A DNA stretch of 40,232 nucleotides, from the NCBI RefSeq assembly GCF_015487065.1, contig NZ_WFQN01000108.1, positions 1 through 40,232 of the forward strand, in the 5' to 3' direction. This document shows, one piece after another, positions 1-40,232 of this stretch (within the stretch, counting starts at the first letter, position 1; every line of letters starts with the position of its first letter). The DNA comes from Nitratifractor sp. (GTDB lineage Bacteria > Campylobacterota > Campylobacteria > Campylobacterales > Sulfurovaceae). Both the position numbers and the translations under genes were made by a program. The notes beneath the pieces are model-generated. The model was given only the letters and a program-made list of their open reading frames with translations. It made no database searches and had not been told where the DNA came from.

Positions 1-1477
1 CACTGTAGCGTTCGTAGCGACGGGTCTTGTCTTTCTCCACCGCCCGCATGATGACCGCTTCGAGCCAGGCGGGGGTGAGGGGATTGAGACGGCGCAGAGG
101 CGTGGGCGTGCGGAAAGTCGGCGTCTGGAAAGGTTCGATCTCCCCGTAGGGGAGTTTGCGACCCAGGGCTTCGTAAAGCGTGACACCGACAGCGAAGATT
201 TCGGTCTGCTCACTGATACTTTCACCGGTGAAGCGTTCGGGGGCCAGATAGCTGGGGGTCCCGGCCCGGGAGGCGAGGGAGAAGATCTCCACGATGGAGC
301 CGAAATCGATCAGTTTGTAGATCCGTTTGCCGTGGCGGCGCAGGACGAGGATGTTTTCAGGTTTGATATCGCCGTGGACCAGATCATAGCGCAGGAGAAA
401 CTGACTGGCATGCAGCAGAAATTTCCCCAGATTGACGGCGTCTTCGACGGGCAGGGGTTTGCGGGCGATCTCTTCCTTGAGCGTGGGGGCGTCGATATAC
501 TCCATCACATAGTAGCGGCAGCTCCGTTTGGCGGGGATGACCGCCTTGGGGAAGAAGCCCGCTTTGAGGCGGGAGGCGTTCCAGGCCTCTTTGACGAAGA
601 GATCCAGATAACTTTCGTCGTGAATCGCTTCAACGGGCGGGAATTTCAGAACATAGCGTACCCCTTTTTTCTCCGCCAGCCAGGTGCGTTCGTTCTGGAT
701 GAGGGGGCGCAGGAGTCTGTAGCCGTCGATCGTTTCACCCTTTTTGAGCTTTTCGGGGATAGGGAGGTCGATCTTCTTGAGGCTTTGGCGCTTGGATTCT
801 CCCAGGATATCGATGACGATCGCCGTCGTGTCGTCGGGGAGGTCATCTTTGACCTTTTTGCTGGCATACTTGATCAGAGGAACCGCGCCGGCGACCATCT
901 GTTCGGTGATCTCCTTTTCGCTGAGCACCGCTTCCAGTCCGTCGCTGGCCAGGAGCAACCGGTCGCCCACATGGAGATTGTTTTCGAAAAAGAAGATCTC
1001 CACCTCTTCCTCCATGCCGATGGCCTGGGTCAGGACATGCTCCATCCCCTCCTCGTGGCTGGTATGGGGAACGCTCAGGCGCAGCAGCTCCCCCTCGCGG
1101 AGCAGAAAAATTGGAGAATCCCCTACGTTGGCGCCGTAGAGGCGGTTCCCCTCGATGACGGTAACGCTGAGGGTGGTGAGGTACTCAGGGCGTTCGTACT
1201 CGTCGATCCCTTCCCGGTAGAGGATTGCGTTGATATTGCTGATGAAGTGACGAAGGGATTTTTCGATACTCCAGCTGCGGGGACGGGCCTTGAAGCTGTC
1301 GATGAGGTAATTGACCGCCCGACGGGATGCTTTGGCTCCGGCGGCGGCGCTGCCGACCCCGTCGCCAAGCACCGCGATACAGAGGTCTTCGACCACCCTT
1401 ACCGCGGCGAAATCTTCACTAAGAGGCTCTTTGCCTTTGGCCAGGCCGAAGGTAGAGGTTTTGAAGAGGGAAGACAT
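1..1477 (-). CDS. Bifunctional PP2C-type phosphatase / Ser-Thr protein kinase, 3' end cut by window edge
   Basis: My minus-strand translation from ATG at 1477: MSSLFKTSTFGLAKGKEPLSEDFAAVRVVEDLCIAVLGDGVGSAAAG... (PP2C), then ...HGDIKPENILVL...LIDFGS... (kinase HxD and DFG motifs). Open to the window edge, so absent from the ORF track. Confidence 0.88.
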   Translation of the reverse strand, partial: MSSLFKTSTFGLAKGKEPLSEDFAAVRVVEDLCIAVLGDGVGSAAAGAKASRRAVNYLIDSFKARPRSWSIEKSLRHFISNINAILYREGIDEYERPEYLTTLSVTVIEGNRLYGANVGDSPIFLLREGELLRLSVPHTSHEEGMEHVLTQAIGMEEEVEIFFFENNLHVGDRLLLASDGLEAVLSEKEITEQMVAGAVPLIKYASKKVKDDLPDDTTAIVIDILGESKRQSLKKIDLPIPEKLKKGETIDGYRLLRPLIQNERTWLAEKKGVRYVLKFPPVEAIHDESYLDLFVKEAWNASRLKAGFFPKAVIPAKRSCRYYVMEYIDAPTLKEEIARKPLPVEDAVNLGKFLLHASQFLLRYDLVHGDIKPENILVLRRHGKRIYKLIDFGSIVEIFSLASRAGTPSYLAPERFTGESISEQTEIFAVGVTLYEALGRKLPYGEIEPFQTPTFRTPTPLRRLNPLTPAWLEAVIMRAVEKDKTRRYERYS

Positions 1478-1491
1478 GGTTGCTCTTTGTC

Positions 1492-1539
1492 TATTGGTGT
1501 ATTAGTGTATTGGTATATTGGTATATTGGGATATTGGCA
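1492..1539. repeat. Octamer tandem array, 6 units
   Basis: TATTGGTG TATTAGTG TATTGGTA TATTGGTA TATTGGGA TATTGGCA. Confidence 0.85.
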
Positions 1540-1559
1540 AAGAGGTTCTATTTTCACTC

Positions 1560-1590
1560 CCAATACACCAATAACTAATATACCAATAAC
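1560..1590. repeat. Inverted partner of the octamer array
   Basis: CCAATACACCAATAACTAATATACCAATAAC, reverse-complement family of the 1492-1539 array. Confidence 0.75.
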
Positions 1591-1593
1591 AAA

Positions 1594-1614
1594 GTCGGAT
1601 CAAATCCGACCTCC
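1594..1614. repeat. REP-like hairpin spanning the narK stop codon (GGAG head on minus strand)
   Basis: GTCGGAT-CAA-ATCCGAC-CTCC; narK stop is the complement of 1600-1602. Confidence 0.65.
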
Positions 1615-2874
1615 CGCACTCACTCCCCAGGTGGTGCGCCAGCGGGTTTTGACCAGGCTGATGCCGATGATCGCCACGGCGACGACGGCGGCGAAGAGGA
1701 AGAAGCCCGCGGCATAGCTGCCAAAGGCGCTTTTGGACCATCCCAGGGTTTTGATGAGCGCCGTTCCCCCCAGGCCGCCGGCGCAGCCGACGATGCCGGT
1801 CATGATTCCCATATCCCGACCGAAGCGCTGAGGCACCAACTGGAAGACCGCGCCGTTGGCCATCCCCAGGTTGGCCATGATCAAAAAGAGGATCAGGATC
1901 GCCAGATAGAAGTGTTGCACGAAAGCGTTGAAAACCGCCAAAGCCGCCGTGGCCCCGAAGAAGATATAGAGGCTTTTGACTCCGCCCAGTTTGTCGGCGA
2001 TGCCGCCCCCCACGGGTCGCAGGACTGCCCCGGCGAAGATACACAGCGCACCGAAGTAGCCGGCGACCACTTTGACGTTGGGTTCGTTGAGGTATTCCAG
2101 GCCGAATTGGCTCATATCGACCTGATAGGTGCTCATCAGGTAGACCTTCATATAGTTGGCGAAGCCGACGAAACCTCCGAAGCTGACGGCGTAGAAGAGG
2201 CTGAACCACCAGGTATCTTTGTCTTTGAGCAGTTTGAGGTAGTCGCTCAGTTTCTTGGGATTGGGTTTGTAGACATCGGCGGGGGCGTCTTTGGCCATCA
2301 GGGCATACATGATGAAAATGAAGGTCGAGAGAATGGCGCCGACCAGAAAAACTGCCTGCCATCCCCAATACTCCGCGATCTTGGGGGCGAAGAGGAAGTC
2401 GAGAACGACCCCGATATTTCCTGCACCGGCAAGCCCGAGCACCAGCCCCTGCAGCCTGGGGGGATACCACTGTCCCGCCTGGGGGAGTGCTACGGCGAAG
2501 GAGGCACCGGCGAAACCGAGGCCGAAGGCGACGAAAAGCAGCTCGTGGTAGGTGATGTTTTCACCGCGGAAATAGGCATAGAAAAGGGAAGCGATGACAA
2601 TTGCCTGGGAGATCAGCGCCGTCTTTTTGGCGCCGATTTTGTCGACGCCGAAGCCCAGCAGGATCCGCAGGATCGCTCCGGAGAGGATGGGGATCGCCAG
2701 GAGTGTCGCTTTTTGGTTGGGATCGAGGTGGAAGCCGTGGGCCGCCAGCGACTGGCTGATCTCCGTGGCCAGAGGCCCCAGCATGGTCCAGACCATGAAG
2801 CTGAAGTCGAAGTAGAGGAACGCGGCCAGCAGCGTCGGAAAGTGCCCGGCCGTTTTGAGTTCACCGAATTTCAT
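1600..2874 (-). CDS. narK: NarK/NasA-type MFS nitrate/nitrite transporter
   Basis: 424 aa MFS protein with MKFGELKTAGHFPTLLAAFLYFDFSFMVWTMLGPL N-terminus and NarK-like motifs; adjacent to the nitrite reductase gene. Confidence 0.85.
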   Translation of the reverse strand: MKFGELKTAGHFPTLLAAFLYFDFSFMVWTMLGPLATEISQSLAAHGFHLDPNQKATLLAIPILSGAILRILLGFGVDKIGAKKTALISQAIVIASLFYAYFRGENITYHELLFVAFGLGFAGASFAVALPQAGQWYPPRLQGLVLGLAGAGNIGVVLDFLFAPKIAEYWGWQAVFLVGAILSTFIFIMYALMAKDAPADVYKPNPKKLSDYLKLLKDKDTWWFSLFYAVSFGGFVGFANYMKVYLMSTYQVDMSQFGLEYLNEPNVKVVAGYFGALCIFAGAVLRPVGGGIADKLGGVKSLYIFFGATAALAVFNAFVQHFYLAILILFLIMANLGMANGAVFQLVPQRFGRDMGIMTGIVGCAGGLGGTALIKTLGWSKSAFGSYAAGFFLFAAVVAVAIIGISLVKTRWRTTWGVSAGGRI

Positions 2875-3009
2875 TTGTCGTGCTCCTTGAATGGTTGATG
2901 TCGAAATTATAGATCAGATAATGTCACGTTGTATGTCTATTTTTTGAACAATACCATGAAAACTTTTTGAATATACTTCCGACAAGAAATTGTTATAGTG
3001 AGGTATATA

Positions 3010-4908
3010 ATGAGACTAGAAGCGATCAGCGCCCGACATACAAAAATCAACAAAATAGAGAAGCTCAAAGAGACCCGGAGCTATCAGGAAGCCTGGGAAG
3101 CGTTGCAGCGCTACGCCAAAGAGGGATACGACGCCATCAGCAAAGAGGATATGAGCTACTTCCTCAAGACCTTCGGCATCTTCGATCGCCCGGCAACCCC
3201 CGGAAAATTCATGCTTCGCGTCCGCATCCCCGGCGGACGCCTGACGAGTGAGCAGGCGACCCGACTGGGCGAGCTCTCCCGGGATTACGGCGAAGACGCC
3301 ATGGACCTGACGACCCGGATGCAGGTGCAGCTGCGCTATCTGAAGATCGAGGACCTTCCTACGGTCCTGGAGGGGCTTGAAGCGGTGGGCATTACCACCT
3401 GGCAGACGGGGGTGGACAACTTCCGCAATATTGTCACCGATCCTCTCGACGGCCTGGCCTTCGACAACCTCATCGAGTGTGCCCCGCTTATCGAAGCGAT
3501 GCAGTCGCTCTGGCTCAAACAGCCCGACTATATCAATGTGCTTCCCAGGAAGTTCAACACCGCCATCAGCGGCTCACTGGCCAACCGTTGCAACCTCTTC
3601 GCCCATGATATCTGCTTCGCCTTGGCTAACAAGGACGGAGAATACGGTTTCAACCTCTACCTGGGGGGCAAGGTCGGGGCCATCGCCGAGCGGGCCGATA
3701 TCTTCGTTACCCCCGATGAATTGATGGAGCTCTACAAAGCGGTTATCGATACCTATATCCAATACGGTTTCCGGGACAGCCGCAACCGTAACCGGCTTCA
3801 CTACCTGATCAAAGAGGCGGGAATGGAGACCTACGTCGAAGCGGTCAAAGAGAGCGCCGGCCGGGATTTCGACAGCGCCGGAGAGACCCTGGTCAAAACT
3901 CCCCGCACCGAAGAGGCCGACGGGCGGATCCGCCTCAAAGACGGGACGTGGGCTCTGCATACGGTCGTCCCCTCAGGGATCTTCCACGGGACGGCGATGA
4001 TCGACGCGGCGGAGAATGCTCAAAAGAACGGTTCGGGAACGCTCAACATCTCCACGACCCAGAATCTTTTCCTCCTAGGGGTGCCCACGGAGAAAATCGA
4101 CGCGGCCCTTTCCGAAGCCCCCTACGACCGCTACCGCAACGTCAGCACCCCTTACTTCAATCAACTCGTTGCCTGCGCCGGCTCAGACCTCTGCCCCTTT
4201 GGCGTCATCCCCAACAAAGCCGACGCCATCGAGATGGCCGAGAAACTGGGCGAAAAGGTTCCTCTCCCTGCCGACGCGTCGATCCGGATGCACTGGTCGG
4301 GCTGCGTCAAGGGCTGCGGTGTCCACGAGCTGGGGGATATCGGCTTTGTCGGCTGCAAGGTTAAAGTGGACGGTCAGAGCGCCTACGGTGTGCATATCCA
4401 GCTGGGAGGCAAATCGACCGCCAGTCAGGAGGAAGCCTACACGATCCTCAAAAGTATTCCGCTGACTCAGGCGACCGACTACGTGGCGCAGTTGGCGTCG
4501 GCCTATCGGGATCTGCGCCGGAAGCGGGAGAGCTTCGAACGCTTCGAGAGCCGGGTGCTTCGCCGTTACTCCAAAGGGGCCCTGGGCTTTTTGCTCCACT
4601 GGAATGTCCGGATCGCTCTGCCCAAAGGGTGGGAGGCTCTCGCCATCCGGGAAAACCGAGAAGCCTGCGAAGAGCGCAACGAGATCTTTTTGATGGGGCT
4701 GGAGATCTACAAGGCCCTCGCCGGCAAAAACGCCTATCAGGGCACGCACCATTACGACCCCATTGAGAAGACCCCCGCCGAAGCGCTCCATCGGCTCAAT
4801 CCCTTGGTGAACAAAGAACTCAGTGACGTCGTTATGAAAATGATCGCACCGTCCGAAAAGCGTTACGAAGTCTTTACGGAAGTATTGGCGGATCTGGGAA
4901 TAAAGTAA
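3010..4908 (+). CDS. nirA: Ferredoxin-dependent nitrite/sulfite reductase family protein (siroheme, 4Fe-4S)
   Basis: Two-cysteine-pair siroheme/Fe-S motif ACAGSDLCPFGV...SGCVKGCGVHELGDIGFVGC. Start taken as ATG 3010 (MRLEAISARHTKINK), downstream of the track's GTG at 2998. Neighbours favour nitrite over sulfite. Confidence 0.85.
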   Translation: MRLEAISARHTKINKIEKLKETRSYQEAWEALQRYAKEGYDAISKEDMSYFLKTFGIFDRPATPGKFMLRVRIPGGRLTSEQATRLGELSRDYGEDAMDLTTRMQVQLRYLKIEDLPTVLEGLEAVGITTWQTGVDNFRNIVTDPLDGLAFDNLIECAPLIEAMQSLWLKQPDYINVLPRKFNTAISGSLANRCNLFAHDICFALANKDGEYGFNLYLGGKVGAIAERADIFVTPDELMELYKAVIDTYIQYGFRDSRNRNRLHYLIKEAGMETYVEAVKESAGRDFDSAGETLVKTPRTEEADGRIRLKDGTWALHTVVPSGIFHGTAMIDAAENAQKNGSGTLNISTTQNLFLLGVPTEKIDAALSEAPYDRYRNVSTPYFNQLVACAGSDLCPFGVIPNKADAIEMAEKLGEKVPLPADASIRMHWSGCVKGCGVHELGDIGFVGCKVKVDGQSAYGVHIQLGGKSTASQEEAYTILKSIPLTQATDYVAQLASAYRDLRRKRESFERFESRVLRRYSKGALGFLLHWNVRIALPKGWEALAIRENREACEERNEIFLMGLEIYKALAGKNAYQGTHHYDPIEKTPAEALHRLNPLVNKELSDVVMKMIAPSEKRYEVFTEVLADLGIK

Positions 4909-4941
4909 GATGGAAGATGGAGGATGGAAGATGGAAGATTT
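4907..4941. repeat. Heptamer tandem array starting inside the nirA stop codon
   Basis: AAGATGG AAGATGG AGGATGG AAGATGG AAGATTT; nirA TAA is 4906-4908. Confidence 0.8.
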
Positions 4942-4984
4942 TGGATAATCATTTGAATGAAATAAAGAACGGAAACATTTTTCA

Positions 4985-5071
4985 TAACACGTAACACTTA
5001 GCACATAGCACAAAATACTTGCGACGGCGCCGAAGGCGCTCCCAATATACCAATACACCAATAACCAAATA
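4985..5071. repeat. Heptamer array plus GCGCC-GAA-GGCGC hairpin plus CCAATACA-type octamers, upstream of amt
   Basis: TAACACG TAACACT TAGCACA TAGCACA (4985-5012); hairpin 5027-5039; CCAATATACCAATACACCAATAACCAAATAACC. Confidence 0.75.
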
Positions 5072-5191
5072 ACCCCTTGGTGAACGCCAAGGCTCAATTG
5101 CCTAAATTTTATACATTTAACTGTACCGATCACGAAAAAATTTGAAATACAATGTGAGCATCCAAATCCCAAACGAAAAAAAGGACGTTTT

Positions 5192-6454
5192 ATGAAGAAA
5201 AAACTTCTGACGTTACTCGCAACGCTCCTTCCCGTCGCCGCCATGGCGGGGGAAGCCAAGATCGACACGGGCGATACCGCCTGGATGATCGTCGCCACCG
5301 CCTTCGTCATGCTGATGACCCCCGCGGGACTGGCCCTCTTCTACGGCGGTCTGACCCGCCGCAAGAACGTGCTCAACACCATCGGAATGAGCCTGATCGC
5401 TTTTGCCGTCGGTACCCTGGTCTGGGTGGTCGCCGGTTACTCCATCGCCTTCGGCTCCGGTGATATCATCGGTACCGGCAAGATCCTCCTGGCCGGCATC
5501 ACCGACAAGACGGTCAACGGGAGTATTCCCGAGCTGCTCTTCGTCGCCTTCCAGGGAACCTTCGCCGCCATCGCCGTGGCCATCGCCAGCGGTTCGATGA
5601 TCGAGCGGGTGAAGTTTTCCACCTTTACGATCTTCGCCGCGCTCTGGATCCTGGTCGTCTACGCTCCCATCACCCACTGGGCCTGGGGAGGCGGTGAGAT
5701 GCTCAACTTCGGCGAGATGGACTTCGCCGGCGGTACCGTCGTGCATATCAACGCCGGGGTCGCCGGATTCGTCGTCGCCATGATCCTCGGCAAGCGCCGG
5801 GATTTCGGCAAAAGTGCCTATAAGCCTTTCTCTCCCATCCTGGTGGTTCTGGGAGCGGCGCTGCTCTGGTTCGGATGGTTCGGTTTCAACGCCGGTTCTG
5901 AAGTGGCTGCTGACGGTGTCGCCGCCAACGCCTTCCTGGTCACCAATGTCGCCGCCTCTCTCGGTGTGATCGGCTGGCTGCTTGTCGAGTATCTCCTCTA
6001 TAAGAAGGCGACCCTCGTCGGGGGAGCCTCCGGTGCCGTCGCCGGACTGGTCGCCATCACTCCCGCTTCGGGAAGTGCCGGAGTCGTCGGAGCCATCATC
6101 ATCGGTCTGATCGGCGGTGCCCTGGGTGCCTTCGGGGTCTCCAAGATCAAAAAGCTCTTCAATGTCGATGACTCTCTGGATGCCTTCTGGGTCCACGGCT
6201 TGGTAGGGATCTGGGGATCCATCGCTACGGCGCTGTTTATCGCACCCTATCTGATGCCCGAGAATTTCCATCTGGGAAGCCAGTTGATGGCTCAGATCAA
6301 AGCGGTGCTTCTGACCATCGTCTACAGCGGTGTGATGACCGCGGTAGTCTACTTCGTCTCCAGCCTCCTTACCGGCGGCGGACGGGTCGATGACGAGACC
6401 GAGCTGATGGGTCTGGACGAAGCGGTCCACGGTGAAGAGGCGATCAACCTCTGA
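5192..6454 (+). CDS. amt: Ammonium transporter with N-terminal signal peptide
   Basis: 420 aa, DTAWMIVATAFVMLMTPAGLALFYGGLTRRKNVLNTIGMS, characteristic Amt family; followed by PII. Confidence 0.95.
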   Translation: MKKKLLTLLATLLPVAAMAGEAKIDTGDTAWMIVATAFVMLMTPAGLALFYGGLTRRKNVLNTIGMSLIAFAVGTLVWVVAGYSIAFGSGDIIGTGKILLAGITDKTVNGSIPELLFVAFQGTFAAIAVAIASGSMIERVKFSTFTIFAALWILVVYAPITHWAWGGGEMLNFGEMDFAGGTVVHINAGVAGFVVAMILGKRRDFGKSAYKPFSPILVVLGAALLWFGWFGFNAGSEVAADGVAANAFLVTNVAASLGVIGWLLVEYLLYKKATLVGGASGAVAGLVAITPASGSAGVVGAIIIGLIGGALGAFGVSKIKKLFNVDDSLDAFWVHGLVGIWGSIATALFIAPYLMPENFHLGSQLMAQIKAVLLTIVYSGVMTAVVYFVSSLLTGGGRVDDETELMGLDEAVHGEEAINL

Positions 6455-6489
6455 TCCCGGAACTCTTGAGAATATTTCAACAAGGATAA

Positions 6490-6834
<345 letters not shown>

Positions 6835-6844
6835 CTCCCATCTT

Positions 6845-6862
6845 CCCTCCGGCCCCGGAGGG
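6845..6862. terminator. 18-nt perfect hairpin just after the PII stop codon (terminator or mini-hairpin repeat)
   Basis: CCCTCCGG-CC-CCGGAGGG, 8-bp stem; no obvious T-tract directly after it. Confidence 0.5.
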
Positions 6863-7080
6863 ATGCACTTTCTTTCAACTGCTTTCCCTCCTTCTCTTAC
6901 TTTTCGATTCGACTTTATTTCCTGGACGCTCAAATCCTTTTCTTTGCAACCGTTTTTGTCCATCATTTTCAGCTCATGGAGTCTGGACCCCATGGAATAC
7001 CTGGAACCCAAATCATGCATTAGCCAGTACGCCATCTGCCCCAATCATCGGTGACATGGGCGATTCGTCCAAAGCCTCGA

Positions 7081-7097
7081 CGCACCCTCCGGGTGCG
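7081..7097. repeat. 7-3-7 mini-hairpin
   Basis: CGCACCC-TCC-GGGTGCG, perfect 7-bp stem, in the non-coding gap between the PII gene and the permease genes. Confidence 0.55.
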
Positions 7098-7217
7098 CCT
7101 GCGTTTCGGTCGAACACCCCAGCCGACCGAGCGTTGGCACATCTGGCACACTTTCTACTGCATGGTTTGGGTTGAATATAGTATGCTATGCTCCGAAAGT
7201 TCCACAAAGGAGTCGTC

Positions 7218-7655
7218 ATGTCCGCTGAGAAAAGCATCAGTTTCCCGAAGAGTCTGAAGCAGGCGGGGCTCTCGATGCTCTCTATGATGCCCATGATCCT
7301 GGCGATCATCGGGCTGGTGGGACTGTTTCAAAGCTATGTCAGTGAAGCGACACTCGCTTCGGTCTTCAACGGAAACGCGGTGCACGATACCCTGGTGGGG
7401 ACGCTGGCGGGGATGGTGGCCGTCGGGCAGGCGATCGTCAGCTACATTTTGGGCGGGGAGCTTCTCAAGGAGGGGGTGAGCCTCTATGCCGTGACCGCCT
7501 TTATCCTGGCCTGGGTGACTCTGGGGGTGGTGCAGCTGCCTCTGGAGGCGTCGGTGCTGGGCGTTCGATTTACCTGGCGGCGAAATCTTTTGGCGTTTTT
7601 TTCGACGATGCTGGTGGCGGTCATGACGGTGAGAATCCTGGAGTGGTGGCGATGA
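7218..7655 (+). CDS. Permease half-protein (PF03773/DUF318-like, N-terminal half)
   Basis: RBS AAAGGAG at about 7206-7212 before ATG 7218 (MSAEKSISFPKSLKQAGLSM); hydrophobic; overlaps the next permease ORF. Confidence 0.6.
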   Translation: MSAEKSISFPKSLKQAGLSMLSMMPMILAIIGLVGLFQSYVSEATLASVFNGNAVHDTLVGTLAGMVAVGQAIVSYILGGELLKEGVSLYAVTAFILAWVTLGVVQLPLEASVLGVRFTWRRNLLAFFSTMLVAVMTVRILEWWR

Positions 7656-8164
7656 GCAGAGAGCGGAATCGGCCTCGGTGGAGGGGGCTACGACTGCTTG
7701 GGTTGGTGAGTCTGCTTTATCTGGGCCTAGCCCTGGCCGGAAGCCCCGGCGCGGGGCACGCTTTGCACAAAATGTTGACCATTTTGGCCACGCTGCTGCC
7801 GATTTTGGCGGTGGTGGTCTTTATCGCCGGCGCGATCAACTATTTTCTCGATCCGAAAGTTTTGGCCAAACATCTGGGCGAAGAGAGCGGTTGGCGGGGC
7901 TGGATGATTGCCCTGGGAGCCGGGGTGCTCAGTCACGGGCCGATGTATGCCTGGTATCCGGTGATCGAAGAATTGCGACGCCACGGTATGCGTGACGGCC
8001 TGGTAGCGGCCTTTTTCTATGCGCGGGCGATCAAAGTGCCGCTGCTGCCGATGATGGCGGCCTATTTCGGTCTCGATTTCACGATACTTTTGACGGGATT
8101 GACGCTTGTGGCTGCCTGGGGGCAGGGAGTGATGCTAGATGCGCTGGGCACCGGGGATCAATAG
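7643..8164 (+). CDS. Permease half-protein (PF03773/DUF318-like, C-terminal half)
   Basis: 173 aa membrane protein ...ILAVVVFIAGAINYFLDPKVLAKHLGEESGWRGWMIALGAGVLSHGPMYAWYPVIEELRRHGMRDGLVAAFFYARAIKVPLLPMM...; overlaps the upstream ORF by 13 bp. Confidence 0.6.
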   Translation: MVAMSRERNRPRWRGLRLLGLVSLLYLGLALAGSPGAGHALHKMLTILATLLPILAVVVFIAGAINYFLDPKVLAKHLGEESGWRGWMIALGAGVLSHGPMYAWYPVIEELRRHGMRDGLVAAFFYARAIKVPLLPMMAAYFGLDFTILLTGLTLVAAWGQGVMLDALGTGDQ

Positions 8165-8181
8165 GGATCGAAGCGATCGAC

Positions 8182-9639
8182 TTACTGCTGGAGAAAGACG
8201 ACGTGTCCTTTACCGTTCTTTTTGGCGCGGTACATGGCGGTATCGGCCCGACTGATGAGCGCATCGGGATCGGTGATATTTTTTGGGAGCGGAATCATTC
8301 CGATACTGGCGGAGAGCTGAAGCGTCTCCTTGCGAAGGTAGATGGGGGCTTCGATCTCTTGGATAAGCCGAGACATGATCTTTTCGGCCTCATCGGGGTG
8401 CTTGATTTTTCGTAGGACGATGAGAAACTCATCGCCCCCCAGGCGTAGAAGTTCATCGCCGTTTCTGAGAAAGGCACGGATCCGTGCGGCGATCTCTTTG
8501 AGGACCAGATCCCCTACCGCATGGCCGTATTGGTCATTGATCTTTTTGAATCCGTCGAGATCGAGATAGCAGAGCATCGAGAGCGTATGATCGTCGGCAC
8601 GCCGTTGATGGTTCAAAAGCTGAGGCAGGTAGTGGCGGTTGGGCAGACCGGTCAGCTGATCCTGATGGGCGACGGCGTGCAGATGGGCCAGGGCCTGATC
8701 CTTTTCCCGGAAGATGATGCCGACGAAGAGAGCCAAAAAGAGATTGGAGAGGATGAAAAAGTTGAGATTCAACAGCGATTGGGTCAGATCCTGAGAGCTG
8801 TAGGCGAAGAGCCCCTGGCCGTTGTGGGTGAACCAGAGGGTACTCAAGGCCAATCCGACGGCCGCTCCCAAGCCGTAGAGCATATCTTTGTGGATGCAGT
8901 GGATTAGCAAGGGAATCGTGATCATCATCAGGACGGGGAGGCTGTGGATATGCAGGGTGATCTGCATCAGATAATTGAGCGCGGCCATGCCGAAAATGTA
9001 GACACCGAGTCTTAGGTAATTGATCCGTCGATATCCGGTATGCAGCAAAAGGAGGAAAGGGGTGATGAGCAGCTGTCCCAGGACATTGCCGAACCACCAG
9101 AAAAAGAGGCTATTTTTAAAAGAGGAGAGCGGTTCCATCCCTGCCAGATAGAGGACGCCGTTTCCCAGGATGGCGCTAAAGGGTTGCAGAATGAGGAGGA
9201 TCATCCCCGTCAGCAGCATCAGATCGCGGATGCTGCTCAAATTGAGATCCAGCGCATAACGGCGGGAAAGCCGGTAGGCGATGAGGGCTTCGAGACTATT
9301 GACCAGAGCAATGCCCCCTGCGGGAAACCAGCCGAGGCCGGAATTGAGCGCCAGCAACAGTTGTCCCAGGAAAATCCCCGGGATGATCCGGGGGCCGTAG
9401 ATCAGCACTCCGGCCAGGGCAAACCCCTCCGGCAAAAAAGCCGAGAGTGTCACGACACCGTTTTGGTGATAGATGCTGAAGCTCAACCCTCCCGCCAGGA
9501 GATAGAGAAGAATCATGGCGATGTTGAGAATCGCGATCCTTCCGACCCCGCTACTGAAGTAGCCGGCCATCTCTTCGTCAGGAGATGTATTGATATGCTT
9601 GACCACCTCTTCTTTTCCCTTCCTTCTGCGATACATCAT
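8182..9639 (-). CDS. Diguanylate cyclase with N-terminal MASE1-like membrane sensor
   Basis: 485 aa; multiple N-terminal TM segments; LLRLGGDEFLIVL (intact GGDEF) and RNGD five residues upstream (RxxD I-site). Confidence 0.88.
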   Translation of the reverse strand: MMYRRRKGKEEVVKHINTSPDEEMAGYFSSGVGRIAILNIAMILLYLLAGGLSFSIYHQNGVVTLSAFLPEGFALAGVLIYGPRIIPGIFLGQLLLALNSGLGWFPAGGIALVNSLEALIAYRLSRRYALDLNLSSIRDLMLLTGMILLILQPFSAILGNGVLYLAGMEPLSSFKNSLFFWWFGNVLGQLLITPFLLLLHTGYRRINYLRLGVYIFGMAALNYLMQITLHIHSLPVLMMITIPLLIHCIHKDMLYGLGAAVGLALSTLWFTHNGQGLFAYSSQDLTQSLLNLNFFILSNLFLALFVGIIFREKDQALAHLHAVAHQDQLTGLPNRHYLPQLLNHQRRADDHTLSMLCYLDLDGFKKINDQYGHAVGDLVLKEIAARIRAFLRNGDELLRLGGDEFLIVLRKIKHPDEAEKIMSRLIQEIEAPIYLRKETLQLSASIGMIPLPKNITDPDALISRADTAMYRAKKNGKGHVVFLQQ

Positions 9640-9772
9640 TATATTTTATGATTTCAAAAAATAATCAAATGGCGATTTAATTTTTATTCTACCAGAAAAA
9701 TGAGATCTGTAAAGCAACAATTCTTTAAAAACTCTTCAAAATTTCCAGTTGTTTAGATCGCATCCCGGCTAT

Positions 9773-11134
9773 TTAGACCGCTCCCTCGTCGATCATGGCA
9801 TCGGCGACCCGGCGGAATCCGGCGATGTTGGCTCCCATGAGCAGGTCCCCTTCGTGGCCGAACTCCCGGGCGGTTTCGTCGGCGGTTTCGAAGATGCTCT
9901 TCATGATGCCGAAGAGTTTGGTATCCACTTCGGCAAAGCTCCAGCGCTGCATGCTGGCGTTTTGGGCCATCTCCAGCTGGCTGACGGCGACACCCCCGGC
10001 ATTGGCGGCCTTGGCGGGGCCGAAGAGCACTTTGTGCTTCCGGAGGTATTCGAGGGCTTCGGGGGTGGTAGGCATGTTGGCGCCTTCATTGACCAGGATG
10101 CAGCCGTTTTTGACCAGGTTTTTGGCGTCGACGAGGGTCAGTTCGTTCTGGGTGGCGCTGGGGAAGGCCACGTCGCAGGGGATCGACCAGACGGCGTGGC
10201 CTCCTTCGGGGTACTGGTGGGCCGGGATGTAGGTGGCGTCGGGATGGAGCTGGGCGTACTTCTCCAGGGACTCTCTGCCCACCTCCTTGATCGCCTTGAG
10301 GGTCTTGACGTCGATCCCCTTGGGGTGGTGGATGGTCCCGCGGCTGTCGGAGCAGGTGACGGGGATCGCGCCCATGCTTTTGAGCTTCTCGATGGTGTAG
10401 GTAGCGACATTTCCCGCTCCGGAGACGCAGCAGGTTTTGCCTTTGAGCTCGTCGCCGTGTTTGTTGAGGATATGTTCGGCGAAATAGACCGAGCCGTAGC
10501 CGGTGGCTTCCCGACGGCCGAAAGAACCGCCCCAGCCGACGCCTTTGCCGGTCATGGCTCCTTCGAAGGTTCCGGTGAGGAGTTTGTACTGGCCGAAGAG
10601 GTAGCCGATCTCCCGGGCGCCGACGCCGATATCCCCGGCGGGGACATCCTTGGTGGTGCCGATATGGCGGTAGAGCTCGTTCATAAAGGCTTGGCAGAAG
10701 CGGTTGATCTCGGCGTCGCTTTTGCCCTTGGGGTCGAAGTTGCTCCCTCCTTTACCGCCGCCGATTCCCAAGCCGGTGAGGGCGTTTTTGAAGATCTGTT
10801 CGAAGCCCAGGAATTTGACGATCCCCAGATTGACGGAAGGATGGAAGCGTAGCCCCCCTTTGTAGGGCCCCAGAGTGGAGTTGAACTGGACCCGGTAGCC
10901 CAGATTGGTTTGGATCTTTCCGGCGTCGTCGATCCAAGTGACGCGAAAGATGATGGTCCGTTCCGGCAGGATGATCCGTTCCAGGATGCTGTGATCCCGG
11001 TATTTGTGTTCCTCTTCCAGCAGAGGGGTAAGGCTCTCGAAGACCTCGGTGGCGGCCTGGTAGAACTCCTCCTGACCGGGGGAACACTCCCGGATGAATT
11101 TCAGAACATCCTCGATGTACTCTTTGGCGCTCAT
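9773..11134 (-). CDS. gdhA: NADP-type glutamate dehydrogenase
   Basis: 453 aa; YKGGLRFHPSVNLGIVKFLGFEQIFKNALTGLGIGGGKGGSNFDPKGKSD. Confidence 0.97.
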   Translation of the reverse strand: MSAKEYIEDVLKFIRECSPGQEEFYQAATEVFESLTPLLEEEHKYRDHSILERIILPERTIIFRVTWIDDAGKIQTNLGYRVQFNSTLGPYKGGLRFHPSVNLGIVKFLGFEQIFKNALTGLGIGGGKGGSNFDPKGKSDAEINRFCQAFMNELYRHIGTTKDVPAGDIGVGAREIGYLFGQYKLLTGTFEGAMTGKGVGWGGSFGRREATGYGSVYFAEHILNKHGDELKGKTCCVSGAGNVATYTIEKLKSMGAIPVTCSDSRGTIHHPKGIDVKTLKAIKEVGRESLEKYAQLHPDATYIPAHQYPEGGHAVWSIPCDVAFPSATQNELTLVDAKNLVKNGCILVNEGANMPTTPEALEYLRKHKVLFGPAKAANAGGVAVSQLEMAQNASMQRWSFAEVDTKLFGIMKSIFETADETAREFGHEGDLLMGANIAGFRRVADAMIDEGAV

Positions 11135-11246
11135 GATGGGGATCCTTTAGGAAATACGTGAAATCATTGTAACACAAAGATCGGGAGTGAAGAGGGAATT
11201 GGAGGGTCGGAAAACCACGACGAAAGACAAAACTGATCCAGCTTTT

Positions 11247-11272
11247 GTAGGGTGGTGCCCTATGGGCCCACC
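11247..11272. repeat. REP-like mini-hairpin headed by GTAG, at the 3' end of hemB
   Basis: GTAG + GGTGG-t-GCCC TAT GGGC-CCACC (9 bp with one bulge), ending 8 nt from the hemB stop codon. Confidence 0.5.
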
Positions 11273-11280
11273 TTCCCCAT

Positions 11281-12255
11281 TCAACGTTCTTTTAGGATTT
11301 TGGCCGCCTCTTTGGCGTGGTAGCTGATGATGAGGTCGGCGCCGGCCCGCTTGAAGCCCAGGAGCGTCTCCATCATCACCCGCTCGTAGTCGATGACCCT
11401 CGCTTTGGCGGCCATCTTGAGCATGGAGTATTCGCCGCTGACGTTGTAGACCGCCAGCGGCAGTCGGCTGGCCTCCCGGATGTCCCGAAGGATGTCCAGA
11501 TAGGCCAGGCCCGGTTTGACCATCAGGATGTCGGCTCCCTCTTTTTCGTCTTCGAGGGATTCGAGAATCGCTTCGCGGCGGTTGGCGGGGTTCATCTGGT
11601 AGCTGCGGCGGTCACCGAAGCTGGGGGCACTCTCGGCTACGTCCCGGAAGGGACCGTACCAGGCGCTGGCGAATTTGGTGGAGTAGCTCATGATGGGCAG
11701 ATGCTCGTAGCCCGCTGCGTCCAAAGCTTCCCGAATGGCGGTGATCATCCCGTCCATCATCCCGCTGGGGGCGATCATATCGGCCCCAGCTTTGGCATGG
11801 ATCACCGCCTGCTTGCCCAGGTTGAGGAGCGTCGCATCGTTGTCCACGGTCTCCAGGACCGGGTCGAGGATCCCGCAGTGGCCGTGGTCGGTGTATTCGC
11901 AGAAGCAGAGGTCGGTAACGACGAAGAGGTCGGGATGGGCCGCTTTGAGCTCCCGGATCGCCGTGGCGATGATGCCGTGCTCGCAGAGAGCGTCGGAACC
12001 GACACTGTCTTTGACGTCGGGGATACCGAAGAGAATCACCGCCCGGAGCCCCAGGCTTTTGAGCTCATCACACTCCCGGATCGCTTCGTCGATACTCAGC
12101 TGAAAGACCCCGGGCATGGAGGCGACTTCATTGCGGATCCCCTCACCGCTGCGGATAAAGAGAGGGTAGATGAAATCGTCCGTGCTCAGGTGGGTCTCCT
12201 GGAGCAGATCCCTCAGGACCGGAGAGAGGCGTTTGCGTCGGAATCGGGTAAACAT
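11281..12255 (-). CDS. hemB: Delta-aminolevulinic acid dehydratase (porphobilinogen synthase)
   Basis: [39 protein letters not shown]..., [17 protein letters not shown]. Start 12255 preferred over the track's longer ORF. Confidence 0.95.
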
Positions 12256-12337
12256 CGGGGTTTCCTTTGAAAGAGGTTTGGCTAATTTTACTCGTTTTAA
12301 CCCAAATTTACGTTTTTGTCTCTGGGGCGGCTTGGGG

Positions 12338-12343
12338 TATAAT
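12338..12343 (+). promoter_or_regulatory. Candidate -10 box (TATAAT) immediately upstream of ribA
   Basis: GGGGTATAATGCCTCCATG; the consensus hexamer ends 6 nt before the ribA ATG. Confidence 0.5.
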
Positions 12344-12349
12344 GCCTCC

Positions 12350-12916
12350 ATGAAAAAAATCGAAATCTCCAATATCGCTACCCTGCCCACGCGTCACGGG
12401 ACTTTCCGGATCCAGGCTTTTCGGGAAGGGGACAAAGAGCATCTGGCCATGTTTACCGAACCGCTGCCGGAGGTCCCGCTGGTGCGGGTCCACTCCGAGT
12501 GTCTTACCGGCGATGCTCTGGGATCGATCAAATGTGACTGTGGGGAGCAGCTGCAGGCGGCCCTGGAACGGATCGCCGCCGAGGGGGGGATGCTGATCTA
12601 TCACCGGCAGGAGGGGCGCAACATCGGCCTGCTCAACAAAGTCAACGCCTACGCCCTGCAGGATCAGGGGCTCGATACCGTGGCGGCGAACCATCAGCTG
12701 GGATTCGCCGCGGATGAACGGACTTATGAGATCGTCGAGACGATCCTGGAACATTTCGGCATTACCCGGATGCGTCTGCTGACCAACAATCCCCGGAAGA
12801 TCGAATCGCTGCAAAATGTGGAGATCGTGGAGCGTATTCCTCTCGTTATCACGCCCAACCCCTATAATGAAAAGTATCTGCAGACCAAAAAAGAGCAGAT
12901 GGGACATTTGCTTTGA
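12350..12916 (+). CDS. ribA: GTP cyclohydrolase II
   Basis: [24 protein letters not shown]...[24 protein letters not shown]...[27 protein letters not shown]. Start 12350. Confidence 0.93.
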
Positions 12917-12938
12917 GTGCATTGCACTCAAAGCAAAT
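12906..12938. repeat. Perfect 15-3-15 inverted repeat containing the ribA stop codon
   Basis: ATTTGCTTTGAGTGC-ATT-GCACTCAAAGCAAAT; the TGA of ribA (12914-12916) lies in the left arm. Confidence 0.85.
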
Positions 12939-12939
12939 T

Positions 12940-12967
12940 AGGAATGAGGAATTAGGAATGAGGAACC
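12940..12967. repeat. Heptamer tandem array, 4 units (AGGAATG AGGAATT AGGAATG AGGAACC)
   Basis: Read directly; abuts the 15-3-15 hairpin. Confidence 0.8.
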
Positions 12968-12978
12968 GAAGAAGTCGG

Positions 12979-13001
12979 GTAGAGTGGGATTGTAATCCCA
13001 C
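12979..13001. repeat. REP-like hairpin headed by GTAG
   Basis: GTAG-A-GTGGGATT-GT-AATCCCAC, 8-bp perfect stem. Confidence 0.65.
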
Positions 13002-13039
13002 GAACCTGTGAAGAGGCTAAATGAGTACCCCTTTCCATT

Positions 13040-13130
13040 AAATGAAGGCTTCAGGGTCTCTTCTTCATTTCTTTTTCTTTGTTTACGCGACAAAGAAAAA
13101 GGAAACGAAGCAAAGAAAAAGAAAACGCGA
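13040..13130. repeat. Palindromic polypurine/polypyrimidine element between ribA and rsmG
   Basis: TTTCTTTTTCTTTG (13068-13081) has an exact reverse complement CAAAGAAAAAGAAA (13111-13124) and a near-exact one CAAAGAAAAAGGAAA (13091-13105); also AATGAAG / CTTCATT just upstream. Confidence 0.6.
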
Positions 13131-13183
13131 GGGGCTGACGTCTGTTCGATTATGTCCTGTGGGGAAGATGTTTTAAAGAGTAA

Positions 13184-13822
13184 ATGATGGATGAAAGTGG
13201 ACGGTTATTGAGAGGGCTCCTGCGGCGAAAGTTGAACGAGGGCGGTCTGGAATATGACGAAGCGCTTCTAGAGCGGCTGGGACGTTTCGCCGAGCTGTTG
13301 CAGGAGTGGAATGTTATTCACAATCTGACGGCGGATGCGTCGCCGGAGGCGGTGGCGGCCAATGTGCTGGACTCCCTCTATCCGCATACTTTTGTTGAAA
13401 AACCCGACTCGCTGCTGGATGTGGGAACGGGGGCCGGGTTTCCGGGGCTGATCTTGGCGGCGGCGTGGCCGGAGGTGCCGACGGTGCTTTGTGAACCGCT
13501 GAAGAAACGGGCGGCCTTTCTACGCTATGCGGCCCTGGAGATGGGCCTGGATCGGGTGACGGTCGCCCGCCGACGGGTGGAGGAGCTCCGGCATGCTCCT
13601 TTCGGCCTTATCAGCTCCCGGGCGGTGAGTGATACCGGGCTGCTTTTGAAACTGACGGCGAAGCTGAGTGACGCGCAGACCCGCTACCTCTTCTACAAAG
13701 GGAGTCGTCTGGCAGAGGAGATCGAAACGATTCCTCCGGGGCTTCGGGTCCGGATCGTCGAGCGGGTACCGAGACGTTACCTCTACCTCCTGCCCCAAAC
13801 CGAAAAATCGGTAGAAACGTGA
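13184..13822 (+). CDS. rsmG: 16S rRNA (guanine-N7) methyltransferase RsmG
   Basis: LLQEWNVIHNLTADASPEAVAANVLDSLYPHTF...SLLDVGTGAGFPGLILAAAWPE. Confidence 0.92.
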   Translation: MMDESGRLLRGLLRRKLNEGGLEYDEALLERLGRFAELLQEWNVIHNLTADASPEAVAANVLDSLYPHTFVEKPDSLLDVGTGAGFPGLILAAAWPEVPTVLCEPLKKRAAFLRYAALEMGLDRVTVARRRVEELRHAPFGLISSRAVSDTGLLLKLTAKLSDAQTRYLFYKGSRLAEEIETIPPGLRVRIVERVPRRYLYLLPQTEKSVET

Positions 13823-13861
13823 TATGATTACTTCCAATATCTTTTAGTGAGAAGGTGAACG

Positions 13862-14203
13862 ATGAAGAAACGGAACGATCTGGATCTGGAGCACTTCAAA
13901 GCACTGCTTGAGGCGGAACGTGAGCGTTTGCTCAAAGAGATCGACGGTGTGGCCGGAGATACGCAGGCATTGGAGGTGGCAGCTTCCGAAGCGGAGGATC
14001 GGGGCGATATTTCGGAGATCGACGCCCAAAACGCCATCGATCAGCGTCTGTTGCAGGATCTGAAGCGTCAGCTTCACGAAGTAGATGAGGCCCTCAAACG
14101 CATCGAAGAGGGAGACTACGGGATCTGTGAAAAGACCGGCAAACCGATTCCCGTGGAGCGGCTCGAAGCCTATCCGGCCGCCCGTACGCTTGCCGACGTC
14201 TAG
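13862..14203 (+). CDS. DksA/TraR-like protein with degenerate zinc-finger cysteines
   Basis: 113 aa coiled-coil plus YGICEKTGKPIPVERLEAYPAARTLADV, a TraR/DksA C-terminal signature with only one Cys. Confidence 0.8.
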   Translation: MKKRNDLDLEHFKALLEAERERLLKEIDGVAGDTQALEVAASEAEDRGDISEIDAQNAIDQRLLQDLKRQLHEVDEALKRIEEGDYGICEKTGKPIPVERLEAYPAARTLADV

Positions 14204-14218
14204 TAGGATGGTTGTACC

Positions 14219-14446
14219 GTGTGGCTGAAGCTCTTGATCATCGGCGGGATCCTCTATGCGCTTTATCGGGTAGCGGGGGGAAGTGTGTTGCCCGGGAAAA
14301 AAGAGAACCGCTCCAAAGAGGCTGAAGAGGCTGAAGAGGGGGAGACTCTGGTGGAGTGCAGCAAATGCTCCACCTATGTGGTGAAGAAAGAGGCGATATT
14401 CTATCGGGGAAAATATTACTGTAGTAGAGAGTGCCTTCCCAAATAA
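14219..14446 (+). CDS. Small membrane-anchored zinc-ribbon-like protein (PP0621-family-like)
   Basis: 75 aa; one TM then ECSKCSTYVVKKEAIFYRGKYYCSRECLPK; GTG start. Confidence 0.65.
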   Translation: MWLKLLIIGGILYALYRVAGGSVLPGKKENRSKEAEEAEEGETLVECSKCSTYVVKKEAIFYRGKYYCSRECLPK

Positions 14447-14485
14447 GCGACCTAAAAAAGATTCAAATAATCAAGGAGTATATCT

Positions 14486-14872
14486 ATGCTGATTTTCGGA
14501 CATCCCTGGATCGAAAGTCCCCGCTTTGTCAAAGTCTTTTCTCTGGAGGACATCGCCCGGACACGGCCGGAAGATGTGCTGCTGCTGGAGCCCCTGAGTG
14601 TCTCCATCGAGCTGGCGAAACATTGTCGGAAAAACGATCTGATTTTTGCGGTGACCACCGGGTCGATCAAAGAGGCGATCTTCGCCAATGCCGTCGGGGC
14701 CGCGTATGCCATCTGTCAGCACGAATTGGCGATCGTGCTGCAGAAAGTGGCGGAGGAGTATCTCTTTGATATGAAGATTCTTGTTTTGGTTGAAAGTGAA
14801 CGGGGGATCGAGACGATGGCGCGTTTCGGGATTGACGGGGTGATTTTCTCCGAAGCGATCGTCCAGGCCTGA
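14486..14872 (+). CDS. Conserved-looking hypothetical protein (128 aa)
   Basis: Intact ORF preceded by AAGGAG, overlaps the rhomboid start codon by one base (TGATG); no domain recognised. Confidence 0.75.
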   Translation: MLIFGHPWIESPRFVKVFSLEDIARTRPEDVLLLEPLSVSIELAKHCRKNDLIFAVTTGSIKEAIFANAVGAAYAICQHELAIVLQKVAEEYLFDMKILVLVESERGIETMARFGIDGVIFSEAIVQA

Positions 14873-15561
14873 TGGAGCGGGGAGGGGGATCGACACCGCT
14901 GACCTGGGGGTTGATCGGACTTTCGCTCCTGGGATACATCGCCGAGGGGCTCTGCGGCGGAGATTGGGGGACGATCGGCGGCAAGACCCTGGTCGCCTGC
15001 GGCGGTCTCTACGGCCCGGCGCTCTTTGAAGGCGGAGAGTGGTGGCGGCTGCTGAGCGCCATGTTCCTCCACGGCGGTATCGAACATCTGGCACTGAATA
15101 TGATCTCTCTCTACATCGTGGGGCGGATCATGGAAGTCTACTTTCCTCCTCTGGACTATCTGCTGATCTACTTTCTCTCCGGGATCGGGGGTTTTCTACT
15201 CTCTCTCGCTTTGCACCCGGATACGGTCATCATCGGCGCCAGCGGCGCGATCTTCGGGATCTTCGGGGCGCTAGGGGGCTTCGTCCTCTTTCATCGGGAG
15301 CGGCTGGGGAGTCACTATCATACGTTTCTGAAAGAATTCGGGATCATTCTGGGGTTGAACCTTGTTTTCGATCTGGCGGTCCCCGGGATCGATATGAGTG
15401 CTCATATCGGCGGCCTGCTTCTCGGGGGTATCGGCGGCTATCTGGCCAGCGGGCATCGGCGTTTATTCTATCTTTTCGTCGCGGGGGTTTCTCTCGGGAT
15501 TCTGGCGGGAGCTTTCTGGCTTCAGAAACACTTCGCGCTTTCGTCGATACCATATTTTTGA
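14872..15561 (+). CDS. Rhomboid-family intramembrane serine protease
   Basis: HGGIEHLALNMISLYIVG, catalytic GASGAIFGIFGALGG, and DMSAHIGGLLLGG. Confidence 0.9.
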   Translation: MERGGGSTPLTWGLIGLSLLGYIAEGLCGGDWGTIGGKTLVACGGLYGPALFEGGEWWRLLSAMFLHGGIEHLALNMISLYIVGRIMEVYFPPLDYLLIYFLSGIGGFLLSLALHPDTVIIGASGAIFGIFGALGGFVLFHRERLGSHYHTFLKEFGIILGLNLVFDLAVPGIDMSAHIGGLLLGGIGGYLASGHRRLFYLFVAGVSLGILAGAFWLQKHFALSSIPYF

Positions 15562-15599
15562 CAGGAAGGCGTTTCTAGCGGCAGCAGAAAGGAGAGGGG

Positions 15600-17072
15600 A
15601 TGAAAAAACATTGCAAAATTCTGGCGACGGTAGGGCCGGCCTGCCAGTCGGTGGAGCGATTGACGGAGATGATCCGGGCAGGAGCCAATCTCTTCCGGCT
15701 CAATTTCAGTCACGGCGATCACGCCTACCATCGGCAGAGCCTGGAAGCGATCCGGGAAGCCTCCCGCCGGACCGGTCTGCATGTGGGGATTTTGCAGGAT
15801 ATCAGCGGTCCCAAGGTGCGCATCGGCAAGCTGGAGAAGGATCTTTTCCTGGAGGTGGGAGATCGGATCGAGTTTGTCCGGGATGAGGTGGTGGGGCATT
15901 TCGACCGGCCCCATCACCTGGTGGTGAGCCTCAACCACCCGGAGCTTCTGGACAAGCTCAAAGTGGGTGAGCTGATCTACCTCTATGACGGGATCATCTG
16001 TGCCAGAGTGGTGCGGATCGGCCGGAGCGTGGAGGCGGAGGTGATCAGCGGCGGGATGCTCTCGTCACGCAAGGGAGTCAACTTTCCCAACACCCGGCTC
16101 GACCTGGATGTGCTGACCGAGAAGGACAAAGAAGATATCGCCTGGGGGGTCGAGCACGGTGTCGATTTTATGGCGATCTCCTTTGTCCAGAAAGCGTCGG
16201 ATATCACTCGGGTCCGGGAGTTGGTGGGCTCCCTGGAGGGGCAGCAGGATCTCATCGCCAAGATCGAGAAGTTCGACGCGGTGGAGAACATCGACGCGAT
16301 TCTGGCCGTGAGTGACGGGCTAATGGTGGCCCGGGGAGACCTGGGGATCGAGATCCCCTACTATCGGGTCCCGGAGGTGCAGAAGCTGTTGATCCGCAAA
16401 GCCAACGAAGCCTCCAAACCGGTAATCACCGCGACCCAGATGCTCCTGAGCATGACCCATGCGGAGCGGGCGACCCGGGCGGAGATCAGCGATGTAGCCA
16501 ATGCAGTCCTGGACGGCTCCGACTGTCTGATGCTCTCGGAGGAGAGCGCCATCGGGGAGTTCCCGGTCCAGGCGGTGGAGACGATGAGCGTCACGATCCG
16601 GGAAGCGGAAGCGGTCTATCCCTATTTCAAAATTCATCAGTTTCCCTACAGCGACGAAATGGATGTGATCGACGAATCGGCGGTCAACCTGGTGGAGAAT
16701 ATCGACGCGGCGGCGATTCTGGCCATCACCAGCTCCGGACAGTCGGCGCGGAAGCTCTCACGCTATCGTCCGAAGCAGCCGATCTATGCCGTGACCCATA
16801 CGGAGGAAGTCGCCCGTAAGCTGACGATGGTCTGGGGGGTCGTTCCGGCTTTCCGTTCGGCGGCGGAGAGTGCGCGGCAGATGATGATCGACGTGATTCG
16901 CCGGGGATTGGAAAAAAAGGTCCTGAAGCCCGAGCACAACTATGTGGTGACGGCGGGAGACCCTCCGGGAGTCCCCGGGACCACCAACATTATTCGGATA
17001 CTGCGCCGCCGGGAGCTGGAGCATTTCGCCAAATTGGCCCGGGAAAACCGGATCCCGAAAGATTGGGAGTAA
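15600..17072 (+). CDS. pyk: Pyruvate kinase
   Basis: 490 aa; KILATVGPACQS, NFSHGDH, MVARGDLGIEIP, KPVITATQML. Confidence 0.96.
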   Translation: MKKHCKILATVGPACQSVERLTEMIRAGANLFRLNFSHGDHAYHRQSLEAIREASRRTGLHVGILQDISGPKVRIGKLEKDLFLEVGDRIEFVRDEVVGHFDRPHHLVVSLNHPELLDKLKVGELIYLYDGIICARVVRIGRSVEAEVISGGMLSSRKGVNFPNTRLDLDVLTEKDKEDIAWGVEHGVDFMAISFVQKASDITRVRELVGSLEGQQDLIAKIEKFDAVENIDAILAVSDGLMVARGDLGIEIPYYRVPEVQKLLIRKANEASKPVITATQMLLSMTHAERATRAEISDVANAVLDGSDCLMLSEESAIGEFPVQAVETMSVTIREAEAVYPYFKIHQFPYSDEMDVIDESAVNLVENIDAAAILAITSSGQSARKLSRYRPKQPIYAVTHTEEVARKLTMVWGVVPAFRSAAESARQMMIDVIRRGLEKKVLKPEHNYVVTAGDPPGVPGTTNIIRILRRRELEHFAKLARENRIPKDWE

Positions 17073-17077
17073 CGCTT

Positions 17078-18598
17078 TTACCCCTGCCGTCCTATCACTT
17101 CGTCAATCTCGCCGCTGCAGGCACTCTCCCAGCCGTCGAGGAGTTCGACGGTGATCCCTTTGGGGGTCTGGAGACCGGCGATGGCTTCATGGGCCAGATA
17201 GAGGGGACGGTCGCTGTGGATTTGCAGGGTGTCGCCCTTCCAGGAGAAGTCGATGGCGGCTTTGGAAGAGTTTTCGTGGAGGATCAGCGTGAGGGTGTAG
17301 GCGAAACTGAGCCACTTGATCACCTCTTTGGAAGGCAAGAGCGGCTTGTAGCGCCGGTAGAGCGGCTTGTAATAGAGTGAATCCCCTTTGGAGCGCATCA
17401 GCAGGGCGATGGTGAGCATCTGAGAGTGGGTGAAGCCGAAGTTGAGCTCCTGCATGGCGATATAGAAGGCGTGCTGGTGTTCTTTGTAGATGGTGAGCAT
17501 CTTGCCGATATTGGAGAGACTCAGGGCGTCGGAGAGCAGCTGCAGATGCTCCGGTCGGCTTCTGTAACGGTCGGCGACGGTTTCAAAGAGCCGCCGTCCG
17601 ATGCGCTGTTTGTTCCCCTCGGGGAGCTTGAGGAGATCGAAGCGGTCCTTGATGCTGCGGAGGCTGGGGTTGATCCCCGGGGGAAAGCGCAGGCTGTCCC
17701 GACGCAGTAGATCATGGAGGAAGACCCCCTCCCGCACCCCGACGCCGCTGGTGAGAACTTCATCGGCCTCCAGACGGCGCAGGACCTCTAGGAAGATGAG
17801 CGCCCCCTCCCGGATCGTGTCGAAACGGTTCTTTTTGATGGAGAGCTCTCCCAGATGTTCCATCGGGGCTTCGACGATCGTTTTGAGATAGGCTTTGTGC
17901 TCTTTGAGCCGGTAGCCGAAGGCGTGGATCTTGTCGAAAGGGTAGTCGCTTTCGATCATGATGCCCCGGGCCAGGGCCCGGGCGGTTCCGCCGATGCCGA
18001 TGGCCAGGGAACTGCGGAAATTATCGGGGAGGATTTCGAGACGTTGGCGGATAGAGGCTTTGGCCTCTTTGAGGCCGCGTCCCGTATCGGTAAAGAGCTC
18101 TTTGATCCGGACGGTTCCCAGATCCAGGGAGACCGCTTCGACGATGCGACCGTTTCGGATCAGCGCCATATCGGTGGAGCCGCCGCCGATATCGACGGTG
18201 ATGCCCTCCTCGATCGGCAGCAGGTTCAACGCGGCGATCGCCCCGTAGCGGGCCTCCTTGAGTCCGTCGATGACCCGGATCTGCAGACCGAGGCGCTGAC
18301 GGACGACCCGGAGAAAGGCCTCCCGGTTGGGGGCGTCTCGTAGGGCGGAGGTGGCGACACAGTGGATTTTGTGGACTTTGTATTCTTTGAGGGTGTGGGT
18401 AAAAGAGTGCAGAGCTCCGAAGGCCCGGCGGATGCCGACCGGCTGGAGATAGCCCCCCGCCTCATAGGCCCCTTCTCCGATACGGACGCGGCTCTTTTGC
18501 TGGGCGATGAGGTGAAAGCCGTAGCGGCTGGTGCGTTGGAAGATCACCAACCGGGCGGAGTTGGAACCGATGTCGATGACGGCGATACGTTTGGGCAT
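17078..18598 (-). CDS. ppx: Ppx/GppA family exopolyphosphatase / pppGpp phosphohydrolase
   Basis: MPKRIAVIDIGSNSARLVIFQ...VDIGGGSTDMALI. Start 18598 preferred over the track's 18736. Confidence 0.92.
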   Translation of the reverse strand: MPKRIAVIDIGSNSARLVIFQRTSRYGFHLIAQQKSRVRIGEGAYEAGGYLQPVGIRRAFGALHSFTHTLKEYKVHKIHCVATSALRDAPNREAFLRVVRQRLGLQIRVIDGLKEARYGAIAALNLLPIEEGITVDIGGGSTDMALIRNGRIVEAVSLDLGTVRIKELFTDTGRGLKEAKASIRQRLEILPDNFRSSLAIGIGGTARALARGIMIESDYPFDKIHAFGYRLKEHKAYLKTIVEAPMEHLGELSIKKNRFDTIREGALIFLEVLRRLEADEVLTSGVGVREGVFLHDLLRRDSLRFPPGINPSLRSIKDRFDLLKLPEGNKQRIGRRLFETVADRYRSRPEHLQLLSDALSLSNIGKMLTIYKEHQHAFYIAMQELNFGFTHSQMLTIALLMRSKGDSLYYKPLYRRYKPLLPSKEVIKWLSFAYTLTLILHENSSKAAIDFSWKGDTLQIHSDRPLYLAHEAIAGLQTPKGITVELLDGWESACSGEIDEVIGRQG

Positions 18599-18605
18599 CG
18601 GAAGC

Positions 18606-18857
18606 CTACTGCTCCTCCTGGAGTTGTTCGAATTTGAATTTGAGCTCTTCGACACTCTCGACGTTGTCGGGATCCGGGATAATGCAGTCAACGGGGCAGA
18701 CGGCGATACACTGAGGTTCGTCGAAGAAACCGACACACTCGGTGCAGCGGTCGGGATCGATGATGTAGATGGGATCGTTCTCTTCGATCGCTTCGTTGGG
18801 GCACTCTTCGCGACAAGCGTCGCAGGCGATGCAATCTTCAGTAATCAGTAGCGCCAT
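18606..18857 (-). CDS. 2[4Fe-4S] ferredoxin (YfhL-like)
   Basis: MALLITEDCIACDACREECPNEAIEENDPIYIIDPDRCTECVGFFDEPQCIAVCPVDCI. Confidence 0.92.
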   Translation of the reverse strand: MALLITEDCIACDACREECPNEAIEENDPIYIIDPDRCTECVGFFDEPQCIAVCPVDCIIPDPDNVESVEELKFKFEQLQEEQ

Positions 18858-18931
18858 GGTTCATCCTCGTAGCTGGATTTGATTCCCGAGTTATAGCCAA
18901 TGGAACCTTAAGCGAAAGAGGCAAAAACCGA

Positions 18932-20233
18932 TCAGACGGAATTTTTTTCGAGAGGAAGAATGAAAGTGGCCACCGCTCCTCGTCCGTCCCGGCGGTTGCG
19001 CAGCGTCACTTCGGCTCCCAGGGCATCGGCGGCGCTTTTGACCAGAAAGAGCCCCAGCCCGGCGCCGGGGGAGTCGGCGGAACGTTTGAAGGGGGCAAAG
19101 AGATCCACTCCCTCTTCGATCCCCGGTCCTTCATCCCGGATTTTAACTACCAGGTTGTCCCCTTTGCGATAGGAGAAAAGGCGGACCGTTCCCCCCTCGG
19201 GAGTGAAGCGCAGGGCGTTTTGAATCAGGTTCTGCAGAATCTGGGTCAGCAGCAGGGGTTGAATGCGCGCCGGGAGCTGTTCGGGGGTCAGTCGGGATCG
19301 CAGCCGTTTGCCCGAAGCTTCGGCCAGGAGAGAGAACTCTGCCGCCTTTTTCCGGAGGAGTTCGATGAGGTCCAGCTCTACCGGAGGCTCGAACTGGGCC
19401 CCCTCGGCCCGACCGAATTCCAGGATGGAGCCGACGATCCGGTTCATGTCGTCTACCGTGGCGATATTTTCCCGGATCACCCGCTCCAGTTCTTCGGGGG
19501 TCTTCGTCTTTTTGATTAGCGCCACCTGGCCCCGGGTTTTGATGACCGCCAAGGGGGTTTTCAGCTCGTGGGCGGTTCCGACAAAGAGCTCTTTTTTGTA
19601 GAGGAGAAAACTTTTGATTCTTGCCACAAGCTGATTGATGGATCGTCCCAAAGGACGGAATTCCAGAGGAATCTTTTCCAGGTCGAGCGGCTCGAGAATG
19701 TTTTCATTCATCCGCTCCAGCTTTTGGGAGAAGAAGCGGATCGGGGAGAGCAGCATTTTGGAGAGGAAAAAGGCGTAGAGGATGATGAGGCCCATGGCCA
19801 GAATATTGAGCAGGACAATCGAGCGAAAAACCTGGTGTTCCATTCGTTTTTGTTGGGTGATATCGGCCGTGAGGATCAGATAGCGCTGTTGTTGGAAGTT
19901 GTAAGGGAAATAGGCCTGGAGATAGGTATGACCGTGACGGACAATCTGCTGGAAGTGCCTGGGGCGATAGGCGGCTTCCGGGGCCCGGGCAATCCGGGCG
20001 TTGATCTTGAGCGTTCTACGCAGCAGGGTCCGTTGTTTTTTGAGGGCCTCTTCCAGGTTGTCATATTTGGCGAAGAGGTAGTTGGCCTGTTTGATCATGG
20101 CAGATCGGAGGCTCGTCTCCACATTGATATTGATATAGGTATAGAGAATGACGGAAAAAAAGCTCAACAGCACCGCCATGGAGGCGGTGAGCTTGAGGAG
20201 AAAGTTGAGTCTTAGGCTTTTTGAGGAAAGCAA
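18932..20233 (-). CDS. Sensor histidine kinase
   Basis: H-box VGTAHELKTPLAVIKTRG, N-box NLIQNALRFTPEGG, G-boxes DEGPGIEEG and GAGLGLFLVKSAADALG; overlaps the regulator gene. Confidence 0.93.
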   Translation of the reverse strand: MLSSKSLRLNFLLKLTASMAVLLSFFSVILYTYININVETSLRSAMIKQANYLFAKYDNLEEALKKQRTLLRRTLKINARIARAPEAAYRPRHFQQIVRHGHTYLQAYFPYNFQQQRYLILTADITQQKRMEHQVFRSIVLLNILAMGLIILYAFFLSKMLLSPIRFFSQKLERMNENILEPLDLEKIPLEFRPLGRSINQLVARIKSFLLYKKELFVGTAHELKTPLAVIKTRGQVALIKKTKTPEELERVIRENIATVDDMNRIVGSILEFGRAEGAQFEPPVELDLIELLRKKAAEFSLLAEASGKRLRSRLTPEQLPARIQPLLLTQILQNLIQNALRFTPEGGTVRLFSYRKGDNLVVKIRDEGPGIEEGVDLFAPFKRSADSPGAGLGLFLVKSAADALGAEVTLRNRRDGRGAVATFILPLEKNSV

Positions 20234-20883
20234 AAGCGGTAACCCCGCCGGCGTACGGTTTCGATGGTGACGATGCCCAGAGGTTTATCCATTTTCTGGC
20301 GGATCTGGTTGATGGCGACTTCGATCACGTTGGGGGTGACCAGCTCGGGCTCCTCCCAGATGGCATCGAGAAGCTGCTCTTTGGAGACGATCTGATCTTT
20401 GTGCATCGCCAGGTGGGTGAGGACTTCGAAAGGCTTACCTTTGAGTTCGATAGTCTCGCCCTTGTAGATGATCTTCTCTTCTTCGGGATTGATGACCAGC
20501 TCCTCGATCTCGATGATGTTGCTGCCGCCGAAGCGGAGCTTGGCTTCGATACGCATCAGGAGGATGTCAAAGTCGAAAGGCTTTTTGATGTAGTCGTCGG
20601 CTCCGGCCCTCAGCGCCTCGATCTCGCTCTCTTTGTCGTCCCGGGCGGAGAGGACGATGACGGCGGTCTTGGGGCGCTTCTCCTTGATCTCGGGAATCAG
20701 ATCGACCCCGTTGCCGTCGGGGAGCATCCAGTCCAGCAGGATCAGATCATAGTTGCGGATATCCAGGTAGTAGCGGCCGTCGGCCAGACTCTCGGCGATA
20801 TCGTTCTGGTAGCCGTACTCTTTGAGCCCTTCACCCAGGGTTTTGCTCAGAGTCACCTCGTCTTCGATGATAAGAATACGCAT
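20212..20883 (-). CDS. hsrA: OmpR-family response regulator, HsrA/CosR-like, intact receiver
   Basis: MRILIIEDEVTLSKTLGEGL...DLILLDWMLPDGNG (Asp51)...DDYIKKPFDF and KGKPFEVLTHLAMHKDQIVSKEQLLDAIWEEPELVTPNVIEVAINQIRQKMDKPLGIVTIETVRRRGYRFCFP. Confidence 0.88.
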   Translation of the reverse strand: MRILIIEDEVTLSKTLGEGLKEYGYQNDIAESLADGRYYLDIRNYDLILLDWMLPDGNGVDLIPEIKEKRPKTAVIVLSARDDKESEIEALRAGADDYIKKPFDFDILLMRIEAKLRFGGSNIIEIEELVINPEEEKIIYKGETIELKGKPFEVLTHLAMHKDQIVSKEQLLDAIWEEPELVTPNVIEVAINQIRQKMDKPLGIVTIETVRRRGYRFCFPQKA

Positions 20884-20984
20884 CGTTAAGCCTTCATTCA
20901 GTTTAAGATTTTTTTAATTATAGCACAAATATAGCAGAAAAAATTCCTCTCCTCCCCTGAAAAAAGCCGATTTTTCAAATATTT

Positions 20985-21311
20985 TCAACGCTTCCATCGT
21001 TCACTGACGGCAACGGTGCACTCCTGGAGGATATCAGGTTTGCTCAGACGGATAAAAAGAGAGGAGATTTCGGGATGTTCGGTGATGATCTGCCGCTTCA
21101 GAAACGCCAGGCCCTCTTCGAGCAGGCCGAATTGCTCTCGGACCAGTGTCCGGCGGATCTCCTGCACAACAGCGGCATAGTCGAGGTAGTGTTCTCCGTC
21201 GTAGCGATATTCCGCTTCCAGATCGACAAGGATCTTCTGGGGGGTTTGACGCTCTGTCGGAAGGATCCCGATGACGGCGTCGATCTCGAGGGAGTGGATT
21301 TCGATTTTCAT
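20985..21311 (-). CDS. folB: Dihydroneopterin aldolase
   Basis: 108 aa MKIEIHSLEIDAVIGILPTERQTPQKILVDLEAEY; 4-bp overlap with plsY. Confidence 0.87.
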   Translation of the reverse strand: MKIEIHSLEIDAVIGILPTERQTPQKILVDLEAEYRYDGEHYLDYAAVVQEIRRTLVREQFGLLEEGLAFLKRQIITEHPEISSLFIRLSKPDILQECTVAVSERWKR

Positions 21312-21940
21312 GCGACGGGGGCTTCCTCTTTTTTGAAGAGGCGGACGAGATTGGGGATATGTTTGTAGAAGACGGTGATGGCAATGATCCAGACCGGGGC
21401 GTGGGTGCCGATGCCGGGAACCCCCTGGGGATAGAGGACATAGCTGGCGATCAACAGCGTGGCCAAGGCGATCAGGGAGGAGAGGGAGGAAATTTTGATG
21501 GTTTTGGCGGCGACGGCCCAGGCAGCCAGGGCGATCAGGGTCGGAACGGGAAGGAGAAAGAGCAGGACGCCGAAGCCGGTGGCGACGCCTTTGCCCCCTT
21601 CGAAGCCCAGGAAAATGCTGAAACAGTGCCCCCAGACCGCCAGGACGGCGATGGTCCAAAGGGTGGAGGGAGGAGCCCCTAGCCATTTGGCGACCAGGAG
21701 GACCGCAACCCCTTTGACGGCGTCGAGGAAGAGCGTGGCGGCTCCCAGCTTTTTGGCCAGGGCGGGATCGCGCTCCTTGAGGACCCGCAGGACATTGGTG
21801 GCGCCGATGTTGCCGCTGCCTTCCTGCTTGATATCGACCCCGGCGAAAGACTTGGCCAGCAGATAGCCGAAGGGGATGCCGGCGATCAGGTAGGCGGCGA
21901 GGTAGAGTAGAATATTGAGATTGGTAAAGAGCTGTATCAC
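21308..21940 (-). CDS. plsY: Acyl-phosphate glycerol-3-phosphate acyltransferase PlsY
   Basis: IPFGYLLAKSFAGVDIKQEGSGNIGATNVLR, FEGGKGVATGFG. Likely GTG start at 21940, shorter than the track ORF. Confidence 0.9.
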   Translation of the reverse strand: MIQLFTNLNILLYLAAYLIAGIPFGYLLAKSFAGVDIKQEGSGNIGATNVLRVLKERDPALAKKLGAATLFLDAVKGVAVLLVAKWLGAPPSTLWTIAVLAVWGHCFSIFLGFEGGKGVATGFGVLLFLLPVPTLIALAAWAVAAKTIKISSLSSLIALATLLIASYVLYPQGVPGIGTHAPVWIIAITVFYKHIPNLVRLFKKEEAPVA

Positions 21941-22027
21941 AGAGAGACCTTTCGTTCCATTATGGGTAATCTTTTTACGATAGGGTGTCGTTTTTCGGAT
22001 CGCTATTTTACCCAAAAAGGAATAGTG

Positions 22028-22033
22028 TATAAT
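22028..22033 (+). promoter_or_regulatory. Candidate -10 box (TATAAT) upstream of nadA
   Basis: AATAGTGTATAATTCAGG, about 33 nt before the nadA start. Confidence 0.45.
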
Positions 22034-22065
22034 TCAGGAACTTTCACACAAAGGTGGTCCAAGCA

Positions 22066-23061
22066 ATGAGTATCGACTATCGCGCCGAGATCGAGCGCCT
22101 GAAACGCGAGCTTCCCGTAACGGTGGTGGCCCACTACTATCAGCGGGACGAGGTCTTCGAGATGGCCGACGTCACCGGCGACAGTCTGGAGCTGGCCCGC
22201 AAATGTCAGGCCGATGAGAACCCCTGGGTGGTCTTTTGCGGGGTGGGTTTCATGGGACAGAGCGTCAAAGTGATCGCGCCAGAAAAACGGGTACTGATGC
22301 CCAAAATCGCCTGCTGCGCCATGGCGCGGATGATCGACAGCAGCTACTACGACGAGACCGTCGAAGCGATCGAAAAGGGTGGGGTGAGCCGGGAGGAGCT
22401 TCTGCCCATTACCTACATCAACTCCGATGCTACCGTCAAGGCCAAGGTCGGCAAGATGGGCGGTCTGGTCTGTACCAGCTCCAACGCCGTCAAGATCATC
22501 GAAAAGGGTATGGAGAGCGGCAAGAAGATCCTCTTCGTCCCCGACCGCTGTCTGGGGCAGAATGTGGCCAACATGATGGGGCTCAAATCCTGTGTCGTCG
22601 GGGAAGAGGGGTGCGATCCCAAAGCGGCCGACGTGCTCTGCTTCAACGGTTTCTGCTCCGTCCATCAGCTCTTTACCGTGGACGATGTCAACTTCTACCG
22701 CCGCAAATACCCCGATATCAAGATCGCCGTCCATCCCGAGTGTGACCCGTCGGTGGTGCAGGCGGCGGATTTCGTCGGCTCCACCTCCCAGTTGATCAAG
22801 TATGTCAACGCACTCGATCCCGAGCAGAAAGTAGCCGTGGGGACCGAATACAACCTGGTCCACCGCATGCGCGAGAAAAACACCTATGTCCTCTCCTCCA
22901 CCAAGCCCGAGTGCCCCACGATGAACGAAACGACCCTGGAGGATCTCTACCGTGCCCTCAAATCCATCGAAGAGGGTACCCCTCTCAATGAGATCCACGT
23001 GGACGAGGAGACAGTCCACTATGCCCGTCTTGCCTTGGAACGTATGCTGGAGATCCGATGA
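22066..23061 (+). CDS. nadA: Quinolinate synthase
   Basis: VVAHYYQRDEVFEMADVTGDSLELARKC...VHPECDPSVVQAADFVGSTSQLIKYV. Start MSIDYRAE at 22066. Confidence 0.95.
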   Translation: MSIDYRAEIERLKRELPVTVVAHYYQRDEVFEMADVTGDSLELARKCQADENPWVVFCGVGFMGQSVKVIAPEKRVLMPKIACCAMARMIDSSYYDETVEAIEKGGVSREELLPITYINSDATVKAKVGKMGGLVCTSSNAVKIIEKGMESGKKILFVPDRCLGQNVANMMGLKSCVVGEEGCDPKAADVLCFNGFCSVHQLFTVDDVNFYRRKYPDIKIAVHPECDPSVVQAADFVGSTSQLIKYVNALDPEQKVAVGTEYNLVHRMREKNTYVLSSTKPECPTMNETTLEDLYRALKSIEEGTPLNEIHVDEETVHYARLALERMLEIR

Positions 23062-23894
23062 CCGTCTCCCAACGACTGATCGAGGATTTTGTCCGCCGGG
23101 CTGTCGAGGAGGATCTAGGGCGGGGGGATCTCTTCGCCCGGATCAGCCAATCGCGCCCCCTCGGCGCCTATATCCTGGCCAAAAGCGAAGGGGTCTTTGC
23201 CGGGCGGGAGTATATCGAGGCGCTGGCGGGGATTTACCCCCTGAAGCTGGAGTGGAAGATTCGGGACGGAGAGCGCTTCACTCCCGGAGATCGACTGCTG
23301 GAGATCCGGGGGGATTCCCGGGATCTGCTCTCCCTGGAGCGGACGATTCTCGACCTGGCTCTTCATGCCAGCGGTATCGCCACGCTGACGGCCCGGTACG
23401 TCGCCGAACTGGAAGGCGCTGATTGTGTGCTCCTCGATACCCGCAAGACCCGTCCGGGACTGCGGGCCTTCGAGAAGTACGCCGTGCGCTGCGGCGGCGG
23501 GCAGAACCACCGTATGGGGCTCGACGACTGTCTGATGCTCAAGGACACCCACCTGCGGGCCATTGGGGATTTGGAATCCTTTATGAAACAGATTCGGCGT
23601 CAGATTCCCTTCACCGCCAAAATCGAGATCGAATGTGAGGATCTGGAGATGGCCCGTCAAGCGATGGCGGCGGGAGCCGATATCGTGATGTGTGACAATA
23701 TGGATAGTGCGACGATCCGGGAAGTGGTCAACCTCCGTAATGAGCGCTATCCTCATATCCTGTTGGAGGCCAGCGGCAACGTCACGCTTGAGACGATCCG
23801 CACTCTCGCCGGAACCGGCGTGGATGCTATCAGTTCCGGCAGCATCATCCATCAGGCGACCTGGCCCGACCTCTCCATGAAGGTCGAGGCGTGA
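23058..23894 (+). CDS. nadC: Nicotinate-nucleotide pyrophosphorylase (carboxylating)
   Basis: DTRKTRPGLRAFEKYAVRCGGGQNHRMGLDDCLMLKDTHL; ATGA overlap with nadA. Confidence 0.95.
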   Translation: MTVSQRLIEDFVRRAVEEDLGRGDLFARISQSRPLGAYILAKSEGVFAGREYIEALAGIYPLKLEWKIRDGERFTPGDRLLEIRGDSRDLLSLERTILDLALHASGIATLTARYVAELEGADCVLLDTRKTRPGLRAFEKYAVRCGGGQNHRMGLDDCLMLKDTHLRAIGDLESFMKQIRRQIPFTAKIEIECEDLEMARQAMAAGADIVMCDNMDSATIREVVNLRNERYPHILLEASGNVTLETIRTLAGTGVDAISSGSIIHQATWPDLSMKVEA

Positions 23895-24874
23895 AGCACG
23901 ATAAGAAACTCCACTTCTCCCCCAAAGAACGGGAGCAGTTTCTTCAGCTTCTGGGAGACCATACCGCCGTCAGCATCCTCTCCCATATCCATCCCGATGC
24001 CGATGCCATCGGTACCTCCCTGGGTATCTACCTTCTTCTCAAAAAAGAGGGGTACCGGGTGGAGATTGCCAACGCAACCCGTGAGCTTCCCCGACACCTC
24101 GATTTTCTCGAAGGGTTCGGGCGAATCAAACAGAAGATCGACTACGACAATTCGCTGATCATCACCTGCGACTGCGGCAGTCCGGACCGACTGGGTTTTG
24201 ATCTGGAAGGGCGCCGGATCGTCAACATCGATCACCATCCCAGCAACACGGGATTCGGCACGCTCAACCTGGTGCGGCCGGAGGCGGTGAGCAGCTCTGA
24301 GGTGGCCTACCGTTTTCTCGAACCTCTTTTCGAGATTCCCCGGGGCAGTGCCGAGGCCTTCTATGCGGCTCTCATCTCCGACACTCGTTACTTCACCACC
24401 GCCAACGTCAGTGAGGAGAGTTTCGAAGTGGCTCGGGAGCTGATCGCTCTGGGGGTGGAACCCGGTCGGGTAGCCCAGGCGATGCTGCAGCGCCGCTCCC
24501 TGGCGTCGCTGCGGGTTTTGGGACGGGCTCTGGAGTCACTGCGTCTCTACTTGGAGGGGCAGGTGGCGGTGATGACCGTCACCCGCAAGGATCTGGAAGC
24601 GACCGGGGCCCGTTATGACGATCTGGATGGGATTGTGGACTATGCCCGTTCCCTGGTGACGGTAGAGGTGGCGATTCTAATCGTGGAGCGTCCCGACAGT
24701 CGCAAAGTTTCTCTGCGTTCCAAAGGAGCCGATGTGATGAGGATTGCCCGGGAGTTTGGCGGTGGGGGGCATACCGTCGCCGCCGGTTTTGAGACCGAAA
24801 CGCTTTCGACGGAGGAGTTGATCGATCGACTCCTGGATCGGATCAAAGAGGAAGGAGTCATAAATATACAATGA
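23891..24874 (+). CDS. DHH/DHHA1 phosphoesterase (NrnA-like)
   Basis: SHIHPDADAIGTSLGIY, DHHPSN, GGGGHTVAAGFE; overlaps nadC. Confidence 0.88.
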   Translation: MKHDKKLHFSPKEREQFLQLLGDHTAVSILSHIHPDADAIGTSLGIYLLLKKEGYRVEIANATRELPRHLDFLEGFGRIKQKIDYDNSLIITCDCGSPDRLGFDLEGRRIVNIDHHPSNTGFGTLNLVRPEAVSSSEVAYRFLEPLFEIPRGSAEAFYAALISDTRYFTTANVSEESFEVARELIALGVEPGRVAQAMLQRRSLASLRVLGRALESLRLYLEGQVAVMTVTRKDLEATGARYDDLDGIVDYARSLVTVEVAILIVERPDSRKVSLRSKGADVMRIAREFGGGGHTVAAGFETETLSTEELIDRLLDRIKEEGVINIQ

Positions 24875-26274
24875 GACGAAATTATGGATACGGACGTCGC
24901 CGAAAAAAACGGGGAAGCTGGCTCTGGTTGATTCTGCTGCTTCTGGTGGCGGGAGCGGCGGGCTATCTCTACCTCTCGCCCCGTTTTGAACGCATACCGC
25001 CGAAAGTCATCTTGCAACCGAGTTTTTTCTGGGCACCGGGCAAGAGTATCAAAGTAGCCATCGAAGACAATCAGGGCTTGGGAAGCTATTGGGTGCTTCT
25101 GGGAGACGGGAAACGGGAAGTGACGGTAAGCTCTGGGACTTTTACTGCCCCGCAACGTCAAAGTGTTATCGCCGTCACGCTTCCCAAAGAGAGTGGGCTC
25201 GATCCCCAAAAGGCCCCCTGGCATCTGAGGGTGGAGGTCAAAGACCGAAGCCTCTGGAACCTGGGAGAGGGCAACCGTGCCGCAGCGGTAGCCAAGGTTC
25301 TGGTCGATACTCGTCCTCCACGGGTGGGAATCGTCGCCCGGAGTCCCAGTGTCGTCAAAGGGGGGAGCGGACTGGTGATCTTCCGGGCGACGGATAAGCA
25401 TCTGGAAGATGTCTATGTCCAGGTGGGTAAAAAACGTTTCAAACCCTTACCTTATCGGGTCAAAGGATATTGGGCAACCCTGGTGGCTTGGCCGTTTCGT
25501 GATGAGATTTTCGATCCGAAAGTGGTGGCGGTGGACAAGGCCGGCAACCGCACCGAAGCACGTATCGCTTTTGAACGGATCGATCGGAGCTATCGGGTCT
25601 CATGGATCGGACTCAGCGACCGTTTTCTCCAGGGAAAGATCGCCGAGATTGCCCGACTCGATCCCAAAATTGCAGCCATCACCGATCCGCTCCGCCGTTT
25701 CAAAGCGGTCAATGAAGGGATGCGACAACACAACGAAGCTCTGATCCATCACTACACCGCCGCTCCCAGTCCCGTTGATTTCTACCGCTGGCGTCTGAAA
25801 GCTTTCTATCCGCTCAAGAGTGCCAAACGTGTCGCGGATTTCGGGGATGAACGCCACTACTACTATCGGGATCGTAACCGTCAGGTTTCTCTCTCCTACC
25901 ATCTGGGGTACGATCTGGCCAGTGTCCGCCATGCGCCGATCGTCAGCTCCAATCCGGCGACGGTGGTCTTCGCCGGTTACAACGGGATCTACGGCAATAT
26001 GCCGATCCTGGACCACGGCTTCGGTCTCTACACGCTCTACGGCCACTGCTCCTCGGTCCTGGTCAGCGAAAAGGAGCATGTGCGGGCCGGGCAGGTGATC
26101 GCCCGAACCGGCAAGACGGGATTGGCTTTGGGGGATCATCTCCATTTCGGGATTTTGGTCCAGGGGGTGGAGGTCTGGCCCATGGATTGGATGAAGCAGA
26201 ACTGGATCAACAGTCATATCAATGCCGTCTTCCGGGAAGCGGACAGGATTATCGGCGGGGGAGCGAAACCGTAA
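24871..26274 (+). CDS. M23-family peptidoglycan endopeptidase with N-terminal TM segment
   Basis: HLGYDLASVRHAPIVSS, LYGHCSSVLV, GDHLHFGILVQG (LytM metal/active-site motifs). Confidence 0.9.
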   Translation: MRRNYGYGRRRKKRGSWLWLILLLLVAGAAGYLYLSPRFERIPPKVILQPSFFWAPGKSIKVAIEDNQGLGSYWVLLGDGKREVTVSSGTFTAPQRQSVIAVTLPKESGLDPQKAPWHLRVEVKDRSLWNLGEGNRAAAVAKVLVDTRPPRVGIVARSPSVVKGGSGLVIFRATDKHLEDVYVQVGKKRFKPLPYRVKGYWATLVAWPFRDEIFDPKVVAVDKAGNRTEARIAFERIDRSYRVSWIGLSDRFLQGKIAEIARLDPKIAAITDPLRRFKAVNEGMRQHNEALIHHYTAAPSPVDFYRWRLKAFYPLKSAKRVADFGDERHYYYRDRNRQVSLSYHLGYDLASVRHAPIVSSNPATVVFAGYNGIYGNMPILDHGFGLYTLYGHCSSVLVSEKEHVRAGQVIARTGKTGLALGDHLHFGILVQGVEVWPMDWMKQNWINSHINAVFREADRIIGGGAKP

Positions 26275-26305
26275 CTCTTGGGTTTTTCAAAGAGTTCAAT
26301 TCAGG

Positions 26306-26311
26306 TATAAT
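26306..26311 (+). promoter_or_regulatory. Candidate -10 box (TATAAT) upstream of lpxC
   Basis: TTCAGGTATAATAGAGG, 45 nt before the lpxC ATG. Confidence 0.45.
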
Positions 26312-26355
26312 AGAGGCAATCACTCCGCGTCGTCAGCGCGAAAGGAAAGGAAGAA

Positions 26356-27240
26356 ATGTTTCAGCGGACTATTGCGAAACCGACCGAAGTGGTGGGAATC
26401 GGTCTCCATAAGGGTGAATCGATCCGTCTGAGGATCGAGCCTCTCGATGCCGACAGCGGCATCATCTTCTACCGCAGCGACCTGGGCCGGAGCATTCCCC
26501 TCAGCCCCTCCGCCGTCATCGATACCCGGATGGCCACGGTCATCGGAGCTCCCGACGGCTATATCTCCACCATCGAACATTTCCTTTCGGCCCTCTACGC
26601 CCACGGAATCGACAATCTCCGGATCGTCCTGGAGGGCAATGAAATGCCCATCATGGACGGCAGTGCCGTCTCCTTCTGCCTGTTGCTTCAGGAGGCGGGG
26701 ATCCGCACGCTCGAACGGCCCAAGCGCTTCCTGAAAATCCGTCAGCCGGTGGAGATTCGGGAGGGAGAGAAGTTCGTCCGCCTGGAGCCCTCCGAGGAGA
26801 TCAGCTTCGATTTCGAGATCGATTTCGACCATCCCGCCATCGGTCGTCAACGTTTCGCCTTCGATTTTACGTTGAGCAGCTACATGGAGGAGATCGCCCG
26901 GGCCCGAACCTTCGGCTTCGCCAAAGATATCCAGTATCTTCAGAGTCAGAATCTCGCCCTGGGCGCCAGCCTGAAAAACGCCATCGGCCTGGACGAACAC
27001 AAGGTTCTCAACCCTGAAGGCTTGCGCTACTCCGACGAGTTTGTCCGCCACAAGATCCTGGATGCCATGGGGGATATGATGGTGACGGGTCACAACCTAT
27101 TGGGCCGATACCGCTCTTTTGCCGGCAGCCACGATCTCAACCATCGCCTGACGGAAAAGCTCCTGGCCGATGTGGCCAACTACGAGGTGGTGGCGCTGGA
27201 ACAGATTCGCAGTCCCCAGTATGAGCGGTGTTTTGCCTAA
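26356..27240 (+). CDS. lpxC: UDP-3-O-acyl-N-acetylglucosamine deacetylase
   Basis: QRTIAKPTEVVGIGLHKGESIRLRIEP, TIEHFLSALYAHGIDNL, MVTGHNLLGRYRSFAGSHDLNH. Confidence 0.96.
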   Translation: MFQRTIAKPTEVVGIGLHKGESIRLRIEPLDADSGIIFYRSDLGRSIPLSPSAVIDTRMATVIGAPDGYISTIEHFLSALYAHGIDNLRIVLEGNEMPIMDGSAVSFCLLLQEAGIRTLERPKRFLKIRQPVEIREGEKFVRLEPSEEISFDFEIDFDHPAIGRQRFAFDFTLSSYMEEIARARTFGFAKDIQYLQSQNLALGASLKNAIGLDEHKVLNPEGLRYSDEFVRHKILDAMGDMMVTGHNLLGRYRSFAGSHDLNHRLTEKLLADVANYEVVALEQIRSPQYERCFA

Positions 27241-27688
27241 GCGAACGCTTCTGATCAATCCTGTCGCCTCTCCACTGCAGTTTGCCCTTTATGAGGGAGG
27301 TGAACTGCAGCGCAGCTGGGAACGCGACGGCTATGCTTCCGAGGTTCTGCTGCCGGAACTGGACCGTCTCTTGCGTGAAGAGAGGCCTGACGAGATCCTC
27401 TATGTCAACGGTCCCGGCAGCCAGATGGGGATCAAACTCACCTATATTGCTTTGGAGACCTTGCGACTGCTGCGGGGGATCCCCTTCGGAGCGGTCAGTG
27501 CTTTCGCCCTCAACGGCGGTCGCCCCCTCAAGGCCATGGGTCGCCTCTATTTCGTCAAAGAAAAAGAGACTATAATTACGCAACCTCTCGAGGAAACCAT
27601 TGTGCAGGAGTTCTCGTTCCCCTCTTCGTTGGAGGCACTGGAACGGGAGCCGGGAAACCGGCCCGACTATCGACTGCCTGCCGTCTAA
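27221..27688 (+). CDS. tsaB: Short TsaB-like protein (tRNA t6A biosynthesis)
   Basis: MSGVLPKRTLLINPVASPLQFALYEGG...ILYVNGPGSQMGIKLTYIALETLRLLRGIPFGAVSAF; start at 27221 inside the lpxC 3' end. Confidence 0.65.
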   Translation: MSGVLPKRTLLINPVASPLQFALYEGGELQRSWERDGYASEVLLPELDRLLREERPDEILYVNGPGSQMGIKLTYIALETLRLLRGIPFGAVSAFALNGGRPLKAMGRLYFVKEKETIITQPLEETIVQEFSFPSSLEALEREPGNRPDYRLPAV

Positions 27689-27697
27689 AGGCCCGAT

Positions 27698-28582
27698 GTG
27701 TTTATCAGTGTACCCGCGACGAGTGCCAATCTGGGGCCGGGGTTCGATACCCTGGGGCTCGCCATCGATCTGCGCAACGAGATCATCATCAAGCCCTCCC
27801 GATTTCTGAGTGTCTCCACCAAGGGGGAAGGGGCTGAAAATCCCAAGATCAAGAAGAATACCCTCTTTCTCCATATCTTCAACGAACAGTACCGGCGCCT
27901 TACCGGGGGCAAACAGCCGGTCTTTCGCTTCGAGTTTACCAATCGAATTCCGATTTCCCGGGGGCTGGGGAGTTCTTCGGCGGTGATCGTGGCTGCCATT
28001 ACCGCCGCCTATGTTGCCGCGGGGGTTCGCTACAACAAACGCAAAATCCTCAATACCGCTCTGCGTTATGAGCATCACCCCGACAATATCACGCCCGCGG
28101 TGATGGGGGGCTTCAATGTGGCCTGCCTGGAGGGAGAGAGAGTCTACAGTAAAAAACGGCGTCTTCCCGCCTATCTGCGGGCCGTCCTGGTGGTGCCGAA
28201 CCAAAGGATCTCCACTAATCGCTCCCGCAATGTCCTTCCCAAGATGTATACCAAAGAGGAGTTGGTCTATTCCCTCTCGAGAGCAGCCTATATGACGGCG
28301 CTCTTCATGAGTGAATCCTGGGATCTGCTGCGGATCGCCGCCAAAGACAAGATCCATCAGGAGCGTCGCATGAAGATGATGCCCGAACTCTTTGACGTCC
28401 AGAAGACCGCGCTGGAGCACGGAGCGCTCATGAGCACCCTCTCCGGCAGCGGGTCGACCTTCTTCAATCTGGCCTACGCCGACGATGCCGATGCCCTGGC
28501 GGCAGCCCTGGCGGAGCGCTTTCCCCAGTTCCGGGTCATGACCCACGGTCTTGACAATCTCGGCGTCATAGGAAAGTCCTGA
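27698..28582 (+). CDS. thrB: Homoserine kinase
   Basis: [59 protein letters not shown] start. Confidence 0.94.
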
Positions 28583-28595
28583 CTTTTTTGGTATA

Positions 28596-28841
28596 ATGCC
28601 CGTGAAAAAATATCCTATTCGAATGTGTATTGCCTGCAGAAACAGAGAACCCCAACATACATTAATCCGAATACAGTTTGAAGGTGGTCGGGTCATACCC
28701 TATCGCGGTCAGGGCCGGAGTAGTTATATCTGCCGCGCCTGCAGTCAGAATACGAAGAGGATCAAACAACTGTCAAAACGCTTCCGGATCGAGGAGGAGG
28801 CTTTTGTCAAGCTACTAAAGGAGTGCTACACTGATGGGTGA
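28596..28841 (+). CDS. ylxR: YlxR-family RNA-binding protein (DUF448)
   Basis: RMCIACRNREPQHTLIRIQFEGGRVIPYRGQGRSSYICRAC; overlaps infB. Start could be ATG 28596 or GTG 28602. Confidence 0.85.
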   Translation: MPVKKYPIRMCIACRNREPQHTLIRIQFEGGRVIPYRGQGRSSYICRACSQNTKRIKQLSKRFRIEEEAFVKLLKECYTDG

Positions 28842-31449
28842 TAAAGTCAAGATCCAGGAGATTGCGGCCGAAGCCGGAATGTCCAACAGCGAGCTGCTGA
28901 ACAAAGCCAAAGAGCTTGGATTCGATGTCAAAGTTGCGGGGAGTTCCGTGACGCTGGACCAGGCGGCGATGCTGATGGACTATGCGATGACGGGACGCTG
29001 GCCTGCCGGCCTCCCGAAGCCGGGAGCGGAAAAGGCGTCATCGGCTGCAAAAGAGAATAAGACTGAAAAAGCGGCTCCCGAAGCCGAGGGTAAACAGGGT
29101 GTTGAAGAGACCGCAAGTGTCGAGGCAGCAGCCGAGACCCCGGCAGAGGAAGCACCCGCCGTTGAGGCCGCCGCACCGAAAAAGAGTGCGACGGTCCGCA
29201 AAGGGATCACTGCCACCGCCCGCAAGAGTGCCGAAACGGCCGAAGAGGAGGCGGAGACACCCCTGCGGCGTGCCCCCCTGCGCAAAAAAGGGATCACCAT
29301 CGTCAAGAAGGCGAAGCCGGCTCCGAGCCGGGAGAAAAAGATCTCCCTGACCGACGTTTCCCCGAGCGCCTCTTCCAAAAAGAAGAAAAAGAAGACCCCT
29401 GCCGAGGCCAAATCCACCGGCGAAAAGCTGGAGATCCTGGGCGAGCGGGATCTGGGAGGCTCCGTCGAACTCTTCGAAGAGCAGGAGGTCGTGCTGCTCG
29501 ATTTCTCCGACAAGACCATCTTTGAAGAGCAACAGCGCCAGGAGGAGCGGCGCCGTGCCGAAGCCAAGCGGCGGGCCGCTCAGGGAATCGGCGGGATGCC
29601 CCAGCGCAACTTCCCCAACCGTCCCGGCGGACGCAATATCCGCCGCGGTGGACGCCGTAGAAAATATACCAAACAAGAGAATACAGAAAAGGTCAGCGTG
29701 GTAAGAATCCCCGAAGATGTCCGTGTCTATGAGTTCGCCGAGAAGGTCGGCAAGAGTGTCGGCGAAGTGGTCAAGGTCCTCTTCGCCCTGGGAACCATGG
29801 TGACCAAAAACGACTTTCTCGACAAGGATGCCATCGAGATCCTGGCCGAAGAGTTCGACGTCCAGGTCGAGACCATCAACCCCCTCGACGAGCTGGATTA
29901 TGTCGCGGCCTACGATGCCGAGCCCAATACCGTCGAAGAGCCCCGCCCTCCGGTCATCACCGTCATGGGACACGTCGACCACGGAAAGACCTCCCTGCTG
30001 GACTATATCCGCTCCACCAAAGTGGCCGCCAAAGAGGCGGGAGGGATCACCCAGCACGTGGGGGCCTATCAGGTGGAAAAAGACGGGCACAAGATCACCT
30101 TCATTGACACTCCGGGTCACGCCGCCTTTACCGAAATGCGGGCCAGAGGAGCCCAGGCGACCGATATCGCCGTTATTGTCGTCGCGGCCGATGACGGGGT
30201 GATGCCCCAGACCAAAGAGTCCATCGCCCATGCCCAGGCGGCCGGAGTTCCCATCATCATCGCCATCACCAAGATCGACAAACCCACCGCCAATATCGAC
30301 AACGTCAAGTCCCAGCTGGCGGAGAACGGTATCCTCCCCGTGGATTGGGGCGGAGAGTACGAGACTGTCGCCGTCTCCTCCCACACCGGTGAGGGGATTG
30401 ACGAACTGCTGGAGACCATCGTGCTCCAGTCCGAAATGATGGAACTTACCGCCGATCCCACCCGCCGGGCCAAAGCGATCGTCATCGAGAGCTCGGTGGA
30501 GAAGGGCTTCGGCCCCGTGGCCAACGTCATCGTCAAGAACGGTACCCTCCACGTGGGGGACAACGTTATTGTCGGGACCACCTACGGCCGGGTACGGACC
30601 CTGATCCTCGACGACGGCAGCCGGGCCAAAGAGATAGGACCCAGCACTCCCGCCGCCGTGGTGGGACTCCATGACGTGCCCCAGGCCGGAGAGGTGCTGG
30701 TGGGCATGGAGAGCGAGAAGGAGGCCAAGGAGCTGGCGGACAAACGCAAAGAGTACGCCCGGGCCAAAGAGCTCTCCAAGAGTACCAAGGTCTCCATCGA
30801 CGAACTGGGAAGCCTCATTGCCGAAGGGAAGATCAAGAAGCTTCCCCTGGTGGTCAAAGCCGATGTCCAGGGATCCCTGGAGGCGATCAAGTCGGCCCTG
30901 GCGGATCTGAAGAACGAAGAGGTCAAAGTCGATGTGATCCACGGCGGGGTCGGCGGGATCACTGAGAGCGACGTGCTCCTGGCCGATGCCAGTGAAAACG
31001 CGCTGATTCTGGGCTTCAATGTCCGCCCCACCGGTGCGGTCAAGAAGAAGGCCGAGGACCTGGGGATCGAGGTCAAGACCTACTCCATCATCTACGACCT
31101 GATCGACGATGTCAAAGCGCTGCTGGGCGGCCTGATGAGTCCCGTGGTCACCGAAGAGGTCACCGGTCAGGCGGAGGTACGGGAGACCTTCAGCGTGGCC
31201 AAGGTCGGGACCATCGCCGGATGTATGGTCACCGACGGTGTCATCGAGCGCAACGCCGGCGCCCGGCTCATCCGCGACGGTGTGGTGGTCTATACCAGCC
31301 GCATCAGCTCTCTCAAGCGTTTCACCGAAGATGCCAAAGAGGTCCGGGCCGGTTTCGAGTGCGGAATCATGCTGGAGAACTTCAACGATATCAAAGTGGG
31401 TGACGTCATCGAGACCTTCAAAGAGGTGGAGGAGCAGGCGACGCTATGA
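28834..31449 (+). CDS. infB: Translation initiation factor IF-2
   Basis: 871 aa; GHVDHGKTSLLDYIR, DTPGHAAFTEMRARGAQ, low-complexity N-terminal linker. Confidence 0.98.
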   Translation: MGDKVKIQEIAAEAGMSNSELLNKAKELGFDVKVAGSSVTLDQAAMLMDYAMTGRWPAGLPKPGAEKASSAAKENKTEKAAPEAEGKQGVEETASVEAAAETPAEEAPAVEAAAPKKSATVRKGITATARKSAETAEEEAETPLRRAPLRKKGITIVKKAKPAPSREKKISLTDVSPSASSKKKKKKTPAEAKSTGEKLEILGERDLGGSVELFEEQEVVLLDFSDKTIFEEQQRQEERRRAEAKRRAAQGIGGMPQRNFPNRPGGRNIRRGGRRRKYTKQENTEKVSVVRIPEDVRVYEFAEKVGKSVGEVVKVLFALGTMVTKNDFLDKDAIEILAEEFDVQVETINPLDELDYVAAYDAEPNTVEEPRPPVITVMGHVDHGKTSLLDYIRSTKVAAKEAGGITQHVGAYQVEKDGHKITFIDTPGHAAFTEMRARGAQATDIAVIVVAADDGVMPQTKESIAHAQAAGVPIIIAITKIDKPTANIDNVKSQLAENGILPVDWGGEYETVAVSSHTGEGIDELLETIVLQSEMMELTADPTRRAKAIVIESSVEKGFGPVANVIVKNGTLHVGDNVIVGTTYGRVRTLILDDGSRAKEIGPSTPAAVVGLHDVPQAGEVLVGMESEKEAKELADKRKEYARAKELSKSTKVSIDELGSLIAEGKIKKLPLVVKADVQGSLEAIKSALADLKNEEVKVDVIHGGVGGITESDVLLADASENALILGFNVRPTGAVKKKAEDLGIEVKTYSIIYDLIDDVKALLGGLMSPVVTEEVTGQAEVRETFSVAKVGTIAGCMVTDGVIERNAGARLIRDGVVVYTSRISSLKRFTEDAKEVRAGFECGIMLENFNDIKVGDVIETFKEVEEQATL

Positions 31450-31811
31450 ACCAGGCAGAGATCAAGCGCAAACGGACCGAATCGGTTCTGCGCGAGTTGA
31501 TCCCCGAAGCCCTGGGGACCCTGGACGACGAACGGATCAACGCTTTGAACGTCACGGAGGTGCTCTGTTCCCGGGGCCGCTACGATGCCAAAGTCTTCCT
31601 GGATCCTGCCGGAATCGAAGCGGAAGATCAGGAGGAGGTGCTGCGGCGCCTGCGGAAAGTCGCCGGCTATCTGAAGACCTACGTCAAAGAGGCGGAGGGG
31701 TGGTACAAAGCCCCCAACTTCACTTTCGAATTCGATGACGAGCTGGAGCGGATCAGCCGGATGGACGAGCTTTTCAAAAAGATCGAAAAGGAGATCGGCG
31801 ATGCCTCTTGA
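31446..31811 (+). CDS. rbfA: Ribosome-binding factor A
   Basis: 121 aa between infB and rimP; ATGA overlap with infB. Confidence 0.88.
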   Translation: MNQAEIKRKRTESVLRELIPEALGTLDDERINALNVTEVLCSRGRYDAKVFLDPAGIEAEDQEEVLRRLRKVAGYLKTYVKEAEGWYKAPNFTFEFDDELERISRMDELFKKIEKEIGDAS

Positions 31812-32241
31812 AGATCAGATCGCCAAGATTGTCGCCAGTCACGGCGCGGAGTTCTACGACACCGAAACGGTCAAAGAGAACGATCAGACCATCTTCCGGG
31901 TCTACATCACCAAAGAGGGCGGGGTGGACCTGGATACCTGTGCCGAGATCTCCAACGACCTCTCACCCCTGCTGGATGTCCACCCCCCCGTGAGCGGCAA
32001 CTACTTCCTGGAAGTGAGCTCCCCCGGAATTGAACGTACTCTCAAAAAACCGCGCCATTTCCAAAGTGCCGTCGGTGAGCGGGTCAAGCTCAAAATCGCC
32101 GGCGGAGAGAAGCTCAAAGGGATCCTCGAGTCTGCCGACGAGGAAGGGATTGTCCTGCGTAACAAAGAGGGAGAGCACCGCTTCGGCTATCCCCAGATCC
32201 TCAAAGCCCGCACCTATTTCGATTGGGCCAATCAGAAATAA
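31801..32241 (+). CDS. rimP: Ribosome maturation factor RimP
   Basis: MPLEDQIAKIVASHGAEFYDTE...YFLEVSSPGIERTLKKPRHF. Start 31801, downstream of the track ORF start. Confidence 0.92.
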   Translation: MPLEDQIAKIVASHGAEFYDTETVKENDQTIFRVYITKEGGVDLDTCAEISNDLSPLLDVHPPVSGNYFLEVSSPGIERTLKKPRHFQSAVGERVKLKIAGGEKLKGILESADEEGIVLRNKEGEHRFGYPQILKARTYFDWANQK

Positions 32242-32263
32242 TTTCAATTTTTCGGAGATTATA

Positions 32264-32440
32264 TCAGGCGGCTTTGTGCCGTAGAATTTTTGAGCTCGTT
32301 CTCGGGTTTTTACAGGTAGTATACGCCGCCTCTTTCCCACGGATATCCATACCGAGAGCGGAGAGACGTATCACGATCTGATAGAAGATGACTCCGATAA
32401 CGATCATAGTGTAGATGAAGATCTTTTCAAGTAGTTTCAT
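32264..32440 (-). CDS. Small single-TM protein (58 aa), unannotated in the ORF track
   Basis: MKLLEKIFIYTMIVIGVIFYQIVIRLSALGMDIRGKEAAYTTCKNPRTSSKILRHKAA, preceded by AAGGAAAG RBS-like sequence. Confidence 0.5.
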   Translation of the reverse strand: MKLLEKIFIYTMIVIGVIFYQIVIRLSALGMDIRGKEAAYTTCKNPRTSSKILRHKAA

Positions 32441-32589
32441 TTGCTTTCCTTTCTATTTGGTGGAATAGAATTGTCGCAAAAGAGACTTACTTAGTTATTA
32501 CCGTAGAGTTGTTTGAACCCAAATTTCGGCTTGAAGATTAGTCGAATTTTCTTTTGGTAAAATTTATTTTCCGTGAAGGAGTAACGCTC

Positions 32590-32595
32590 TATAAT
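32590..32595 (+). promoter_or_regulatory. Candidate -10 box (TATAAT) upstream of the multiheme cytochrome
   Basis: CGCTCTATAATTAATTATAATC, 36 nt upstream of ATG 32632. Confidence 0.4.
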
Positions 32596-32631
32596 TAATT
32601 ATAATCTGTTCACAGAAAGGATAGAGAGTAG

Positions 32632-33831
32632 ATGAGATTATTTATATTGTTTTGGCTGCTAGGCTCGCTCTCTGCGCTTTTCGGTGTCGAAACGGCACCG
32701 ACACTCGATAGCAAATATCACGACTCGTCGAAATGTAAAGCGTGTCATGGCCATATCGTCAAACCCTGGAGCCACTCCTATCATGCACGGTCCCATTATA
32801 AAAAAGATGAGTATTTCCGGAAAACGATAGATTATGTGGCAAAAAAGACTTTTCAGCCGGTCAATGCCATCAAAGTCTACTGTGCGGCCTGTCACAATCC
32901 GCGTATTTCGGTGACCTCCACCGATATGAGCTATGAGATCAAGGTTTTGATGGGTGAAGATAAAAACAGCGCAGTAAACAAAGCGGTTAATGACAGTGCG
33001 ATTTCTGAGGGAATCAACTGCCTCGTTTGCCATAATATCAACAAAATCAAAGAGCATCTTCCCCCTTCGAAACGTGGGGTTCATCGTATCCGATGGAATC
33101 CGGTGGGGACGATGAGCGGTCCCTTCAAAGATGCGGATTCTCCCTATCACAAGACCCAGTATCGGGAGTTTTTCGATACAAATTCCAAGCAGCTCTGCTT
33201 TGTCTGTCATGCCAATGAACGTTCTATTTACAATGTCGAGTTCACCAATACACAAAAAGAGTATGTTAAAACAGATAAACAGTGTATTGAATGTCATATG
33301 GGTCCCAAAAAAGAGGGTTTCGCCTCCTCCCTGCCTATCGATCACGGTAAACCGAGGAAACGTATGGTAAGGGAACACAGTTTTATGGGAGGGCATTTCA
33401 AGCAGCTATGGAAAGGGGCCTTGGGGCTGAAGGCAAAAAGGGAAGGCAAGGATCTTTCCGTGACGATTCTTAATCCCAATCCCCACAATATTCCCACCGG
33501 ATTCGGAGCCAGGGAGCTGATCGTAGAAGTAACCTATCGTGATGCATCCCAAAAGGTGCTTGCGACTAAAAGTGTTTCGATTACACCGCACTATAGGGAT
33601 CGTGACGGCAAAGCCACCCTCCCTCATCTGGCGACGAAGATCATCGACAATCCCTCCATTCCCGCCCAAGGAGAGAAGACACTGACCTTTCCTCTTGTCA
33701 AAGGAAGCAAGCAAATCACGATCGAAATCTATTATCGATTGGTCAATGATGAGGTACGCGGGCTACTGCATCTCAAGGAAGCCCAGTGGAGCGAAAAGAA
33801 GTTTGTCAATCGAACGACACTGGAGCTCTGA
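32632..33831 (+). CDS. Secreted pentaheme c-type cytochrome
   Basis: Signal peptide MRLFILFWLLGSLSALFGVE; five CXXCH motifs: CKACH, CAACH, CLVCH, CFVCH, CIECH; C-terminal part without heme motifs. Confidence 0.88.
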   Translation: MRLFILFWLLGSLSALFGVETAPTLDSKYHDSSKCKACHGHIVKPWSHSYHARSHYKKDEYFRKTIDYVAKKTFQPVNAIKVYCAACHNPRISVTSTDMSYEIKVLMGEDKNSAVNKAVNDSAISEGINCLVCHNINKIKEHLPPSKRGVHRIRWNPVGTMSGPFKDADSPYHKTQYREFFDTNSKQLCFVCHANERSIYNVEFTNTQKEYVKTDKQCIECHMGPKKEGFASSLPIDHGKPRKRMVREHSFMGGHFKQLWKGALGLKAKREGKDLSVTILNPNPHNIPTGFGARELIVEVTYRDASQKVLATKSVSITPHYRDRDGKATLPHLATKIIDNPSIPAQGEKTLTFPLVKGSKQITIEIYYRLVNDEVRGLLHLKEAQWSEKKFVNRTTLEL

Positions 33832-33868
33832 GGGGGTGCCCGCAGCGACCTTCCGAAGCTATCGTTTG

Positions 33869-34576
33869 CTATCCCCCGAGATAGGCGGCACGTACCCTTT
33901 CATCTTTTTCAAGTTGAACGGAGAGGCCTTCGCGGACGATACGGCCGTTTTCTAAGAGATAGGCTCTGTCGGTCTGCCGGAGGGCCAGATGAGCGTTTTG
34001 TTCTACGAGGAAGATGGTGGTTCCGCTCTCTCTCAGTTTTTTGAGAGTTTCGAAGATCTCCTCGACGATCACAGGTGCCAGGCCCATACTCGGCTCATCA
34101 AGAAGCAATAGATTTGGTCGGCTCATCAGTGCCCGTCCTACGGCGACCATCTGTTGTTGACCTCCGCTGAGAGTACCGGCGTAGGCTTTGCGTTTCTCCT
34201 TCAGGATGGGGAAGCGTCGATAGATCTCTTTCAGATCGTGAAGGATCTCTTTTTGATCCTGTCTGGTATATGCGCCGAGAAGCAGGTTGTCCTCGACAGT
34301 GAGCGTGGCAAAAAGCCCTCGCCCCTCGGGCACTTGAGCGATCCCCTCTTTGACCCGTCGGTCGGAGGGAAGGCGGGTGATTTCACGGCTGAAATAGTCG
34401 ATCCGACCTCTGTGTGGAACAATCAGACCGCTCAGAGTACGCAGCAGCGTCGTCTTTCCCGCTCCGTTGGCTCCGATCAATGCAACGATCTCTCCCTCTT
34501 TGATTTGCAACGAAATCTCATGCAGTGCTTCGATCTTGCCGTAATTGACGGAGAGATTTTCCACAATTAAAATCAT
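33869..34576 (-). CDS. livF: Branched-chain amino acid-type ABC transporter ATP-binding protein LivF
   Basis: MILIVENLSVNYGKIEALHEISL, GANGAGKTTLL, LSGGQQQMVAVGRALMSRP; ATGA overlap with livG. Confidence 0.93.
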   Translation of the reverse strand: MILIVENLSVNYGKIEALHEISLQIKEGEIVALIGANGAGKTTLLRTLSGLIVPHRGRIDYFSREITRLPSDRRVKEGIAQVPEGRGLFATLTVEDNLLLGAYTRQDQKEILHDLKEIYRRFPILKEKRKAYAGTLSGGQQQMVAVGRALMSRPNLLLLDEPSMGLAPVIVEEIFETLKKLRESGTTIFLVEQNAHLALRQTDRAYLLENGRIVREGLSVQLEKDERVRAAYLGG

Positions 34577-35328
34577 CGATTCCCTCCCAGATAGGCTTCG
34601 ATCACCTCCGGATCGTTCCGGATCTCCTCCGGGGGCCCTTCGGCCAGTTTTTTTCCGAAGTGCATAACGGTGATACGATCCGAGAGCTCCATGACCATGC
34701 GCATATCGTGCTCGATGAGGATCACCGTCACTTCGTCGGTGACGATGGTGCGGATCAGCTCGGCCACTTCGGCGGTCTCTTTGGGGTTGAGCCCTGCGAC
34801 AGGTTCGTCCAGCAGGAGCAGTTCCGGGCCTGTGGCCAGTGCCCGGACGATCTCCAGCTTTTTCAGGATGCCGTAGGAGAGATTGTGTGCCTTCTGATGG
34901 GCATAGTCTCGAATATCGATAAGCTCCAGAAGGTGCATTGCTCTTTCGGTGTAGCGCCGTTCCTCCTCCAAGAGCTTTCGCGAACGCAGCAGGGTGGGCC
35001 ACAGCCCCTTGCTCAGATAGCGGTCGAAGCCGAGCATCACATTCTCCAGTACCGTCATACCGCCGCAGATCTCCAGATTCTGGAAAGTGCGGCAGATCCC
35101 CCGATAGACCAGTTGATCGGTGGGGGTGTCGGTGATGTCCGCTCCGTCGAGCCAGACGCTCCCCCCGTCGCTGCGGTAGACACCGCTGATGGTGTTGATC
35201 AGTGTGGTCTTACCCGCTCCGTTGGGACCGATGACGGCATGGATATGCCCTTTGGCCACCCGGAAGCTGATGTCGTCCACCGCCGTCAGGCCTCCGAAGC
35301 GTTTGGTGAGGTTGCGGATCTCAAGCAC
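34573..35328 (-). CDS. livG: Branched-chain amino acid-type ABC transporter ATP-binding protein LivG
   Basis: GPNGAGKTTLINTISGVYRSDGG, LLLDEPVAGLNPKETAE; GTG start with AAAGGGG SD. Confidence 0.93.
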   Translation of the reverse strand: MLEIRNLTKRFGGLTAVDDISFRVAKGHIHAVIGPNGAGKTTLINTISGVYRSDGGSVWLDGADITDTPTDQLVYRGICRTFQNLEICGGMTVLENVMLGFDRYLSKGLWPTLLRSRKLLEEERRYTERAMHLLELIDIRDYAHQKAHNLSYGILKKLEIVRALATGPELLLLDEPVAGLNPKETAEVAELIRTIVTDEVTVILIEHDMRMVMELSDRITVMHFGKKLAEGPPEEIRNDPEVIEAYLGGNR

Positions 35329-35353
35329 GGATTCCCCTTTGGGGGAAATGAAG

Positions 35354-35620
35354 AGTGAAAAGTGAGGAGTGAGGAACTGAAAACTTCGCTTTCGAGTGGT
35401 GAATGATGAATGGTGAATGGTGAATGGTTTCGGTAGGCGTTGCTTTGCAACACATCCTGTTTAATGGAGGCGGGACTTCAGTCCCGCATGCAGGGCCAAA
35501 GCCCTGCCCCCAATGACCAATGACCAATGACCAATGACTCTTTTCTTGCAACTTGCGACTTGCGACTTGCGACTGTACCGAAGGCGCTCCCAATACACCA
35601 ATACACCAATAACCAATAAC
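35354..35620. repeat. Composite REP/heptamer element, copy 1, in the livM-livG gap
   Basis: AGTGAGG-type heptamers, GGTGAAT array (35398-35425), GTAG hairpin (35433-35453), GGAG hairpin (35466-35487), second hairpin (35490-35507), CCAATGA array (35510-35537), CGACTTG array (35549-35576), CAATACAC octamers (35591-35620). Confidence 0.93.
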
Positions 35621-35625
35621 AAGCA

Positions 35626-36570
35626 CTATCTCTTCCTCCCCATCCCATCAAAAAGCGAAACGATCCCCTTCGGCATGAAGATCATCACCCCGATGATGAT
35701 GGCACCGTAGATCAGGGTCTGATAATCCTCGAAGGTGGTGAGCAGCTGGGGGAGCAGCGTCAGGATCACCGCACCGATGACGGCACCGTAGAGACGCCCC
35801 ATACCGCCCAGAACCACCATGACCACCAGTTCGATGGAGCGGTTGAACCCCGCCTCCTGGGGGGAGATGAACCCTGAGAAAAAGGCGTAGAGACTGCCTG
35901 CCAGGGCGGCGACGACCACAGAGAGGACGAAGACCAGGCTTTTGTAACGGGCCACGTTGACCCCAACGCTGGCCGGAGCGCGTTCCGAGTCATGGAGACT
36001 GCGCAGGATCCGTCCCAGGGGCGATTCGATGAGGTTCTGGGCCAGCCACAGCAGGAGCAGCAGATGCAGGGCCGCCAGGAGATACCACTCCCAGCTCTCG
36101 GTGAAGGTGTGGCCGAAAAGGGAAAAGCTCTCCACACTCATCCCGTCGGTTCCGCCGGTGAGCTCCTCTTCGTTGTTGAGAATGATGGAGACGATGATCC
36201 CCACCCCCAAGGTTGCCATGGCCAGATAGTGGCCCCGCAGTCGGAGGATCGGACGGGCGAGCCCATAGGCCAGGAACGCCATGATCCCCAGACTGACGGC
36301 GATGGAAAAAAGCGGCGCCAGGCCGTAGCGTCCCGTCAGGATGGCGGCGATATAGCCGCCCAGCCCGGCGAAGGCCCCGTGGGCCAGGCTGATCTGTCCC
36401 GCATAGCCCATCAGGAGATTGAGCCCCACGGCAATCATAGCGTTGAAGAGGGCGAGAATGGCGATCTCGTAATAGAAATCGTTGCTCAGCATCCACGGTA
36501 CGAGGGTCAGGATCAGGGCGGTCACTCCCAGGGCGGGGCGAAGGTTCCAGCGTCTGCAGAAAGCTCTCAT
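35626..36570 (-). CDS. livM: Branched-chain amino acid-type ABC transporter permease LivM
   Basis: 314 aa; LNLLMGYAGQISLAHGAFAGLGGYIAAILTGRYG. Confidence 0.92.
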   Translation of the reverse strand: MRAFCRRWNLRPALGVTALILTLVPWMLSNDFYYEIAILALFNAMIAVGLNLLMGYAGQISLAHGAFAGLGGYIAAILTGRYGLAPLFSIAVSLGIMAFLAYGLARPILRLRGHYLAMATLGVGIIVSIILNNEEELTGGTDGMSVESFSLFGHTFTESWEWYLLAALHLLLLLWLAQNLIESPLGRILRSLHDSERAPASVGVNVARYKSLVFVLSVVVAALAGSLYAFFSGFISPQEAGFNRSIELVVMVVLGGMGRLYGAVIGAVILTLLPQLLTTFEDYQTLIYGAIIIGVMIFMPKGIVSLFDGMGRKR

Positions 36571-37436
36571 ACCCGCTGGACCCCCCGATGGCCAAAGAGC
36601 CCGCCGGGCCGGAAGAAGAGGATCAGGAGCATGATGATGAAGGCGACGGCGTCTTTGTACTCCGAAGAGAGATAGCCCGCTACCAGCGCCTCCATGATGC
36701 CCAGGATCAATCCCCCCGCGACGGCACCGAAAGGGTTGGAAAGCCCACCGGTGATTGCCGCGGCGAAGCCCTTGAGTCCCAGCATGATTCCCACTTCGTA
36801 GTTGGTGGAGGTGATGGGGGTCAGGAGGATTCCGCCGATCGAGGCGATGGCGGCGGCCAGGGAGAAACTGAGGATCCAGATCTTTTTGAGGCTGATGCCC
36901 ATGAGCCGGGCGGCATCGGGATCGAGGGAGACGGCGATCATCGCCTTGCCGGTGCGGGTCCGGCGAAAGAAGAACCAGAGCCCCGCTACGATGAGTACCG
37001 AAGCGGTCATTACCAGCAGTGCCTGATAGCTGAGTGTTGCCCCCAGGATCGTCAGGTGTCCTTCACCCAGCATGGGAGGCAGGGTATGAAGCTCCTTGTC
37101 GAAGACCACCTCCGCCGCTCCACGTAAAAAGATGGCGTAGCCCAGGGTGAGGATGATCAGAGATTCCTGAGAGCTCTCTTTGGAGAGATCGGTCAGTTTC
37201 CAGAGCAGTACCCCCAGCAGTGCCGTCAGCCCGATCGCCAGGAGATAGGCGGGCAGATAGGGAACTCCGCCTGCCAGCAGAAAGACCATGATCATCCCCC
37301 CGGCCATGACGAACTCCCCCTGGGCGAAGTTGATGATCCCGCTGGCGTTGTAGATGACGGTAAAGCCCATCCCCACCAGGGCATAGACGAAACCGACAGT
37401 CAGACCGGTGAGGAGAAAGGCGAAAAGCTCTGTCAT
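36567..37436 (-). CDS. livH: Branched-chain amino acid-type ABC transporter permease LivH
   Basis: MTELFAFLLTGLTVGFVYALVGMGFTVIYNASGIINFAQGEFVMAGG. Start 37436; the track's upstream extension is repeat sequence. Confidence 0.92.
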   Translation of the reverse strand: MTELFAFLLTGLTVGFVYALVGMGFTVIYNASGIINFAQGEFVMAGGMIMVFLLAGGVPYLPAYLLAIGLTALLGVLLWKLTDLSKESSQESLIILTLGYAIFLRGAAEVVFDKELHTLPPMLGEGHLTILGATLSYQALLVMTASVLIVAGLWFFFRRTRTGKAMIAVSLDPDAARLMGISLKKIWILSFSLAAAIASIGGILLTPITSTNYEVGIMLGLKGFAAAITGGLSNPFGAVAGGLILGIMEALVAGYLSSEYKDAVAFIIMLLILFFRPGGLFGHRGVQRV

Positions 37437-37462
37437 TTTTCGCTCCAGATGGCGAAAAATGA

Positions 37463-37728
37463 GTGAGGAGTGAGGAGTGAGGAGTGAGGAACCGAAAGCT
37501 TTGCTTTCGAGTGGTGAATGATGAGTGGTGAATGGTGAATGGTTTCGGTAGGCGTTGCTTTGCAACGCATCCTGTTTAATGGAGGCGGGACTTCAGTCCC
37601 GTATGCAGGGCCAAAGCCCTGCCTCCAATGACCAATGACTAATGAGCAATGGCTCTTTTCTTGCGACTTGCGACTTGCGACTTGCAACTGCGCCCCCAAT
37701 ACACCAATACACCAGTACACCAATAACA
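37463..37728. repeat. Composite REP/heptamer element, copy 2, in the livK-livH gap
   Basis: GTGAGGA x4 (37463-37490), hairpin CGAAAGC-TTT-GCTTTCG (37493-37509), GGTGAAT x4 (37513-37540), GTAG + GCGTTGC-TTT-GCAACGC (37548-37568), GGAG hairpin (37581-37602), hairpin + CTCC (37605-37626), CCAATGA-type x4 (37625-37652), CGACTTG-type array, CAATACAC octamers. Confidence 0.93.
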
Positions 37729-37738
37729 TATCTCTTAT

Positions 37739-38881
37739 CTATTCCGCCAATTTCCAATCGCCATTTTTGATCCGCAGCATCACCAGACCCGATTTGGTAT
37801 CGAGCCCCAGGTGGTCGGTGGGGCTCATGTTGACTACCCCGTCGATGCCGACGAAATCGTGCAGGCTCTCCAGGCCGTCCCGGATGGCCGCGGGAGAGGT
37901 TCCTATACGCTTGACGGCGTCGGTGATGGCGTACAGAGAGTCGTAGGCGTGGCCTCCGAAGCTGGCCACGGGAGTGTGGAAGGTTTTTTCATACTCGTTC
38001 TTGTAGGCCAGACAGACCTTTTTGACCGGGTTGCTGTCGGGGAGCTTGGCGGCCACCACGACCGGCGGAGAGACCACATAGACCCCTTCGGCGGCGGGAC
38101 CGGCGATTTCGATATATTTTTTGGAGGCAACCCCGTGGGATTCATAGAGGGGCATTTTGAGCCCCAGCTGCTTGAAGTTCTTGGTTACGATAGCGGGCCC
38201 CTGACCGAATCCGGGGTTGAGGACCGCCTGGACACCGGGAGTGTTTTTGATCTTGAGCAGCTGGGCGCTCATGTCGGTATCCTTCTTGCCGTAGGTTTCG
38301 TCGGCGAGGATATCGATCCCCATATCCTTGGCCACCATTTTGCACTGTTTGCGCATCGACTTGCCGAAACCGCCGCTGCCCGAGAGCATGGCGATCTTGG
38401 AGATCTGATGGGCTTTCATATGTTCCATGATTTTTTGACACGCCATCCGGTCGGTAGCGACGATTTTGAAGACCCACTTTTTGACCGGATCGATGATGGG
38501 GACCCCTCCAGCCATGGAGAGCATGGGGATCTTCGATTTCTGGATCAACGGGATGAGGGCCATGGTCTCTCCCGTGGTGGAGGGGCCGATGACGGCGGCG
38601 ACCTTGTCTTTATAGAGGAGCCGCTTGGCGAAGGTGACTGCCTTCTTGGGATTGGCGCCGGTATCGTAGGCGACCAACTCCAGCTTGTGTCCTGCGACGC
38701 CGCCGGCATTATTGATCTTTTGGACGTAATGCCGGAGTGTTTTGAGCTCCGGATCTCCGATGAACGAGGCCGGCCCGGTGGCGGAGACCAGGGCGCCGAT
38801 GCGGATCGGCTCCTCTGCCAGAGCGGTTCCACTCCAGAACAGGGTGACAAGTGCCAGAATTTTCAACCATATCGATTTCAT
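37739..38881 (-). CDS. livK: Branched-chain amino acid-type ABC transporter substrate-binding protein
   Basis: 380 aa with signal peptide; PIRIGALVSATGPASFIGDPELKTLRHYVQKINNAGGVAGHKLELVAYDTGANP. Confidence 0.92.
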   Translation of the reverse strand: MKSIWLKILALVTLFWSGTALAEEPIRIGALVSATGPASFIGDPELKTLRHYVQKINNAGGVAGHKLELVAYDTGANPKKAVTFAKRLLYKDKVAAVIGPSTTGETMALIPLIQKSKIPMLSMAGGVPIIDPVKKWVFKIVATDRMACQKIMEHMKAHQISKIAMLSGSGGFGKSMRKQCKMVAKDMGIDILADETYGKKDTDMSAQLLKIKNTPGVQAVLNPGFGQGPAIVTKNFKQLGLKMPLYESHGVASKKYIEIAGPAAEGVYVVSPPVVVAAKLPDSNPVKKVCLAYKNEYEKTFHTPVASFGGHAYDSLYAITDAVKRIGTSPAAIRDGLESLHDFVGIDGVVNMSPTDHLGLDTKSGLVMLRIKNGDWKLAE

Positions 38882-39127
38882 CTTTCTCCTCCTTGAGCGA
38901 CGATGACTCTATTATAGCCTTCGCTTTATAAGATTTCCGATGATTTGAATCAATTGGCAAAACAAAATAGTGTATTTTTTACTAAAATATCCAGAAAAAG
39001 CTCACAACAATTATTAGAAGTGATAATAGTGGTGTCATGGCATATAATAATTGTAATGATTAAGAGAATTGTGAGTAAAATGGGATGCGCTAGGTGACAT
39101 TGGGAGTGAATCGAAGAAGGAGGAGTG

Positions 39128-40232
39128 ATGAAAGAGACCCTGATGGGTAACGACGCTATCGCCTGGGGGCTGATCCACGCCGATGTGGAGATGGTCTCAG
39201 GCTACCCCGGGACCCCTTCCAGCGAGATCCTGGGGATGGTACAGAAGATCAAAGCTAAACTGAAACTGCCGGTCTACGCCGAGTGGGCCACCAACGAAAA
39301 GGTAGGTTTCGAGGTAGCCTATGCCGGGGCCATCGCCGGCAAGCGGACCGCCGCGACGATGAAGCAGGTGGGGCTCAACGTCGCCAGCGACGCCTTGATG
39401 TCTGCGGCCTATATCGGAAATACAGGGGGATTCCTGCTCATCGCCGCCGACGATCCGGGCTTCCACTCCTCCCAGACGGAGCAGGACAGCCGGGTCTTCG
39501 CCAAATTCGCCCGGATCCCGGTACTCGACCCCGCCACCCCCCAGGATGCCTACGATATGACCCGCTACGGGGTGGAACTCTCGGAGCGCTTCGAGACACC
39601 GGTAATGCTGCGGCCCGTGATGCGGGTCTGTCACGCCCGGGAGATCATCGAGATGGAGGATACCACGGACTTCCATCCCAAAGAGGGGAAATTCGTCCGC
39701 AACATCCCCCGCTGGGCAGCGGTCCCCAGGGACGGGCGTCTGCAGCAGGGCTACGAAGCCCTCGATCGCATCGAAGCGATCGCCGCGTACAACTGGGAAC
39801 ATCATCTGAAGCCCCGATTCGATGCCCTGGAGGGCACAAGCGATCTCCTGATCCTCGCTTCCGGGACCGGATACGCCTTTACCCGGGAGGCGATGGAGGA
39901 GTTGGGGGTCGAGGCCGATCTCGTCAAAGTGGAGATGCCCTATCCCCTGCCGGTAGAGGAAATCCGCAAACGCTTCGAAGCCTACAAGAAGGTTCTGGTG
40001 GTCGAAGAGCCCTATCCCTGTATCGAAGAGCAGGTGATGGATCCGGCCAAGGTCCACGGGCGCCTCGATAAAACGATGAATCGCATCGACGAGATGAAAA
40101 AGGAGCATATCCTCGAGGCCTTCAGGAAACTGGGGCTCTACGAAGGGGAGAACATCTACGCCCCCAAACTCACGTTCAGCCTCGACGTGCCCCCCAGACC
40201 GCCGGCCCTCTGTCCGGGATGCCCCCACCGGG
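39128..40232 (+). CDS. iorA: Indolepyruvate ferredoxin oxidoreductase alpha subunit, 3' end cut by window edge
   Basis: MKETLMGNDAIAWGLIHADVEMVSGYPGTPSSEILGMVQ...EWATNEKVGFEVAYAGAIAGKRTAATMKQVGLNVASDALMSAAY; ends ...PALCPGCPHR. GGAGGAGTG SD. Confidence 0.92.
   Translation, partial: MKETLMGNDAIAWGLIHADVEMVSGYPGTPSSEILGMVQKIKAKLKLPVYAEWATNEKVGFEVAYAGAIAGKRTAATMKQVGLNVASDALMSAAYIGNTGGFLLIAADDPGFHSSQTEQDSRVFAKFARIPVLDPATPQDAYDMTRYGVELSERFETPVMLRPVMRVCHAREIIEMEDTTDFHPKEGKFVRNIPRWAAVPRDGRLQQGYEALDRIEAIAAYNWEHHLKPRFDALEGTSDLLILASGTGYAFTREAMEELGVEADLVKVEMPYPLPVEEIRKRFEAYKKVLVVEEPYPCIEEQVMDPAKVHGRLDKTMNRIDEMKKEHILEAFRKLGLYEGENIYAPKLTFSLDVPPRPPALCPGCPHR

Follow-up and report, generated by a model that had tools for sequence, protein, structure and literature searches.

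Heptamer repeats between genes have been described in bacteria of several phyla, but there is no agreement on what they do, and related intergenic heptamers include TAACTGA in Beggiatoaceae (PMC4679880) and GGGAATC in Xanthomonas and Nostoc (PMC4692102). Termination-reinitiation, in turn, operates at junctions with -4, -1 or -8 overlaps, and a spacer of about 20 nt almost eliminates it (PMC10666635). A literature search for Nitratifractor heptamer repeats or for repeat-based translational coupling returned nothing specific. Here we analyze two repeat elements in the liv operon of Nitratifractor sp., a deep-sea vent bacterium, and propose that they are parts of open reading frames (ORFs), a reading that would give intergenic heptamers a concrete, testable role. 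Judging from the sequence, these elements are probably translational relay ORFs that preserve termination-reinitiation coupling across the insertion of repeats.

Modular elements in the liv operon

The window, that is, the whole stretch of DNA analyzed (40,232 nt; contig NZ_WFQN01000108.1 of assembly GCF_015487065.1), belongs to a metagenome-assembled genome (MAG) of 1.86 Mb in 178 contigs, with 88.6% completeness and 6.7% contamination. ORFs and Pfam matches identified a minus-strand livKHMGF operon:

37739-38881, minus strand: livK, branched-chain amino acid binding protein (ORF, PF13458)
36567-37436, minus strand: livH, permease (PF02653)
35626-36570, minus strand: livM, permease (PF02653)
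34573-35328, minus strand: livG, ATPase (PF00005, PF12399)
33869-34576, minus strand: livF, ATPase (ORF/Pfam)

The livH/livM and livG/livF junctions are 4-nt ATGA overlaps, so that the operon has large gaps only between livK and livH (302 nt) and between livM and livG (297 nt). Both are occupied by an element, as a preliminary description of this DNA had stated for an otherwise tight operon. The same description had reported two near-identical copies of about 270 bp with a common order of modules, and the present data agree. The modular copies lie in identical orientation, with 90% identity over the full length (BLAST) and 93% in the ungapped block 35349-35575 versus 37464-37690; in a 99-bp core we also read the three differing sites noted before, all of them transitions. 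The order of modules is as noted earlier, and the arrays were recovered independently by TRF (plus-strand letters, sense units in brackets):

35349-35620, sense strand minus: composite element copy 1, livM-livG gap (BLAST/alignment)
35397-35428, minus strand: heptamer array TGGTGAA (sense ACCATTC), copy 1 (TRF)
35437-35453, minus strand: mini-hairpin GCGTTGC..GCAACRC, copy 1 (sequence)
35470-35487, minus strand: mini-hairpin GCGGGACT..AGTCCCGC, copy 1 (sequence)
35490-35507, minus strand: mini-hairpin GCAGGGC..GCCCTGC, copy 1 (sequence)
35510-35538, minus strand: heptamer array CCAATGA (sense ATTGGTC), copy 1 (TRF)
35545-35574, minus strand: heptamer array CTTGCGA (sense AAGTCGC), copy 1 (TRF)
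35590-35618, minus strand: octamer array CCAATACA, copy 1 (TRF)
37464-37727, minus strand: composite element copy 2, livK-livH gap (BLAST/alignment)
37461-37490, minus strand: heptamer array GAGTGAG (sense ACTCCTC), copy 2 (TRF)
37512-37543, minus strand: heptamer array TGGTGAA, copy 2 (TRF)
37625-37651, minus strand: heptamer array CCAATGA, copy 2 (TRF)
37660-37689, minus strand: heptamer array CTTGCGA, copy 2 (TRF)
37696-37725, minus strand: octamer array CCAATACA, copy 2 (TRF)

Three other places in the window carry arrays. Octamer arrays (TATTGGTA, CCAATAA) that are relatives of the CCAATACA module are found at 1492-1590, where a short distance separates two co-directional minus-strand genes. 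At 4907-5074 co-directional genes are separated by an AAGATGG heptamer array and then CCAATAA octamers, in a gap that is unbridged as defined below, and at 12936-13125 an AATTAGG/AATGAGG array precedes a purine/pyrimidine-rich inverted repeat, TTTCTTTTTCTTTG..CAAAGAAAAAGGAAA. A known structured RNA was rejected as an explanation of the elements, since no Rfam match was obtained up to E=1.

Copy number, spread and empty sites

Further copies and empty sites had been left by the preliminary description to a BLAST search, which we carried out: 58 further partial element matches are present in the source genome, nine relatives from its genus have 16-54 each, some sites are empty, and no matches occur in the three same-genus genomes G003, G004 and G012. 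Period-7 arrays reach a density of 18.6 per 100 kb, versus about 0 for most other periods; this density, together with the 58 matches, indicates that the liv element pair is not due to chance. Members of the family are built from heptamer arrays of about 30 nt (lengths peak at 29-31 nt, corresponding to about 4 units) that alternate with mini-hairpins, and many unit families are used (ACTCCTC, ATTCCTC, ACCATTC, ATTGGTC, AGTCGGC, AAGTCGC, ATCTTCC and others). Among 85,462 species genomes searched, an exact pattern taken from the element was matched solely in Campylobacterota MAGs, and one exact array, ATTGGTC, was present in 5/397 sampled genomes of the phylum. In G021, a complete genome from another family, the exact ATTGGTC array matched 62 times, with some overlap between matches, and in three sampled siblings of its genus not at all, which we read as patchy gain or spread. 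In G011 (N. salsuginis), a 106-bp CGTTGGT array of about 15 units, far above the usual 4, lies in a divergent gap (L083:13307-13412) and is possibly a variable locus.

Two junctions illustrate filled and empty alleles. The livG-livF junction is an ATGA overlap, and thus empty, in the window and in G001, and holds a bridged element of 274-286 nt in G009 and G002. The cdsA-dxr distance is -38 to 39 nt in array-free relatives, but G021 and eight same-genus (Nitratifractor-clade) genomes have arrays at this junction and distances of 106-346 nt, and 9/9 of these gaps are bridged. In alleles that hold an element, the original junction signal is used by the bridging ORF, and the downstream gene has a new Shine-Dalgarno sequence (SD) in front of it. 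The gene nuoE, tried as another set of orthologs, was uninformative, with matches in just 6/31 genomes. The position next to livK is nothing special: the same architecture is found in cdsA-dxr-hydrolase-tsaD and many other operons. At G001 L105 and G008 L123 there are operons with a bridging element at nearly every junction, for example cdsA-dxr-hydrolase-tsaD-lgt (names from N-terminal sequences only).

Regarding the earlier proposal of a mobile or conversion-homogenized element, the data support dispersal and empty-site alleles but not mobility through a known transposase, as Y1/RAYT genes do not track the element. Y1 (PF01797) transposases were not detected in the element-rich genomes G000, G002, G005, G006 and G009, so they are not required by the element, and they are present in the element-free G003 and G013; a RAYT/Y1 mobilizer was consequently rejected. 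The seven Y1 (PF01797) matches with identical scores in G011 likely reflect the recent expansion of an IS200-type transposon, with no relation to the elements. In a comparison with MITEs, module content and ends were found to vary by locus, some elements spanning from GAGTGAG to CTCACTC arrays and others not, and, since N is variable, the NTGA...ATGA pattern at junctions is accounted for by the function of start and stop codons.

The bridging frame and its peptide

In each of the two window gaps exactly one sense frame runs without stops from end to end, and its own stop overlaps the start of the next gene:

35321-35626, minus strand: bridging ORF 1, 101 aa; overlaps livM through its GTG start (TAGTG at the livM stop) and livG through its TGA stop (GTGCTTGA at the livG start) (ORF/frame analysis)
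37433-37729, minus strand: bridging ORF 2, 98 aa; ATG 9 nt past the livK stop and hence without overlap with livK, TGA stop overlaps the livH start (ATGA) (ORF/frame analysis)

The sense strand of the two gaps contains 2 and 4 stops, versus 18 and 17 on the other strand. When the liv operon was rebuilt in five relatives, 11/11 element-bearing liv gaps from six genomes had exactly one open frame that stopped at the next start (ATGA or ATGCTTGA), with up to 8 stops in the other frames. At the level of sequence, this contradicts the initial classification of the elements as non-coding, and the pattern is genome-wide.

In order to measure bridging beyond the liv operon, a sample of 1.9 Mb from eight genomes was studied, with gene starts from a simple home-made gene finder; sampling was partly hit-guided, as stretches of G005, G008 and G009 were picked on contigs known to carry matches. 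Co-directional gaps of 150-900 nt with at least 2 arrays were considered, a bridging stop was counted at -3 to +12 of the next start, and orthologous loci were pooled except in the test with one gap per gene family. Among such multi-array gaps 45/55 were bridged, 44/55 with the stop at -3 to +12, which leaves 11/55 counted as unbridged, and the antisense strand was open in 1/55. Array-free co-directional gaps gave 31/208 bridged and 23/208 stopping near the next start, which indicates some background, and divergent or convergent multi-array gaps gave 0/7. Dinucleotide shuffles yielded a mean of 5.9 and a maximum of 11 (200 shuffles) against the 44 observed. Randomization of the phase between modules yielded a mean of only 11.0 and a maximum of 22 (200 runs), from which we conclude that the modules of an element are coordinated in phase. 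When each downstream-gene family was represented by a single gap, 32/41 were bridged (shuffles: mean 3.6, maximum 10; 1000 shuffles), and 19/41 families qualified when strict overlaps of both start and stop were demanded. Bridging was also found in 14/21 gaps of the source genome outside the window and in 11/13 gaps of G002, G006 and G010, which lie outside the main sample.

Bridged junctions show overlaps of the kinds used in termination-reinitiation (-4, -1 or -8): 33 of the 44 stops lie exactly at +1 (ATGA, 4-nt or -4 overlap) and 5 at +5 (8-nt or -8 overlap) of the downstream gene, and in 31/44 the bridging frame is the one whose start codon overlaps the upstream TGA. These end overlaps bear on the view that translation merely shields the mRNA, in which stop-free inserts survive in operons because an untranslated insert would provoke Rho-dependent polarity or decay, and reinitiation is not the target. 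Openness inside operons and its absence from divergent or convergent gaps would fit such shielding equally well, as would the lack of a conserved peptide, but neither the exact -4 and -8 overlaps nor the SD/AUG hairpins described below are predicted by it, and we consider it unlikely.

Bridging is not a simple by-product of heptamers. G021 has 36 period-7 arrays in 590 kb, yet only 1/8 of its multi-array gaps is bridged (p=4e-4), the further exception being its short, bridged cdsA-dxr gap with one array; plentiful arrays without bridges rule out that heptamers alone produce them. The G018 gaps with arrays that were examined are unbridged too, and bridging is thus mainly a trait of the Nitratifractor clade.

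The frame is kept although the peptide is not. Mismatches between homologous bridging ORFs are spread evenly over the three codon positions, orthologous gaps encode unrelated peptides, and the livM-livG ORF of G002 stays open even though its module DNA, 74-78% identical to that of the others, is read in another codon phase. ORFs of 98-101 aa overlapping at gene junctions might suggest ordinary genes for small functional proteins, but for these reasons this is hardly credible; a functional peptide was rejected on the absent codon-position bias and the differing phase, and the peptide would be only a by-product. Annotation pipelines may overlook bridging ORFs or label them as small hypothetical proteins. 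When orthologous bridged gaps were compared, their lengths differed by 3-210 nt, and the difference was a multiple of 3 in 11/12 comparisons (p=4.7e-5). Where units contain a stop (ACTAGTT, AATGAGG), the in-frame unit is altered in several arrays (TAG to TCG or TTG, TGA to TTA), and in other stop-bearing arrays, located at the 5' end, the stop serves as the upstream stop codon.

In 145/159 arrays of bridged gaps the units are free of stops in any sense frame. This fact and the dispersal of the family with its empty sites are in agreement with a selfish repeat built to be translatable on its sense strand, so that stop-free 7-nt units land in operons unnoticed and bridging reflects survivorship without a host function. 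A repeat of this kind would find divergent and convergent gaps neutral, but multi-array gaps are enriched among co-directional ones (54/258 versus 7/134; Fisher p=2.7e-5), and the added start hairpins suggest more than tolerance. We regard the selfish origin as a possibility, less than evenly probable, that does not exclude the relay, which concerns the mechanism and not the beneficiary.

Proposed coupling, start-site hairpins and known systems

At the livH start a hairpin is predicted in which the start codon is in the stem and the SD next to the loop:

37428-37467, minus strand: livH start-site hairpin, arms 37428-37443 and 37452-37467 (predicted fold)

Hairpins at the livH start are retained in six species although the sequence changes. 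Starts downstream of bridged elements had a median folding energy of -12.0 kcal/mol, compared to -6.1 for shuffled sequences, whereas for overlapping, short-gap, long-gap and divergent genes the energies were equal to those of shuffles. With one start per family, the median z was -2.1 versus +0.35 for controls (p=1.6e-9).

These results suggest the following relay. Modular intergenic repeats would have inserted between neighboring genes of an operon and remained crossable by ribosomes. Ribosomes that end the upstream gene would reinitiate on the bridging ORF and read through the repeat; on reaching the start hairpin they would open it and begin the downstream gene by a second reinitiation. An untranslated spacer of 200-400 nt would break coupling, whereas a bridging ORF with short end overlaps could relay it across 150-480 nt; because of the start hairpin, the downstream gene would depend on arriving ribosomes. 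Downstream expression is probably attenuated, because two reinitiation steps replace one. The relay would offer a route for insertions hundreds of bases long into essential operons (cdsA-dxr-tsaD, liv) and a way in which non-genic ORFs that preserve the frame could emerge and be kept. The chances seem even to us, given the sequence patterns, that repeat-built translational relays constitute a new class of intergenic element, one that sits at stop-start overlaps, permits stop-free passage in varying phases, brings its own hairpin-locked start, and spreads through operons without breaking coupling while tuning it.

Tuning of expression through mRNA hairpins had been proposed at the outset; expression is likely affected, though the evidence favors translational coupling with start-site hairpins over the internal mini-hairpins alone. 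A REP/BIME-like role, in which the internal mini-hairpins stabilize or process intercistronic mRNA and so set livK versus permease levels, could draw on the stable GC-rich mini-hairpins of both copies and on the precedent of REP/ERIC/BOX insertions in operons (PMC3049150). It would leave the open frame, the conservation of phase and the start overlaps unexplained, and internal hairpin modules are swapped wholesale between orthologous gaps (G001 versus the window), which makes this role quite improbable.

Regarding the relay reading in the context of described systems, the elements resemble the short tandemly repeated heptanucleotides (STRR) of cyanobacteria in their tandem 7-nt units, intergenic location and genome-wide dispersal at many loci. 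They differ in combining many unit families and mini-hairpins into multi-array elements, in that most arrays peak at about 4 units, and in being ORFs linked to both neighboring genes. Arrays of ATTGGTC and AAGTCGC match Nostoc/Calothrix plasmids with weak E-values of 1e-4 to 6e-3, and 11 arrays but no bridged gap were present in a small 100-kb sample of Nostoc plasmids. Arrays of the CCAATGA/ATTGGTC type were also seen on Rhizobium, Serratia and Pantoea plasmids, so the heptamer recurs in distant phyla. With REP/BIME and their RAYT (Y1), the elements share palindromic modules between operon genes, but they have heptamer arrays and an open bridging frame, and no association with Y1. Rickettsia palindromic elements are repeats that stay translatable in the frame of their host and are located inside proteins, whereas the Nitratifractor elements are separate ORFs between genes. 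Pneumococcal BOX elements are likewise modular intergenic repeats, and the large BOX form expressed ORFs or supply stop codons to genes, but their module types are others, and the available portion of that account describes neither heptamer arrays nor a double-overlap ORF relay (PMC3049150), a distinction drawn from the published description. Finally, the ATGA (-4) and -8 stop/start overlaps are those of termination-reinitiation coupling (PMC6728339; PMC10666635), but here the upstream partner is repeat DNA with an unconserved peptide, inserted between former neighbors.
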